Origin: Anaeromyxobacter dehalogenans 2CP-1
Lineage (GTDB): Bacteria > Myxococcota > Myxococcia > Myxococcales > Anaeromyxobacteraceae
NCBI RefSeq assembly: GCF_000022145.1
Contig: NC_011891.1
Span: 2,616,001 to 2,680,000, forward strand
Reading direction: 5' to 3'
Length of the DNA: 64,000 nt
The notes beneath the pieces are model-generated. The model saw nothing but the letters and a program-made list of their open reading frames with translations, was not told where the DNA came from and did no database searches. Every line of letters starts with the position of its first letter. The stretch's first letter is position 1. This document shows positions 1 to 64,000 of this stretch, piece after piece. A program made the translations under genes and the position numbers.

Positions 1-4092
<4,092 letters not shown>

Positions 4093-4138
4093 CGATTTCG
4101 GTCCTCTTTCCCCAACGAGACCCGCCACAAAAGGGTCT

Positions 4139-4158
4139 AGCCGGCCGCCGGGCCGGCT
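4139..4158 (-). terminator. small hairpin in rplL-rpoB gap
   Basis: Perfect 8-bp inverted repeat AGCCGGCC/GGCCGGCT with a 4-base loop, about 50 bases before the rpoB start. No U-run follows. It could be part of an attenuator or an mRNA processing structure between the ribosomal and polymerase genes; the role is inferred from position only. Confidence 0.4.
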
Positions 4159-4260
4159 ATCCTGCGTCGCCCGGCCGAGCGGCCGGAAATCCAGGAATCG
4201 TTGATGGGATGGGGGTTTGTAACGGCTCGACCCTCGCCCGTCAAAGATTCCAACGTGGGC

Positions 4261-4295
4261 CACGGCGGGGCGGCTTGCAACCCCGCCCCGCCGTG
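4261..4295 (-). terminator. strong hairpin after rplL (likely attenuator)
   Basis: Perfect 13-bp stem CACGGCGGGGCGG with its complement and a 9-base loop, lying 21 bases beyond the rplL stop codon. No run of U follows on the transcribed strand, so complete termination is unlikely. In E. coli an attenuator at this same place lowers rpoBC expression relative to rplJL; the same role is inferred here. Confidence 0.6.
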
Positions 4296-4315
4296 CCCAG
4301 CAACGGCGAACGGTC

Positions 4316-4693
4316 CTACTTGACCTCGACCTTGGCGCCAGCGGCCTCGAGCTTCTTCTTGAGCTCCTCGGACTCGGCCTTGGCGACGCCGGCCTTGACC
4401 TCCTTCGGCGCGCCCTCCACCAGGTCCTTGGCCTCCTTCAGGCCGAGGCCCGTGATCGCGCGGACCTCCTTGATCACGTTGATCTTGTTCGCGCCGGCGT
4501 CCACGAGGACCACCGTGAACTCGGTCTTCTCCTCGACCGGCGCCGCAGCGGCGGCCCCGCCACCGGCGGCCACCATCACCGGCGCGGCGGCGGCGGACAC
4601 GCCCCACTTCTCCTCGAGCTGCTTCACCAGCTCCGCGGCCTCCATGATGGTCAGGCCCGAGAGCTGCTCAACGATCGCATTCAGATCGGCCAT
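4316..4693 (-). CDS. rplL: 50S ribosomal protein L7/L12
   Basis: Stalk protein of the large subunit, 125 residues, the normal length. The N-terminal dimerisation helix ([15 protein letters not shown]), an Ala/Gly hinge near residues 35-52, and the C-terminal factor-binding domain with [11 protein letters not shown] are all present. The frame stays open upstream, but ATG at 4693 gives the family start and has GGAGAGAAG-like purines before it. It follows rplJ by 93 bases, and both bind as a pentameric or heptameric L10(L12)n complex. It is followed by a strong hairpin before rpoB. Confidence 0.97.
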
Positions 4694-4786
4694 TGCTTCT
4701 TTCCTCTTCTCTCCGCCGGGCCGTCCCTGACGGCCCGATGCGTCTCTTTGGCCCGCGCAATCGCGCACGGGCGGTTCACGTACCGT

Positions 4787-5311
4787 TTACGCCTGCTTCT
4801 CGAGCTGCTCGCGGCGGGCGCCGACCACCCGGGCCAGCTGCTGGCCAGGGGTGCCGACGAGGCGCGCGAGCTTGGTCGCGGGCTGGGCGATCATCGCGGC
4901 GATCTGGCCGCGGAGCTCCTTCAGGCCCGGCATCTTCGCGAGGGCCTGAACGCCCTTCGCGTCGATGACCTTGCCTTCGATGATCGCGGTGCGGATCACG
5001 AAGTTCTCGCGGTCCTTCATGAAGTCCGCGAGGAGCTTCGCCGGGGTGACGACGTCGTCGTACGACATGACGAGGGCCGTCGGCCCCACGAACCGATCCG
5101 CCACCGGCTCCACCGGCGTGCCCTTGGCGGCGCGCGCGGCGAGGGTGTTCTTCACGATCCGGTAGTCGATCTTCGCATCCCGGAGCTTCTTGCGAAGATC
5201 CGTGACCACCGCGACGTTCAGCCCCTTCGGCTCCGCGACGATGGCCGCCTTCGCCTTCGCCATCTTCTCGTGGAGCTCACTGATGACCTGCTCTTTTTCC
5301 GTCCGGTTCAA
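4787..5311 (-). CDS. rplJ: 50S ribosomal protein L10
   Basis: Base of the ribosomal stalk; binds 23S rRNA and carries L7/L12 dimers on its C-terminal helix. 174 residues, normal length; begins MNRTEKEQVISELHEKM and ends with a long helix containing the L12-binding region. The start codon is TTG at 5311, with GGAGAGGTGG just upstream. A 270-base leader separates it from rplA, as expected for the L10 autoregulatory leader of bacteria. Confidence 0.97.
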   Translation of the reverse strand: MNRTEKEQVISELHEKMAKAKAAIVAEPKGLNVAVVTDLRKKLRDAKIDYRIVKNTLAARAAKGTPVEPVADRFVGPTALVMSYDDVVTPAKLLADFMKDRENFVIRTAIIEGKVIDAKGVQALAKMPGLKELRGQIAAMIAQPATKLARLVGTPGQQLARVVGARREQLEKQA

Positions 5312-5581
5312 GTTGACTCACCACCTCTCCGGCCGGCCGGCGCGTCGCGCCGGGCTCGGCGTCGTTCGGGTCTCGGACCGGACGTCCGGTACGAAAACCC
5401 CCTGGCCAAGCAGGGGACGCTGCGGTGAATCGCAGTTCCCGTCTCGGCGGGTCGGATCCGCGAGGATCCGCTTGGCCGCTGTCCGCTCCGAACTGCGCTC
5501 GCACCGGAGCGGTGGCAGCGGGCCCGCTGTCTTGGACCAGAACCCCGGCGGCGAGATTGCCGCCGGGAACTCCTGAAGCGC
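5312..5581 (-). promoter_or_regulatory. probable L10 leader (rplA-rplJ intergenic region)
   Basis: 270 bases without a gene. Visible structure: a 14-bp palindrome ACCGGACGTCCGGT at 5377-5390, a 7-bp hairpin CGGATCC/GGATCCG at 5453-5470, and a 9-bp hairpin at 5544-5567. L10 (with L12) is known to repress its own translation in many bacteria by binding a structured leader at this location. I infer such a leader here; I have not matched the Rfam consensus. Confidence 0.45.
5544..5567 (-). terminator. hairpin after rplA
   Basis: Perfect 9-bp stem CCCGGCGGC/GCCGCCGGG with a 6-base loop, 14 bases past the rplA stop. There is no U-run. It may separate the L11-L1 transcript from the L10 leader or belong to the leader itself. 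Confidence 0.45.
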
Positions 5582-6286
5582 TTAAGCGTGCTGCGCGGCG
5601 AGCTCCGCCAGGTCCACCTTGATGCCGGGGCCCATGGTCGTGCTCAGGGTGACGTTCTTGACGTACACGCCCTTCGCCGTCTGCGGCTTCGCCTTGTAGA
5701 TGACCTCCATGATCGCGCTGAAGTTCGCCTTCAGCTTGTCCGGATCGAAGGAGGCCTTCCCGAACGGCACGTGGACGATGCCCGCCTTCTCGACGCGGAA
5801 CTCGACCTTGCCGGCCTTCTGCTCCTTGACGGCGCGGGCGAGGTCCATCGTGACGGTGCCGACCTTCGGGTTCGGCATGAGGCCGCGGGGCCCGAGGATC
5901 TTACCGAGGCGGCCGACCACGCCCATCATGTCCGGGGTGGCGATGAGCTTGTCGAAGTCCATGAAGCCGCCCTGGATCTTCTCGGCCAGGTCCTCGGCGC
6001 CGACGATGTCCGCGCCGGCCTCCTGGGCCTCCTTGGCCTTGTCGCCCTTCGCGAACACCGCCAGGCGGACGGTCTTGCCCATGCCGTGCGGCAGCACGAC
6101 GGCGCCGCGGACCACCTGGTCGGCGTGCTTCGGGTCCACGCCCAGGTTGATGGACGCGTCCACCGTCTCGTCGAACTTCTTGGTGGCGGTCTGCTTCACG
6201 AGGCTCATGGCCTCGTCGAGCTTGTAGCGCTTGGTGCGATCCACCTTCTCGGCGGCCGCCTTGTACTTCTTCGCAACGTGAGCCAT
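5582..6286 (-). CDS. rplA: 50S ribosomal protein L1
   Basis: Binds 23S rRNA and forms the mobile L1 stalk near the E-site. 234 residues, the usual length, from ATG at 6286 ([16 protein letters not shown]). The signature region with [11 protein letters not shown] lies near residues 135-150. It sits 16 bases after rplK; in other bacteria L1 represses translation of the rplKA message. Confidence 0.98.
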
Positions 6287-6302
6287 GTGCGTGTCCTCCC
6301 GG

Positions 6303-6749
6303 CTAGCCGACGATCTCGATGCCCATGGACAGGGCGGTCCCCTCGACGGTCCGCATCGCGGCCTCCAGGGTGCCCGCCGTCATGTCCTGCATCTTGGTCT
6401 TCGCGATCTGCTCCACCTGCTTGCGCGTCACCTGCCCGACCTTCTCCTTGCCGGGCTTGTGCGCGCCGGAGCCCTTCTTCTTCTCCGTGTGGAGGCCGGC
6501 GGCCTTCTTGAGGAGGATCGCGGCGGGCGGGGTCTTCAGCACGAAGGTGAAGGACCGGTCCTGGTACACCGTGATGATGACCGGGATGATGAGGGCTTCC
6601 TTCGCCTGGGCCTGCGTCGCCGCGTTGAACTGCTTGCAGAACTCCATGATGTTGACGCCGTGCTGGCCGAGCGCCGGGCCCACGGGCGGGGCCGGGTTCG
6701 CCTTTCCGGCGGGGAGCTGCAGCTTGATCTGTCCCGTGACCTTCTTCAT
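6303..6749 (-). CDS. rplK: 50S ribosomal protein L11
   Basis: Part of the GTPase-associated centre, bound by thiostrepton and needed for the RelA response. 148 residues, normal length. The frame is open further upstream, but ATG at 6749 gives [29 protein letters not shown] in full agreement with the family, with GAGGAGCGACG before it. Lies between nusG and rplA in the standard order. Confidence 0.98.
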
Positions 6750-6836
6750 CGTCGCTCCTCGCGTGGTGCAAGCGAGCTCATCGCTCTCCCACGCCGTCGT
6801 TCCCCCCGCGGCGGACGCCGCGGGGCCCTGCAAAGG

Positions 6837-7376
6837 CTAGGTCTTCTCCACCTGCATGAAGTCGAGCTCTACCGGCGTGGCGCGGCCGAAGATCGACACC
6901 AGCACCCGGAGCTTGCCCTTGTCCGGCTTGACCTCCTCGACGGTGCCGTTGAAGTTCGAGAACGGGCCGTCGGTCACGCGGACCGAGTCGCCCTCCTCGA
7001 ACTGCACCTTGGGCTTCGGCTTGAGCGAGCCCTCGGAGATCTGCGTGGTGAGCCGCTGCACCTCGACGTCGGACACCGCCGGGACCTGCTCCGGCGTCTT
7101 CGCGTTGCCGACGAACCCGGTGACCTTCGGCGTCCCCTTCACGAGGTGCCAGGTCTGCAGGCTCATCTCCATGTTCACCAGGATGTAGCCGGGGAAGAAC
7201 TTCCGCTTGGAGGTCTTCTTCTCCCCCTTCACCATCTCCTGGACCACCTCCATCGGGATGAGCACCTCGCCGAACGCGTCCTGCAGCGAGTGCTGCCGGA
7301 TGCGCTCGTCGAGCGACTTCTTCACCTTGTTCTCGAACCCCGAGTAGGTGTGGACGACGTACCACTTCTTCGCCAT
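6837..7376 (-). CDS. nusG: transcription termination/antitermination protein NusG
   Basis: Binds RNA polymerase, suppresses pausing, and links it to Rho or to the ribosome (S10). 179 residues, normal length: NGN domain at about 3-110 ([17 protein letters not shown]) and a C-terminal KOW domain ([21 protein letters not shown]). Start ATG at 7376. It follows secE by 110 bases, the common secE-nusG pair. Confidence 0.98.
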
Positions 7377-7486
7377 GACCGCTCCGTTCCGTCGCCCGCG
7401 CGTCGATTCCAGAAAACGCCGATGGAGCCGTGCTGGCGGCCCCCAACCGCCGCGGCTCCGTCCCGGCCGCGAAGAACGCGGGGACC

Positions 7487-7879
7487 TCAGTAGATCTTCG
7501 AGCTCAGCCAGCTCCAGACGAGATCGAAGAGACCGAGGATGACCGCCGCGACGGCGGACGCGACGATCACCGCCACGGTGGCGGCGCGCGTCTCGCGCAT
7601 GCTCGGCCAGGTGACTCGCCGGAGCTCGAGCGCCACCTCCAGCGACACCTGCTGCGTCTTCGGGATCCGCCAGACCACCACCGCGGTCGCGATGGCGAGC
7701 GCGAAGCCCGTCACCGTGGACAGCGTCCAGTCGCTGAACACCGCGAAGTCGTTGACGCCCGCGTACCCGAGCGCCAGCTCGAGGACCTTCTCCAGGAAGA
7801 TCCCCAGCGCGATGGCCGCGAGCACGTAGAAGATCCCCACGACGCGCTTCGGCTGATCGACCCCGCCGACGTTGTCCAT
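7487..7879 (-). CDS. secE: preprotein translocase subunit SecE
   Basis: Small essential subunit of the SecYEG channel, stabilising SecY in the inner membrane. 130 residues with three predicted membrane segments (about 14-32, 48-68, 103-125), as in the three-helix E. coli form rather than the one-helix form. The conserved amphipathic segment [13 protein letters not shown] lies before the last helix. Between tRNA-Trp and nusG, the standard location. Confidence 0.95.
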
Positions 7880-7941
7880 GACCCTCGACCTTCGGCTTCG
7901 GAGGGCGGGGCCGCCCGTGGACGGCCCCGCCCCGTTCTGTC

Positions 7942-8017
7942 TGGCAGGCCAGGAGGGATTCGAACCCCCAACCCGCGGTTTTGGAGACCGCTGCTCTACC
8001 GTTGGAGCTACTGGCCT
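7942..8017 (-). tRNA. tRNA-Trp (anticodon CCA)
   Basis: Complete cloverleaf of 76 bases with an AGGCCAG/CTGGCCT acceptor stem, anticodon loop CTCCAAA and T-loop GTTCGAATC. The 3' CCA is encoded. It lies between rpmG and secE inside the operon, a position seen in many bacteria. Confidence 0.97.
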
Positions 8018-8032
8018 AGGTGCCGCTCGTGG

Positions 8033-8191
8033 CTACTTCGTCTCCTTGTGCTCCACGTGCTTGCGGCAGCGCGGGCAGTACTTGGAGAGCGTGAGCTTGT
8101 CCTGCGTCTTCTTCTTGTTCTTGGTGGTCGTGTAGTTCCGCTCTTTGCAGGTCTTGCACTCGAGCGTGATGATGCTGCGATTGCCGGCCAT
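8033..8191 (-). CDS. rpmG: 50S ribosomal protein L33
   Basis: Small large-subunit protein of 52 residues near the E-site. The reading frame from ATG at 8191 gives [20 protein letters not shown] and ends [11 protein letters not shown]. Four cysteines (CKTC and CPRC) show this is the zinc-binding form, so its expression may not depend on a zinc-free paralogue unless zinc is limiting. It lies between tuf and tRNA-Trp, the standard context. Confidence 0.97.
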
Positions 8192-8206
8192 GACGTCCTT
8201 CTTTCC

Positions 8207-9397
<1,191 letters not shown>

Positions 9398-9462
9398 TGG
9401 GTACGCTCCCTGCTGTTGGCGCGTGCGCCGGATGACTCGGCTACCGCGACGGAGTGACTGAG

Positions 9463-9535
<73 letters not shown>

Positions 9536-9557
9536 AATTCCTTTGATCCGACCTCAC

Positions 9558-9633
<76 letters not shown>

Positions 9634-9696
9634 AAGTTTTCCCGAACCTCTTCTTCGCTTCTCGCCCAGCGAGCTGCTGCTACCGGTGCTGCGCAG

Positions 9697-9779
9697 TGGA
9701 GGGGGGTGGATTCGAACCACCGAAGGCGTAAGCCGGCAGATTTACAGTCTGCTCCCTTTGGCCGCTCGGGAACCCCTCC
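9697..9779 (-). tRNA. tRNA-Tyr (anticodon GTA)
   Basis: 83 bases with the long variable arm typical of bacterial tRNA-Tyr; acceptor GGAGGGG/CCCCTCC, anticodon loop CTGTAAA. CCA is not encoded. Counterpart of tyrU. Confidence 0.95.
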
Positions 9780-9825
9780 TGATGTCTTCACCTCGATGAC
9801 GCTGCGTGAACCCCACGGCGCGCTG

Positions 9826-9898
9826 AGCTGGCGGTGGGATTCGAACCCGCGACCTGCTGCTTACAAGGCAGCTGCTCTACCAGCTGAGCTACGCCAGC
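9826..9898 (-). tRNA. tRNA-Thr (anticodon TGT)
   Basis: 73 bases; acceptor GCTGGCG/CGCCAGC, anticodon loop CTTGTAA, T-loop GTTCGAATC; no encoded CCA. First tRNA of the operon, counterpart of thrU. Confidence 0.96.
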
Positions 9899-9979
9899 AA
9901 AATCCTTCCCGAATCCACGACCGTCGTCCCTCGGGCACGGCTCGGGCGAACCCACCGCCGTCCGTTGTGGAGGGCGGTC

Positions 9980-10007
9980 TTTAAAATGAGTGGCCCCATC
10001 TTGTCAA
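9980..10007 (-). promoter_or_regulatory. sigma-70-type promoter of the tRNA-tuf-rpoB operon
   Basis: Perfect -35 TTGACA (complement at 10002-10007), 16-base spacer, -10 TTTAAA (9980-9985), about 75 bases before the first tRNA. The -35 overlaps the end of rlmB. An A/T-rich -10 stands out sharply in this G+C-rich sequence. This is the likely start of the long stable-RNA/ribosomal operon. Confidence 0.7.
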
Positions 10008-10774
10008 GGACGCATTTCGACCGCTGATTTCGACGGCGTCCCCGCGCGCTGCCGCGCGGCCTCGTACAGGGCGACCGCGGCCGACGCGGACACCGACAAG
10101 CTGTCGAGATCACCCGACATGGGGATCCGCGCGGAGAGGTCGCAGGTGCGGCGCACCAGCGGCCGGATCCCCTCCCCCTCGCTGCCGAGGACGAGCGCCG
10201 TGGGGCCCTTGAGATCGACCTCGCCGAGGGGGCGTTCGCCGTCCGCTGCGAGCGCGACCGACCAGATGCCCGCCTCCTTCAGCCGCTCGAGGGTCTTCGC
10301 CACGTTGGTGACGCGCGCCACCGGGCAGCGCTCCACCGCGCCGGCCGACGCCTTCGCGACCGCGGGCGTGACGCCCACGGCGCGGTCTCGCGGGATGACG
10401 ACGCCGTGCGAGCCGAGCGCGTGCGCCGAGCGGATGATGGCGCCGAGGTTGTGCGGGTCCTCGACGCCGTCGAGCACCACCAGGAGCGGCGGGCGGCCGC
10501 CGGCCTGCGCGCGCGCGAGCAGATCCTCCAGCTCCGCGTAACGGAAGTCGGCCACCACCGCGACGACGCCCTGGTGCCGGTCGGTGCCGGCCAGCCGGTC
10601 GAGCTTGGCGCGGGGCGCCGCGCGCACCTTGGCGCCCGCCCCCCGCCCGAGCCGTTCCAGCTCGGCGAACGCGGCGCCGCGGGTGCCGCCCTCGGCCAGC
10701 CACACCTCGGCGACGTCGCCGCCCCCGGCGCGGAGCAGCTCGCGCACCGGGTTCACGCCGTAGACGACGCGCAT
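10004..10774 (-). CDS. rlmB: 23S rRNA 2'-O-ribose methyltransferase, RlmB/TrmH (SpoU) family
   Basis: SAM-dependent SPOUT methyltransferase, most like RlmB, which methylates Gm2251 in the P-loop of 23S rRNA. 256 residues. N-terminal substrate-binding domain (about 1-80, begins MRVVYGVNPVRELL), then the SpoU knot with motif 1 EDPHNLGAIIRSA (near 105-118), motif 2 LGSEGEGI, and motif 3 IPMSGDLDSLSVSASAAVALYEA-like. Its stop overlaps the promoter of the tRNA-tuf operon. The related TrmH or RlmH-like activity on tRNA cannot be excluded from sequence alone. Confidence 0.9.
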   Translation of the reverse strand: MRVVYGVNPVRELLRAGGGDVAEVWLAEGGTRGAAFAELERLGRGAGAKVRAAPRAKLDRLAGTDRHQGVVAVVADFRYAELEDLLARAQAGGRPPLLVVLDGVEDPHNLGAIIRSAHALGSHGVVIPRDRAVGVTPAVAKASAGAVERCPVARVTNVAKTLERLKEAGIWSVALAADGERPLGEVDLKGPTALVLGSEGEGIRPLVRRTCDLSARIPMSGDLDSLSVSASAAVALYEAARQRAGTPSKSAVEMRP

Positions 10775-10778
10775 CGCG

Positions 10779-11204
10779 CTACTCGACCTTGACCGGGACC
10801 GACACGTCGCGCGCCTGCTTCACGCACCACTGGTCGGAGCAGATGAAGAAGTCCACCTTCGCCCGCGCCTCCTGCGCGCCGGCCTGGGCGGCGGTGAACG
10901 GCACCTCGAAGCGCGGTCCCTCGGCCTTCGGATCCACCGCGTCCTTGTGGCCGAGCCGGTCCTTGGAGAGCGTGAGCCCGGGCGTCGCCGAGAGCGTGAT
11001 CTTGAGCGGCGCCTGCGGGTGCACGTGCGTGCCCGCCACCGGCACGATCGAGATCACCAGCTTCCCGGCCGCGCCGGCCTTCACCGACCGCGTGGTGCCC
11101 TCGGTGTCGATCCGGTAGCTCTTCGCGGCGGCGTCGGCGGCCGCGTCGGCGCGCGACGCCGCGGGGGCGAGCAGGAGCGCGAGGGCGAGTGCGAGGGTGC
11201 GCAT
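10779..11204 (-). CDS. exported protein with C-terminal CxxxxC pair
   Basis: 141 residues with a clear signal peptide (MRTLALALALLLAPAASRADA) and a mature all-beta-looking domain of about 115 residues. Near the C-terminus FFICSDQWCVKQ places two cysteines five apart. The layout resembles the N-terminal, thiol-accepting domain of DsbD-like proteins, where such a pair receives electrons from the membrane domain; here that domain stands alone. I do not recognise a named family with certainty. It is 4 bases upstream of rlmB, so probably co-transcribed. A role as a periplasmic thiol or metal (copper) protein is inference. Confidence 0.75.
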   Translation of the reverse strand: MRTLALALALLLAPAASRADAAADAAAKSYRIDTEGTTRSVKAGAAGKLVISIVPVAGTHVHPQAPLKITLSATPGLTLSKDRLGHKDAVDPKAEGPRFEVPFTAAQAGAQEARAKVDFFICSDQWCVKQARDVSVPVKVE

Positions 11205-11246
11205 GGTCGGGCTCTATACCAGGGACGGCCGGGGGCGGCCACGCAT

Positions 11247-12188
11247 TCAGGGACGCGCCGCGGCGGCCGCCCCGTCGCGCCGCCGCCGCCCCGCGCCCGC
11301 CGGGGCGCGCCCGCCGCGCACCAGGGCCATGGCGCGCTCCACGATGCGCCCCGCGGCGTCCACGCCGCACGCGCTCTCCGCCTCGCGGATCGACGGCGAG
11401 GAGTTCACCTCGAAGACCCGCGGCGTGCCCTTCACGTCGAGCATGTCCACCGCGCAGACCTCGAGCTGCAGCACCCGGGCGGCCTGCGCGGCGGCGCGCG
11501 CGTAGACGGGCGGCAGGCTCACCTGCTCGAACTGCGCCCCGCGCCGCAGGTTGCGCGAGAAGCGGCCGACCGGCGGCCGGCGGCGCATCGCCGCGACGAC
11601 CTCGCCGCCCACCACCAGGGCGCGCAGGTCCCGCCCCTTCGCGCCCTTCAGGTACTGCTGCACCACGATGTTCTGGCCGAGCCCCAGGATGGCCTCGAGC
11701 GCCGCCTCCAGCGACTGGAGCGTCTCGCAGATCATCACGCCCGACTTCTCGCTGGTGGAGAGCAGCTTCACCAGCACCGGGACGCCGCCCACCAGCCGTG
11801 CCATGTCCTTCAGGCCGGAGGGGTCGCTCGCCATCACGGTGCGCGGCACCGGCACCCCGGCGGCGGAGAGCATCTGGAGGCTGCGCATCTTGTTGCGGCT
11901 GGCGGCGATGCCGTAGGCGCCGTTCAGCGCCGGGATGCCGAGCAGCTCGAGCTGGTTCACCACCGAGAGGCCGTACTGGTGGATCGACAGGCCGATCCGC
12001 GGCACGACCACGTCGGTGCGGGGGAAGCGCTTGCCGCGCCAGTAGGCCTGCGGCGCCTGGTCGAACAGCCCCATCTCCACCTCGAGCGGATCGACCACGC
12101 GCGAGCGGACCCCGCGGGCGCGCGCCGCCTCGACCAGGCGGCGCGTGGTGTAGATCTCGCTCGAGCGCGACAGGACCGTGAGGTGCAC
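11247..12188 (-). CDS. rimK: RimK-family ATP-grasp ligase (alpha-L-glutamate ligase)
   Basis: 313 residues from GTG at 12188. An N-terminal pre-ATP-grasp domain (about 1-90) is followed by an ATP-grasp fold with ASRNKMRSLQ, a lysine-containing strand PVLVKLLSTSEKSGVM, and the metal-binding FEVNSSPSI motif near 265. RimK adds glutamates to ribosomal protein S6 in E. coli; relatives make F420 side chains, mycosporins or peptide tails, so the substrate here is not settled. No partner gene (rimJ, S6 or a RimB-like protein) is adjacent. The last 25 residues are Arg/Ala-rich and probably disordered. Confidence 0.85.
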   Translation of the reverse strand: MHLTVLSRSSEIYTTRRLVEAARARGVRSRVVDPLEVEMGLFDQAPQAYWRGKRFPRTDVVVPRIGLSIHQYGLSVVNQLELLGIPALNGAYGIAASRNKMRSLQMLSAAGVPVPRTVMASDPSGLKDMARLVGGVPVLVKLLSTSEKSGVMICETLQSLEAALEAILGLGQNIVVQQYLKGAKGRDLRALVVGGEVVAAMRRRPPVGRFSRNLRRGAQFEQVSLPPVYARAAAQAARVLQLEVCAVDMLDVKGTPRVFEVNSSPSIREAESACGVDAAGRIVERAMALVRGGRAPAGAGRRRRDGAAAAARP

Positions 12189-12280
12189 GGGCGCGAGATT
12201 AAGGCGGGGGCGGCGGAAAAGCGAGGCGCGCTGGAGCTCGGCGCGGGCGCTCCGCCCGGACGCCGGACGCCGGACGCACG

Positions 12281-12311
12281 ACGGGCCGCCCGGCGACGCC
12301 AGGCGGCCCGT
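12281..12311 (-). terminator. dnaK terminator hairpin
   Basis: Perfect 10-bp stem ACGGGCCGCC/GGCGGCCCGT with an 11-base loop, 20 bases beyond the dnaK stop. There is no U-run, as is common in this genome. Confidence 0.6.
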
Positions 12312-12331
12312 CTCGACGCTGCGGTGACGCG

Positions 12332-14230
12332 CTAGACCTGCTTGAACTCCGCGTCCACCACGTTGTCCTTCGGCTTCTCCTCGGCCGCAGGGCCGCCCGG
12401 AGGCGGCGCGCCCTCGCCCGGACCGCCCGGCGCGGCGGTCTTGTAGAGCTCCTCGGCCGCCTTGTGGCTGGCCTTCTCGAGGCGCTCCATGGCGGTCCTC
12501 ACCTCGGCCGCGGTGCCCTTCTCGCGGACCTTGTGGACCTCCTGCACCGCCTCCTCGATCTCCTTCACGGTGGCGGCGGCGAGCTTCTCCTTGTTGTCCT
12601 TGAGCAGCTTCTCCATCTGGTAGGCGAGGTTCTCCGCCCGGTTCCGCTGCTCGACCTCCTCGCGGCGCGCCTTGTCCTCGGTCTCGTGCGACTGGGCGTC
12701 GGCCACCATCTTCTCGACCTCGTCCTTCGCCAGGCCGGACGAGTGGCTGATGGTGATCTTCTGCTCCTTGCCGGTCCCCTTGTCCTTCGCGGACACGTTC
12801 AGGATGCCGTTCGCGTCGATGTCGAACGTGACCTCGATCTGCGGCATGCCGCGCGGCGCGGGCGGGATGCCCTCCAGGTGGAAGCGCCCCAGCGTGCGGT
12901 TGTCGCGCGCCATCTCGCGCTCGCCCTGCAGCACGTGGATCTCCACCGACGTCTGGCTGTCCGACGCGGTGGAGAACGTCTCCGACCGCTTCGCCGGGAT
13001 GGTCGTGTTCCGCTCGATGAGCCGGGTCATCACGCCGCCGAGCGTCTCGACGCCGAGCGAGAGCGGCGTCACGTCGAGCAGCAGGATGTCCTTCACCTCG
13101 CCGGAGAGGACGCCAGCCTGCACCGCCGCGCCCACCGCCACCACCTCGTCCGGGTTGACGGTCCGGTTCGGCTCCTTGCCGAAGAACCGCTTCACGGTCT
13201 CGACGATCTTCGGCATGCGGGTCTGGCCGCCGACCAGCACCACCTCGTCGATCTGCGACGGCTGGAGCTTGGCGTCCGCCAGGCAGCGCCGGGTCGGCTC
13301 GATGGACCGCTCGATCAGCGCCTCGACGAGCTGCTCGAGCTTGGCGCGCGAGAGCTTGACCGACAGGTGCTTCGGGCCCGTCTGGTCGGCGGTGAGGAAC
13401 GGCAGGTTGATCTCGGTCTCCATCATCGAGGAGAGCTCGATCTTCGCCTTCTCGGCCGCCTCCTTGAGGCGCTGCAGCACCATCTTGTCCCTCGACACGT
13501 CGATGCCGGTGTCCTTCTTGAACTCGGCGATCAGCCAGTCGATGACCTGCTGGTCGATGTTGTCGCCGCCGAGGTGCGTGTCGCCGTTCGTGGCGAGCAC
13601 CTCGACCACGTTCTCGCCCACCTCGAGGATCGAGATGTCGAACGTGCCGCCGCCGAAGTCGTAGACGGCGATCTTCTCGTTCTTCTTCTTGTCGAGGCCG
13701 TAGGCGAGCGCGGCCGCGGTCGGCTCGTTGACGATGCGCCGCACGTTCAGGCCGGCGATCTCGCCCGCGTCCTTGGTGGCCTGCCGCTGCGAGTCGTTGA
13801 AGTACGCCGGCACGGTGATGACCGCGTCCGTCACCTTCTCGCCGAGGTAGTTCTCGGCGGCGCGCTTCAGCTTGAGCAGCACCTGCGCGCTGATCTCCGG
13901 CGGCGAGTACTGCTTGCCGTCGATCTCGATGCGCGCGTCGCCGTTCGGGCCCTCGGCGACGTGGTACGGGACGCGCTTCATCTCGTCCTGCACCTCCCCG
14001 AAGCGCCGGCCCATGAAGCGCTTGATCGAGTAGACGGTCTTCTCGGGGTTGGTGATGGCCTGGCGCTTGGCCACCTGCCCGACGAGCCGCTCCCCTTCCT
14101 TCGTATAGGCGACCACGCTCGGGGTGAGCCGGGAGCCCTCCTCGTTCGTGATGACGACGGGGTCCTTCCCCTCCATCACCGCAACCACGCTGTTCGTGGT
14201 GCCGAGGTCGATGCCGATGATCTTGGCCAT
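12332..14230 (-). CDS. dnaK: molecular chaperone DnaK (Hsp70)
   Basis: ATP-dependent chaperone acting with DnaJ and GrpE. 632 residues, full length: nucleotide-binding domain (phosphate loop [10 protein letters not shown] at 5-14), linker, substrate-binding domain, helical lid, and an acidic end ([11 protein letters not shown]). The open frame runs upstream to 14455, but ATG at 14230 begins exactly at MAKIIGID and has CAGGAGGACT upstream. No dnaJ or grpE lies next to it. A TTGACA-type promoter is visible upstream. It is the canonical one of three Hsp70 genes in this window. Confidence 0.98.
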
Positions 14231-14258
14231 GGTTCGAAAGTCCTCCTGGACGGGGGGC

Positions 14259-14286
14259 AACGTAAGTCCGCGCGGAACCCTGTCAA
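14259..14286 (-). promoter_or_regulatory. possible dnaK promoter
   Basis: Perfect TTGACA (complement at 14281-14286), 16-base spacer, weak -10 TACGTT (14259-14264), about 30 bases before the dnaK start. I see no clear sigma-32 (CTTGAA/CCCCAT) or CIRCE element. The rest of the 279-base gap up to 14509 shows nothing else I can support. Confidence 0.4.
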
Positions 14287-14509
14287 ACGGCGCGCTCGCG
14301 CCCCCGCCGCCCCGGCCGGCGGGCGACGGCGCGCTGCGTAGCCCGCGACGCACCGCCACCCGGACGACGCGTCCCACGCTCCCCGCACAGGGCGCCGCGC
14401 AGGCGAATAAGCAGCCGTCATCCCACGGTTTTGCCAGGGTGACGCGCCGTGGCACCTCGCTTGCTCCGGAAACCCGGACATCCGCGTCAGGGCCTCACAA
14501 GGGAACTTC

Positions 14510-15589
14510 ATGCTTCGAATGGTCGCCACCGCCGAGCGGTCCCACGGGTTCGAACAGCCGTTCGCCCCGCCAGGCGCCGACGTGGCGGTCCTCCTCAACG
14601 CGAACGCGAAGCAGGTGACGCCAGGCGTCCGCCGCGCGCTCTCCTCGGTGCTGCCGGACGAGCACCTCTTCGTGTCGCGCTGCGCCGACGAGGCCGCGGC
14701 CATCGCCGACGAGGTGGTGGCGCGGCGGTACCGGACGGTGTTCACCGGCGGCGGCGACGGGACGTTCGTCTCCTGGGTGAACCGGATCCTGGAGAGCGCG
14801 GAGCGGCGCGCGGCCCGGCCGCCCTGCTTCGGCGTGCTCGCCCTCGGCACCGGCAACGCGGTGGCCGGTGTGGTGGGCGCGACCCCGCGGCGGCACGTGC
14901 AGGACCTTCTCCGCTTCGTGCGCGGCGAGGTCGGCCGCGTCCGCCGCCTCGACCTCGTCTCCTGCGGCGACCGGCTCACCCCGTTCGCCGGCGTCGGCAT
15001 CGACGCCGCGGTGCTGAACGACTACATCTGGCTGAAGTCGCAGCTCGCCGACACCCCGCTCCGGCGCCTGGGCCTGGGCGCGAGCGGCTACGGCCTCGCC
15101 ATCGCGCTGCGCTCCGCCCCGCGCTGCCTGGTCGAGCGCCGCCCCACCTACTGCGAGATCGTGAACGTGGGCCGCCCGGCCTGGCGCCTCGACGCGCGCG
15201 GCAACCGCGTCGGCCGCCCCATCGCCCACGGCGAGCTGCTCTACGCCGGCCCGTGCATGATGGCCGCCGCGAGCACCGTGCCCTACTACGGCCTGGGCCT
15301 GCGCGCGTTCCCGTTCGCCGGGCAGGCGCCGGGCATGATGCAGGTCCGGGTCGCCACCAGCATCCCGATCCGCACCCTGCTCACGAGCGTCCCGAGCATC
15401 TGGGCCGGCCGCTTCGCGCACCGGGGGCTGCTCGACTTCCACGCCGACCGCGTGGCGATGCGGTTCGAGAAGCCGATGCCGCTGCAGATCGGCGGTGACG
15501 CCGAGGGCTGGCGCGACGAGCTGACGTTCGGGATGGCGCCGCAGCCGGTGGACCTGGTCGACTTCGGCACCCCCTGCGCCGCGGCCTGA
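14510..15589 (+). CDS. diacylglycerol kinase-like lipid kinase family protein
   Basis: 359 residues. N-terminal catalytic domain with NANAKQVTP, the nucleotide loop FTGGGDGTFVSWVN (near 80-93) and LALGTGNAVAG (near 117-127), where most family members have GTxND; then a beta-rich C-terminal domain. Members phosphorylate diacylglycerol, sphingosine or related lipids, or take part in undecaprenol-phosphate recycling. The ATG has AGGGAAC six bases upstream. It is divergent from dnaK and convergent with the DUF493 gene. The exact lipid is unknown. Confidence 0.85.
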   Translation: MLRMVATAERSHGFEQPFAPPGADVAVLLNANAKQVTPGVRRALSSVLPDEHLFVSRCADEAAAIADEVVARRYRTVFTGGGDGTFVSWVNRILESAERRAARPPCFGVLALGTGNAVAGVVGATPRRHVQDLLRFVRGEVGRVRRLDLVSCGDRLTPFAGVGIDAAVLNDYIWLKSQLADTPLRRLGLGASGYGLAIALRSAPRCLVERRPTYCEIVNVGRPAWRLDARGNRVGRPIAHGELLYAGPCMMAAASTVPYYGLGLRAFPFAGQAPGMMQVRVATSIPIRTLLTSVPSIWAGRFAHRGLLDFHADRVAMRFEKPMPLQIGGDAEGWRDELTFGMAPQPVDLVDFGTPCAAA

Positions 15590-15596
15590 GCCGCGA

Positions 15597-15884
15597 TCAC
15601 AGGTAGTAGACGACGCGCTCGTCCTGCCAGAGCAGCTGGTACACGGCGCGCCGCTGCGCCTCCGACTCCAGCCGCACCGCCACGCTCACCGAGTGGTACT
15701 TCCCGCCCGACGAGGCGCGCACCGTGACGTCGATCGCGGGGGCCTCGCCCACGCCGCGGGCCACCAGGCGCCGCGCATGCTCGGCGAAGTCGTCGGCGGC
15801 GAGCCCCATCACCTTGAAGGTGTAGCGGAGCGGGTAGTCGAGCGCCGGCGCGGCCGGCGGCGTGGGATCGGCCCGGTTCGTCAT
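15597..15884 (-). CDS. DUF493 (YbeD-like) family protein
   Basis: 95 residues, start ATG at 15884. The core YPLRYTFKVMGLAADDFAEHA followed by VTVRASSGGKYHSVSVAVRLES and ending VVYYL is typical of the YbeD/DUF493 ferredoxin-like fold, resembling ACT-type regulatory domains. In E. coli ybeD lies near lipoate genes, but no function is established. Here it is 151 bases beyond phoH and converges with the lipid kinase gene. Confidence 0.85.
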   Translation of the reverse strand: MTNRADPTPPAAPALDYPLRYTFKVMGLAADDFAEHARRLVARGVGEAPAIDVTVRASSGGKYHSVSVAVRLESEAQRRAVYQLLWQDERVVYYL

Positions 15885-16020
15885 CGGTCAGAGCCTAGCG
15901 GCGACGCCCGCGCGGCGCAGCCGCGCCCGCGGGGACCTCGCGCGAGCCCGCGAGCGCAGGCGCGGAGGTCACGGGACCCCTCGCAGCAAGCGGGTCCCCG
16001 CGGAGCTCCGCTCCGTGGGG

Positions 16021-16035
16021 CGGGGCGCAGCCCCG
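16021..16035 (-). terminator. short hairpin after the PhoH gene
   Basis: CGGGGC-GCA-GCCCCG, a 6-bp all-G/C stem with a 3-base loop directly after the stop codon of the PhoH-like gene; a likely but weak terminator with no U-run. Confidence 0.4.
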
Positions 16036-17358
16036 TCACAAGAGATTCGCTGCGAGCTCGGCCAGCGGGCTCCGCTCGCCCTTCTCCAGCGTGATGTGCC
16101 CCGCCAGCCGCTCGTGCATGAAGCGGTTCACCACGTGGATGAGGCCGTTGTTGGTCTGGTCCACGTAGGGATTGTCGATCTGGTACGGGTCGCCGGTGAG
16201 GACGATCTTCGTCCCGTCGCCGACGCGCGTGATGATGGTCTTCACCTCGTGCGGCGTCAGGTTCTGCGCCTCGTCCACGATGATGAACTGGTTCGGGATG
16301 GAGCGTCCGCGGATGTAGGTGAGCGGCTCGATCTCGAGGATGCCGAGGTCGAGCAGCTCGTGGTAGCCGCGCCCGGCCTTCTTCTCCGAGCGCGACAGGT
16401 TCATGAGGTACTCGACGTTGTCGAAGATCGGCTGCATCCAGGGGTTGAGCTTCTCCTCCACCGAGCCGGGCAGGTAGCCGAGATCGCGGCCCAGCGGGAA
16501 GATGGGCCGGGAGACGAGCATCTTCTGGTAGACGCCGTCCTCCATGGTCTTCTGCAGGCCGGCGGCGATGGCGAGCAGCGTCTTGCCGGTGCCGGCCTTG
16601 CCGACGATGGTGACGAGCCGCACCTCGTCGTTGAGGAGCAGGTCGAGGGCGAACGACTGCTCCTTGTTGCGCGGCCGGATCCCCCAGACGCCCTCCTTCG
16701 GCGTCTTGATGAGCGGCACGTACGCCTGCTTCGCGGCGCTGTACTTCCCCACCGCCGAGTGCTGCGGGTTGGTCCGGTCGCGGAGCACCACGAACGCGTT
16801 GGGCGGCGGCGCGTCGCGGCCCTCGGCCGCCGGCAGCGCGCCGCCGGCGTAGAACGCGTTCACGTCCTCCGGCGAGACCTCCAGCTCGGAGCTGCCGCTC
16901 CACAGCTCGTCGAGCACCACGCCCTCGACGTCGTAGTCCTCGGCGTGCAGCCCGAGCGCGTCGGCGCGGATGCGGAGGTTGGTGTCCTTGGTGACGAAGA
17001 CGGTGGGGGTGGCCTGGTCGCGCTGCGCGAGCTCCAGGGCCACCGCCAGGATCTGGTCGTCGATGGTGTGGCCGTTCCCGACGCCGTGCGGGAGCTTGTG
17101 CTCCGCGACCAGCACGCGGAGGTGCCCGTGGGCGTCGCCGATGGGCACGCCCTCGCGCAGCTTGCCCCGGGAGCGGAACTCGTCGAGCGAGCGGGAGACC
17201 TGGCGCGCGTTGCGGCCGAGCGTCGAGAGGTCGCGCTTGAAGTTGTCGACCTCCTCGATCACGTAGATGGGGATGACGACGTCGTTGTCTCCGAAGCCGA
17301 AGATGCTGCGCGGGTCGTGGAGCAGGACGTTGGTGTCGAGGACGAAGTTCTTTTTCAA
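16036..17358 (-). CDS. PIN domain-PhoH family ATPase
   Basis: 440 residues from TTG at 17358 (MKKNFVLDTNVLLHDP). The N-terminal PIN nuclease domain (about 1-150) has acidic residues in VLDTNVLLHD and FVTKDTNLRIRAD. The C-terminal PhoH ATPase has Walker A GKAGTGKT (near 250), Walker B FIIVDEAQNL, and LTGDPYQIDNPY. This PIN-PhoH fusion (PhoH2-type) is an RNA helicase/ribonuclease in mycobacteria, where it pairs with an antitoxin; no antitoxin is seen here and it is a common housekeeping gene. GGAG lies 10 bases before the TTG. Confidence 0.92.
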   Translation of the reverse strand: MKKNFVLDTNVLLHDPRSIFGFGDNDVVIPIYVIEEVDNFKRDLSTLGRNARQVSRSLDEFRSRGKLREGVPIGDAHGHLRVLVAEHKLPHGVGNGHTIDDQILAVALELAQRDQATPTVFVTKDTNLRIRADALGLHAEDYDVEGVVLDELWSGSSELEVSPEDVNAFYAGGALPAAEGRDAPPPNAFVVLRDRTNPQHSAVGKYSAAKQAYVPLIKTPKEGVWGIRPRNKEQSFALDLLLNDEVRLVTIVGKAGTGKTLLAIAAGLQKTMEDGVYQKMLVSRPIFPLGRDLGYLPGSVEEKLNPWMQPIFDNVEYLMNLSRSEKKAGRGYHELLDLGILEIEPLTYIRGRSIPNQFIIVDEAQNLTPHEVKTIITRVGDGTKIVLTGDPYQIDNPYVDQTNNGLIHVVNRFMHERLAGHITLEKGERSPLAELAANLL

Positions 17359-17459
17359 GCCTGGGCGGCTCCGGGCGAGGCCGTCCAGGGGACGGACGGC
17401 GCGGACCGAAGTCTAGCAGGGCGCGGGCGGCGACGGCCACCGCCGCGGCGGACCGACCC

Positions 17460-19754
17460 TCACACCGCGGCGCGGCGAGGGGCGCGGAGGCTGGCCGCCG
17501 AGACGCTCTGGTTCCGGCCGTGCCGCTTGGCGTGGTAGAGGCAGGCGTCGGCGCGCTCGATCAGCGCCGGCTTCTGCGCCCCGTCGTCGGGGAAGGTGGC
17601 GACCCCGAGCGACAGGGTCACCTTGAGGGGACCCTGCTCGGTCTCGAAGACGAGCTGCCCGACCTTCTCGCGGATGCGCTCGGCGATCACCATCGCGCCG
17701 CCCGTGTCGGTCTCGGGCATGACGATGGCGAACTCCTCGCCGCCGTAGCGGGCCACCACGTCGGTGCCGCGCGCGGCCCGCGCCAGCGTCCTCGCCACCC
17801 CGCGCAGCACCTGATCGCCCACCGGGTGGCCGTACGTGTCGTTCACCGACTTGAAGTGGTCGATGTCGCACAGCAAGAGCGACGTCCGCTTCCCGTACCG
17901 CTGCGCCTGGCCGAGGTGCGCGTCCAGCCGCTCCTGGAACGTCCGATGGTTCGTGAGGCCGGTGAGGCCGTCGGTGGTGGCGAGCCGCTCGGTCTGGTCG
18001 AACAGGCGCGCGCGGTCGATCGACTGGGCCGCGTGCATCGAGATCACGAGCAGTTGCTGGACGGCGTCGCGGCCGTACGCGCCGGCGCGCTTGGCGCCCA
18101 GCACGAGCGCGCCGATGGAGCGCTCGCCCACCTTGAGCGGGAAGATCTTGAGCGAGGCGAGGCCGCGCAGGCAGACCGCGCCGAACACCCGCGTCTTCGC
18201 GGGATCGAGCGCGTTCACCGGGAGCACGTCGTCGATCTTGATGGCCGAGGACACCAGGCAGCCGTCGCCCATGGCGAACTCGAGGTCGTCGAGGCCGGCC
18301 GCGCCGGTGCGATCGCCCTCCCCGCCCGCCACGCGCACCACGCGCACCCTGGACGGATCCACCTCGTCGCGCAGCGCCACCGCGGCGAAGTCCACCGTGA
18401 CCATCTCCGACGCCACGCCCACCAGCGCGTCGTAGACCTCCGAGAGCTTCCGGGTGCGGTTCAGCCGCTCGATGGACCGGTAGAACCGGTCCACCTCCGC
18501 GCGCGTCTGGCGGACGTCCTTCATCAGCCGCTCGGCGCCGACCGCCCGCAGGATCTCGGCGGCCAGCGTGACGAGGAGCTTCTCCTCGGCCTCGGTGAAC
18601 GGCGTCGGCTCCATCCGGTCCACCAGCACGACGCCGCGCACGTGGCCGCCGCGCGGGTCCACCAGCGGCGCGGCGAGCAGCGCCTTCGGCCGGGTGCCGT
18701 CCGCGTAGTAGCTGACCGCCTTCACCTCGCCGTGGAGCCGCACCGGGGAGCGGCGGCGCACCGCGCCGCCCAGCGGGCCTTCCCCGGCCGGCAGCGGCTC
18801 GCGGCCCACCGCCTCGCTGGGCGAGCGGCAGTCGAGCAGCGTGAGCGTCTTCTCGTCCTCGCTCAGCCAGAACAGCGCGCAGGTGTGACAGCGCAGGGCG
18901 GCCACCGCGACCTCCAGCGCCCCGCCCACCGCCGCCTCGATCTCGATCACCGCGCCCTCGCTCCAGCGGCGCTCGCGCTCGGCCGGATCCTGCGCGTCGT
19001 CCGGCGCCGCCACGCTCAGCCGGAACGCGCGCGCCAGGTGGTCGATCTCCTTCATGCGCCGCTCGATGGCGAGCCGCTCGTCGCGCCGGCTGGCGGCGAC
19101 CTGCCCGGCCAGCACGGCGTAGTAGAGCACCGCGAACACGGTCACGAAGCCGGCGTGCACCACCGCCTCGGGCAGCTCCGCCACCCGCGCGCCGCGCCCG
19201 GCCCACAGCAGCGCCTCCAGCGTCACCGCGAGCGCCACCAGCCCGGCGCCGACGCCCGGGGCGAGGAACGCCACCAGGAACGCCATCACCAGGTAGACCA
19301 CCGGCTGGAACGCCGACTCGGCGTGCCCGAAGCTCGCGCTCTGCGCCACCGCGTACGCCGCCACCACGAACAGCGAGCCCAGCTCGAGCTGCTCGCGGTA
19401 GCCCGCCTGCTCCCCCGCGGCCGCGCGCGCCACCCGGCGCCACACCAGCGCGCCGAGCGCGACCGCCAGGACCGCCATGGCGGCTACCTGACCCCAGCCC
19501 GCGGCGGACTCGAAGCCGCGCAGCGCCACCAGCGCGCCCACCGCCACCGTGACCAGCGCCGGCAGGCTGCGCAGGACGAAGCGCGCCGCCCGGCGACGGG
19601 CGATGGGGCCGGCCAGCCCCGCGTCGCCGAGCAGCAGCGCGTACGCGCGGATGAGCAGGGGCCGCGAGCGCTGCAGCGCCAGGCGGCGGCGCACCGTGGG
19701 CGTGGCGCCCACCGGCGCGCGCACCGGCGGCAGCGCGGGGAGCGGCTCGCTCAC
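17460..19754 (-). CDS. membrane-bound GAF-GAF-GGDEF diguanylate cyclase
   Basis: 764 residues from GTG at 19754, overlapping the ftsB-like stop as GTGA. Residues about 60-225 hold five or six hydrophobic segments; two GAF-like sensor domains follow at about 270-430 and 450-585; the GGDEF domain occupies 590-750. The active motif is GGEEF (RYGGEEFAIVMPE), and an RGTD inhibitory I-site lies at the normal distance upstream, so both catalysis and product inhibition look intact. Substrate residues in CDIDHFKSVNDTYGH are conserved. Makes c-di-GMP in response to an unknown signal. The open frame extends upstream through ftsB but has no homology there. Confidence 0.92.
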   Translation of the reverse strand: MSEPLPALPPVRAPVGATPTVRRRLALQRSRPLLIRAYALLLGDAGLAGPIARRRAARFVLRSLPALVTVAVGALVALRGFESAAGWGQVAAMAVLAVALGALVWRRVARAAAGEQAGYREQLELGSLFVVAAYAVAQSASFGHAESAFQPVVYLVMAFLVAFLAPGVGAGLVALAVTLEALLWAGRGARVAELPEAVVHAGFVTVFAVLYYAVLAGQVAASRRDERLAIERRMKEIDHLARAFRLSVAAPDDAQDPAERERRWSEGAVIEIEAAVGGALEVAVAALRCHTCALFWLSEDEKTLTLLDCRSPSEAVGREPLPAGEGPLGGAVRRRSPVRLHGEVKAVSYYADGTRPKALLAAPLVDPRGGHVRGVVLVDRMEPTPFTEAEEKLLVTLAAEILRAVGAERLMKDVRQTRAEVDRFYRSIERLNRTRKLSEVYDALVGVASEMVTVDFAAVALRDEVDPSRVRVVRVAGGEGDRTGAAGLDDLEFAMGDGCLVSSAIKIDDVLPVNALDPAKTRVFGAVCLRGLASLKIFPLKVGERSIGALVLGAKRAGAYGRDAVQQLLVISMHAAQSIDRARLFDQTERLATTDGLTGLTNHRTFQERLDAHLGQAQRYGKRTSLLLCDIDHFKSVNDTYGHPVGDQVLRGVARTLARAARGTDVVARYGGEEFAIVMPETDTGGAMVIAERIREKVGQLVFETEQGPLKVTLSLGVATFPDDGAQKPALIERADACLYHAKRHGRNQSVSAASLRAPRRAAV

Positions 19755-20050
19755 GGGGCCCCTCCGCGCTCGGCGCCCAGCCAGTAGACCCGCTCGCCCG
19801 GGCGGATGTACCGGAGCTCCTCGCGCACGGCGCGCTCCAGCGCGGCGGGCTCGGAGCGGAGCGCCCGGACCTCGCGCGCGAGGCGGGCGTTCTCGGCCGC
19901 CAGGCGCTCGTTCTCGGCGCGCATCTGGTCCACCTCGCCGGCGAGGCGCAGGTGCTTGCGGAGGCCGGACGGATCGGCGGCGGAGAGGGCCGCCAGCAAG
20001 GCGACGACCCCCACGTACACGCCCCACCTGCGTCCGCGCGTCACGGCCAT
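19751..20050 (-). CDS. FtsB/DivIC-type septum formation initiator protein
   Basis: 99 residues: one membrane helix (about 9-28), then a coiled coil (LRLAGEVDQMRAENERLAAENARLAREVRAL) and the conserved end EELRYIRPGERVYWL. These bitopic proteins bridge FtsL and FtsQ in the divisome. Its stop overlaps the start of the GGDEF gene, so they are translationally coupled, an uncommon pairing of a division protein with a c-di-GMP cyclase. Confidence 0.88.
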   Translation of the reverse strand: MAVTRGRRWGVYVGVVALLAALSAADPSGLRKHLRLAGEVDQMRAENERLAAENARLAREVRALRSEPAALERAVREELRYIRPGERVYWLGAERGGAP

Positions 20051-20164
20051 TCGGCTGCCTCGCCGGGACCGTAGCAGCCGGAGGGGACCCGTCCAGAAAT
20101 CGGCCGATGTCTGGACGCCGCGCGGGTGGGCGGGTGTGGGGCGCCGGCGGCTCCGACGGCGGGG

Positions 20165-20191
20165 CGAGGGCGCAGCCGGGCGCAGCCCTCG
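20165..20191 (-). terminator. hairpin after the efflux operon
   Basis: 7-bp stem CGAGGGC/GCCCTCG with a 13-base loop, two bases beyond the stop of the HlyD-type gene. Likely terminator of the tetR-emrB-emrA-type operon. Confidence 0.45.
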
Positions 20192-20193
20192 TT

Positions 20194-21240
20194 CTACCTG
20201 GTATGCACCGTCACGAACGCGGAGAGGCCGGCGCGCAGGGGAAGATCGGCCGGCACCGCGTCCCAGGCGATCCGCACCGGCACGCGCTCGACCACCTTGA
20301 CGAAGTTCCCGGACGCGTTGTCCGGCGGCAGGAGCGCGAAGCGCGCGCCGGTCCCGCCGGAGATGCTCTCCACCTTGCCGTGGAGCGTGCGCCCGCCGTA
20401 CGCGTCGATCTCCACGTCCACCGGCTGGCCGGGGCGGATCTCGCCGGTCTGCGTCTCCTTGAAGTTCGCGATCACGTAGGTCCGGTCGGGCACGAGCTGA
20501 CCGAGGCTCTGGCCCGGTTGCACGATCTGCCCCACCCGCGCGGCCAGGCGCGAGACGCGGCCGGAGGCGGGCGCGCGCACCTCGGTGTAGGAGCGCTGCA
20601 GGCGCGCCAGGTCCACCGCGGCCTGCGCCGCCTTCACCCGGGCCCTGGCCAGCTCGCCGCTGGCCAGCGCGGCCGCGTACTGCGCCCGGTTCGCGCCGGC
20701 GCCGGCGCGGGCGGTGGCGCCGGCGATGCGCGTGGCGTCGTAGCGCTCGGCCGCGATGGCGTCGCCAGCCTTCAGCTCCTCGGCGCGGCGCAGGTCGAGC
20801 GCCGCCTTCTCCGACTCGGCCTCCGCGCGCGTCACCCCGGCGCGCGCGACCGACACCTGCGCCTCCGCGGCCGCCGCCTGCGCCTGGGCCGTCGCCAGCT
20901 CGGCCTCGGCCTGGCGGACGCGCACCTCGTAGTCGGCCGGGTCGACGCGCACGAGCGGCTGGCCCTGCCGCACCTGGGCGTTGTCCGCGACCAGCACCTC
21001 GGCCACCGGGCCGGCCACCCGCGGCGCGATGGCGACGACGTCGGCCTCCACCTGCGCGTCGTCGGTGCTCTCCTCGCCGCGGGTGAGGAGCGCGTGCGCG
21101 CCGAGCGCGATCGCGACGAGCAGCGCGGCCAGGACGGCGCCCACGAGCACGCGGCGCCGGCCGCCCGGACGCGCCGGGGCGGCCGCCGGCGCGGGGGAGC
21201 TCGGGACCTCGTGGAGCCTGGGATCGGCGGGAGGGGTCAT
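20194..21240 (-). CDS. HlyD/EmrA-type membrane fusion protein
   Basis: 348 residues. A proline-rich cytoplasmic tip, one membrane anchor (about 33-52), then a barrel-sandwich/lipoyl half-motif (EADVVAIAPRVAGPVAEVLVADNAQVRQGQPL), a long alpha-helical hairpin (about 100-200), and the second lipoyl half (VRAPASGRVSRLAARVGQIVQPGQSL). Partners an MFS pump to span the periplasm. ATG at 21240 has GGAG eight bases upstream; a GTG at 21246 overlapping the pump stop is the alternative. Last gene of a three-gene operon. Confidence 0.93.
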   Translation of the reverse strand: MTPPADPRLHEVPSSPAPAAAPARPGGRRRVLVGAVLAALLVAIALGAHALLTRGEESTDDAQVEADVVAIAPRVAGPVAEVLVADNAQVRQGQPLVRVDPADYEVRVRQAEAELATAQAQAAAAEAQVSVARAGVTRAEAESEKAALDLRRAEELKAGDAIAAERYDATRIAGATARAGAGANRAQYAAALASGELARARVKAAQAAVDLARLQRSYTEVRAPASGRVSRLAARVGQIVQPGQSLGQLVPDRTYVIANFKETQTGEIRPGQPVDVEIDAYGGRTLHGKVESISGGTGARFALLPPDNASGNFVKVVERVPVRIAWDAVPADLPLRAGLSAFVTVHTR

Positions 21241-21242
21241 GG

Positions 21243-22832
21243 TCACATCTCCATCTCGACGTGGACCTTCTCGCGCGGTCCGTGCCGGTTCACCTTGAGG
21301 AAGTAGAGGAGCGGGAGCACGCACAGGAACAGGACGCCGGTGACGAACAGCACGTGCTCGAAGGCGATCACCATCGACTGCTTGCGCACGATGCCGTCCA
21401 GCGCCCGGAGCGCGGCCTCGCGGGCGGAGACCGGGTCGAAGCCCCGCTGCGCGAAGAACGCCGCCAGCTGCCCGAGCCGGTCCTGCACCTCCGGCCGCTC
21501 GGGCCCGAGGTGGCTCGCGACCGCGGCCCGGGCGTGGACGCCGGCGCGGTCGAGCAGCGTCGCGAAGATGGCGAGGCCCATCGACGCGCCCACCTGGCGC
21601 AGCAGCGAGTTCAGCCCGGTCGCGTCCGCCAGCCGGGCGCGCGGCACGTTGGAGAGCGCGGCGGTGGTGAGCGGCACGAACAGGAAGCTGAAGCCCACCC
21701 CCTGGATCAGGATCGCGTGGACGATGCCGGAGGAGGTGCTCTCCAGCGTGATGCGCGAGACGTCGAAGGAGCCGAGCGACACCAGCACCACGCCGATGGC
21801 GACCAGCAGCCGCGGCGACACGCGCGAGTAGAGCCGGCCGACGATGGGCGTGACCAGCATCATCACCAGCACGCGCGGCATGAGCGCGAGGCCGGACTGC
21901 ATGGCGGTGAAGCCGAGCAGCTCCTGCATGAACAGCGGCAGCAGGAACATGCTCGCCATCAGGATCGCGAACATGACGGCGCCGATGACCGTGCCGGAGG
22001 TGAACACCGCGTCGCCGAACAGCCGCAGGTTCACCGCGGGCACCTTCGCCACCAGCTCGCGCCAGACGAACAGCGCCAGCGCGACGGCGGCCACCGCCGC
22101 CACCGCGGTGATGGTGCGCGACTCGAACCAGTCGTCCCGCTGCCCCTCCTCGAGGAAGTACTGGAGCGTCGCGAGCCCGACCGCGAGGAGCGCGATGCCG
22201 AGCCAGTCCATGTTCCGCCGCTGCTCGGCCGCCGCGGCCGCGTTCGCGGCGCGGATGTCCTCCGGCTCGTGCACGAAGCGCCACACCATGAACAGGCCCA
22301 GCGCGCCCACCGGCAGGTTGATGAAGAAGATCCAGGACCAGTGGAAGTTGTCCACGATGTAGCCGCCCAGGGTCGGGCCGACGGCGGGGCCCACCATCAC
22401 CGCCATCGCGAACAGCGCCATGGCCATGCCCTGCTCCTTGGGCGGGAAGGTCTGGCGCAGGATGGCCTGCTCGGTGGGCTGCAGCGCGCCCGCGCCGAGC
22501 CCCTGGATGGCGCGGAAGGCCACCACCTGGCCGAGGCTGGAGGCCAGGCCGCAGAGCGCCGAGCCGACCACGAACACGAGCAGGCTCGCCATGTAGACGC
22601 GCTTCTGCCCGAACAGGCGGCCCAGGAACGCGGTCAGCGGCATCACGATCACCGTGGCGATGGCGAAGCCGGTGGTGATCCAGGTGATCTCCTGCACGGT
22701 CGCGCCGACCGCGCCGCGGATCTGCGGGAGCGCCACGTTCACGATGGACGCGTCGATTGCGCCCATGAGCGTGCCGAAGGTGACCGACACGGTCACCAGC
22801 CACTTGTTGGTGGGCGCGCGCGCGGCGCTCAC
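21243..22832 (-). CDS. DHA2-family (EmrB/QacA) MFS drug efflux transporter
   Basis: 529 residues with about 14 membrane segments, from GTG at 22832 that overlaps the TetR stop (GTGA). The DHA2 signatures GTLMGAIDASIVNVALPQI in helix 1 and GLGAGALQPTEQAIL near helix 5 are clear. Proton-driven export of hydrophobic drugs across the inner membrane; with the HlyD-type protein and a TolC-like channel it exports out of the cell. The C-terminal cytoplasmic tail is basic. Regulated most likely by the upstream TetR protein. Confidence 0.94.
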   Translation of the reverse strand: MSAARAPTNKWLVTVSVTFGTLMGAIDASIVNVALPQIRGAVGATVQEITWITTGFAIATVIVMPLTAFLGRLFGQKRVYMASLLVFVVGSALCGLASSLGQVVAFRAIQGLGAGALQPTEQAILRQTFPPKEQGMAMALFAMAVMVGPAVGPTLGGYIVDNFHWSWIFFINLPVGALGLFMVWRFVHEPEDIRAANAAAAAEQRRNMDWLGIALLAVGLATLQYFLEEGQRDDWFESRTITAVAAVAAVALALFVWRELVAKVPAVNLRLFGDAVFTSGTVIGAVMFAILMASMFLLPLFMQELLGFTAMQSGLALMPRVLVMMLVTPIVGRLYSRVSPRLLVAIGVVLVSLGSFDVSRITLESTSSGIVHAILIQGVGFSFLFVPLTTAALSNVPRARLADATGLNSLLRQVGASMGLAIFATLLDRAGVHARAAVASHLGPERPEVQDRLGQLAAFFAQRGFDPVSAREAALRALDGIVRKQSMVIAFEHVLFVTGVLFLCVLPLLYFLKVNRHGPREKVHVEMEM

Positions 22833-23437
22833 CGCCCCGCCCCGCGCAGGAACGCGTCGAGCGCCGCGTCCACGAAGCCGTCCCAGCTGCCCTGCCGTTC
22901 CAGCGTGCGCACCACCAGCGCCCGGGTGATCCCCAGGAACGCGACCGCGTGGACGCCATGCCCGTCCGGGCGGAGCTCGCCCGCGCGCACGCCACGCCGG
23001 ACGATCGCCTCCGCGCGCCGGGTCAGCTCGGCGTTCAGCGTCGCGGGGGGACGGGCCCGCGCCGGCCCCTCCCCGGACTGCGCCAGCACGGCCAGGAACG
23101 GGCCCCGGGCGCGGGCGTGGTCGCGCACGCCCTCCAGGAACGCGCGGAGCTGCTCGGCCGCGGGGCGGCCCTGCGCCGCCGCGACCGCCGCATCGACCCG
23201 CGCCAGGAGCGCCTCGCGCCCGTCCCGGCACAGCGCCTCGACCAGCGCCTCGCGGTCGGCGAAGTGGTTGTACAGCGTGCCCACGGCCACGCCGGCGGCG
23301 GCGGCGATCCGCTCCATCCGCGCCGCGTGCAGCCCCTCCTCCCCGAACACCCGCTCGGCCGCGGCGAGGATGGCCCGGGCGGTCTCCTCGCGGAGCCGCT
23401 CGCGCAGGCGGGGGACCTCTTGTGAACGCGTGTTCAT
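22829..23437 (-). CDS. TetR-family transcriptional repressor
   Basis: 202 residues, start ATG at 23437. N-terminal HTH at about 17-63 (RAILAAAERVFGEEGLHAARMERIAAAAGVAVGTLYNHFADREAL), then a ligand-binding helical domain with TetR-like C-terminal layout. First gene of the efflux operon and divergent from apbE. A 20-bp palindrome immediately upstream is the obvious operator and could control both directions. Confidence 0.93.
   Translation of the reverse strand: MNTRSQEVPRLRERLREETARAILAAAERVFGEEGLHAARMERIAAAAGVAVGTLYNHFADREALVEALCRDGREALLARVDAAVAAAQGRPAAEQLRAFLEGVRDHARARGPFLAVLAQSGEGPARARPPATLNAELTRRAEAIVRRGVRAGELRPDGHGVHAVAFLGITRALVVRTLERQGSWDGFVDAALDAFLRGAGR
23422..23435. promoter_or_regulatory. 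inverted repeat over the tetR start
   Basis: TGAAC-GCGT-GTTCA, two 5-base arms around a 4-base spacer, overlapping the first codons of the TetR gene. The GTGAAC half-site recurs at 23460. Possibly an accessory operator half; weaker than the palindrome at 23440. Confidence 0.3.
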
Positions 23438-23439
23438 GA

Positions 23440-23459
23440 TGCTGAATCCAGATTCATCA
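23440..23459. promoter_or_regulatory. probable TetR operator between tetR and apbE
   Basis: TGCTGAATCCAGATTCATCA: the arms TGnTGAATC and GATTCAnCA are symmetric apart from one base around a central CA. It lies two bases before the tetR start and one base before the apbE GTG start (23461), so bound protein would block both genes. Length and symmetry fit a TetR-family operator; binding is inferred. Confidence 0.65.
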
Positions 23460-23460
23460 C

Positions 23461-24567
23461 GTGAACGTCGATGTAGACATCCTGCCGCACGCGGTCAAGC
23501 GTCGCGGGCTGGAGGCCGGCGCGGTGGCAGGCGGACAGGCGCGCGGATATGCCCTGGCATCCGTGCTCGCCCTCCCCGCCCTCCCCGCCCTGCTCGCCCT
23601 CCTCGCGCTCGCGCCTCCCCCGGAGGGCGAGCTCCGCGAGTCGCGCCCGGGGATGGGAACCCTGCTCACGGTCGCGGTGGTGGCGCCACCGGAGCGCGCC
23701 CGCGCCGGCATCGACGCCGCGTTCGCGGTGTTCGACCGGGTCGACCGGGTGATGAACGAGTGGCGGCCCGACTCGCCGCTGTCGCGGCTGAACGCCCGCG
23801 CCGGGCGGGGCTGGGTGGCCCTGCCCGCGGATCTGTGCGAGGTGCTCCGGATCGCCCGGCGGGGCGCCCGCGAGACCGGTGGCCTGTTCGATCCCACCTG
23901 GGCGGCCGTCTCGGACCTCTGGCGCTTCGACGGCACCGAGCAGGCGCCCCCGCCCGACGAGGCGGTGCGGGCGCGGTGTGCGCTCGTCGGCTGGCGCGGG
24001 CTCGAGCTGCGCGCGCGCCGCGGCGACGCGGGGTGCGAGGCGCGCCTCGTGCGCGCCGGGATGAAGGTGGGCCTCGGCGGGCTGGCGAAGGGCTGGGCGG
24101 TGGACCACGCCGCCCGGCGCCTCCGCGCGCTCGGGCTCCGGAACTTCCTGCTCCAGGCGGGCGGGGACCTGTACGCCGCGGGGCGGCGCGGCGGCGCGCC
24201 GTGGCACGTCGCGATCCGGGACCCGCGCGGCGGCCCGCTCGACGCGATGGCCGCACTCGACGTCTCCGACCGCGCCTTCTCCACCAGCGGCGACTACGAG
24301 CACGCCTTCGAGGCGGGCGGGAAGCGCTACCACCACCTCATCGATCCGCGCACCTGCCGGCCCTCGCCGGCCAGCCGCGCGGTCACGGTGCTGGCTCGCA
24401 CCGCCGTGGAGGCCGAGATCCTGGGCAAGGCGGCGTTCCTGGAGGGCGGCGAGGCCGGGCTGGCGCGCGTCGAGGCGGCCGGGGCCGCGGCGATCCTGGT
24501 GGGCGGCGATGGCGCGGTGCGCGTCTCGCCGGCGCTCGCCGGCCGGCTGGTGCGCGCGCCGCGCTGA
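23461..24567 (+). CDS. apbE: ApbE-family FAD:protein FMN transferase
   Basis: 368 residues from GTG at 23461. A hydrophobic stretch (about 29-50) serves as an export signal or anchor, so the enzyme works in the periplasm. Family motifs: GMGTLLTV near 65, GGLAKGWAVD near 202-211, SGDYEHAF with STSG before it, and HHLIDPRTCRP (usual form H-x-x-DPRTG-x-P; here Cys replaces Gly). Known role: moves FMN from FAD to a Ser/Thr in target proteins such as NqrC, RnfG or FMN_bind domains. A target with the right motif, the FMN-binding protein at 25592-26146, lies 1 kb away on the opposite strand, and the two transcripts converge. Confidence 0.92.
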   Translation: MNVDVDILPHAVKRRGLEAGAVAGGQARGYALASVLALPALPALLALLALAPPPEGELRESRPGMGTLLTVAVVAPPERARAGIDAAFAVFDRVDRVMNEWRPDSPLSRLNARAGRGWVALPADLCEVLRIARRGARETGGLFDPTWAAVSDLWRFDGTEQAPPPDEAVRARCALVGWRGLELRARRGDAGCEARLVRAGMKVGLGGLAKGWAVDHAARRLRALGLRNFLLQAGGDLYAAGRRGGAPWHVAIRDPRGGPLDAMAALDVSDRAFSTSGDYEHAFEAGGKRYHHLIDPRTCRPSPASRAVTVLARTAVEAEILGKAAFLEGGEAGLARVEAAGAAAILVGGDGAVRVSPALAGRLVRAPR

Positions 24568-24586
24568 CGCACCGTCCATCTCACCG

Positions 24587-25126
24587 TCAATCGCGCCGCG
24601 GCGCCCCGGGCACCCGCTGCGGGCTCGCGCCGTCCGCGGCCGCGGCGCGGCGCACGTGCGCCTCGGCCCGCTCCGGCAGGAACAGGCCCACCAGCAGCAC
24701 GGCCCAGGCGACGAGCGCCGCCTCGAGCCCCACGAACGCGCCGATCTTCACCCAGGCCAGCCACGGCGCCACGAACCGCACGCCCAGCCCCGCCAGCGCG
24801 CCGGCGAGCGCGCAGCCGAAGGAGAGCCGCACCAGCGCCGCGTAGGCGCGCGGGCGGAGCGCGCGGGTGAACGCGACCAGGTGCGCCACCGCGAACAGCA
24901 CCAGCGGGACGGCGACGAGGTGCGGGACGGCGACCTCGAGGATGCCGCCGAGCGTCCGCGGGGCCGCGAAGCGCGCCTCCGACCCCAGGTAGAACTCCTG
25001 CACCCGCGCCGCCGTCGTCCCGAGCTTCAGCACGAACAGCACCGCCCCGCTCGCCGCCGAGACGAGCAGGAGCGCCGCGAACGCGAGGGCGGGCGCGCGG
25101 AACGGCGCGAGGCGCGGATCACGCAC
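24587..25126 (-). CDS. 4-helix membrane protein of the flavin/iron operon (copy 2)
   Basis: 179 residues from GTG at 25126, overlapping the previous gene by 8 bases. Four hydrophobic segments (about 12-33, 62-86, 100-120, 127-149). No named family recognised. Shares an order of features with the neighbouring 158-residue protein: first helix, a loop with a YLG motif (residues 46-48), a His at position 69 entering helix 2, then two helices. It also has His82, 13 residues after His69, the spacing that bis-His b-type haem proteins use along one helix; with only this pair, a haem role is speculation. Last gene of the fur-feoB operon and convergent with apbE. Confidence 0.75.
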   Translation of the reverse strand: MRDPRLAPFRAPALAFAALLLVSAASGAVLFVLKLGTTAARVQEFYLGSEARFAAPRTLGGILEVAVPHLVAVPLVLFAVAHLVAFTRALRPRAYAALVRLSFGCALAGALAGLGVRFVAPWLAWVKIGAFVGLEAALVAWAVLLVGLFLPERAEAHVRRAAAADGASPQRVPGAPRRD

Positions 25127-25595
25127 CGGCGCGCCTCCCCGGCCGCCCGTAGGTGGCCGCGACCAGCGCGAGGAGCGCCCCCAGCGATCCCAGCGCGGCG
25201 ACCGACGTCGCGACCCGCAGCCCGCCGGCGCCCCCGAGCCGCACGACTGCGAACGGCGCGAACAGGTCGGCGAGCGCGGCGGCGAACGCGAGCCCCACCA
25301 GCGCCGAGCGCAGCCGCGCCGGCACCGGGCACACCGCCAGGAGCGACCCGGCCATGAGGAGCACGAAGCCGTAGAGGAACGCGCCGACGTGCACCTCCTC
25401 CCAGAGCGCCGCCGCGGGGAGCGGGTCGCCGCCGGCCAGGTACTGGTCGAGCACGCCCGCGGGGGTGAAGCCTCCCGCGGCCGCGCGCTGGACCGCGACG
25501 CCGGCCAGCGCCAGCGCCGCGAAGACCAGGAAGGCGCGCACCGGCGGGCGGGCCCGCGCCAGCGCGTCGGGGGTGGGCTGGACGAGGAACCTCAC
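25119..25595 (-). CDS. 4-helix membrane protein of the flavin/iron operon (copy 1)
   Basis: 158 residues from GTG at 25595, overlapping the FMN-binding gene stop as GTGA. Four hydrophobic segments (about 20-37, 68-87, 96-115, 125-147). A loop motif QYLAGG (51-56) and EEVH at 66-69 line up with YLGS and VPH69 of the downstream protein, so the two look like diverged duplicates. No recognised domain. Its position after an exported flavoprotein suggests an inner-membrane electron-transfer partner; that is inference. Confidence 0.75.
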   Translation of the reverse strand: MRFLVQPTPDALARARPPVRAFLVFAALALAGVAVQRAAAGGFTPAGVLDQYLAGGDPLPAAALWEEVHVGAFLYGFVLLMAGSLLAVCPVPARLRSALVGLAFAAALADLFAPFAVVRLGGAGGLRVATSVAALGSLGALLALVAATYGRPGRRAGA

Positions 25596-26146
25596 GGCCG
25601 CCCCCCCGCGGCCTCGCGCAACGCCTGGAGCAGCCAGCGCGACTGCTCGGCGATGCCGCGCGCCGAGAGCGTGGCGCCGGTGATGGGCGCGAGGTCGTCG
25701 CCCACCGCCAGCCGGTCCGCGGGGCCCTTGCCCTCGAGCTGCCGCAGCCAGCGCTCCGGCGGCCGGTACTCCTGCGGCTCGAGGAACGCGAGCACCGTCA
25801 CCTTGCGGATGCGCCCGTCCGGCTCGAACGCGAGGAGCAGCGTCTCGCGCTTGGTCCGGACCACGTGGCTGTGGATCACCGCGTGGCCGAGCACCTCGCC
25901 GCCGCGGCGGGCGGTGTAGAACGTCACCAGCCGCTCCTTCACCCGGGCCCGGGCGAGCCGCTCGATGCGCTGGACCATGTCGTCGGTCAGCAGCACGTCA
26001 CGGATCTCCACCCGCTCGGTGCCCGGGAACGCGGACCGGACCACCGCCTCGTCCTTCGCCGGGGCCGATCCCGCGGCATCGGCGGCGGCCCCGCCGGCGG
26101 CGAGCGCCGCGGCGGTGGCCAGCCCGATGAGCAGCGCGCGCGCCAT
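25592..26146 (-). CDS. exported FMN-binding domain protein (probable ApbE substrate)
   Basis: 184 residues, signal peptide (MARALLIGLATAAALAAGGAAADA). The C-terminal half is an FMN_bind domain as in NqrC/RnfG: VLGHAVIHSHVVRTKRET in the core and ITGATLSARG at 155-164. Thr159 in T-G-A-T is the residue that ApbE enzymes flavinylate in known substrates. The protein therefore probably carries covalent FMN in the periplasm and shuttles electrons. It lies 9 bases after the porin gene and overlaps the next membrane protein gene. Confidence 0.88.
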   Translation of the reverse strand: MARALLIGLATAAALAAGGAAADAAGSAPAKDEAVVRSAFPGTERVEIRDVLLTDDMVQRIERLARARVKERLVTFYTARRGGEVLGHAVIHSHVVRTKRETLLLAFEPDGRIRKVTVLAFLEPQEYRPPERWLRQLEGKGPADRLAVGDDLAPITGATLSARGIAEQSRWLLQALREAAGGRP

Positions 26147-26155
26147 GGCCGCCCC

Positions 26156-27508
26156 CTAGAACACGAAGCCGGCGCCGACGTTCACCTGGTCGGTGGCCGA
26201 GCCGGCCTTCGGGTCGCGCCGCTGCCAGTCCGCCTTCAGCACCACCGTGGGGATGGGCTTGAACGTGAGGCCCGCGGTCACGGCGGTGCGATCGAGGCCG
26301 GGATTGCGAACGCCGCCCGCCGGCACGCGGTCGTGCAGGTCGTAGCGCTCCACCCGGACGAACGGCGACAGCGAGGCGGCGCCGCCCGGCGCGACCTGCG
26401 TCATGACGTCGTAGGCGACCTCGGCGTAGCCGCCCTTCACCCCCGAGCCGAGGACCTCCTCGCCCGCGAGCCCGAGCTGCTCGGACACCTGCGCGGCGTC
26501 CCCGAGCCGGCCGACGACGCCCAGCACCCGGGCGCTCGCGCCGCGCCAGGCCGCCTGCGCGTGCAGCTCGGCCAGGGTCACGTCGGCGCGGATGGCCTCG
26601 CCGGTGGCGGTGCGCTCGCGCTGGTCGGCGCGCCCGCGGTAGACCGACCCACCCACGGTGGCGGGCCCGGCGGCGTAGTCGAGCGCGAGCACGCCCGCGC
26701 CGGTGGCCGCGCGCGACTCGGCGCCGCCGCTCCGCGACTGGCGGATCCACGAGTCCGCCTCGGGCGTCTCCTCGCCCCCGCGGAACAGGTCGAGCCCGGT
26801 GAGCAGGTATGCCTTGTAGCGGAGCCCGGCCACCTCGCCGTGCACGCCCACGCCGTTCTCGCTCCAGGTGGTCGGGATGATCAGGCGCTCCACGTCGGGG
26901 CGGAACACGCCGTTGAAGAAGGCCGGCTCGTGCATCTCGTTCACGAAGCCCATGGGGACGAGCACGTTCCCGACCCGGAGGCGCACCGCGTCGGAGAGCA
27001 GGAAGTCGAGGTAGGCGAACTCGACGCCCACCTCGTGGCCGGCGTGCTCGAACTCGATCTCCGAGTTGAAGACGATGCGCTCGTCGAAGCGGTAGCCGAC
27101 GTACAGCACCGCGCGGAGCAGGTCGCTCTGGTCGCCGGTGGGACCGTCGGTCATGTTCCGGTAGGTCAGCTCGCCGTACCCGCCGATGGAGAGCCCCTTG
27201 GGCGCGAAGTAGACCTTGGACGCGGCCGGGCCCATGCCGCCGTACGACTGGTACTCGACGTCGCGCAGCCCCAGCTCGAGCTTCAGGCGGCGCACCTCCT
27301 CCGCGAGCGTGCGGACCTGGGCCTGCGTGGCGGGGGCGTCGTCGTCCTTCGCGGCCGCGCCAGCCTTCTCGCCGCCGGACGCGGGCTGCGTGGACACCGC
27401 GGGCGGCGGCGCCGGGGCCGCGGCGGGCTCGGCCGCGCGCGCGGCGGGGGTGGCGAGGGACAGGGCGAGGAGCAGGGTGCTGGTCGTGATGTTGATTGTC
27501 ATTCTCAT
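26156..27508 (-). CDS. outer-membrane porin-like beta-barrel protein
   Basis: 450 residues. Signal peptide ending near ARAAEP, an Ala/Pro linker, a short coiled coil (about 64-80, AQVRTLAEEVRRLKLELGL) as in S-layer/OprO-type porins, then a barrel of roughly 330 residues with alternating hydrophobic strands and a C-terminal Phe (VNVGAGFVF), the usual BAM signal. Specificity unknown. Between the DtxR-FeoA regulator and the flavoprotein in an iron operon, so uptake of iron species or a conduit role is possible. A Fur-box-like sequence overlaps the start; the second Met (27502) is an alternative start. Confidence 0.82.
   Translation of the reverse strand: MRMTINITTSTLLLALSLATPAARAAEPAAAPAPPPAVSTQPASGGEKAGAAAKDDDAPATQAQVRTLAEEVRRLKLELGLRDVEYQSYGGMGPAASKVYFAPKGLSIGGYGELTYRNMTDGPTGDQSDLLRAVLYVGYRFDERIVFNSEIEFEHAGHEVGVEFAYLDFLLSDAVRLRVGNVLVPMGFVNEMHEPAFFNGVFRPDVERLIIPTTWSENGVGVHGEVAGLRYKAYLLTGLDLFRGGEETPEADSWIRQSRSGGAESRAATGAGVLALDYAAGPATVGGSVYRGRADQRERTATGEAIRADVTLAELHAQAAWRGASARVLGVVGRLGDAAQVSEQLGLAGEEVLGSGVKGGYAEVAYDVMTQVAPGGAASLSPFVRVERYDLHDRVPAGGVRNPGLDRTAVTAGLTFKPIPTVVLKADWQRRDPKAGSATDQVNVGAGFVF
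27493..27507 (-). promoter_or_regulatory. Fur-box-like sequence at the porin start
   Basis: Minus strand TGAGAATGACAATCA matches the 7-1-7 Fur consensus TGATAATNATTATCA at 11 of 14 positions. It overlaps the porin start codon, an unusual but known location for Fur sites. Could make the porin-flavin half of the operon separately iron responsive. Confidence 0.45.
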
Positions 27509-27571
27509 CTTGGGCCCGCGCAGGAGCCCGCCTCCGGTGTGGCTTCCGGGTGGACTGCGATGGCCGGGGCG

Positions 27572-28249
27572 CTACCGCGCCTCGACCGGCTTCACGTAGA
27601 TCTCGCCCGCGATCTCCGGATCGAGGGCGATGGTGGTCTCGCCGACCTCGATGACGTACGAGGGCGAGCGCTGGTGCAGGCGGAGCGTCGAGCCGGGGAT
27701 CACCCCCAGCGCGGCGAGCCGGTCCATGCGGTCGTGGAACTTGGGCGCGATGAAGACGATCCGGCCGGTGGCGCCGAGGTCGAAGGCGGCGAGGCCGGTG
27801 ACGAGCGGGCGCACCGTGCGCTGGAACGTGCCGCAGCACGGGCCCGGCGGGATGGGCTTGCCGTGCGGGCAGGTGGGCGGGTGGCCCAGCAGCGTGCAGA
27901 CCGAGTCGGTGGCCTCGGGCGAGAGGATGTGCTCGAACTCGCAGGCCTGCTTCTCCATGGGCTCCTCGCCCAGATCGAGCAGGTCCCGGAACAGCCGCTC
28001 GGTGAGGCGGTGCCGCCGGACCACGTCCTGCGCCTGCCGCTCGCCCGCCTCGGTGAGCGCCACCCGCGTGCCGTCGAGGCGCAGCAACCCCTCGGCGGCG
28101 AGCGCCTCGAGGTCGGACGCGTCGGCGCCGGGCGCGTGATCCGGCGCGGCCTGCGCCAGGATGCCCGCGGCGGCGTCGCGGCCCGCCTCGCGCTCGGTGA
28201 AGACCGCCTCCAGGATCTCCTCGTTGCGGTGCGTGGTGCGGTGATTCAC
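27572..28249 (-). CDS. DtxR/MntR-type metal-dependent regulator fused to FeoA domain
   Basis: 225 residues from GTG at 28249, overlapping the Cys-rich gene stop as GTGA. N-terminal winged helix (about 1-65), metal-binding/dimer domain with RHRLTERLF, EKQACEFEHILSPE and CPHGKPIPPGPC, which hold the Cys/Glu/His ligands of DtxR proteins, then a C-terminal SH3-like FeoA domain from about 145. Most likely an iron (IdeR-like) regulator. In Geobacter an IdeR-type gene also follows fur and feoB. Two iron regulators in one operon is notable. Confidence 0.88.
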   Translation of the reverse strand: MNHRTTHRNEEILEAVFTEREAGRDAAAGILAQAAPDHAPGADASDLEALAAEGLLRLDGTRVALTEAGERQAQDVVRRHRLTERLFRDLLDLGEEPMEKQACEFEHILSPEATDSVCTLLGHPPTCPHGKPIPPGPCCGTFQRTVRPLVTGLAAFDLGATGRIVFIAPKFHDRMDRLAALGVIPGSTLRLHQRSPSYVIEVGETTIALDPEIAGEIYVKPVEAR

Positions 28250-28464
28250 GGTGCGTGTCCCCTCTTCTCCTTCAGGCGATCGAACAGCTTGCGCAGGCCG
28301 CCGGCGACCCCGGACTCCTGCGGGAACGAGTAGCCGCAGGACGGGCAGCAGATCACCTTGCAGCCCTTCGCCATCGGGCAGCTCGGGCGGCAGCCCTGCC
28401 CCTCCGCGTCGAACTCGGTCCCGCACAGCGGGCACCGCTCGCTCCTCGAGACCACGGCCGGCAC
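28246..28464 (-). CDS. small Cys-rich FeoB-associated protein
   Basis: 72 residues from GTG at 28464; GAGAGGAG stands 5 bases upstream and decides this start. Nine cysteines: CPLC, then a middle set with CRPSC, then a cluster ending VICCPSC, followed by an amphipathic basic end. It looks like paired zinc-ribbon knuckles or an iron-binding protein. A small Cys-rich gene after feoB is a repeated theme in bacteria, but the function is not established. Linked on both sides by tight spacing. Confidence 0.75.
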   Translation of the reverse strand: MPAVVSRSERCPLCGTEFDAEGQGCRPSCPMAKGCKVICCPSCGYSFPQESGVAGGLRKLFDRLKEKRGHAP

Positions 28465-28475
28465 GCGCGCTCCTC

Positions 28476-30542
28476 TCAGTGCACCAGGCGCATCAGCTGG
28501 TTGACCGCCGCACCCACGCCGAACGCGAACGGGACGATGAAGCCCATGATGGCGAGGCCGGTCTTCCAGCCCCGCTCCTTCAGGATCATGAAGAAGTTCG
28601 CGATGCACGGGACGAACAGCGTGATCGTCACCAGCGCCACCACCACCTGGATCTCCATGCTCCAGGTCATGGTGCCGGCCTGCATGTACGGCTGGAAGTG
28701 GCGGAACAGCCCGGCCGCGGCGTAGTCGCGCCGCAGGAAGCCGAGGATGAACGCGGTGGCGGCCTCGGGGGGCAGGTCGAGCATGCCGACCACCACCGGC
28801 GCCGCGGCCCGCTCCAGCACCGCCAGGCCGTGGAACCGATCCAGCACCCACAGGATCAGCGTCCCGAGCACGAACAGCGGCAGCGCCTCGCGCAGGTACC
28901 ACTCGATGCGCGCCGAGGTCTTCACCGCGATGTTCGAGGCCTGCGGGAGCCGGAGCGGCGGCAGCTCCAGGATGAAGTCCGAGCCGCGCCCGGGCAGCAC
29001 CTTGGCCGCGAGCCAGCCCACCAGGAAGATGACGAGCAGCAGCGTCCCGACGAACCAGGCGGTGGCCCCGGCGGAGAGGCCGGCGGTCATGGCCAGGATG
29101 ACCGCCATCTGCGCGGAGCACGGCACCGCCAGCGCCAGCAGCAGCGTGACGATCACCCGCTCCTTCCGCGTCTCCATGATGCGCGCGGTCATGGTGGCCA
29201 TGGTGTCGCAGCCGAGCCCCAGCACCATCGGCAGCACGGCCTTGCCGTTCAGGCCCATCCGCTTGAAGACCTTGTTCACCATCACCGCGAGCCGCGGCAG
29301 GTACCCGGAGTCCTCGAGGATGCTGAACGCGATGAAGAACGTGGTGACGATGGGCAGGACGATGGCGACGCCGTACGAGAGCCCCATCGACACCAGGCCG
29401 TACTTGCCGATGAGGAACCCGCTGTGCTCCAGCGGCGGCACGCCCGGCGGCCCGACCAGGAACGTCTGCACCGCGCCGGCCGGGACGATCCAGCGCACCA
29501 GGTGGTCGGTCCAGGGGATCAGGTACTCGTGGAAGACGGTGTTCTCGAGGAAGTCCACCGCCGTGCCGGCGCCGAAGTCGCCCACGAACAGGTAGGCGAC
29601 CGCGAGCACCACCGCGAGGATGGGCAGGCCCCACAGCGGGTGCGTGGACCAGGCGCCGAGCCGGCGGGCGAAGCCGCTCGCGGCCGAGGCGTCGCCCTTC
29701 GTGAGCACCGCGTCGTGCAGCCGATCGACCGCGGCCAGGCGCTGCCGGGCGATCACGAAGCGCAGCGACTCCGGGTAGCGCGCCGCCAGCGCCCGGCGCG
29801 TCTCGTCGATCCGCGCCAGCTCGACGGCCGAGAGCTTGCCGGCGACGTGCGCGCGGAGCGAGTCGTCGCCCACCAGCGCCATCACCGCCAGCGCGCGCGG
29901 GCCGATGCCGCCGCGGGGCATGGACGGCTGGACGCGGGCGATGGCGGCCTCGATGGCGGCGTCGTAGGTCGGCCGCCACGGCGACGGCCGGGCCGAGGCG
30001 AGCCGGGCCTGGAGGGTGGCGAGGCCCTTGCGCTGCACCGCCACCGTCCGCACCACGTCGATCTGCAGCGCCTTCGAGAGGGCCGCCTCGTCGATGCGGA
30101 TGCCGCGCCCCTCGGCCTCGTCGGCCATGTTGAGCGCCAGCGCGAACGGGATCTCCGCCTCGGCGAGCTGCGCCGAGAGGAGCAGGCCGCGCCGGAGGTT
30201 CTTCGCGTCGCAGACCTGCAGGCAGACGTAGTCGCGCTCCACCAGCAGGATGTCGCGCGTCACCTGCTCGTCCTCGGACATCGGGAGCAGGTTGTTCGTC
30301 CCCGGCGTGTCCATCACGTGCCAGGGCCGGCCCTCGATGGTGGCCGAGCCGCGGGTCACCTCGACGGTGGTGCCGGGGTAGTTGGAGACGGTGACGTACT
30401 TGCCGGTGAGCGCGCCGAACAGCACGCTCTTGCCGACGTTCGGGTTGCCGACCAGGATCACGGACCGCGCGGCCGAGACCACCTGCTTGCGATCGAGGTC
30501 GGCCTCGTGGCGCGCGGCGGCCTCCGGGGGAGGAGGCGTCAC
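28476..30542 (-). CDS. feoB: ferrous iron transporter FeoB
   Basis: 688 residues from GTG at 30542, overlapping the fur stop (GTGA). N-terminal G-protein domain with G1 GNPNVGKS (near 34-41), G2/G3 region with DTPGTNNLLP, and NMAD in place of NKxD for G4; a GDI-like helical domain; then a membrane domain with two Gate motifs (for example VLGLGCDTMATM and VPCSAQMAVILAM). Imports Fe(II) across the inner membrane. FeoA is not a separate gene here but appears fused to the DtxR-type regulator downstream. The much longer upstream open frame is a shadow of fur. Confidence 0.95.
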   Translation of the reverse strand: MTPPPPEAAARHEADLDRKQVVSAARSVILVGNPNVGKSVLFGALTGKYVTVSNYPGTTVEVTRGSATIEGRPWHVMDTPGTNNLLPMSEDEQVTRDILLVERDYVCLQVCDAKNLRRGLLLSAQLAEAEIPFALALNMADEAEGRGIRIDEAALSKALQIDVVRTVAVQRKGLATLQARLASARPSPWRPTYDAAIEAAIARVQPSMPRGGIGPRALAVMALVGDDSLRAHVAGKLSAVELARIDETRRALAARYPESLRFVIARQRLAAVDRLHDAVLTKGDASAASGFARRLGAWSTHPLWGLPILAVVLAVAYLFVGDFGAGTAVDFLENTVFHEYLIPWTDHLVRWIVPAGAVQTFLVGPPGVPPLEHSGFLIGKYGLVSMGLSYGVAIVLPIVTTFFIAFSILEDSGYLPRLAVMVNKVFKRMGLNGKAVLPMVLGLGCDTMATMTARIMETRKERVIVTLLLALAVPCSAQMAVILAMTAGLSAGATAWFVGTLLLVIFLVGWLAAKVLPGRGSDFILELPPLRLPQASNIAVKTSARIEWYLREALPLFVLGTLILWVLDRFHGLAVLERAAAPVVVGMLDLPPEAATAFILGFLRRDYAAAGLFRHFQPYMQAGTMTWSMEIQVVVALVTITLFVPCIANFFMILKERGWKTGLAIMGFIVPFAFGVGAAVNQLMRLVH

Positions 30543-31066
30543 GGGCGCGCCTCCGGGCGGGCGCGGCCCGGCGGGCGGCACCGGGCGCAGCGGCCGTACA
30601 GCTCGAGGCGGTGGCTCTCGACCTCGAAGCCGTGGCGGCGCGCCACCACCTCCTGCAGGCTCTCGATCCGCTCGTTCGCGAACTCGATGATCTCGCCGCA
30701 GGCGGTGCAGATCAGGTGATCGTGGTGATCGCGCCCGGCCGACGCCTCGTAGCGCGTCTGCCCGTCGCCGAACTGCCGCGCCACCGCCAGGCCGCACTCG
30801 GCCAGCAGCTTCATGGTGCGGTACACGGTGGCGACGCTGACCCGCGGGTCGTCCCGCCGCACGCGCGCGACCAGCTGCTCGACGGTGACGTGGCCACCCA
30901 TGGCGAAGAACGACTGGGCGATGCGCTCGCGCTGCCGCGACTGCTTGAGGCCGCGCTCCTGGATGTACGCGGCGAGCGTGGCCGTGGGACCGGACACCTG
31001 CGCCGACCCGCTGCCCTCCCGCGGCCTGCTCGAGCCCTTCATCCTGTCGTCCCGTTCGGTGTTCAT
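30539..31066 (-). CDS. fur: ferric uptake regulator Fur
   Basis: 175 residues from ATG at 31066. N-terminal winged helix with GLKQSRQRERIAQSFF and VATVYRTMKLLAECGLA, C-terminal dimer domain with HDHLICTACGEIIEF and CARC zinc cysteines. Iron-bound repressor. The start is uncertain: TTG at 31084, ATG at 31066 and ATG at 31042 are in frame and none has a strong ribosome site; a Fur box lies at 31069-31083, so the ATG at 31042 would leave room for a leader. First gene of the iron/flavin operon and probably self-regulated. Confidence 0.92.
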   Translation of the reverse strand: MNTERDDRMKGSSRPREGSGSAQVSGPTATLAAYIQERGLKQSRQRERIAQSFFAMGGHVTVEQLVARVRRDDPRVSVATVYRTMKLLAECGLAVARQFGDGQTRYEASAGRDHHDHLICTACGEIIEFANERIESLQEVVARRHGFEVESHRLELYGRCARCRPPGRARPEARP

Positions 31067-31068
31067 GT

Positions 31069-31083
31069 TGATAATGGTTCTCA
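31069..31083 (-). promoter_or_regulatory. Fur box upstream of fur-feoB operon
   Basis: TGATAATGGTTCTCA matches the 7-1-7 Fur consensus TGATAATNATTATCA at 12 of 14 positions, and symmetry extends on to 31089 (ATATCA). It lies just before the fur start. Signals iron repression of the whole operon. Confidence 0.7.
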
Positions 31084-31141
31084 ATATCAGACCACGGCAC
31101 CGGACACAAGCCCCAGACCGTGTGCCTGCTCCGGTCCGCGC

Positions 31142-31750
31142 CTAGCGCCGGATCAGCCCCCGCGCGCGCCAGAACGCCCGCCAGCGCGCCGGCGCGTCCG
31201 GGCCGTCCCCGCCGGCGTCCTCGCCCGCCAGCGCCGCGAGGCTGGCGCGCGCCTGCCGCCGCACCTCCGGCACCGGATCCGCCGCCAGCTCCACCAGCCC
31301 CGGCACCAGGCGCTCGGAGACCTCGCGCGGGCGGTGCCGTGCCAGCTCCGCCGCCATGGCCCGGGCGTCCGGGTCGGCCGAGGCGAGCGCGCGGGCCAGG
31401 TCCACCGGCGCGTCCGGCGTCGCCTGCCCGCGCTCCAGCGCGATCCCGGCGATGACCGCGACCATCAGCACCATCAGTCCCAGCTGCACCAGGGCCTTGC
31501 CGGCCGGGTACCGGCCGGCGCGGACCAGCGCGAAGCGGTAGGTGGCGTAGCCGGCGATGAACACCGCCACGAGCGCGGGCGGGATGGCGAGGGTGGCGCG
31601 CGGCCAGTGCCCGGCCGCGACCGCGCGCTGCAGCTCGGGGAGGCCCGCCAGCGTGAGGGCGGCGGCGGCGAGCAGCAGCGCGTAGAGGATCCACCGGAGG
31701 GCGCGCACGAACGCCGGGACGCGCGCGCCGTTCGGCGCAGCAGGTGACAT
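31142..31750 (-). CDS. membrane protein with HEAT-like repeat tail
   Basis: 202 residues from ATG at 31750 (longer starts would overlap the divergent gene). Three hydrophobic helices at about 14-35, 47-70 and 85-105, then a soluble Ala/Arg-rich part of about 95 residues with a HEAT-like helix pair (LVPGLVELAADPVPEVRRQARASLAAL). Such repeats usually bind other proteins. No function known. It lies 56 bases upstream of fur's transcription region on the same strand but without tight coupling. Confidence 0.7.
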   Translation of the reverse strand: MSPAAPNGARVPAFVRALRWILYALLLAAAALTLAGLPELQRAVAAGHWPRATLAIPPALVAVFIAGYATYRFALVRAGRYPAGKALVQLGLMVLMVAVIAGIALERGQATPDAPVDLARALASADPDARAMAAELARHRPREVSERLVPGLVELAADPVPEVRRQARASLAALAGEDAGGDGPDAPARWRAFWRARGLIRR

Positions 31751-31833
31751 GCGCCGGAGTGAACCACGCGGACGTGCCCCCGGCAACGTGATCCTTGACT
31801 CCGGAGGCCCCGTCGGCAACGTTCCGCGTCGCG

Positions 31834-33675
31834 ATGGCCGACCTCGACGACGAGCTGCTGGAGCGGGTGGCGCGCTGGTGCGCGGAGGCCGGGCGGCAGG
31901 CGCGCCCGGCGGAGATCCGCCGTGCGCTGGGCGCGCTGAGCTGGGACGAGCTGCTCATGGTGAAGGCGCTGCTCGCCGACCCGCCCCCCGCGCGGCCGCT
32001 GGGGCCGCAGGCCCTCGCGGACCTGGCCCGGGGGACCCCCGCCGACGTCGCGGCGGAGCGCGACCGCGGCGGGATGTACCGGCGCGACGAGGAGCCGCCG
32101 GCCAGCGCGCCCGCCGGTGCGGCGCCCGGCCGCGCGCCCGCGGCGACCGCGCGCCGCAAGGGCGCCGCGAAGAAGGCGAAGCTGGTGGTGCGCCGCGCGC
32201 GCGATCGCGCCGCCGAGCCCGAGGCCACCCCCGCCCCTGCCCTGCCGCTCCTCGACGAGCTGCAGCTCCCGGCCGGCCGCGGCGAGCTGGAGCGGCTGGT
32301 GCGCCGCCACGGGGCGCGGCGTCACGCCATCGTCGGAGCCCTCGCCGCCGGATGGCGGAGGGCCGATGGCGCGCCGGTGGATGACGCCGACCTCGGCGCC
32401 CTGCTCGACCTTCACGGCATGGCGCACGCGTTCGCCCGCCGCGAGCGGGACGAGCTGCTCCACGCGGTCCGCGCCGCCGGCGGCGTGCTCGCCCGCGCCG
32501 CCGAGCGCCTCGGCCTCGACGCGGCCGGGCTGCGCACCGCCCTGGCGCGCGCCGGCGCGGAGCGCGAGGCGGAGCGCGTGCGCGACGAGCGCCGCGCCGA
32601 GCTGCGCGCCCGGGCCACGCTCACCGAGCGCGTGCGCCTGCTGCTCGCCGACGAGCCGCGGCTCGCCGACCTCGGCCTGCTGCCCGAGTTCGAGGCCGAC
32701 CTGCGCGCCCGGCTTCCGGAGCACCTGCGCGCGCTGCGCGCCTCGGGCGGACCGCTCCGGTCCGCGCTCGGCGCCAGCCTCTCGCTGGATCGCGCCGGGG
32801 TGGACGCCCTGGGGGCGCGCCTCGGTCTCGAGCTCGGACCGGCCGGCGACGCGTCGGCGCCCGAGTGGCCCGGTCGCCGCTTCGCCCGACCCGAGCGCGC
32901 CGACCGCGCGCCGCGCGGGGCCAGCGGTGAGCGACCCCCGCGCCGCCGTACGCCCGGCACCGGCCGCCCGCCGGAGCGCGGCGGGCGGCCGCCCCGGACC
33001 GGCGACCGCCCCGCTCGCACCGGCGCCGGACGCCCGGCGGGTCCGCAGCCCTGGCGCCCGCGGACCCCGGATCGCCGCGGCGCCGGACCTGGTCCCGGCC
33101 CCGCGCGCCCCGGCGCAGGCGGCGGCGAGGGCTCGCCAGCGGCCGGCGCGAGCCCCCGCCCTGCCCGCTCCGGTCCCGGCCGGCCTGGTGGCTTCGCACG
33201 CCCCGGTGGCCCCGGCCGGCCCGGCGGCTTCGGCCGGCCTACCGGCCCCGGCCGGCCCGGTGGCACCGGCCGGCCCGGTGGCTTCGCACGCCCCGGTGGC
33301 CCCGGCCGGCCCGGCGGCTTCGGCCGGCCTACCGGCTCCGGCCGGGCCGGCGACTCCGGCCGGCCCGGTGGCCCCGGCCGGCCCGGTGGCTTCGGCCGGC
33401 CCGGTGGCTTCGGCCGGCCCGGTGGCCCCGGCCGGCCCGGTGGCTCCGGCAGGCCCGGTGGCTCCGGCAGGCCCGGTGCCTCCGGCCGGCCCGGTGGCCC
33501 CGGCCGGCCTGGTGGCCCCGGCCGGCCCGGCGGCTTCGGCCGGCCTACCGGCCCCGGCCGGCCTTCGGGTTCCGGCCGGCCCGGTGGGCCCGCCCGGCCC
33601 GGACCCCGCAAGCCGGGCGCCGGCACCTCCCGGCCCCCTCGCGGCCCGCGCCCCGGCGGGCGGCACGGCCGGTGA
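31834..33675 (+). CDS. Fis-type HTH protein with Gly-Arg-Pro repeat tail
   Basis: 613 residues from ATG at 31834 (TTG at 31795 is an in-frame alternative; neither has a strong ribosome site). Residues 1-90 hold a small helical domain; 107-125 are Lys/Arg-rich; 203-240 resemble a Fis-type helix-turn-helix (RDELLHAVRAAGGVLARAAERLGLD); 240-370 are helical. From about 375 on the protein is low complexity, and 447-592 is a near-perfect array of G-R-P-G-G/x pentapeptides. The tail resembles RGG-type RNA-binding, phase-separating regions. A nucleic-acid-binding role is inferred. Confidence 0.8.
   Translation: MADLDDELLERVARWCAEAGRQARPAEIRRALGALSWDELLMVKALLADPPPARPLGPQALADLARGTPADVAAERDRGGMYRRDEEPPASAPAGAAPGRAPAATARRKGAAKKAKLVVRRARDRAAEPEATPAPALPLLDELQLPAGRGELERLVRRHGARRHAIVGALAAGWRRADGAPVDDADLGALLDLHGMAHAFARRERDELLHAVRAAGGVLARAAERLGLDAAGLRTALARAGAEREAERVRDERRAELRARATLTERVRLLLADEPRLADLGLLPEFEADLRARLPEHLRALRASGGPLRSALGASLSLDRAGVDALGARLGLELGPAGDASAPEWPGRRFARPERADRAPRGASGERPPRRRTPGTGRPPERGGRPPRTGDRPARTGAGRPAGPQPWRPRTPDRRGAGPGPGPARPGAGGGEGSPAAGASPRPARSGPGRPGGFARPGGPGRPGGFGRPTGPGRPGGTGRPGGFARPGGPGRPGGFGRPTGSGRAGDSGRPGGPGRPGGFGRPGGFGRPGGPGRPGGSGRPGGSGRPGASGRPGGPGRPGGPGRPGGFGRPTGPGRPSGSGRPGGPARPGPRKPGAGTSRPPRGPRPGGRHGR
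33172..33609 (+). repeat. tandem 15-bp coding repeats (GRPGG array)
   Basis: About 29 tandem units of a 15-base word close to GGCCGGCCCGGTGGC, each coding for Gly-Arg-Pro-Gly-Gly or a one-residue variant (Phe, Ser, Pro, Thr or Ala at position 5). A longer block of some 75-80 bases starting near 33178 is repeated near 33262, showing stepwise expansion. Because the unit is a multiple of three with no stops, all frames on both strands remain open. Confidence 0.9.
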
Positions 33676-33715
33676 CGCTTTGACCGGCGCCGCTCGGCGC
33701 CGCTAGGATCCCGGC

Positions 33716-34045
33716 GTGCCCATCTACGAGTTCGTCTGCGAGGCGTGCGGCCGGATCACCGAGGTGATGCAGAAGATGTCGGACCCGGCGCCCGCCGCCT
33801 GCCCGGAGTGCGGCGCCGGCAAGCTGGCCCGCCTGGTCTCGCGCACCACGTTCCAGCTCAAGGGCGGCGGCTGGTACTCCGATCTGTACGCGTCGGCGAA
33901 GTCGAAGCCGGCGCCCGCCGGCCAGGCGGCACCCGCCGGCGACGGCGGCGCGGCCCCGGCGGCGGCCCCGGCCAAGGCGGCGCCTTCCGCGACGCCCGCA
34001 GCACCCGCGGCCCCCGGTGCGGGCAAGGGCGGCGCGACGTCCTGA
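33716..34045 (+). CDS. FmdB-family zinc ribbon protein
   Basis: 109 residues from GTG at 33716. N-terminal zinc ribbon MPIYEFVCEACG...CPECG (residues 1-35) with the RTTFQLKGGGWYSDLY segment common in FmdB proteins; the last 45 residues are an Ala/Pro-rich disordered tail. Members are linked to amidase/formamidase genes in some bacteria and are otherwise uncharacterised. Follows the repeat-tail gene by 40 bases on the same strand, so may be co-transcribed. Confidence 0.9.
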   Translation: MPIYEFVCEACGRITEVMQKMSDPAPAACPECGAGKLARLVSRTTFQLKGGGWYSDLYASAKSKPAPAGQAAPAGDGGAAPAAAPAKAAPSATPAAPAAPGAGKGGATS

Positions 34046-34096
34046 GCCGGCGCGCGCCGGGGATTCACGTTCCGTGATGGGCGCCCCGCTGGCCGC

Positions 34097-35665
34097 CTAG
34101 CCCTCCTCGTCGAGCGGCGGCGCGATCGCCGGGAAGGAGAGCGTGAACGTGGTCCCGGCGCCCTCGGCGCTCGCCACCTCCACCGCCCCGCCGAGCCCCT
34201 CCACGATCCGCTTCACGTTCGCGAGCCCGAGCCCGAGGTGGCCGGCCCCGCGCTTGGTCGAGCCGAGGTCGAACAGCGAGGCGAGCCGCTCCGGGGGCAT
34301 GCCGGCGCCGCGATCCGCCACCGACAGCAGCCCGCGCCCGCCTTCGACCGCCGCGCGCAGCCGCACCTCGGCTCCGGCCGGCGACGCCTCGCAGGCGTTC
34401 CAGACGAGGTTCAGCGCGGCGCGCTCCAGCAGGTGCCGGTCGGCGCGGATCCAGGCCTGCGCGCCCGCGTCGAGCGCGAGCGTCAGACCGTCGCGGCCGG
34501 CGTGCGGCCCCGCGGTGCGGACCAGGCTGGCCGCGAAGGCGCCGAGCTCCAGCGGGCGGCGCTCCGCCGCGCGCACGTCGCGCGAGAGGTCGGAGAAGTC
34601 GGCCACGAACGCGCGCAGCGCCGCCACCTCCGCGCGCAGCCCGTCCCGGAGCCGCGGCAGCGCCTCGCTGCGCCCTTCCTCGGCGAGCCCGGCGAGCTGC
34701 TGCAGGATGGCGACCCGATGCCCGAGGTCGTGCGTCACGCCCGCCGCGATGCGGCCGGCGGTGCGCCAGCGCTCCTCGCGCTCGAGCTCGGCGAGCACGC
34801 GCTTCGACTGCGCCAGCCCCACCGCGAGCGAGAGCGCGAGCGCCGCCAGGACCACGGCGGCGAGCGCCCACTGCGCGGTCCGGGCGGCCCGCGCCGCCTC
34901 GCCGGCGGGCCGCGCCACCGCCACCGCCCAGCCGGAGCGCGGCAGCCGTGCCCAGCCGCCCAGCAGCTCGTCGCCGTCCAGCCCCACCCAGTGCGTCGGC
35001 GCGGTGCCTTCGCCGCGGGCGACCCGGACCGCCACCTCGGCCTCCGGCACCCGCTCGCCGGTGAGCACGGCCGCGCGCAGCGCGCCCGCGCCGGACGCGA
35101 CCAGCCGGCCCGACTCGTCGAACGCGAGGACGGTCCCCGCGCCGCCGCCGTGGACGCGCCCCACGAAGCGCCACAGCTCCAGCAGATCCAGGCTGGCGCA
35201 GACCGCCACGTCCGGCTGGCTCGGCGCCGGCACGCACAGGTCCTGGGCCGGGGTGAGATCGCGCGCGAGGTAGAAGGAGGAGCGCACCGGCGACCCGGCC
35301 CGCGCGCGGGCGGCCAGCGCCGGCGTGATCCGCTCGGGCAGCGCCGACGGCGGCGTCTCCGGCCCCACGCGCACCACCCGGCCCAGGCCGGGCGCCTCCA
35401 GCACCAGCTCCTCCAGCCGCTGGCCCGAGTGCGCGTCGGCGACCGACGCGGCGGCGCCGACCCGCAGGGCCTCCTCCTGCGCCGCGAGGTACGCGTCGAT
35501 CCGCTCGGCGGCCTGGCGCGCCAGCTCCTGCATGGTCGCGATGGTGGACGCCTCGGTGTGCCGGCGCATCGCCTCGATGCCGACCGCCCCGAGCGCCACG
35601 ATCGGCGCGACGCCGGTGAGCGCCAGCATGACGATCAGGCGCGCCGCCACCTTCTCGCGCGTCAC
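34097..35665 (-). CDS. membrane sensor histidine kinase
   Basis: 522 residues from GTG at 35665, overlapping the stop of the lipoprotein gene (GTGA). One membrane helix near 10-30, a periplasmic sensor of about 220 residues (Cache-like), a second helix near 265-285, then the kinase. The H-box is VTHDLGHRVAILQQ (no Pro after His, as in some divergent HisKA forms); N-box NLVWNACEASP, G1 DRGAGMP, F/G2 FDLGSTKRGAGHLGLGL are all present, so ATP binding looks intact. No response regulator is adjacent. Coupling to a solute-binding lipoprotein suggests that protein delivers the signal. Confidence 0.88.
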   Translation of the reverse strand: MTREKVAARLIVMLALTGVAPIVALGAVGIEAMRRHTEASTIATMQELARQAAERIDAYLAAQEEALRVGAAASVADAHSGQRLEELVLEAPGLGRVVRVGPETPPSALPERITPALAARARAGSPVRSSFYLARDLTPAQDLCVPAPSQPDVAVCASLDLLELWRFVGRVHGGGAGTVLAFDESGRLVASGAGALRAAVLTGERVPEAEVAVRVARGEGTAPTHWVGLDGDELLGGWARLPRSGWAVAVARPAGEAARAARTAQWALAAVVLAALALSLAVGLAQSKRVLAELEREERWRTAGRIAAGVTHDLGHRVAILQQLAGLAEEGRSEALPRLRDGLRAEVAALRAFVADFSDLSRDVRAAERRPLELGAFAASLVRTAGPHAGRDGLTLALDAGAQAWIRADRHLLERAALNLVWNACEASPAGAEVRLRAAVEGGRGLLSVADRGAGMPPERLASLFDLGSTKRGAGHLGLGLANVKRIVEGLGGAVEVASAEGAGTTFTLSFPAIAPPLDEEG

Positions 35666-36939
35666 GGCGCGACCTCCCAGTCCGGCAGCGTGTCGAGCGC
35701 GCCCCAGCCGAAGACCGCCCCGCGGATCCGCGCGTCCACCGCGCCGGCGCGCGTGGTCCGGCACAGGCTCACGGCCGGGCCGTCCTCGCGCAGGCGGCGG
35801 ACGGCGGCGTCGGCGTCGCCCCGCGCGATGGCGGCCTCGAGCTCGGCGTCGCGGTACCCGGCGGCCGCGAACGGCGCGCCCGCCGCCCACACCTGGGCCA
35901 CCGCGATGGGCGGCCACACCACCTGGCGCGTCAGCACCAGGTCCGCCCCGGCGATCTGCTCCGCCACGCCGGCGCCCGGATCGAACGGGACGATCTCGCC
36001 CCCGCGGCGGCCGAGCGCCCGCCGCAGCGCCAGGGCGCCGCGGCGCTCGCCCACGCCCTCGCCCACGACCAGGATCCGGAGCGGCGCGCCCGGCGGGATC
36101 TCCTGCGCCGGCCGCTCGGCGGCCGGGGGCGCGCCCGAGGCCGCCTCCGCGCCGCAGACCGCGGCGGCCAGCTCCGCGGCCGGCAGCGCCGCCTGCAGCC
36201 GCCGTCGCTGCGCGCCGCCCAGCCGCCGCTCGTTCAGGATCACCGTCCACGCGTGCGGGCCTGGCGAGCGGACCGGCCGCAGCCCCGGGACGTCCTGAAG
36301 CAGGTCCATGGAGCGCCGGTCCAGCCCGATCATCGCGTTCACGTCGCCGCGCAGCAGGCGCGCGAGCGCGTCGCGCTCGCTGGGAAAGCCGAGGACCTCC
36401 ACCCGCGCGATGCGGCGCGGCGACGGGCGCACGCGCTCGAGGACCATGCGATCCGCGGACTGCTCCACCATCCGGTACGGGCCGGTGCCCAGCGCGCCCC
36501 GCGCGCCGGCGCGGAACACCGCGGTGAAGAGCAGCGCGCCCTCCACCGGCCGCCGCCCGGACGAGACCGTCACGGTGCCGTCCGGCGCGACCTCGGCCTC
36601 GAGCCCTGCGGCGCGCGCCGAGCGGGCCAGGTCCTCCGGCGTCACCGGCGCGCCGTCGGAGAACGCCGCCGCCGGCTCGACCCGCAGCCGGCAGCGCCCC
36701 GCACCGCGCCGCTCCACCACCCGCGCGACGCCGGGGCGCGGCGTGCCGTCCGCCCCGGGCGCGAGCGCGCCCTGGTACACGAGGTCATGGGCCAGCATGG
36801 CGTGCCCCTCGCTCCCGAGCGGATCGAGCGGCGAGAAGCGCCCGACCACGGCGAGCCGCAGCACGAACGGGCGCTCCGGCGCCGGCCGCGCGCAGGCCGC
36901 CGCGAGCGCGGCCACGAGGATGGCGAGCGCGCCGCGCAC
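35662..36939 (-). CDS. solute-binding lipoprotein (ABC substrate-binding family 5-like)
   Basis: 425 residues. The chosen GTG at 36939 gives a good lipoprotein signal (ALAILVAALAAACARP, lipidated Cys near residue 16). The body follows the extracellular family 5 layout (LDPLGSEGHAMLAHDLVYQGAL, then FSDGAPVTPEDL, GTGPYRMVEQ), which bind peptides, nickel or haem. Shorter than typical family members (500-540), with the C-terminal lobe reduced. No permease or ATPase genes adjoin; instead it overlaps a sensor kinase. A sensing rather than transport role is inferred. Confidence 0.78.
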   Translation of the reverse strand: MRGALAILVAALAAACARPAPERPFVLRLAVVGRFSPLDPLGSEGHAMLAHDLVYQGALAPGADGTPRPGVARVVERRGAGRCRLRVEPAAAFSDGAPVTPEDLARSARAAGLEAEVAPDGTVTVSSGRRPVEGALLFTAVFRAGARGALGTGPYRMVEQSADRMVLERVRPSPRRIARVEVLGFPSERDALARLLRGDVNAMIGLDRRSMDLLQDVPGLRPVRSPGPHAWTVILNERRLGGAQRRRLQAALPAAELAAAVCGAEAASGAPPAAERPAQEIPPGAPLRILVVGEGVGERRGALALRRALGRRGGEIVPFDPGAGVAEQIAGADLVLTRQVVWPPIAVAQVWAAGAPFAAAGYRDAELEAAIARGDADAAVRRLREDGPAVSLCRTTRAGAVDARIRGAVFGWGALDTLPDWEVAP

Positions 36940-36964
36940 CGCGCGCCGGGGAGCCGCCGGGCCG

Positions 36965-37327
36965 CTACCGGGGCTTGGGCGCGGGCTTGCCCTTCTCGAA
37001 CACCACGCCATCGCCGTACTTCTGCACGATCTGCTTCTTCGTCTTCAACCCGGTCAGCTCGATGACGAAGTTGGGGACCCGGCGCGCGCGGCGATCCGCG
37101 GCCCAGCGCGAGATGTCGCCGCGCGGGCGCGTGGTGCGGGCGGCGATCGCGGCGCGCGGCCGCCGGCGGCCGGCCCTCGCCACCCCGACCTCGAGCTGCT
37201 CGGAGAGCTGCGCGGCCGCGAGGTCCGCCACCGCGCGCGCGATGGCGACCGAGGCGCGGCGGACCACGCCGTCCATCGCCTCCCGCACGATGCTGTCGAT
37301 CGAATCCTGGGCTGGACGGCGGGCCAT
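36965..37327 (-). CDS. small basic protein of unknown function
   Basis: 120 residues, start ATG at 37327. Helical N-terminal half (IDSIVREAMDGVVRRASVAIARAVADLAAAQLSEQL), an Arg-rich middle (RRRPRAAIAARTTRPRGDISRW), and a conserved-looking end (VPNFVIELTGLKTKKQIVQKYGDGVVFEKGK). High charge suggests nucleic-acid binding; no family is recognised. A TATACT -10-like hexamer lies upstream (complement 37393-37398) without a good -35. It precedes the solute-binding lipoprotein by 25 bases. Confidence 0.7.
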   Translation of the reverse strand: MARRPAQDSIDSIVREAMDGVVRRASVAIARAVADLAAAQLSEQLEVGVARAGRRRPRAAIAARTTRPRGDISRWAADRRARRVPNFVIELTGLKTKKQIVQKYGDGVVFEKGKPAPKPR

Positions 37328-37451
37328 GTTGCGTCTCCTTGTGGCGATCGATTGCTCGGGTTTGCGCCGAGCTCAATCTGGGGGGTGCATCCAGTATAGC
37401 CGCCACGGCATGCGCCAATTCCAGTTTTCTGATAGCTTGCCCCCAGTTCGC

Positions 37452-37535
37452 GGCCCTCTGGCGGAATGGTAGACGCGCTCGACTCAAAATCGAGCGGGGC
37501 GACCCCCCGTCCCGGTTCGAGTCCGGGGAGGGCCA
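37452..37535 (+). tRNA. tRNA-Leu (anticodon CAA)
   Basis: 84 bases with the long variable arm of class II tRNAs; acceptor GGCCCTC/GAGGGCC, anticodon loop CTCAAAA, T-loop GGTTCGAGTCC. CCA is not encoded. It stands alone, with a TPR gene 100 bases downstream. Confidence 0.96.
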
Positions 37536-37635
37536 AACCGTCGCGCCGCTCCCCGCCGCCGGCCCGTTTTCGCTTGCGGCGGGGGGCCGCGCGCGTGTAT
37601 CGGGTAGCGGCACCCAATCCCCAGGGATCTCCGCA

Positions 37636-38361
37636 ATGTGGAACCTCGTCATCAGCCTGGCGCTCGGCGTCGCCGTCGCCGCGGCGATCCGCTTCGGCAC
37701 GGAGTTCGGCTGGGCGGCCGCCATCCTGCCCGGCATGGTCGTCGCGACCGCCGCCTACCTCGTGCTCGCCCGCCGGACGTGGAAGCGGCTCGAGGCGCTC
37801 TTCGACGCCATGCAGCGCGAGGTGCAGGCCCAGAAGTTCGACAAGGCCATCCAGACGCTGGAGACCGGGTTCGCGCTGGCGCCCTGGCAGTTCCTGGTCG
37901 CCTCCCAGCTGCACTCGAACATCGGGATCCTCCACTACCTGCGCCGCGACTTCGACGCGGCGCTGCCCCACCTGAGGAAGAGCTTCTCGCGCAACTGGAT
38001 CGCGCGCGGCATGCTGGCCGTCGCGCTCTATCGCAAGCGCGACCTCGACGGCATGAAGAAGGTCTTCCAGGACGCCACCAAGGTGAGCAAGAAGGAGGGC
38101 GTCCTCTGGTCGGCGTGGGCGTGGATCCTCGAGAAGGAGGGGGACCACGCGCAGGCCATCGCGGTGCTGGGGCGCGCGGTGGCGGCGAACGCGTCGGACG
38201 AGAAGCTGAAGTCCTCGCTGCAGGCGCTGCAGAACGGCAAGAAGCTGAAGCTCGGCAAGCTGTACGAGGAGCAGTGGTTCCAGTTCCACCTGGAGGCCCC
38301 GCCCCCGCAGTTCGCCGGCCCGGGCTTCCGCGGCGGACGCCGCGCCATCTACGGACGGTGA
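37636..38361 (+). CDS. membrane-anchored TPR protein
   Basis: 241 residues. Two N-terminal hydrophobic segments (about 2-19 and 26-46), then a cytoplasmic helical region with TPR-like repeats (FDKAIQTLETGFALAPWQF, FDAALPHLRKSFSRNW, EGVLWSAWAWILEKEGDHAQAIAVL). ATG at 37636 is chosen because upstream extension would run through tRNA-Leu. Probably a scaffold for protein contacts; no partner is evident. Confidence 0.82.
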   Translation: MWNLVISLALGVAVAAAIRFGTEFGWAAAILPGMVVATAAYLVLARRTWKRLEALFDAMQREVQAQKFDKAIQTLETGFALAPWQFLVASQLHSNIGILHYLRRDFDAALPHLRKSFSRNWIARGMLAVALYRKRDLDGMKKVFQDATKVSKKEGVLWSAWAWILEKEGDHAQAIAVLGRAVAANASDEKLKSSLQALQNGKKLKLGKLYEEQWFQFHLEAPPPQFAGPGFRGGRRAIYGR

Positions 38362-38391
38362 AGGGCGTCGGCCGGCGTTCCGGCCGCTCCG

Positions 38392-38409
38392 GGCTCCCGA
38401 CCGGGAGCC
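38392..38409. terminator. bidirectional hairpin between TPR and glutaredoxin genes
   Basis: GGCTCCC-GACC-GGGAGCC, perfect 7-bp stem with a tetraloop in the 58-base gap between two convergent genes; plausible shared terminator. Confidence 0.55.
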
Positions 38410-38419
38410 TTCACACGCC

Positions 38420-38635
38420 TCAGCTCCCGCCGAAGCCGCTGCTCACCCGGCCCCGCTCCACGATGAGCGGCACCTGGCGCTCACCGCCGGAGAGCTCGAG
38501 GAAGCGGGCCATCGCGGCGCGATCCCGCAGCACGTCGAAGTACCGCACCTCGAGCCCGCGCGTCGCGTACTCCCGGCGCGCCGCCGCCGTGTAGGGGCAC
38601 GCGTCCTTGCCGTAGATCTCGACCACGTCCGCCAT
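38420..38635 (-). CDS. glutaredoxin-like protein with single active-site Cys
   Basis: 71 residues from ATG at 38635. Thioredoxin-fold signature VEIYGKDACPYTAAARREY, with CPYT where dithiol glutaredoxins have CPYC, so it is monothiol. The cis-proline region RQVPLIVERG and a terminal GFGGS are present. Short for the family (usually 80 or more). Monothiol forms usually act in deglutathionylation or iron-sulfur handling. It converges with the TPR gene. Confidence 0.82.
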   Translation of the reverse strand: MADVVEIYGKDACPYTAAARREYATRGLEVRYFDVLRDRAAMARFLELSGGERQVPLIVERGRVSSGFGGS

Positions 38636-38918
38636 CGCCGCGCCTCCGTCCCCGGAGGATAGCCCTCCTCCCGGCGCAGCGGCCCCGGGCCGCCGTGCGA
38701 TGCGCTCGCCTGCGCAGCCCCTCGGGGGGCGCGCGTGGCCGCCGTGTGCCGGGCGCAGTACGCTGGCCGGCGGGGGTGCGCCGCGGCGGGACGGGCGGGC
38801 GGGCGCCGGATGGGCTCGGGCGGGGCTGCTGCCCGGGCGAGCGCCCGAAGGCTGCCCGGAAGGCCGACTGCTGGGCGACGGCGGCCCCCCTAGATTCAAG
38901 GGGATCCCCGGTTGCCGC
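38636..38918. other. 283-base intergenic region
   Basis: Lies between divergent glutaredoxin-like and receiver-GGDEF genes. Very G+C-rich, with an in-frame extension of the GGDEF gene that has no homology or ribosome site. I see no convincing promoter, repeat or RNA gene. Confidence 0.5.
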
Positions 38919-40223
38919 ATGAGCTCCGTGAACGGACACCCCGAGGGCCCGCCCTCCGACGTCCCCGCCTCCGACGCGCTGGCGCGCCTCGCGGACGCGC
39001 TCGCGGCGGCGGGGGGCGGCGCGCCCGCCGAGATCGCGCGCGCGCTCCGGGCCGCGCTGCCGGCCGCGGTGGCCGAGCTCGCCGATGCCCAGCGCCATCT
39101 GGCCGAGTCGGCGGCGCGGCGCGACGCGCTCGTGGCCACCGCCGCGGACGAGCTTCGGGCCGCGGCCCGCCTGCTCGAGCCCGACGGCGGGCCCGCCCGC
39201 GCCGAGCAGGTGCGCCGGCTGCTCGAGCTCGCCGACGAGCTGGATCGCGCCCGCTCGCCCGAGGCCGCCGAGGGCCACGCGGCCCCGAGGCGCCGCGGCG
39301 AGCGCCCGCTCCTGCTGGTGGCCGACGACGAGCCCGACGCCCGCGAGGTGCTGTCGCAGGTGCTCGCGCCCGAGTACGAGGTCGCGTCCGCCTCCGACGG
39401 CCAGGAGGCGCTGGACCTCGCCCGCGCCGAGCACCCGGACCTGGTGCTGCTCGACATCGGCATGCCGCGGCTGGACGGCTTCGAGGTGCTGCAGCGGCTC
39501 CGCCAGGACCCGGCCACGGCCGACATCCCGGTGATCTTCGTGTCGGGGCGCGGCGACGACGCGGTGAAGGTGCGCAGCCTCGATCTCGGCGCGGTCGACT
39601 ACCTCCAGAAGCCGTTCTCCGAGCGCGAGCTGCGCGCGCGGGTGGAGCGGACGCTGCGCCTGGTCCGCTCCCAGATCGCGCTCCGGGAGCTCGCCCAGAC
39701 CGACGCGCTCACCGGCCTCGCGAACCTGCGCGCGTTCCGCGCCCGGGTGGACGAGGAGGTGAAGCGGGCCCGCCGCTACCGGACGCCGCTCACCTGCGTC
39801 ATGGCGGACATGGACAACCTGAAGCCCATCAACGACGCGCTGGGCCACGCCGCCGGCGACCGCGCCATCGCCGCCGTGGCGGCGGTGATCCGGGAGGAGC
39901 TGCGCGAGACCGACTTCGGCGCGCGCTACGGCGGCGACGAGTTCGTGCTCCTGCTCCCGCACACCACCGGCGAGGAGGGGCACGTGTTCGCCGAGCGCGT
40001 CTGCACGCGCCTGCACGAGACCGTGCTGGAGGTGTCCGGGGAGCGGGTCCCGCTGGGCGCCTCCTTCGGCGTGGCCTGCCTGCCGGACGAGGACGGCGAC
40101 GACGGGGGCGCGGAAGCCCTGGTGCGCGCGGCCGACGCGGCGCTGTACGTGGCGAAGCGGGCCGGGCGCGGGCGGGTGGCGCTCGCGGCCACCGAGCCCC
40201 ACGCCTCGGCCAGCGCCGGCTAG
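38919..40223 (+). CDS. response regulator-diguanylate cyclase (receiver-GGDEF)
   Basis: 434 residues. An N-terminal helical part of about 125 residues, a receiver domain (LLLVADDEPDARE, phospho-acceptor in LVLLDIGMPRLDG, and KPFSERELRARVE with the conserved Lys), then GGDEF from about 260. RYGGDEF is intact and RETD forms an I-site upstream. A PleD/WspR-like enzyme that makes c-di-GMP upon phosphorylation. The N-terminal extension has no recognised domain. It converges with an NtrC-type gene, whose stop overlaps its own by 4 bases. Confidence 0.93.
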   Translation: MSSVNGHPEGPPSDVPASDALARLADALAAAGGGAPAEIARALRAALPAAVAELADAQRHLAESAARRDALVATAADELRAAARLLEPDGGPARAEQVRRLLELADELDRARSPEAAEGHAAPRRRGERPLLLVADDEPDAREVLSQVLAPEYEVASASDGQEALDLARAEHPDLVLLDIGMPRLDGFEVLQRLRQDPATADIPVIFVSGRGDDAVKVRSLDLGAVDYLQKPFSERELRARVERTLRLVRSQIALRELAQTDALTGLANLRAFRARVDEEVKRARRYRTPLTCVMADMDNLKPINDALGHAAGDRAIAAVAAVIREELRETDFGARYGGDEFVLLLPHTTGEEGHVFAERVCTRLHETVLEVSGERVPLGASFGVACLPDEDGDDGGAEALVRAADAALYVAKRAGRGRVALAATEPHASASAG

Positions 40224-41629
40224 GCCTTCGCGCCTCCCGCCGCGGCGGGATCGCCCTCCGACGCCTCGCCGCGCGACCGGGCCTCGGCCGCGTAGCGGTT
40301 CAGCTTGTTGTAGAGCGTCTTCTCGCTGATCCCGAGGATCTCGGCGGTGCGCGCCTTGTTGCCGCCGTTCCGCTGCAACGAGGCGAGGATGTACTCCTTC
40401 TCGACCTTGTCGATGTGCAGGCCGAGCGGCACGCGCAGCGTGGCGGCCTCGGGACGGCTGGCCGGCATGTCGGGCGGGAGCTGCTCCTCGCCGATCACCT
40501 CGCCGTCCACCAGGATCATCGCCCGCTCGACCGTGTTCCGGAGCTCGCGGATGTTGCCGGGCCAGGCGTAGCCCTGCAGGACCGCCATGGCAGCGGGCGA
40601 GACGCCCTGCACGCGCTTGCCGGTCTCGGCGTTGAACTTCTCGATGAAGTGGTGGACGAGCAGCGGGACGTCCTCGCGCCGCTCCTTCAGCGTGGGGAGC
40701 AGGATGCTGAAGACGTGCAGCCGGAAGTAGAGATCCTCGCGGAAGCGGCCGCGGCGGATCTCCTCCTTCAGGTCGCGGTTGGTGGCGCAGATCACCCGCA
40801 CGTCCACCTCGACCTCGGAGCGCCCGCCCAGCCGCCGGATCTTCCGCTCCTCCAGCACGCGCAGGAACTTGGCCTGCAGCTCGAGCGGCAGCTCGCCGAT
40901 CTCGTCCAGGAACAGCGTCCCGTTGTGGGCCAGCTCGAAGTTCCCGAGCCGCCGCTGGTCGGCGCCGGTGAACGCGCCGCGCTCGTAGCCGAACAGCTCG
41001 GACTCGATCAGCGTGGCCGGGATGGCCGAGCAGTTCAGCGCCACGAACGGCTTGTCCTTGCGCGGCGACAGGTTGTGGATGGCGCGCGCCACCACCTCCT
41101 TGCCGGTGCCGCTCTCCCCCGCGATCACCACGCTGGCGTTCGAGGGGGACACCTTCTTCACCAGCTCGAACACCCGCTGCATGGCGGGCCCGGAGCCGAT
41201 CATGTCGGTGCCGGGGGCGAGCGCGGCGATGCGCCTGCGGAGCAGCTGCACCTCTCGCATCGTCTCCTTCTTCTCGAGCGCCCGCTCCAGCACGAGGCGC
41301 AGGCGCGGCACCTCCAGCGGCTTCTCGATGAAGTCGAACGCGCCCTCGCGGATGGCCTGCACCGCGGTCTGGATGGTGCCGCGACCGGTGAGCAGCACCA
41401 CCGGGCAGTCGGGCAGCTCGGCGCGCAGCGCGCGCAGGAGCCACAGGCCGTCCATGTTCGGCATCACCAGATCGGTGAGGATGACGTCGGGGTGGCCCTC
41501 GATGGCGCGGCGGAGCGCCTCGGTGCCGTCGCTGGCGGTCTGGACGTCGTAGCCCCAGCGCTGGGTGAGCTCCGCCAGCGCCTCGCGGCTGTCGGTCTCG
41601 TCGTCCACGATGAGGACGCGGTATCTCAT
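40220..41629 (-). CDS. NtrC-family sigma-54-dependent response regulator
   Basis: 469 residues, start ATG at 41629. Receiver domain (phospho-Asp in [14 protein letters not shown], about 50-62), AAA+ domain with Walker A GESGTGKE, the sigma-54 contact GAFTGA, and Walker [11 protein letters not shown]-terminal Fis-type HTH ([34 protein letters not shown]). Activates sigma-54 promoters. Its start overlaps the stop of the kinase gene as ATGA. Confidence 0.96.
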
Positions 41630-42549
41630 GAGCGTTCGTTCCTCGGCAGGCGCAGCACCGTCCGCTGCTCGCCGCCTTCGCGGATGACTTCCTGGCGGCC
41701 GCCCAGCGCCTCCGCCGCGGCGGCGGCCACCTCGCTGTAATACCCGCCCTCGGGCGCGGGATCACCCGGGGCCTGCTCCAGGCGCACCACCGCCCACTCC
41801 CCCTCCGCGGCAGCCCGGACGACCAGGCGGCCGCCCTCCGGCGTCGTGGCCACCGCGCGCGCGAGCGCCCCGAGCAGCAGCCGCCCCACGCGCGCGGCGT
41901 CGGCCACGGTGCGCACCGCGCCGCCGTGCGCGTCCACCGTGAGCGCGACGCGCCGCCGGCGGGCGTCGTGGCCGAGCAGGCTGGCCGCGTCGGCGAGCAG
42001 CGCGCCCACGTCGGTGTAGCCGAGCGGCGCGGACGGATCGGCGACGTCCACCAGGCGCCGCAGCACCTCGTTCACCCGGACCACCTGGTCGCGCAGCGCG
42101 CCGAGGTGCGAGGCCGCGGCCCCGCTCGCCTCCGGCGAGGCAGAGAGCTTCTCGGTGAGCAGCGCGAGCTGCAGCGCCATCGCGTTGAGCGGGTTCTTGA
42201 TGTCGTGCGCCACGCCGGCCGCGATCCGGGTCAGCCCCTCCGAGCGCGCCGCGTGCTCCATCCACTCCTGACCGTCCGCCGGCCGGACCAGCAGCAGGAC
42301 CCCCGCCTTCGCCGGGACGCGCTCCAGCTCCACGGCGCGCGCGCCGTCCGCCCCTTCCAGGCGTGCCCGCGACGGCCCCTCGCCCGCGAGGAGCGCGCGC
42401 AGCGCCGGGCTGCCCTCCGCCCGCGCCCGCAGCGCGCCGGTGGGGTCGCCGCCGTCCAGCCCGAGCCCCGCCAGGAACCCGGGGTCGGCCGCGATCACCG
42501 TTCCGTCCGGGTCGACGAAGGCTGCGCCTGCTGAAAGGTAGGTGTGCAT
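41626..42549 (-). CDS. NtrB-like sensor kinase with degenerate ATP-binding domain
   Basis: 307 residues from ATG at 42549. No membrane segments. A PAS-like N-terminal domain (about 5-95), then a HisKA helix pair with an intact H-box GVAHDIKNPLNAM (His115). The catalytic domain is changed: at the N-box (224-240) the two Asn are replaced (LLLGALARAVATTPEGG), and no DxGxG or GxGLG motif follows before the end. It may be a phosphatase or scaffold for the adjacent NtrC-type regulator, or rely on another kinase. Longer frames upstream lack homology. Confidence 0.85.
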   Translation of the reverse strand: MHTYLSAGAAFVDPDGTVIAADPGFLAGLGLDGGDPTGALRARAEGSPALRALLAGEGPSRARLEGADGARAVELERVPAKAGVLLLVRPADGQEWMEHAARSEGLTRIAAGVAHDIKNPLNAMALQLALLTEKLSASPEASGAAASHLGALRDQVVRVNEVLRRLVDVADPSAPLGYTDVGALLADAASLLGHDARRRRVALTVDAHGGAVRTVADAARVGRLLLGALARAVATTPEGGRLVVRAAAEGEWAVVRLEQAPGDPAPEGGYYSEVAAAAAEALGGRQEVIREGGEQRTVLRLPRNERS

Positions 42550-42646
42550 ACGCTCGCTTGCTGCGGCCCCACGGGTGGGCGTGAGATGCGTACGAACTCC
42601 GCTTTTTTCAAGCCTGCTGGGAGGATAGCCTGCTAACGGAGGTTGC

Positions 42647-44105
42647 GTGACCTCGACTGTCGGCCTCCGGCGCGCCGCGCCGGTCGTAACCCTCTGTTTA
42701 CTCGCGGGATGTGCGGCGGTGCCGCGCCCCTCCGCCACCGGCCCGTCCACCCCGGCGGCGTCCCCGGCGGCAGCGGGCGGCGCGCCGGTCGCGGGTGCGC
42801 TGCCTTCCAAACCCCACGCGGTCGCCGTCGCGCCAGCGGTCGCTCCACCGGTCCGGAGCGAGGCGCGCGTCACGCTCGCCGCGGTGGGCGACGTGCTCAT
42901 GCACGACGCGGTGAAGCGCGCGGCCGAGGCGCGCCGCGCCGACGCGCCGGACGCGGGCTACGCGTGGCTGTTCGCGCCGGTCGCCGACCTGCTCGGCGCC
43001 GCCGACCTCACCTTCGCGAACCTGGAGACGCCCATCGCGCCGCAGGCGTCGCAGGGGTCGCGCGCCTTCGTGTTCAACGCGCCGCCCGCGGTGATCGCGG
43101 CGCTCCAGCGCGCCGGCGTGGACCTCGTCGCGGTCGCGAACAACCACGCCATGGACCAGGGCCGCCGCGGCTTCGAGGAGACCCTGCGCTGGCTCCGCGC
43201 CGCCGGCCTCCCGTACGTGGGCGCCGGGCCCGCGCCGCGCGCGGCCGGCCCGGTGCGCATCGAGCGCAACGGCCTCGCGCTCGCGTTCCTCGGCTACACC
43301 TATGGCCTGAACCAGGACGGCAACGCCTGCCCGCCCGCGGCCGCCCGCTGCGAGCAGGTGGCCGAGGTCGACCGCGCCCGCATGGTGGAGGACGTGCGCG
43401 CCGCCGCGGCGTCCGCCGACGCGGTGATCGTGTCGGTGCACTGGGGCGTCGAGTACCAGCAGGCGCCGCGCGCCGACGAGGTGGACCTGGCGCACCGGCT
43501 CGCCGACGCGGGCGCGCTGGTGGTGCTCGGCCACCACCCCCACGTGCTCCAGCCCGTGGAGCTGTACCGGCGCGCCGACGGCCGCACCGCCGTGATCGCC
43601 TACTCGCTCGGGAACTTCGTCTCCAACCAGTCGCGCAACTACGTCGCCGGGGTGACGCCCGACGCGGTGGCCGCCACCCGCGACGGCGCCCTGCTGCGCG
43701 TGTCCCTCGCGCGCCGCGACTACGGCCGCGGCGTGGAGGAGGTGGAGGTCGCCGGGGCCGACTACCTGCCGCTCTGGACCGAGAACGACACGGTGGAGAT
43801 CGACCGGCGCAAGGAGCCCGCCCGCCGCCCGGCCATCCGGGTGGTGGCCGTGGACCGGGCGCTGGCGTCGGTGCGCGCCGAGCTGGCCGCGCTCCCGGAC
43901 CCGCTGCCCGACGGGGAGCGCACCCGGTACGTGGCGCTCCGCCGCCGCGAGGAGCTGTACCTCGCCCGGCGCGCCGCGGTGGCCGGGGTGATGGGGGAAG
44001 ACCTGCTCCGCACGCTCGGCCCGGCCGAGCTGGCCGGCACGGACGCGCCAGCGCCGTCCGCGCCCGCGCCAGCGCCGTCGGCCCGCGCGCCGGGCCCCGC
44101 GCCGG

Positions 44106-44128
<23 letters not shown>
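42647..44128 (+). CDS. CapA-family (poly-gamma-glutamate synthesis-like) lipoprotein
   Basis: 493 residues from GTG at 42647, with GGAGG 5 bases upstream. Lipoprotein signal (VVTLCLLAGCAAV), a Pro/Ala linker, then the PGA_cap metallophosphoesterase-like domain with LAAVGDVLMHD, VAVANNHAMDQG, HWGVEYQQAP and GHHPHVLQPVE. Members help make or move polyglutamate capsules, but most are found without capsule genes, as here. The C-terminus is Ala/Pro-rich. It overlaps the convergent dCMP deaminase gene by 23 bases. Confidence 0.9.
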
Positions 44129-44600
<472 letters not shown>

Positions 44601-44676
44601 CCGTCCTCCCTGGTGCGGTCGGTCATCCTACCCCACGGGGCCGACGCCGGGCGCCCGCCGCGGCATACCATGTCGC

Positions 44677-45303
44677 ATGATCCGCCCTTCCCTGGCGCTG
44701 CTCGCCGCCGCCCTGCTCGTGCCCACCGTCGCCTCCCCGCAGGAGGCCGGGCCGCCGCCGGCCGCGCCCGCCGCGCCGGCCTCCGAGCCGGTCGGCCAGC
44801 TCCCGCCCCCCCGCGCCATCCCGGATCCCACGCCCGCCGCCGGCGAGAAGGGCGGCGCGAAGGCCAGGGACGGCAAGGACGCGAAGCCGGCGAAGCCGCT
44901 GCCGCGCGCCTCGGTGCTGGAGGAGGTCGTCGGGACGGTGAAGGAGGTGGACCGCGCCCACCACCGCCTGACCATCGACGCCGCCGCCGGGCCGGTCACG
45001 CTGACGATCGATCGCAACACGCTGGTGTACGGACCGGCCGGGCTCACCACGGTGCTCGACGTCGTCGCCGGCGCATCGGTGCGCGCCGGGCGCAACGCGG
45101 ACGACCTGGCCTACTGGGTCACGGTGCGCGGGCCGCAGCGGCCGCCGTCCACGCCGGCACAGGGCACCGGCCCCGGCGGCGGCGGCCCGCCCCCGGCCGG
45201 CGAGGGAGGCGCGCCCGCCCCGACCGCCCCGCCCCCGGGTCCGGCCCCGGGCAGCACCTCGCCCGGCCCGCCCTCCCCGCCGCCCGGCGGGCCCGGGCGG
45301 TGA
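44677..45303 (+). CDS. exported Pro/Ala-rich protein with DUF5666-like core
   Basis: 208 residues. Signal peptide (MIRPSLALLAAALLVPTVA), a low-complexity Pro/Ala/Lys region to about 85, a small beta domain at about 88-145 (VVGTVKEVDRAHHRLTIDAAAGPVTLTIDRNTLV...GASVRAG) of the OB-like type that binds small ligands or nucleic acid in similar proteins, and a Gly/Pro tail. No function is assigned. The next gene converges from 45344. Confidence 0.7.
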   Translation: MIRPSLALLAAALLVPTVASPQEAGPPPAAPAAPASEPVGQLPPPRAIPDPTPAAGEKGGAKARDGKDAKPAKPLPRASVLEEVVGTVKEVDRAHHRLTIDAAAGPVTLTIDRNTLVYGPAGLTTVLDVVAGASVRAGRNADDLAYWVTVRGPQRPPSTPAQGTGPGGGGPPPAGEGGAPAPTAPPPGPAPGSTSPGPPSPPPGGPGR

Positions 45304-45343
45304 CGGCAGGTGCAGGACGCGCCGGAAGGCCGGCGCAGGCGCG

Positions 45344-46195
45344 CTAGAACTGCTTCGCCGCGGCCGGCGTGGCCACCGGCCCCTGGGCGCCGGCCACGGC
45401 CTCGGCGGGCGCGAGCCGCCCGAGGCCCTTCTCGACCAGGAAGCGGCGGATCTTCGCCGCCGGCGCGACGAACGTCTCGCCGGGCATGGGGACGTCGAAC
45501 GCGTACTGCTCGGCGTCCTTGCCGAACGCGACGCGCGCGGTGCGGTACCCCTCGACCAGCCCGATGAGGCGGCCGCCCGGCACGTCGAAGACGCCGCCGC
45601 CCGAGCTGCCGTAGCCGATGGCCGCGTCGGTCTTGAGCGCCCGGGCGCGCCGCGGGGCGGCGGCGTTCTCGGCGAGCTCGTACTCGACCTGCGACACGAT
45701 CCCGGCCGCCACCGACAGCCCCTTCCCGAAGGGCGCGCCGATCACCACCAGGTCGTCGCCGAGCTCCATCCGGTCGTCGCCCGCGAGCGGCGTCACCGGC
45801 AGCGTCGCCTGCACCTCGAGGACGGCCAGGTCGGCCTCGGGCACCCGCCCGCGCGCGACCACGTTCGCCGCCACGCCGGCGGAGCCGTCGGAGGGGAGCA
45901 CCCGCAGCGCCGCGCCCTCCGGCCACTCGCGGGCCGGCTCGACCACGTGCGCGTTGGTGAGCACGTACGTGCGGCCGCCGTCGTGCGCGAACGCGATGCC
46001 GGAGGCGCTCCGCACCACCTGCTCGCCGGCGACGATCTGGAGCCGGACCGCCGAGGGGAAGACCTTGTGCACGGTCTCGGCGCGCGGGTTGCCCGCGCGC
46101 GGCGTGGTGAGCCCCAGCAGCGGGGAGGCGAGGAGGAAGAGGCCGGCGACCAGGGCCGCGCCGCCAAGGCTGGAGAGGAGTCGATAGCGGGGCAC
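45344..46195 (-). CDS. trypsin-like serine protease, exported
   Basis: 283 residues from GTG at 46195. An N-terminal membrane helix or uncleaved signal (about 10-30), then a chymotrypsin-fold domain with the triad in TNAHVV (His), EADLAVLEV (Asp) and GYGSSGGGVFD (Ser, in the form GSSGG). No PDZ domain follows, unlike DegP/HtrA, so it is a PDZ-less S1C-type periplasmic protease. No obvious operon partner. Confidence 0.88.
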   Translation of the reverse strand: MPRYRLLSSLGGAALVAGLFLLASPLLGLTTPRAGNPRAETVHKVFPSAVRLQIVAGEQVVRSASGIAFAHDGGRTYVLTNAHVVEPAREWPEGAALRVLPSDGSAGVAANVVARGRVPEADLAVLEVQATLPVTPLAGDDRMELGDDLVVIGAPFGKGLSVAAGIVSQVEYELAENAAAPRRARALKTDAAIGYGSSGGGVFDVPGGRLIGLVEGYRTARVAFGKDAEQYAFDVPMPGETFVAPAAKIRRFLVEKGLGRLAPAEAVAGAQGPVATPAAAKQF

Positions 46196-46279
46196 GAAAT
46201 CCGGAACGGCGGACCCGAACAGGCAATTCCCTCGCCTTTGCGGACGGACTCGCGACCACGGCGTGCGCTCACTCGGCCG

Positions 46280-48541
46280 TCAGGCGGGCGCGTCGTAGCG
46301 CCGCCGCGTCAGGAACAGGATCGCGTCGCGCGCGCAGTCCTCGCAGTAGCCGTAGCGGTCGCGCATCGCGGCGAGCGTGCGCTCGACCTGCCGCCGCGCC
46401 TTCTCGTCGAGCGACGCGCGCTCGTCGGAGAGGTAGCGGAGCAGGCCGTCGGTCGCCCGTCCCAGCTCCCGCCGGCGCTCCTCGTACGTGTGCTCGCGCA
46501 GCCGCCGGAACAGGTCCGGGAAGATCGCCACGTAGTCGATCTCGGCCGCGTCGGGGTGGTCGAGGCGGTACGCCCCGACCGCCGCGATGAGGCCGCGCCG
46601 GAACGCGGTGCGGTCCTCGCCCTCCGGCATCACGACCTTCTCCAGCTCGACCATGCGCGCCTCGTCGGCCGGGGCGTACTCGCCGGTGACGGCGTTGCGG
46701 ATCTTCTCGCCCCGCACCCAGTGCGAGACGAGCGCGACGTGGCGGCCGAACAGCTCGCGGTACTGGGCCTCGGAGACGAGGCCCATCGACTCGCGGATCT
46801 CCTCGTCCACCGCGTCGAGCACCTCCGCCTCGACCACGCGCACGAACGCCTCGTGGTCGTGGTAGCCGTCCACCACCTCCTGCTGGAGGAAGTCGTGCAC
46901 GGTGCGGTCGCGGCAGATCGCCCGCAGCTCGTCCAGCACGGCGCGCGGGGTGAGGCAGCGCGTGGCGGGCGACTGGGCCGCGTTCAGGAGCGCGGTCTTG
47001 ACCTCGCGCGCCGAGGCGCCCATGCGCCCCTCGTAGTTCGGGTACGACTCCGACTCGCGGTAGAGGTCGGGGGCGTGCTTGCGCAGCACCTTGCCCTGCG
47101 CGAGCGAGAGCCGGTCCGGCGCCGCGCCGGCGTCGTACAGGCGCAGCTTCTCGAGCGGCGCCAGCTCCTCCACCAGGCCGCGCAGCTCGCCCTCGTAGCG
47201 CTCGGGGAGCGGCCGCTTCAGCCGCGTCAGCACCGCCCAGCGCGCGGCCACCTCGGTCGCGTGCGGGGCCACGTGGCGACCGACCGCCGCCGAGGTGATC
47301 TGCTGGTCGTACACCTCGCGCTCCACCGACGCGCGGCGCAGGTACGGCACGCGCACCAGCTCCAGCCGGCCCTTGTACGAGGCGAAGTCGGGCGACTCCT
47401 TGAACGCGGAGAGCTGCTTCTCGTTCGCGCTCGCGATGAGCACCGCGTCGAGCTGCAGCAGGATCTGATCGAGCGCGACCCGGCCCGTCTCGGCCATGCC
47501 GAGCAGGTACTTGAACGCCTCCGGCGGGCGCTTCAGCAGGTCGGAGTACTCCACCAGCCCGCGGTTCCCGGCCACCAGCGGCCCGGCCGGTTCGAGCAGC
47601 GTCAACGCGTGCAGCGCGGGCGGCAGCGCGGCGGCGCTGCGGTCCACCGTGACCTGCCGGTAGCCGGCGTCCACCGACAGCTGCGGCTCGAGCGTGACCG
47701 CCGCCTGCTGGTAGCGCGCCGACACGTAGAGGCGCTCGACCTGGACGTGGCGCAGCACCTTGAGCCAGTCGCCGCGGTACGCGGCCAGCAGCGCGTCGTG
47801 CACCTGCCGGCAGTACTGGCAGACCTCGCCGTCGAGCAGGTAGTCGGAGAGCACGAAGTCGCGCTCCCCCGCCCCCTCGCGCGAGCTCGGCCGGCAGCGC
47901 TCCTCGAGCAGCGCCCGCCGCTCGGCGCGCGGCACGAGCAGCAGCGGGTGGTCCTTCATCGGGCAGGAGAGCCGCGCGTCCAGCGCGTCGCCCTCCAGGT
48001 GCGCGAAGCTGGGCAGCTCCGGCTCGTCGCCGCGCCCGCCGCCGAACCCGAGGCCCCCGCCGCGGCCGGCGCGGCCGCTCGGGAACACCCAGTGGAACCG
48101 GTAGAGCGTCCCCTCCGGCGTGCGCGAGTACGCCTCCATCCCGCGGATCAGCGCCGAGACGATCGACGACTTCGCCGAGCCGTTCGGCCCGTGCAGCAGC
48201 ACCAGCTTGTTCACCCGGCCGCTGCGGACGAACGCGCCGAGCGCGCGGTAGATCGCGGCCTGGACCTCCTCCTGCCCGGCCACGCGGTGCTGCCGGCCGT
48301 CCGGATCGAACGGGAGGTCGAACAGCCTGAAGCGGCGCACCCGCCCGACCGGCGTCTCCCGCTCCTCGGATCCGAAGTGATCGAGGACGTCGCGCAGGTA
48401 CTGGGCGGCGGAGCGCGCGTGGGCCCGCGGCGCCTCGAGGAAGGCCTGCAGGTACTCCGGGTAGGACAGGATCGAGCGGTTCGCCACGAACGCGCCCTTC
48501 ACGCCCGACCCGACGTTCGCCAGCCAGCGCTGCGCGTCCAT
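46280..48541 (-). CDS. PrkA-like AAA+ serine protein kinase
   Basis: 753 residues from ATG at 48541. PrkA AAA domain with Walker A GPNGSAKSS (118-126; most family members have GxxGGGKSS), the sensor region VLIASANEKQLSAFKE, and a PrkA C-terminal kinase-like domain. A Cys pair (CQYC) and a late CEDC add possible metal sites. PrkA proteins phosphorylate or proteolyse targets in stress and spore-related responses. It is divergent from an Hsp70 gene with 136 bases between, so shared control is likely. Confidence 0.88.
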   Translation of the reverse strand: MDAQRWLANVGSGVKGAFVANRSILSYPEYLQAFLEAPRAHARSAAQYLRDVLDHFGSEERETPVGRVRRFRLFDLPFDPDGRQHRVAGQEEVQAAIYRALGAFVRSGRVNKLVLLHGPNGSAKSSIVSALIRGMEAYSRTPEGTLYRFHWVFPSGRAGRGGGLGFGGGRGDEPELPSFAHLEGDALDARLSCPMKDHPLLLVPRAERRALLEERCRPSSREGAGERDFVLSDYLLDGEVCQYCRQVHDALLAAYRGDWLKVLRHVQVERLYVSARYQQAAVTLEPQLSVDAGYRQVTVDRSAAALPPALHALTLLEPAGPLVAGNRGLVEYSDLLKRPPEAFKYLLGMAETGRVALDQILLQLDAVLIASANEKQLSAFKESPDFASYKGRLELVRVPYLRRASVEREVYDQQITSAAVGRHVAPHATEVAARWAVLTRLKRPLPERYEGELRGLVEELAPLEKLRLYDAGAAPDRLSLAQGKVLRKHAPDLYRESESYPNYEGRMGASAREVKTALLNAAQSPATRCLTPRAVLDELRAICRDRTVHDFLQQEVVDGYHDHEAFVRVVEAEVLDAVDEEIRESMGLVSEAQYRELFGRHVALVSHWVRGEKIRNAVTGEYAPADEARMVELEKVVMPEGEDRTAFRRGLIAAVGAYRLDHPDAAEIDYVAIFPDLFRRLREHTYEERRRELGRATDGLLRYLSDERASLDEKARRQVERTLAAMRDRYGYCEDCARDAILFLTRRRYDAPA

Positions 48542-48677
48542 GGGTGGCCTCCCAGCGGTTCCTAACCGTGGCACGGGGCGACCGCCGCGCCAACGGCCGG
48601 GCGGGCGGGCGCGTGTGTGCGTGCACGCACGGCGGGCACTCCACGCTGGGTCCCCTCCGTAGTACCCTCCGGCACCC

Positions 48678-50207
48678 ATGGAGCGGCTGCCCAGCGACGT
48701 CATCATCGGGATCGACCTCGGCACCACGAACTCGTGCGCCGCGCTGGCCGTCGGCGACGGCCAGGTCAAGCTCATCCCGTACAAGGGCGGCGAGTACACC
48801 ATCCCGTCGATCTTCGCGATCGACGACAAGGGCCACGAGCTCATCGGCCAGGAGGCCAAGCGGCAGTGGCAGCTGAACCCGCGCAACACCCTCTACGCCA
48901 CCAAGCGCCTCATCGGGCGCGCCCCCAAGGACGACGTGGTCGAGTCGGTGCAGCGCTCGGTGCAGTACCGGGTCCACGCCGGCGACCTGAACGACGTGGC
49001 GCTCGACTGCCACGGCCGCAGCTTCCACGTGCCCGAGGTGAGCGCGAAGATCCTCGGCAAGATCCGCGACGTCGCCTCCGACCACCTGGGCATCCCGGTG
49101 AAGCGCGCGGTGGTGACCGTGCCCGCGTACTTCACCGACCGCCAGCGCCAGGCGGTGAAGGAGGCGGGCACGCTGGTGGATCTCGAGGTGGTGCGGATCA
49201 TCAACGAGCCGACCGCCGCCGCGCTCGCCTACGGCATCGGGAAGCGGCTCGACCAGCGGGTGCTGGTCTACGACCTGGGCGGCGGCACGTTCGACGTCTC
49301 GATCATCGAGATCCGCGACCGCGTCTTCGAGGTGAAGGCCACCGGCGGCGACATCTTCCTGGGCGGCCTCGACTTCGACAACGCGGTCATCGGGTACGTG
49401 CTCGACGACTTCCGCCGCAAGCACGGCATCGACCTGTCGTCGGACCCGGTCGCGATGCAGCGGATCAAGGACCTGGCCGAGCGGACCAAGATCGACCTGT
49501 CGGCCCGCACCGAGGCGCCGTTCTCGATCCCGTTCATCACGATGACCGCGCAGGGCCAGCCGCTCAACATGGACCTGCGCTTCGACCGCACGCTGCTCGA
49601 GGCGCTCACGCATCACCTGGTGGACCGGTCGATCGAGATCATGGCCGGGGTGATGGTCGACGCGGGCGTCGGCGCGGCCGACATCGACGAGGTGATGCTG
49701 GTGGGCGGGCAGACCCGCATGCCCATCATCCAGGACCGCCTCACCCGCTACTTCGGCCGTCCGCCGTCCAAGGGCGTCCACCCGGACGAGGCGGTCGCCA
49801 TCGGCGCGGCGCTGTACGGGTGGTCGCTGCGCGAGACCTCGGATCTCCGCATCCAGCTCCTCGACGTGATCCCGATGGCCATCGGCATCGAGCAGGCGGG
49901 CGGGACGATGCACGTCGTGTTCCCGCGCAACGCCTCGATCCCGAACGCGCGGACCATCGCCGCGACGAACGCGGTGGACGGCCAGCGCGAGTTGGTGGTG
50001 CGGATCTTCCAGGGCGACCACGGGCTCACCGCGCAGAACGAGCTGCTGGGCGAGTTCACCTTCAGCGGGGTCCGGCCCTGCCGCGCCGGCGAGGTGCGGC
50101 TGGAGATCGCGTTCGAGGTGAACGTCGAGGGGATCCTCTCCATGAGCGCCCGCGACCTCGACACCGGCCGGCAGATGCGCACCACGGTGCGCGTCACCTC
50201 GAGCTGA
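48678..50207 (+). CDS. Hsp70-family protein, short form
   Basis: 509 residues. A complete nucleotide-binding domain ([41 protein letters not shown]) and a beta substrate-binding domain (FPRNASIPNA, FQGDHGLTAQNELLGEF), but the sequence stops where the alpha-helical lid of DnaK would begin (about 100 residues missing). This lidless form suggests weak or fast substrate exchange, or a regulatory rather than folding job. Divergent from the PrkA-like kinase. A perfect hairpin follows. Confidence 0.92.
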   Translation: MERLPSDVIIGIDLGTTNSCAALAVGDGQVKLIPYKGGEYTIPSIFAIDDKGHELIGQEAKRQWQLNPRNTLYATKRLIGRAPKDDVVESVQRSVQYRVHAGDLNDVALDCHGRSFHVPEVSAKILGKIRDVASDHLGIPVKRAVVTVPAYFTDRQRQAVKEAGTLVDLEVVRIINEPTAAALAYGIGKRLDQRVLVYDLGGGTFDVSIIEIRDRVFEVKATGGDIFLGGLDFDNAVIGYVLDDFRRKHGIDLSSDPVAMQRIKDLAERTKIDLSARTEAPFSIPFITMTAQGQPLNMDLRFDRTLLEALTHHLVDRSIEIMAGVMVDAGVGAADIDEVMLVGGQTRMPIIQDRLTRYFGRPPSKGVHPDEAVAIGAALYGWSLRETSDLRIQLLDVIPMAIGIEQAGGTMHVVFPRNASIPNARTIAATNAVDGQRELVVRIFQGDHGLTAQNELLGEFTFSGVRPCRAGEVRLEIAFEVNVEGILSMSARDLDTGRQMRTTVRVTSS

Positions 50208-50228
50208 GCCCGGGCGCCGCGGAGACGG

Positions 50229-50255
50229 CGCGGCCCCCGGGCGCCGGGGGCCGCG
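50229..50255. terminator. bidirectional terminator hairpin
   Basis: CGCGGCCCCCGG-GCG-CCGGGGGCCGCG, a perfect 12-bp all-G/C stem between the convergent Hsp70 and surface-protein genes; likely ends both transcripts. Confidence 0.7.
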
Positions 50256-50276
50256 AGCACGGCGCGACGACTCCGG

Positions 50277-51734
50277 CTAGCGCCGGTCGCCGCCCCTGCC
50301 GGGCGCGGTCGGCGCCGCGCGCCCGCCGCCGTGCGATGCGGCGGGCGGGGCCGCGCGCGGCGACGCGGCGCGGGCGGGCGCCGAGTACGCCGGCGCGCTG
50401 CGGGCCGCGGGGGCGGAGTACGCCGGGGCGCTGCGGGCCGCAGGGGCCGAGTACGCCGGGGCGCTGCGAACCGGCGGCGCGGCGCGGGCGGGGGCGCCGT
50501 AGGAGCCATACGAGCCGCCGTAGGCCCCGGCGTCTCCGCCGCGGTCCTGGCGCGCGTAGCCGGGGGCGGCGCGCGGCACCTCGCCGCGCGGGCCCGCGTC
50601 GGGCGCCCGGCCACCGCGCGCGGGCGGCGCCGCGGAGGGACCGCGGGCCGGCGGCGCGGCGGAGGGGCCGCCGCCGCGCGGCGGCGCGTAGCCCGGGGTG
50701 CCGCGGTTCTCGCCGCCGCGGGGCGGCGCGTAGCCGGGGGCGCCGCGGGTCGCGCCGCCGGACGGCGGTGCGTAGCCCGGGGTGCCACGGTTCTCGCCGC
50801 GCGAGGGCGGCGCGTACCCCGGCGCACCGCGGCCGTCGCCGCGAGAGGGCGCGCTGCCGGGGGCGACCCGGCCGCCGTCGGAACGCGCGCCGGGCGCCGG
50901 CCGCGCGTCGGGCCGGTAGATGGAGACCTCGCCGGGCCGCGCACGGGCCGGCCCGGGTGCGGGCGCCGCGACCACGCGCACCGGCGTGACCGGACGACCG
51001 AGCCGCTGCTCGATCACGCCTCGCGCCGGGCCGCCCCACGCCGGCCGGCCAGGAGCCGGGCGCACGCCGCCGGGCCGCCCGGGCACCGCGCGCCCGCCGC
51101 CCATCGGCGGCGCCGGCGCGGTGGCGTAGAAGTACTGGCGCGTGTAGCGCGGCCCGTACGCCACCCGGTACACCGGGTAGGAGACGAAGCTGCCGCACGG
51201 CACGAACGTCCACCAGGTGTCCACGAACGGATAGCTCGAGACGTAGATCGAGACGCCCGGCCCGAGCGGCGCCCAGCCGACCACGTCGCCGGAGTAGCGC
51301 CAGGCCACCCACGCCGGCGCCCACTGGTAGCCGGGGATCCAGACCCAGCCGTAGCCGGGGTCGAAGGTCCAGCGGCCGTAGTGGTACGCGGCCCAGCCGA
51401 ACGGCTCGTCGGAGACCCACAGCCACCCTTCGCTCGTCCACTCCCAGCGGCCGTAGTAGTACGGGCGCCATCCGGCGGCGACGTACGGCCGCCACACGCG
51501 GCCGTACCCGCCCACCACGACCCACTGGCCGTACGGCGAGAGCGCGCCCTGGAAGGTGTCGAACGTGACGGCGCCCGGAGCGTCGTTCAGGTCCACCGAG
51601 ACGTCGTAGTCGGCGGGGCGCTCGTCCGACCACTGGTCGGTGTAGTCCTCCTCCCACTCCCGGTCGTCGGCGCGCGGCAGGGCCGGCGCGGCGACGGCCG
51701 CGAGGGCGACGAGGGTGAGCGTGCGGCGGAGCAT
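50277..51734 (-). CDS. exported Tyr/Trp-rich protein (DUF6600-like) with repeat tail
   Basis: 485 residues. Signal peptide (MLRRTLTLVALAAVAAPALPRA), then about 170 residues packed with repeated WxPYxxGRW units (YGRWEWTSEGWLWVSDEPFGWAAYHYGRW, WVWIPGYQW), a pattern known from DUF6600 proteins of myxobacteria and others. From about 200 to the end the sequence is Pro/Gly/Arg-rich, with five or six units of R-G-x-x-R-G-x-PGYAPP and three of PAYSAPAARSA. Likely a secreted or outer-membrane structural protein; its function is unknown. Confidence 0.8.
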   Translation of the reverse strand: MLRRTLTLVALAAVAAPALPRADDREWEEDYTDQWSDERPADYDVSVDLNDAPGAVTFDTFQGALSPYGQWVVVGGYGRVWRPYVAAGWRPYYYGRWEWTSEGWLWVSDEPFGWAAYHYGRWTFDPGYGWVWIPGYQWAPAWVAWRYSGDVVGWAPLGPGVSIYVSSYPFVDTWWTFVPCGSFVSYPVYRVAYGPRYTRQYFYATAPAPPMGGGRAVPGRPGGVRPAPGRPAWGGPARGVIEQRLGRPVTPVRVVAAPAPGPARARPGEVSIYRPDARPAPGARSDGGRVAPGSAPSRGDGRGAPGYAPPSRGENRGTPGYAPPSGGATRGAPGYAPPRGGENRGTPGYAPPRGGGPSAAPPARGPSAAPPARGGRAPDAGPRGEVPRAAPGYARQDRGGDAGAYGGSYGSYGAPARAAPPVRSAPAYSAPAARSAPAYSAPAARSAPAYSAPARAASPRAAPPAASHGGGRAAPTAPGRGGDRR

Positions 51735-52030
51735 GGCAGCCTCCTGGCGATGCGGTGGCTTCTGCTGGCTGGACGGGCGATCGCCCCTGAGCCTTCCCCC
51801 GTCCTACAAGCAAGTGCAGTGCCGCGCAATTCCACCGTTCTGACGCCGAGTTGCCGGCTGCTCGCGGGTCCACCGGGGCACAGTGTGCGCCGGCTTCACC
51901 GTGCCGGCACGGACCGCCCCGCCGCGCGGCCACCGTGCGCGGGGCGGCACCCCGCCGCAGCGTCGGGTCCCGGACGTGCGAGCGGCCGCCCGGAGGCGGC
52001 CGCTTGGGGGTGTCGGCGAGGCGGACGCGC
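51735..52030. other. 296-base intergenic region after clpX
   Basis: Lies upstream of the Tyr/Trp-rich protein gene and downstream of clpX, both on the minus strand. Contains one hairpin (listed separately). Otherwise I see no gene or clear promoter hexamers. Confidence 0.5.
51981..52004 (-). terminator. clpX terminator hairpin
   Basis: AGCGGCCGCC-CGGA-GGCGGCCGCT, perfect 10-bp stem with a tetraloop, 27 bases beyond the clpX stop. Confidence 0.65.
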
Positions 52031-53314
52031 TCAGGCGGTCCGCTTCTCCTTCTCGAAGCTCAGGAGCGGCGGCTCCCGGTTGACGATCACACCCTCGGTG
52101 ATCTTGCACTCCTTCACGCCTTCCCGGTACGGCACGTCGTACATGATGTCGAGCATGGCCTGCTCGAGGATGGCGCGCAGGCCGCGCGCGCCCGACTTGC
52201 GCCGCATCGCCTCGCGGGCGGTCGCCCGCAGCGACTCCTTGGTGAAGGAGAGCTTCACCTTCTCCAGGTCGAAGAGCTTGATGTACTGCTTCGTGAGCGC
52301 GTTCTTCGGCTGCGTGAGGATGGTGACGAGGTCGTCCTCGCTCAGATCGGACAGCGTCGCGATGATGGGCAGGCGGCCGACGAACTCGGGGATCATCCCG
52401 AAGCGCACCAGGTCGCCGGGCTCCACCCGCGCGAGCAGCTCGCCCAGGCTAGCCTCCTCCTTGCGCTCGATCTTGGCCCCGAAGCCGAGCCCCTTCACGC
52501 CCACGCGCCGGCGGATCACCTGCTCCAGCCCGCAGAACGCGCCGCCGACGATGAAGAGCACGTTCGAGGTGTCGACCTGGATGTACTCCTGCTGGTTGTA
52601 CTTCTTGCCGCCTCGCGGGGTGACGTTGGCGCGCGTGCCCTCGATGATCTTGAGGAGCGCCTGCTGGACGCCTTCCCCGCCCACGTCGCGGGTCGGCGAG
52701 GGCGTGTCACCCTTGCGCGCGATCTTGTCGATCTCGTCGACGTAGACGATGCCGCGCGACGCCTTCTCCACGTCGTAGTCGGCGTTGTGCAGCAGGTTCT
52801 GGATGATGTTCTCGACGTCCTCGCCCACGTAGCCCGCCTCGGTGAGGCTGGTCGCGTCGGCGATGGTGAACGGAACGTTGAGGAAGCGCGCCAGCGACTG
52901 CGCCAGCAGCGTCTTGCCCGAGCCGGTGGGCCCGATGAGCAGGATGTTCGACTTCTGCAGCTCGACGTCGTCCTGCGCCGCGCGCGCCTGCCCCGGGCGC
53001 GCCGGCCGGGCGGGCTTGCGGGAGTAGACGCGCTTGTAGTGGTTGTAGACCGCGACCGAGAGGACCTTCTTGGCGCGGTCCTGGCCGACCACGTAATCGT
53101 CGAGGAAGCTCTTGATCTCGGCCGGGGTGGGCAGCGAGACGGCCGGACGGCCCTCGTCCCGCTCGGCCTCCTCCGCGATGATGTCGTTGCAGAGGCGGAT
53201 GCACTCGTCGCAGATGTAGACCGTGGGCCCCGCGATGAGCTTGCGGACCTCCCGCTGGCCCTTGCCGCAGAACGAGCAGGACAGGTTTCCGTGGTGATGC
53301 TCTTTCCGGCTCAC
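52031..53314 (-). CDS. clpX: ATP-dependent Clp protease ATP-binding subunit ClpX
   Basis: 427 residues from GTG at 53314, with GAGGGAAC 2-5 bases upstream; the longer frame lacks homology. N-terminal zinc-binding domain (CSFCGKGQ...CDECIRLC), Walker A GPTGSGKT, Walker [14 protein letters not shown], pore loop GYVGED, and the AAA+ small domain. Unfolds tagged proteins for ClpP. Unusually, clpP and lon are not next to it here; a myxobacterial hypothetical gene lies upstream 112 bases away. Confidence 0.97.
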
Positions 53315-53425
53315 GCGTTCCCTCGACGCATCGGATGTTACCACCAAACTGGGAGTCCCCGGAATTCGGAGCCCGGCTTCGAATATAGCCAGGGTGCCGC
53401 GTGGCCGCTCCCCCAAACCCCGCGG

Positions 53426-54040
53426 CTAGCGATCGAGGAGGGCCTCGATCTCCCCGGCGAGGGCATCGGCCTTTTGCGCCACGGACCGAGGCATCGCGTC
53501 CTCGTCCCGGCAGGCCGAGGCGAGTCGCCGCGCCGCGGCGGCGAGCCGCTCGACCCGCTCCGACCTGGGCGGCGCCGGCGGCGGCGGGGGTGGACCGAAC
53601 CGCTCCGCGATCTTGCGGTTCATCGCGGCCGGGGTGGGCGGCCGCTCGATCACCTCGTCCCGCAGCTCGCGCCAGCCCGAGTCGGAGAGCCGGCCGGTGG
53701 CCTCGGCGCGGGAGAGCACCTCGATCACCTCGAACGGCGGGGCGCGCGTCTCGCCTCTCGCCTTCGCCAGCTCCGGCTCGTGCCGCTCGAGGAACCCGTA
53801 GCTGGCGGTGAGCTTGTCCGCGGTCGCGCCGCGGATGAACAGCTCCTTCGTGCAGTACCGCTCGAAGCTGGGGTAACCCCACCCGCGCCACAGCTCCTTG
53901 CGCCGCACCTCGGAGAGGAGCCGCCCCAGCTCGACCCAGGCCGACTTGAAGCGCTGCGCCCCCTCGAGCACCTTCCGGCGCATCGAGCCCTCCGGGAGGT
54001 CCTCGGCGCGGGCGGCCAGCTTCTCGGCGGTGGCGGTCAT
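53426..54040 (-). CDS. conserved helical protein of unknown function
   Basis: 204 residues. Helical N-terminal domain (about 1-115) with [37 protein letters not shown], a motif layout seen in phage- and plasmid-associated DNA-binding-like domains, then a Pro-rich linker ([10 protein letters not shown]) and a C-terminal coiled helix. No family is recognised with confidence. It lies 7 bases downstream of the AgmX/PglI-type gene, so they probably share a transcript; clpX follows 112 bases on. Confidence 0.65.
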
Positions 54041-54047
54041 GTGGGGC

Positions 54048-54980
54048 TCACTGGCCGATGCGGAACGCGAGCGACACGGTCGGGCGCTGCCCCGGGAACG
54101 GGTCGAAGCGCCAGCCGTGGAGCGCCTGCAGCAGGCAATCGCGCAGCGCGCCCTGCTTGAAGCGCGGGTCGTCCACCCAGAGCGCGGCCACGCGGCCGTC
54201 GTTCCCGATCGCGAACTCGATGGGCACGTCGCCGCGGAACTCGGGCGAGCGGGCCGCCTCGGCGCGGAAGCACGGGACGAGCGTGCGCTGCTCGCGCGCC
54301 ACCACCGACTGGATCTTCCGCTCGTCGAACTGCGCCGCGACCAGCTCGCCGCCGCTCACGTCGCCGCTCGCCGCGCGCCCCGCCGGACCGCCGCGCCCGG
54401 TCAGGCCCGGCTCGCGCCGAAGCGCGCCTCGCGCCCCGCCGCCGCCGCCGGGCCCCGCGCCCGGCGTCCCCTCGCCGGGGCCGCCGTCGAGCGGGACCTC
54501 GATCTCGTCGTCCGGCGCCGCGCGGCTGGAGACGCCGACCCGCGCCACCGAGGCGATGCGGATGCCCGCGCCGAAGTCCTCGAGCAGCGGGTTGGTCCCG
54601 GCGCTCCGGCGGGCCATCAGGAACGCGCCGCCGATCGCGCCGGCGACGAGCAGGAGCGCGGCGGCCGCGACCGCCAGGGCCTTGCGTCGGCCGCGCCGCT
54701 GCCGGAGCAGTCGCGCCCCGGTCACCTCGCGCTCGACGCGCAGGGCGGCCTGCGCCTTCTTGGCGTGGACCACGAACGGCGGGAGCTCGCCCACCGGCGT
54801 CCAGTGGCCGTCGCCGGAGGACACCGGCGTGGTCGGCTCGAGCTCGCCCCGGTACAGCATCGCGGCGAGCGTGCGGGAGTCCACCGGCCCGAACACCTCG
54901 CCGGCGCGGCGGAACAGCCACTCGCCGCCCTCGAGGGCCGGGTCGTCGTTGATGGGATTCGGTTCGGTGCCTGGCGCCAT
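54048..54980 (-). CDS. GYF-like domain protein with AgmX/PglI-type C-terminus
   Basis: 310 residues from ATG at 54980 (a longer frame would overlap truA). N-terminal GYF_2/DUF4339-like domain (EWLFRRAGEVFGPVDSRTLAAMLYRGEL), a membrane helix near 118-140, a Gly-rich stretch, and a C-terminal TonB-like domain (VVAREQRTLVPCFRAEA...FAIGNDGRVAALWVDDPRF...LLQALHGWRFDPFPG). This C-terminal type is found in myxobacterial gliding/polarity proteins AgmX and PglI. Probably spans the inner membrane and contacts periplasmic partners. Convincing as a myxobacterial marker; the role is not known. Confidence 0.8.
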   Translation of the reverse strand: MAPGTEPNPINDDPALEGGEWLFRRAGEVFGPVDSRTLAAMLYRGELEPTTPVSSGDGHWTPVGELPPFVVHAKKAQAALRVEREVTGARLLRQRRGRRKALAVAAAALLLVAGAIGGAFLMARRSAGTNPLLEDFGAGIRIASVARVGVSSRAAPDDEIEVPLDGGPGEGTPGAGPGGGGGARGALRREPGLTGRGGPAGRAASGDVSGGELVAAQFDERKIQSVVAREQRTLVPCFRAEAARSPEFRGDVPIEFAIGNDGRVAALWVDDPRFKQGALRDCLLQALHGWRFDPFPGQRPTVSLAFRIGQ

Positions 54981-55063
54981 GCGGTGCGGGGACGTGGGGT
55001 GAGGTCGGAGGCGCGCGGCCGGCTCGCGCCGGCGCGGCGGGCGTGGGAACTTAGCACGTCGGC

Positions 55064-55882
55064 ATGGAACGGCGCTCCTACGCACTGCGGCTCGCCTACG
55101 ACGGCGGCCGGTTCCGGGGATTCCAGCGGCAGCCCGGGCTGCCGACCGTGCAGCAGGCGCTGGAGGAGGCGCTGGAGCGGCTCGGGGTGCGGGCCCAGCT
55201 CCACGTCGCGGCCCGCACCGACGCCGGCGTGCACGCCCTCGCGCAGGTCGTCAGCTTCTCCGCGCGCGCCGCGCTCGACCCGGTGGCGCTGCGGGGGGGA
55301 CTGAACGAGGGCCTGCCCGAGGGGATCCTGGTGCTGGACGCGGCGCGGGTCGGCCCGTCGTTCCACGCGCGCGGCTCGGCGATCGCGCGCACCTACGTCT
55401 ACCTCGTGGGCGCTCCGCCGCCGGTGGGGCTGCGCCCGTACGCGTGGACGCTGCCCGACGCGCGCGCGTTCCCGGACCTCGCCGAGGTCCCGCCCCTCGA
55501 CGCCGCGGCCATGCGCGAGGCGCTCGGGCACGCGGTCGGCGAGCACGACTTCGTCGGCTTCGCCCGCCCCGGCGAGCAGCGCGGCACGGTGCGGACCCTG
55601 CTCCGCGCCGAGGTGATCGAGGCGGGCTGGGCACCGCTCGTGGCGGTGGTGCTGGAGGGCAAGGGGTTCCTGCGCGCGATGGTGCGGAACCTGGTGGGCA
55701 CCGCGGTCGCGGCCGGCCTCGGCCGCGCCCCGCCGGACGTGATCCGCACCCTGCTCGCGACGCGCGGCCGCTACCGCGGCGTCCGCGCGCCGGGCTGGGG
55801 GCTCACGCTCGCAGCGGTGCGCTATCCGGACGGTACGTGGCCGTCGCGCGCGGCGCCGCCGGACCCGGCAGCGCCTCGATGA
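55064..55882 (+). CDS. truA: tRNA pseudouridine synthase A
   Basis: Makes pseudouridine at positions 38-40 of tRNA anticodon arms. 272 residues. YDGGRFRGFQRQPGLPTVQ at the N-terminus, the catalytic Asp in ARTDAGVHA near 51-59, and GKGFLRAMVRNLVGT near 200. Start ATG at 55064; divergent from the AgmX-type gene. Confidence 0.96.
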   Translation: MERRSYALRLAYDGGRFRGFQRQPGLPTVQQALEEALERLGVRAQLHVAARTDAGVHALAQVVSFSARAALDPVALRGGLNEGLPEGILVLDAARVGPSFHARGSAIARTYVYLVGAPPPVGLRPYAWTLPDARAFPDLAEVPPLDAAAMREALGHAVGEHDFVGFARPGEQRGTVRTLLRAEVIEAGWAPLVAVVLEGKGFLRAMVRNLVGTAVAAGLGRAPPDVIRTLLATRGRYRGVRAPGWGLTLAAVRYPDGTWPSRAAPPDPAAPR

Positions 55883-55987
55883 TCCCGTCGGCGCGGCGCA
55901 CCACCGCGACGCGGACCAGGCGCAGGCGGGCCAGGGTCCGGACGGGCAGCGGCGGCGGGCGGGCCGACTCGGCGCGCTCGCGCGCGA

Positions 55988-56230
55988 TCACATCGCGCTC
56001 CGCTGGTCCGGCAGGTGGCCGTACTTCGCGAGCAGGTCGGCGACCGCCTCCCGGAGGTAGTCCGACTGGCGCACGCGCGTCTTCCGCGCCAGGTTGCGCA
56101 GCTCGGCGGCGAGCGCCGGGGGCAGGCGCACCAGCATGGGCTCGAGCCGGTTCGGGTTGCCTTCGACGGCGCTGCTCTCCAGGGACTCGGGTGCGATATC
56201 GGCGGGGTGCATGTGCGCTCCTTGCGACAT
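55988..56230 (-). CDS. ribbon-helix-helix (CopG/MetJ-type) DNA-binding protein
   Basis: 80 residues. The core MLVRLPPALAAELRNLARKTRVRQSDYLREAVADLLAKY is a typical RHH fold (beta strand 32-36, two helices). Could be a stand-alone regulator or an antitoxin; no toxin gene is seen beside it. Met7 is an alternative start. It lies 163 bases beyond larE on the same strand and 105 bases from the truA end. Confidence 0.8.
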   Translation of the reverse strand: MSQGAHMHPADIAPESLESSAVEGNPNRLEPMLVRLPPALAAELRNLARKTRVRQSDYLREAVADLLAKYGHLPDQRSAM

Positions 56231-56393
56231 GGGCTGACTTGCACCTACACGCTACCACCCGGTATCCGGCCATCAAGAAAACCGCCAACTGACCGGAAAC
56301 TTGACAGAACGAGCGGGAGTCGCGCCGGCGCGCCACGGACGGGGCCGAAGCCCTCCGGGTGCGTCCACGACCGCGATGGACCTGCCGGGGCGA

Positions 56394-57248
56394 TCAGCCG
56401 TCGACGACGGGCAGCGCGATGCCGGCGAGCGCGTTCATCCGCCCGGAGCGGAACGGCTCCAGATCGAGCACCGCGAGCCGGAAGCCGGCCGCCTTCACCG
56501 CCTCGACCAGGGCGGCGCGGCGCGCGAACGCGGCCTCCAGCTCGCCCTCCCCCACCTCGACGCGCCCGATCTCGCCGTGGTGCCGCACCCGGAAGTCGCG
56601 AAGCCCGAGCGCCCGCAGCCCCGCCTCCGCCCGCTCCACCTGGGCCAGGCGCTCCGGCGTGACCGGCGTGCCGTAGGGAATCCGGGACGCGAGGCACGCC
56701 ATCTGCGGCTTGTCCCAGGTCGGCAGCCCGTAGGCCGCGCTCCAGGCCCGCACCTCCTGCTTGCCGAGGCCGGCCTCCGCCAGCGGCGAGCGGATCCGAC
56801 GCTCCAGCGCGGCCTGGTGGCCGGGCCGGTGGTCGCGGCGGTCGTCGGCGTTGAAGCCGTCGAGGATCGCGGCGAGCCCCGCCTCGCGCGCCGCGTGCTC
56901 GCAGAGCCGGTACAGCTCGGACTTGCAGAAGTAGCAGCGGTCGGCGCCGTTCGCGAGGTAGCGCGGGTCGTCCTGCTCGTGGCTGTCCACCTCGAGGTGG
57001 CGCGCCCCGAGCCGGGCCGCGAGCGCGCGCGCCTCGGCGCGCTCCGCCAGCGGGACCGACGGCGAGTGCGCCGTGAGGGCCACCGCGCCGGGGCCCAGCA
57101 CCTCGCGCGCGACCGCGAGCACGAACGTGGAGTCCACGCCGGCCGAGAACGCCACCAGGGCGCTGCCGCAGGCGGCGACGTCCGATTTGAGCCGGGCGAG
57201 CTTGGGCTCGGAGGCCCGGCGGATCGCGTCGAGGTCGTCGGGGCGCAT
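56394..57248 (-). CDS. larE: LarE-family ATP-dependent sacrificial sulfur transferase
   Basis: 284 residues. PP-loop VAFSAGVDSTFV (about 32-43) for ATP activation, then DRCYFCKSELY and MACLASRIPYG; the Cys in the latter lies where Lactobacillus LarE loses its sulfur to the nickel-pincer cofactor. LarB and LarC are absent from this window, so the substrate could be another carboxylate or nucleotide. It follows the CysC-like gene by 36 bases, within a cluster of sulfur-handling genes. Confidence 0.88.
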   Translation of the reverse strand: MRPDDLDAIRRASEPKLARLKSDVAACGSALVAFSAGVDSTFVLAVAREVLGPGAVALTAHSPSVPLAERAEARALAARLGARHLEVDSHEQDDPRYLANGADRCYFCKSELYRLCEHAAREAGLAAILDGFNADDRRDHRPGHQAALERRIRSPLAEAGLGKQEVRAWSAAYGLPTWDKPQMACLASRIPYGTPVTPERLAQVERAEAGLRALGLRDFRVRHHGEIGRVEVGEGELEAAFARRAALVEAVKAAGFRLAVLDLEPFRSGRMNALAGIALPVVDG

Positions 57249-57284
57249 GGCGCCGGTCTTATACCCGGCGCGCGCCCGAGGCCG

Positions 57285-58028
57285 CTACCGGCGCCGCTTC
57301 GCGCCCTTGGCCGGGCTCGCCGCCGCCTTCCGCGGGGGGCGCCGGGCGGCCTGGCGCGCGTCGAGCTTCCGGCGTGCGCCGCCGGCGGACGCGGCCTTCG
57401 GGGCCGCCTTCGCCGCCTTCGGCTTCGCGGCGGGCTCGGGGCGCGCGCGGCGCGGGCGCTGGCCGCCGGTCAGGCGGCCGAACTCGGCCGGGCCGATGAC
57501 CTTCGCGTCCACCATCGCCTGGAGCACGCGCAGCACGCACTCGTCCACCGAGAGCTGGTCGGTGTGCACGACCACCTCCGGGCGCGCGGGCGGCTCGTAG
57601 GGCACGTCCACCCCGGGCACCCCCTTCAGCTCGCCGGCGAGCGCCTTCGCGTAGAGGCCCTCGGGATCGCGCTCCCGCAGCTTCTCCATGGAGCAGTCCA
57701 CGAAGACCTCGACGAAGCGGCGCGCCTCGCGGCGGAGCTGCTCGCGCGCGTCGCGGTTCGGCGAGAGCGCGGCGCAGACCGCGATCCCCCCCGAGCGCAT
57801 CACCGCCTTCGCGACGAACCCGAGCCGGGCGACGACCTTGGCCCGGTCGTCCTTGAGCGTGCCCAGCCCCTCCAGCAGCAGCGCCGCCTCGCCGTCCTCG
57901 TCGAGCAGCGTCGCGGGACGGCCCGCGGCCGCGAGCCGCGCGACCAGGTGGGAAGCCAGGGTGCTCTTGCCCGCCCGGTTCATCCCGGTGAGCCAGACCA
58001 CGAACCCGGCGCCGTGTTGCGTCTCCAT
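57285..58028 (-). CDS. APS kinase (CysC)-like protein with altered active site and H1-like tail
   Basis: 247 residues from ATG at 58028. P-loop GMNRAGKS (15-22), and the characteristic CysC end EVFVDCSMEKLRERDPEGLY through PYEPPARPEVV. The catalytic DGDN stretch after the second strand reads LLDEDGEAALLLEG (41-54), with the motif changed. After residue 195 a tail rich in Lys/Ala/Pro/Arg resembles histone H1 tails. Either a divergent kinase for another substrate or a regulatory form; true APS kinase activity is doubtful. It has the best promoter of the region and leads into larE. Confidence 0.8.
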   Translation of the reverse strand: METQHGAGFVVWLTGMNRAGKSTLASHLVARLAAAGRPATLLDEDGEAALLLEGLGTLKDDRAKVVARLGFVAKAVMRSGGIAVCAALSPNRDAREQLRREARRFVEVFVDCSMEKLRERDPEGLYAKALAGELKGVPGVDVPYEPPARPEVVVHTDQLSVDECVLRVLQAMVDAKVIGPAEFGRLTGGQRPRRARPEPAAKPKAAKAAPKAASAGGARRKLDARQAARRPPRKAAASPAKGAKRRR

Positions 58029-58337
58029 GCCGTCCTCCGGACGCGCCGCGGCGGGGTCACCGGCGGCGAACGAGCGGTTTGGTCGGTGGAGTATACCCTC
58101 TCGCACCTCCGTTCTCAAAATCGGACCGCATCGCGCCAAACTCACGTTCGCGCTGTTTTTCCAGGCGTTTGCGCAATCCGATATCGGTGGACCCGTTCTC
58201 CCTGGGTCAATCTGGAGCCGGCGGCGGGCCCGGCGTTCACGGTGGGAGAACACGGCCGCGGGCCCTCGCCGCCGCCCGGCGCCGGGCGTGGCGCCGCGCC
58301 GGCGGCCTCCCCCGGGCGCGGGATCGCTGGGCTTTCC
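58029..58337. other. 309-base intergenic region upstream of cysC-like gene
   Basis: Between the cysC-like gene and the degenerate E1-like gene, both on the minus strand. Holds the sigma-70-type promoter listed separately and A/T-richer stretches. No gene is seen; the open frames across it are shadows. Confidence 0.6.
58090..58118 (-). promoter_or_regulatory. sigma-70-type promoter of the cysC-like/larE genes
   Basis: TTGAGA (complement at 58113-58118), 17-base spacer, TATACT (58090-58095): five of six matches in both hexamers at ideal spacing, about 60 bases before the cysC-like start. The strongest promoter match I found in the accessory half of the window. Confidence 0.7.
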
Positions 58338-59030
58338 TCAGGCTTCGGCCGGCTGCGCGCCGGCGCAGGCGCAGCCGGCGAGCCGCGCGGTGGGGCGGGC
58401 CGTCGCCACGCCGCGGACCAGCTCGACGCGCCGCCCGGCCACGCTGCCCGGCTGGGCCATCAGGTGGAGCAGCTCCGCCGCGCCGAGCGCGGCGAGCGCC
58501 GCGACCCCCGGCTCCGGCGGGCGGCCCGCGCCCGCGGCGGACCGCGCGCACGAGTAGCATGGCGCCCCCGGCGGCACCGAGATCACCGCGCCGCCGTCGC
58601 CGTCGGGCTCGACGACCACGTGCGGGATGCCGGCCCGGCGCGCCGCCTCCGCCGCGGTGACCGCCTGCACCACCGAAGGCGCGCAGACGAGCGCCGCGCT
58701 GGGCACGCCGCCGGTCGGGTACCGGTCCACCTGCACGAAGGCGGACAGCGGCGCGAGCGCGCTCCGGGCCGCGTCGACCCGCGAGGAGCCGACCGCCGAC
58801 GGTGGGAACAGCCACCCGGAGAGATCTGCGGGCGACACGTCCTCGGGATCGTCGAGCCAGAGCCGACCGACGCCCGCCTGGACCAGGTACACGAGCGCCG
58901 CCGACGCGACCGCGTCCACCCCGACCACCCGCACGCGGGCGCCGAGCAGCCGCTCTTGCACGTCCTCCCCGAAGCCGGGCACCAGGAGCTGCCGGGCCCA
59001 GCGCGCGATCCGATCGTCGCTCAGCGACAT
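58338..59030 (-). CDS. degenerate ThiF/MoeB/HesA-family (E1-like) protein
   Basis: 230 residues. N-terminal helix pair RIARWARQLLVPGFGEDVQERLLGARV as in E1-like proteins, then a Rossmann-like fold in which the GxGGLG nucleotide loop is replaced by VDAVASAALVYLVQAGVG and the Arg finger region (N-L-N-R-Q) by SGWLFPPSAVG. Adenylation therefore looks lost. PCYSCARS near 155 may bind zinc. It could partner the intact MoeB-like protein encoded two genes upstream, as inactive subunits do in eukaryotic E1 heterodimers (inference). Separated from tusA by 22 bases. Confidence 0.8.
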   Translation of the reverse strand: MSLSDDRIARWARQLLVPGFGEDVQERLLGARVRVVGVDAVASAALVYLVQAGVGRLWLDDPEDVSPADLSGWLFPPSAVGSSRVDAARSALAPLSAFVQVDRYPTGGVPSAALVCAPSVVQAVTAAEAARRAGIPHVVVEPDGDGGAVISVPPGAPCYSCARSAAGAGRPPEPGVAALAALGAAELLHLMAQPGSVAGRRVELVRGVATARPTARLAGCACAGAQPAEA

Positions 59031-59052
59031 GGCTCCTCCGGGCGGACGCGGC

Positions 59053-59331
59053 TCACGGGAGCACCGGCGCGTCGGCGGGACGGCGCTTCTCGAGGACCAG
59101 ACGGAACGCGCCGTCGCCCGCTCCCGGCAGCGGCTCCACCGCGAGCACGCGGTGGCCGTCCTCCTCGGCGCTGCGCGGGACGCTCTCCAGCGGCTCGCCG
59201 GCGCGCAGCCACACCTCGAGCCGCTCGCCCTCCGCGAGCCGCTCCAGCGCGATCCGCGTCTTCACCCAGGTCATGGGGCAGGCGTAGGCGCGGATGTCGA
59301 TCCGGCTCGGGGCGGGCTCGGGGCCGCTCAC
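59053..59331 (-). CDS. TusA-family sulfurtransferase
   Basis: 92 residues from GTG at 59331, overlapping the moeB stop as GTGA. IDIRAYACPMTWVKTRIALE with Cys18 as the sulfur carrier; the usual CPxP is CPMT here, a known subtype. Core then LEVWLRAGEPLESVPRSAEEDGHRVL. TusA proteins hand sulfane sulfur between desulfurases and acceptors such as tRNA or molybdenum cofactor. Lies between moeB- and E1-like genes. Confidence 0.87.
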   Translation of the reverse strand: MSGPEPAPSRIDIRAYACPMTWVKTRIALERLAEGERLEVWLRAGEPLESVPRSAEEDGHRVLAVEPLPGAGDGAFRLVLEKRRPADAPVLP

Positions 59332-60077
59332 GCCGCGCCCCCCGCCGGCGCCGCCGGTGCGTCGCAGGCGGCGGGCGCGCTGCTCCCCAGCACCTGGCGC
59401 CCGGCGCAGGCCAGGCACCCGGGGCGCTTCCGGACCAGCACGAGCCGCGACCGCCCGCTGCGCAGCTCGTAGGTGAACAGCCGCCCCTCGTACGTCCCGC
59501 GCTCGCCGGCGAGCAGGCGCAGCGCCTCGGCGGCAAGGAGCGCGCCGGCGAACCCGGCCACCGGGCCGAGGATCCCGGCCTGCGAGCAGGACGCGACCGA
59601 TCCCGGCGGCGGCGGCGCCTCGAACAGGCAGCGCAGGCAGCCGCCCAGGCCGGAGGGGGCCACGGTGAGGAGCTGGACGGTGGTCCGGAGCACGCCGGCG
59701 TGCACCAGCGGGCGCTTCACGCGCGTGGCGGCGTCGTTCGCGAGGAACTTGGTCTCGAAGTTGTCCGACCCGTCCACGATCACGTCGGCGCCGCCGGCCA
59801 GCGCCTCGGCGTTGCCGGCGTCGAACCGCTCGTCGCGCGCGTCCACCGCGACCGATGGGAAGATCGCCCGCAGCCGCGCGGCCGCGACCGCCGCCTTGCG
59901 CCGGCCCACGTCGGCCTCCTGGAACAGCGGCTGCCGGTTCAGGTTCGAGGTCTCGACGGCGTCGTCCTCGAGCAGGACGAGCTGCCCCACCCCGGCCGCC
60001 GCCAGCGTGAGGAGGGCCGGGGCGCCGAGGCCGCCGGCGCCGATGACGAGGACGCGCTTGCCGGAGAGGCTGGTCAT
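59328..60077 (-). CDS. MoeB/ThiF-family adenylyltransferase (sulfur carrier activation)
   Basis: 249 residues. Nucleotide loop VLVIGAGGLGAPAL (8-21), Asp and Arg residues in LEDDAVETSNLNRQPLF, the VDGSDNFETKFL motif, and two CxxC zinc pairs (CLRC, CLAC). Adenylates the C-terminal glycine of ThiS/MoaD-type carriers. No such carrier gene is seen here; it sits in an operon with TusA and DsrE, so sulfur is likely drawn from them. Confidence 0.9.
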   Translation of the reverse strand: MTSLSGKRVLVIGAGGLGAPALLTLAAAGVGQLVLLEDDAVETSNLNRQPLFQEADVGRRKAAVAAARLRAIFPSVAVDARDERFDAGNAEALAGGADVIVDGSDNFETKFLANDAATRVKRPLVHAGVLRTTVQLLTVAPSGLGGCLRCLFEAPPPPGSVASCSQAGILGPVAGFAGALLAAEALRLLAGERGTYEGRLFTYELRSGRSRLVLVRKRPGCLACAGRQVLGSSAPAACDAPAAPAGGAA

Positions 60078-60143
60078 GGGACGCGTTCGCCTATATCCCG
60101 CCCCCGCCTCCCCGGCAACAGCGCCGGGGCGCGTCGGCGGCGG

Positions 60144-60518
60144 TCAGAAGGTGAGCGCCCTGCCCGCCCGCGCCGCGCGCCACAGCGAGGGCAGCGTGTC
60201 GATGGCGTCGAGCCGCCCGAGGACTTGATCAGGATCGAGGCCGGCGAGCCGCACCGCGGTGTCGCACGCCACCACGCGCAGCCCCAGCTCGCGCCGTGCC
60301 TCCTCCAGCGCCTCCGCGAGCGGCGTCACCCGCGCCTCCGCCGCGGACGGCGGCGCCCCCTCGTCGAAGCGCCCGTCGACCCAGAGCCGCAGCGCCTCGA
60401 AGAAGAGCGCCACCGTGACCTGCTCACCGAAGGCGGCCGCGGTCACGGCGAGCGTGACCGCCTGGTAGCGATCCTCCCAGGCGGCGCGGTGAAGGAAGAC
60501 GACCAGCGGACCGGCCAT
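60144..60518 (-). CDS. DsrE-family protein
   Basis: 124 residues. DsrE/TusD-like fold with VVFLHRAAWEDRYQAVTLAVTAAAFGEQVTVALFFEAL and the conserved Cys85 in VVACDTAVRLAGLD. DsrE proteins relay sulfur to TusA/DsrC-type partners. Its start lies one base after the PilZ-Hsp70 stop and it precedes moeB by 66 bases, so it belongs to the same transcript. Confidence 0.85.
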   Translation of the reverse strand: MAGPLVVFLHRAAWEDRYQAVTLAVTAAAFGEQVTVALFFEALRLWVDGRFDEGAPPSAAEARVTPLAEALEEARRELGLRVVACDTAVRLAGLDPDQVLGRLDAIDTLPSLWRAARAGRALTF

Positions 60519-60519
60519 G

Positions 60520-62835
60520 TCACTTCCTCGAGCCGAACATGCGGCCGAACAGGCCCTGCCTGGGCGTGGCGGCCGGCGGCGCCGGCGCGGGCGGGCGCGG
60601 GTGGGGGGCGCGCTCCAGCGGGCGGGCGCCGCGGGGCGCGGTCTGCGGCTCCGGCAGGTCGAGCTTCTGGCGGAGCGACTCGGGGGTGTCGAGCGTGGCG
60701 AGCTGCATGGCGGTGACCTGGCCGGTGGCGAGGTCGCGCGCGGTGACGGTGAGGATGCCCTCGGCGCCGAGCGCGAACTCCACCGCCACCCGGACCTCGC
60801 CGCGCGGCCGCGCCGGCAGCCCCTCCACGCGCACGGTGCCGAGGTACTCGCACTCGGACGCCTTCACCGAGTCGCCCTGGAACACCTGCAGCTCGAGCTC
60901 CGTCTGGCCGTCGCGCGTGGTGGAGTGCTCGTGCGCCTTCTTCGCGGGCAGGCGCGTGTTGCGCGGGAACACCGGCGCCATCCGGCCGCCGGGCAGCCCG
61001 ACCCCGATGCCCATGGCCAGCGCGTCGATCAGCACCACCGAGTCGATGCGGTGCGCCGAGTCGGCCAGCAGCGCCGCGCCGAGCGCCACCGCCTCGTCCG
61101 GGTGGACGCTGCGGTTCGGCTCGCGCCCCAGCGCCTCCTGGATCTTGCGCCAGACGAGCGGCATCCGGCTCTGGCCGCCCACCAGCAGCACCTCGTCCAC
61201 GTCGCCGGGCCCGAGCCCCTTCGCACCGAGCACCTCGCGACAGACCTCGAGGGTCCGGTCCACCAACCGCTCGGTGAGCGCCTCCAGCTCGGCCCGCGTG
61301 ACCGTCACCTCCAGGCCCACGTCCTTGCCGCCCCGGTCCTTGCACAGGTACGGCACCTGGGCCACCGCCACCTCGCGGGTGGAGAGCGCGACCTTCGTCT
61401 CCTCCGCGGCGTCGCGGATGCGCTGCCACACCACCCGGTCCTCGGGCGGCGCGAACCCGTGCTCCTCCATGAAGCGCCAGACCAGGTGGTCGAGGAGCTG
61501 CGCGTCGAAGTCCACGCCGCCGAGGAACGTGTCGCCGCCGGTGGAGATCACCTCGTAGACGTCGCCCTGGATCTCCAGCACCGAGGCGTCGAAGGTGCCA
61601 CCGCCCAGGTCGTACACCAGCACCCGCTTGTCCAGCCCCTTGCCGAAGCCGAACGCGAGCGCCGCGGCGGTGGGCTCGTTCACGATGCGATCCACGGCCA
61701 GGCCGGCCAGGCGCCCCGCCTCACGGACCGCGTTGCGCTGGTGGTCGTTGTAGTAGGCGGGCACGGTGATCACCGCGTGCTCGACCGGCGCGCCCAGCGC
61801 CTGGGCGGCGGTCTCGCGCATCTCGCGCAGGATCAGCGCCGCGATCTGCTGCAGCGAGAAGTCGCGGCCGGCGAAGCGCACCGCCGCGGCGCCGTCGGGC
61901 CCCGGCACGATCTCGTAGTGGAAGCGGTCTCGGCACGCCTGCACCGTGGGCGAGGCGAACGGCCGCCCCACCAGCCGCTTCGAGCCGTAGACGGTGTTGC
62001 GCGGGTTCACCACCATCTGCGCCTTGGCGGCGTGCGCGACCAGCAGCCGCCCCTGCGCGTCGTAGGCGACCACCGACGGGAGCGTGCGGTACCCCTGGCG
62101 CGAGGCGAGCACCTCGGGCTTGCCGCCCCGCACCACCGCCACGCAGGAGTTGGTCGTGCCGAGATCGATGCCGATCACCGGACCGCGCGCCTTCGCCGGG
62201 GGCGCCGGGGACGCTGCGGACGGCGGAGACGTCGGCGAGGGCGGGGCGGGCGCCGGCGAGGGCGCGGCGGCCGAGGCCGGGCGGACCGCGGGCACGCCCG
62301 GCGGGTGCCCCGGCGGCGGGGCGGCGGCGCGCGTCACGGGCGCGGGCACGCCGGGGGGACGTCCCGGGGGCGGCGCGGCCACGCGCGGCGCGGGCCCGGG
62401 CGCGCCGGGCGAACGTGCGGCAGCCGGCGCTGGCGCGGCGGGCGGTCGCGCCGGCGGGGCCGCCGGGCGGGGCGGCTCGTCGCTCTGCGCCGCGCCGCCG
62501 CGGCCCGCCACCAGCCGGTCCACCAGCGCCCGGCTCTCGGGCGAGAGGTCCACGAACTTGATGCCCATGCCCGGGACGCGCGCCGGCTCGCCGGGCGCGG
62601 ACGGGGGCGTGCTCCAGCGCACCACGCCGCTGCCGTGGATGACCTGGTCGCCGGACTCGAGCACCACGTCCAGGCGCAGCGGGGTCCCCGGCGGCTGTGG
62701 CTCGAGCGTCCGCACGAACAGGCCGCCGCGCGAGACGTTCAGCGCGAAGCGATCGACGAACTCGTCCACCGATCCGTAGGCCAGCCGGATGCGGAGCAAG
62801 ACGGGGACACGGGGGTCGCGGCGTTCCTGCGGCAT
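60520..62835 (-). CDS. PilZ-Hsp70 fusion protein
   Basis: 771 residues from ATG at 62835. Residues 1-115 are a PilZ domain with RRDPR (5-9, RxxxR) and NVSRGG (33-38), both c-di-GMP contacts; 115-218 is a Pro/Ala linker; 219-771 a complete Hsp70 with [26 protein letters not shown] and LVGGQSRMP, ending in a short lid and basic tail. A chaperone under c-di-GMP control is inferred. First gene of the DsrE-MoeB-TusA transcript. The longer upstream frame is not supported. Confidence 0.9.
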   Translation of the reverse strand: MPQERRDPRVPVLLRIRLAYGSVDEFVDRFALNVSRGGLFVRTLEPQPPGTPLRLDVVLESGDQVIHGSGVVRWSTPPSAPGEPARVPGMGIKFVDLSPESRALVDRLVAGRGGAAQSDEPPRPAAPPARPPAAPAPAAARSPGAPGPAPRVAAPPPGRPPGVPAPVTRAAAPPPGHPPGVPAVRPASAAAPSPAPAPPSPTSPPSAASPAPPAKARGPVIGIDLGTTNSCVAVVRGGKPEVLASRQGYRTLPSVVAYDAQGRLLVAHAAKAQMVVNPRNTVYGSKRLVGRPFASPTVQACRDRFHYEIVPGPDGAAAVRFAGRDFSLQQIAALILREMRETAAQALGAPVEHAVITVPAYYNDHQRNAVREAGRLAGLAVDRIVNEPTAAALAFGFGKGLDKRVLVYDLGGGTFDASVLEIQGDVYEVISTGGDTFLGGVDFDAQLLDHLVWRFMEEHGFAPPEDRVVWQRIRDAAEETKVALSTREVAVAQVPYLCKDRGGKDVGLEVTVTRAELEALTERLVDRTLEVCREVLGAKGLGPGDVDEVLLVGGQSRMPLVWRKIQEALGREPNRSVHPDEAVALGAALLADSAHRIDSVVLIDALAMGIGVGLPGGRMAPVFPRNTRLPAKKAHEHSTTRDGQTELELQVFQGDSVKASECEYLGTVRVEGLPARPRGEVRVAVEFALGAEGILTVTARDLATGQVTAMQLATLDTPESLRQKLDLPEPQTAPRGARPLERAPHPRPPAPAPPAATPRQGLFGRMFGSRK

Positions 62836-63024
62836 TTCGGCGGATTGTACCCCCGACGGGCCGCCCCGCCAGCCCGAGCCCAATGGCGGCCCCTTCGCGG
62901 CGGTCGGTGGCCTACGCTTCCGGTGACCGGCCGCCCGCCCGGCCACGCGTCAGGCCTTGCGGCGGCGGCCACGGCCCGAAACCTTGTTGGGAGCGGTCGC
63001 GCACCGCGCCGGGAGGAAGCCACC

Positions 63025-64000
63025 GTGAGGAAGCCACGCTCGATCGCGCCGGCGAAGGGCCGGCTGGCCGTGCTCGTGCCGGGACTGGGCGCCGTCGCCA
63101 CCACCCTCATCGCCGGGGTCGAGGCGGTGAAGCGCGGCATGGGCAAGCCGATCGGCTCGCTCACGCAGATGGGCACGGTGCGGCTCGGCAAGCGCACCGA
63201 GAAGCGGGCGCCGCTCATCCGCGAGCTGGTGCCCATCGCCGCGCTCGAGGACGTGCGCTTCGGCGCGTGGGACCCGTTCCCGGACGACGCCTACGCCTCC
63301 GCGACGCACGCCTCGGTGCTCGACCACGCGCTGCTGGAGCAGCTCCGCGTCCCGCTGTCCGCCGTCCGGCCCATGCCGGCGGTGTTCTCGCCGGAGTACG
63401 TGCGCCGCCTCGACGGGCCGAACGTGAAGAAGGCGCCGAGCAAGCTGGAGCTGGGCGAGGCGCTGCGCGAGGACATCCGCCGCTTCGTGCGCGAGAACGA
63501 CTGCGCCCGCGCGGTGATGGTCTGGTGCGCCTCCACCGAGGTGTACCTGGAGCCGTCGGCGGTCCACGCCGAGCTGGGCCGGTTCGAGAAGGCCATGGCG
63601 GCGAGCGACCCGGCCATCGCGCCCTCCATGATCTACGCCTGGGCGGCGCTGAAGGAGGGCGTGGCGTTCGCGAACGGGGCGCCGAACCTGACCGTGGACA
63701 TCCCCGCGCTGCAGCAGCTCGCGCGGAAGCAGGGGGTGCCGCTCGCGGGCAAGGACTTCAAGACCGGCCAGACCATGATGAAGACCGTGCTCGCGCCCAT
63801 GCTCAAGGCGCGGCTGCTCGCCCTGAACGGCTGGTTCTCGACGAACATCCTGGGCAACCGCGACGGCGAGGTGCTCGACGATCCCGGCAGCTTCAAGACC
63901 AAGGCGGTCTCGAAGCTCTCCGCGCTCCAGTACATCCTGCAGCCGGAGCTGTACCCCGACCTCTACGGCCACTTCGACCACCAGGTTCACATCGAGTACT
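63025..64000 (+). CDS. myo-inositol-1-phosphate synthase family (3'-truncated by window edge)
   Basis: First 325 residues, open at the right edge. GTG at 63025 has GGGAGGAAG 8 bases upstream. The NAD-binding start (LAVLVPGLGAVATTLIAGVEA), FGAWDPFPDDAY, NGAPNLTVDIPAL, KDFKTGQTMMKTVLAPM and NGWFSTNILGNRDG match Ino1-type enzymes, which convert glucose-6-phosphate to inositol-3-phosphate for lipids or solutes. The protein looks full at its N-terminus. Divergent from the PilZ-Hsp70 gene. Confidence 0.93.
   Translation, partial: MRKPRSIAPAKGRLAVLVPGLGAVATTLIAGVEAVKRGMGKPIGSLTQMGTVRLGKRTEKRAPLIRELVPIAALEDVRFGAWDPFPDDAYASATHASVLDHALLEQLRVPLSAVRPMPAVFSPEYVRRLDGPNVKKAPSKLELGEALREDIRRFVRENDCARAVMVWCASTEVYLEPSAVHAELGRFEKAMAASDPAIAPSMIYAWAALKEGVAFANGAPNLTVDIPALQQLARKQGVPLAGKDFKTGQTMMKTVLAPMLKARLLALNGWFSTNILGNRDGEVLDDPGSFKTKAVSKLSALQYILQPELYPDLYGHFDHQVHIEY

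Follow-up and report, generated by a model that had tools for sequence, protein, structure and literature searches.

Many gene clusters that contain ApbE are without a recognised membrane partner (PMC8238504, PMC10979944). Among the membrane proteins described so far, DUF4405 and FezC are b cytochromes linked to flavinylation or to ferrosomes, and FezC has been modelled with haem sites that are made by homodimerisation (PMC10979944). Flavinylation gene clusters are also linked to iron transporters (PMC8238504). A porin together with Feo is a known route of ferrous iron uptake in E. coli (PMC7315122).

The locus described here, on which a literature search found no study, lies in a window of 64,000 nucleotides (the whole stretch of DNA that was analysed) from an Anaeromyxobacter host genome of 5,029,329 bp in one contig. 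The genes on the minus strand run in the order FeoB-like transporter, DtxR/FeoA regulator, porin-like protein, FMN-binding protein, B and A, where B and A are small membrane proteins. The ApbE gene is convergent to A with a gap of about 20 nt.

23461..24567, plus strand: ApbE, FAD:protein FMN transferase, convergent (PF02424, E = 4.7e-74)
24587..25126, minus strand: A, four-helix membrane protein of 179 aa (ORF and AlphaFold)
25119..25595, minus strand: B, four-helix membrane protein of 158 aa (ORF and AlphaFold)
25592..26146, minus strand: exported protein with FMN-binding domain (weak FMN_bind match, Pfam scan)
26156..27508, minus strand: porin-like outer-membrane beta-barrel of 450 aa (weak Porin_O_P match)
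27572..28252, minus strand: DtxR-type metal regulator with FeoA domain (Fe_dep_repr_C 1.2e-25, FeoA 2.6e-13)
28476..~30353 (start approximate), minus strand: putative FeoB-like ferrous iron transporter (GTPase and transporter, recognised by eye from the ORF)

The FMN-binding gene overlaps B by 4 nt and B overlaps A by 8 nt; between the porin and A, adjacent genes either overlap or have 9 nt between them. A scan for sigma-70 promoters and terminators found none. Anaeromyxobacter sp. PSR-1 holds a 97% identical copy of the locus. The porin, FMN-binding and four-helix genes recur together as a module across Myxococcota, mostly with one four-helix copy and often with ApbE, and in the orthologous locus L079 the porin matches Porin_O_P (PF07396) over the cut-off.

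Several other genes were observed around these modules. A DivIC-like coiled-coil gene and a GAF/GGDEF-type protein (window 17460–20050, minus strand) lie 4–5 kb from the module and are likewise 4–5 kb off it in the distant genome G143 (L081 604–3130, minus strand), which, read by eye, suggests an old conserved synteny. An EmrB/HlyD-like efflux operon, also recognised by eye, is found nearby with a TetR-like gene (window 20194–23437, minus strand), and a similar one with a TolC-like gene is near the single-copy module of G137 (L078 11–4072, plus strand). A lipoprotein-like gene of ~350 aa with no match in Pfam is located directly upstream of the porin in L080 (10224–11261, minus strand) and L081 (10608–11708, minus strand). 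In the draft genome G011 (L077 about 7000–8800), a single frame of 604 aa covers porin and four-helix protein but lacks the ends at which they would join; this is probably a deletion introduced in assembly and not a true fusion.

A first-pass annotation of this DNA had described A and B as two adjacent small four-helix membrane proteins of no recognised family and as likely diverged duplicates, and these points are borne out. AlphaFold places the helices of A at residues 4–34, 39–47, 59–87, 92–118 and 123–149 (mean pLDDT 91.9) and those of B at 9–39, 45–52, 61–87, 93–120 and 124–149 (mean pLDDT 92.2). Each protein has four long helices and one short periplasmic helix in identical order; the predictions (pLDDT 92) give the same layout. 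The c-haem motif in the first loop of the relatives L127 and L128 indicates that this loop is periplasmic, and the positive charges of A and B, at the N-terminus and in the loop between helices 2 and 3, agree with this. Both termini would be cytoplasmic. A and B fall below the cut-off for every Pfam and NCBIfam family, and no relative was found when they and their relatives were scanned against Pfam and NCBIfam and against the PDB by sequence. A Pfam bacteriorhodopsin match to A at E 0.1 was rejected as chance. Fold searches with the two models returned generic helical bundles only, with Z values in the middle range, and neither a cytochrome nor any other family was prominent. The lack of a solved relative and of a known cofactor family would suit a role of A and B outside redox chemistry, in anchoring the flavoprotein or ApbE to the membrane or in assisting their assembly. 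Such a role is very improbable, given the conserved histidines embedded in the membrane and the relatives that carry c-haem in their own loop.

A and B are almost certainly paralogues. Pairwise BLASTP of A against B gave no match. Profile comparison with hhalign matched A to the relatives at 98.7% (E 3.7e-16, score 103), B to the relatives at 97.5% (E 5.4e-12, score 77) and A directly to B at 84% (E 7e-6, score 41). The top scores from 100 block-shuffled sets were 26, 22 and 20 for the same three comparisons, and reversed-sequence controls gave probabilities of ~1% or less. A profile of A and its relatives, built without B rows, matched two places only in the host genome, A and B, the latter at E = 1.3e-12. 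These matches, together with the identical helix layout, support the duplication. The Tyr-Leu loop motif that had been noticed in both proteins also falls in matching alignment columns. Relatives were searched for within Myxococcota. An order-wide search with A returned orthologues in 13 genomes (host included) along with weak relatives that carry the helix-2 motif ExxHxHLF...H, and a reverse search from one relative recovered A in the host genome at E 1.7e-5. A scan of the genome collection seeded with A alone was too insensitive and found the near-identical strain only; tblastn of plasmids with four queries gave no match.

Both proteins match, over their whole length, the profile of an unnamed four-helix Myxococcota family with the pattern H1-x-H2...H3. 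In most single-copy relatives helix 2 carries H1-x-H2 (as ExxH1xH2) and H3 follows 13 residues after H2. Neither A nor B singly has the three histidines that most, not all, single-copy members hold in one chain. In A, H2 is His69 (codon 24920–24922), H3 is His82 (codon 24881–24883) and the H1 column is occupied by Val67. In B, H1 is His69 (codon 25389–25391), the sole histidine of the protein in the window. All 13 A orthologues keep H2 and H3 and have Val, Ile or Leu in the H1 column. All 13 B orthologues keep H1, with Gly or Ser in the H2 column and Ser or Ala in the H3 column. Across A and the single-copy relatives, His69 is invariant and His82 almost invariant; in the B orthologues (n = 13) both His69 and Glu66 are invariant. 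His82 of A, which had been singled out for its position 13 residues after His69, is thus a real and conserved feature. The view of His69 as a residue shared by both proteins does not survive, since all alignments put His69 of A at H2 and His69 of B at H1, two columns earlier. Because single-copy relatives carry both H1 and H2, the two residues are not equivalent and their common number is a coincidence; His69 is invariant within A and within B, but in different columns. As read from the alignments, the histidines of A and B are complementary, not shared, and the A:B pair jointly holds H1, H2 and H3.

The two genes occur together in all 13 genomes with either orthologue, and among the genomes searched B is never found without A. 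In G154, a genome from a different lineage within the phylum, the module consists of a porin, an FMN-binding protein and then a single B-A fusion protein of 332 to 355 aa (the start is uncertain). Against the B profile the first half of the fusion reaches 48 bits, and against the A profile 10; the second half reaches 61 bits against the A profile and has no match to the B profile. The first half carries H1 alone and the second half H2 and H3. In a MAFFT alignment, A rows and B rows both fell on one half of the fusion. In the tree the N-terminal half joins B (99/96) and the C-terminal half joins A (96/92), although with long branches the exact position of the halves is less certain than the profile scores. 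This grouping means that the A/B pair predates Anaeromyxobacteraceae or that transfer spread it. Fusion of neighbouring genes is classic evidence of joint action, and a B-A fusion with the same histidine split is strong evidence that A and B act as a pair. The heterodimer suggested in the first-pass annotation gains support from the fusion and from the 13/13 pairing, and on these sequence grounds an A:B complex is very likely.

A alone might instead be a homodimeric two-haem cytochrome (H2/H2′ and H3/H3′), with B as a diverged accessory subunit for stabilising or docking the FMN protein. In favour of this, the H2/H3 pair of A retains its 13-residue spacing, and FezC has been modelled as a homodimer (PMC10979944). 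However, His69 and Glu66 are invariant in B, none of the searched genomes has B without A, and in G154 the two form one protein; we regard the homodimer as unlikely.

The partner of the A:B pair is suggested by its neighbours. The FMN-binding protein carries the flavinylation motif ITGAT, which is kept in the module orthologues, and Thr159 (codon 25670–25672) is probably the flavin acceptor. It thus has both the [ST]GA[ST] motif and the cognate ApbE by which ApbE-flavinylated FMN_bind proteins are recognised. A single ApbE and a single FMN_bind-like protein were found in the host genome, both at the A/B locus, and linkage to these two genes is a trait of the MsrQ-like and PepSY-like flavinylation cytochromes. 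Within Anaeromyxobacteraceae, ApbE is present in 11 of 12 genomes with A/B, the twelfth having its locus cut by a contig end, versus 1 of 12 without A/B (p = 1e-4).

Among the relatives, H3 goes together with flavin attachment. The [ST]GA[ST] motif is present beside the H3-bearing relatives examined, with TGST in place of TGAT in L088 and the FMN gene not seen on the short contig L086, and it is absent beside the H3-less L084, L067, L093 and L130 (Fisher p = 2.6e-4, a value that stands for about two independent losses since the rows are related). No ApbE was detected in G001, G004, G005 and G012, which have the H3-less form. The exceptions to this pattern are G190, G121 and one G012 gene, which bear H3 with no ApbE detected in the genome. 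Two H3-less relatives have CxxCH in their own first loop (L127 6501–7439 and L128 1052–1759, both minus strand), the one in L128 with no family match in Pfam and NCBIfam, and c-haem proteins adjoin other H3-less relatives (L129–L131). H3-less relatives are thereby accompanied either by FMN-like proteins that lack the flavin attachment site or by c-haem. The conserved gene order, the sole ApbE and FMN protein and the covariation of H3 with the motif all support the earlier idea of a conduit to the flavoprotein; electron transfer from A/B to this protein is, from comparative evidence of this kind, probable.

The same covariation bears on what the histidines bind. The ExxHxH of the single-copy relatives looks like a metal site, and an iron transporter and a metal regulator adjoin A/B, so that the ligand could be a metal ion (Fe, Cu or Mn) in place of haem, with A/B binding or transferring metal in the membrane next to FeoB. 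This is improbable, as the family is constantly partnered by a flavinylated redox protein and not by a transporter, and H3 covaries with flavinylation while c-haem goes with the H3-less relatives. Involvement of haem or quinol is plausible, and we lean slightly towards haem b in A/B.

The iron genes have a narrower distribution. FeoB and the DtxR/FeoA regulator adjoin the module in 8/8 Anaeromyxobacter genomes examined and in 0/5 of the other two-copy or fused genomes examined. FeoB linkage is thus confined to the genus, and iron may be a local use. The gene of a bacterioferritin-associated ferredoxin (Bfd) lies beside the single-copy module in L077. The presence of porin, DtxR/FeoA regulator and FeoB genes in one operon points to reduction of periplasmic ferric iron for FeoB uptake as its job, and we put this role forward tentatively for Anaeromyxobacter. 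Anaeromyxobacter is also a metal reducer, and this lifestyle would suit a respiratory function in which the flavoprotein and the porin form a route through the outer membrane to extracellular acceptors, like the porin-cytochrome conduits. In its favour, the porin is conserved in the module, c-type cytochrome genes adjoin some relatives and FeoB is absent from most modules. Against it, the porin looks like a common diffusion porin (PF07396), reading of the modules revealed no multihaem cytochrome, the Anaeromyxobacter operon carries FeoB and the DtxR/FeoA regulator, and a porin with Feo is a known ferrous uptake route in E. coli (PMC7315122). The respiratory route is, like the homodimer of A, unlikely.

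Our main reading, with a probability of roughly 0.5, is that A and B are two halves of one membrane electron carrier, likely with b haem, which feeds the flavinylated protein and serves ferric reduction. The ancestor would have been of the single-copy kind, its helix 2 carrying H1-x-H2 towards the periplasm and H3 towards the cytoplasm. Once the gene had duplicated, H1 would have been retained in B, and H2 with H3 in A, the full set being present only in the A:B pair. Both His69 residues would lie in the periplasmic third of helix 2, where they could hold one b-type haem between the subunits at the periplasmic side. His82 of A, about 20 Å deeper in the membrane, may bind a second cofactor or contribute to a quinol site. 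Electrons would pass from the membrane pool through A:B to the FMN attached by ApbE to the threonine of ITGAT in the periplasmic protein, and in Anaeromyxobacter from there to ferric iron in the periplasm, with subsequent uptake via FeoB. Against this model, B has one conserved histidine, so the pair provides one bis-His site and His82 of A is left with no obvious partner.

The A/B family is a candidate membrane partner for the ApbE clusters of Myxococcota, with no match in the family libraries searched, and A and B are a clean case of functional residues divided between paralogues, as a natural fusion attests. If they are a split-ligand cytochrome class, the covariation of H3 with the flavin site would mark the histidine that serves the flavin route, which is testable.

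FezC and DUF4405 are similar to A and B as small membrane proteins with conserved membrane histidines and a link to flavinylation or an iron compartment (PMC10979944). A single DUF4405 chain, however, comprises six helices with four histidines, while A and B have four helices each and their histidines are split unequally. PF14358 (DUF4405) has no Pfam match in A or B, and its search of the host genome matches only another place. MsrQ-like and PepSY-like cytochromes are likewise membrane partners of an ApbE-flavinylated periplasmic protein, and several are linked to iron transporters (PMC8238504); their Pfam models have no match in A, B or the relatives. In Pcc/Mtr conduits, as in the module, an outer-membrane porin adjoins a periplasmic redox protein, but in the module this is an FMN protein and no multihaem cytochrome is seen. 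The A/B family thus appears to function like a flavinylation-linked membrane cytochrome, yet it stands outside any described class. It may, as a tentative proposal, represent a novel class of flavinylation-linked membrane cytochrome: a once symmetric subunit would have had its haem ligands split between paralogues, which would then form an obligate heterodimer with one asymmetric route for electrons.
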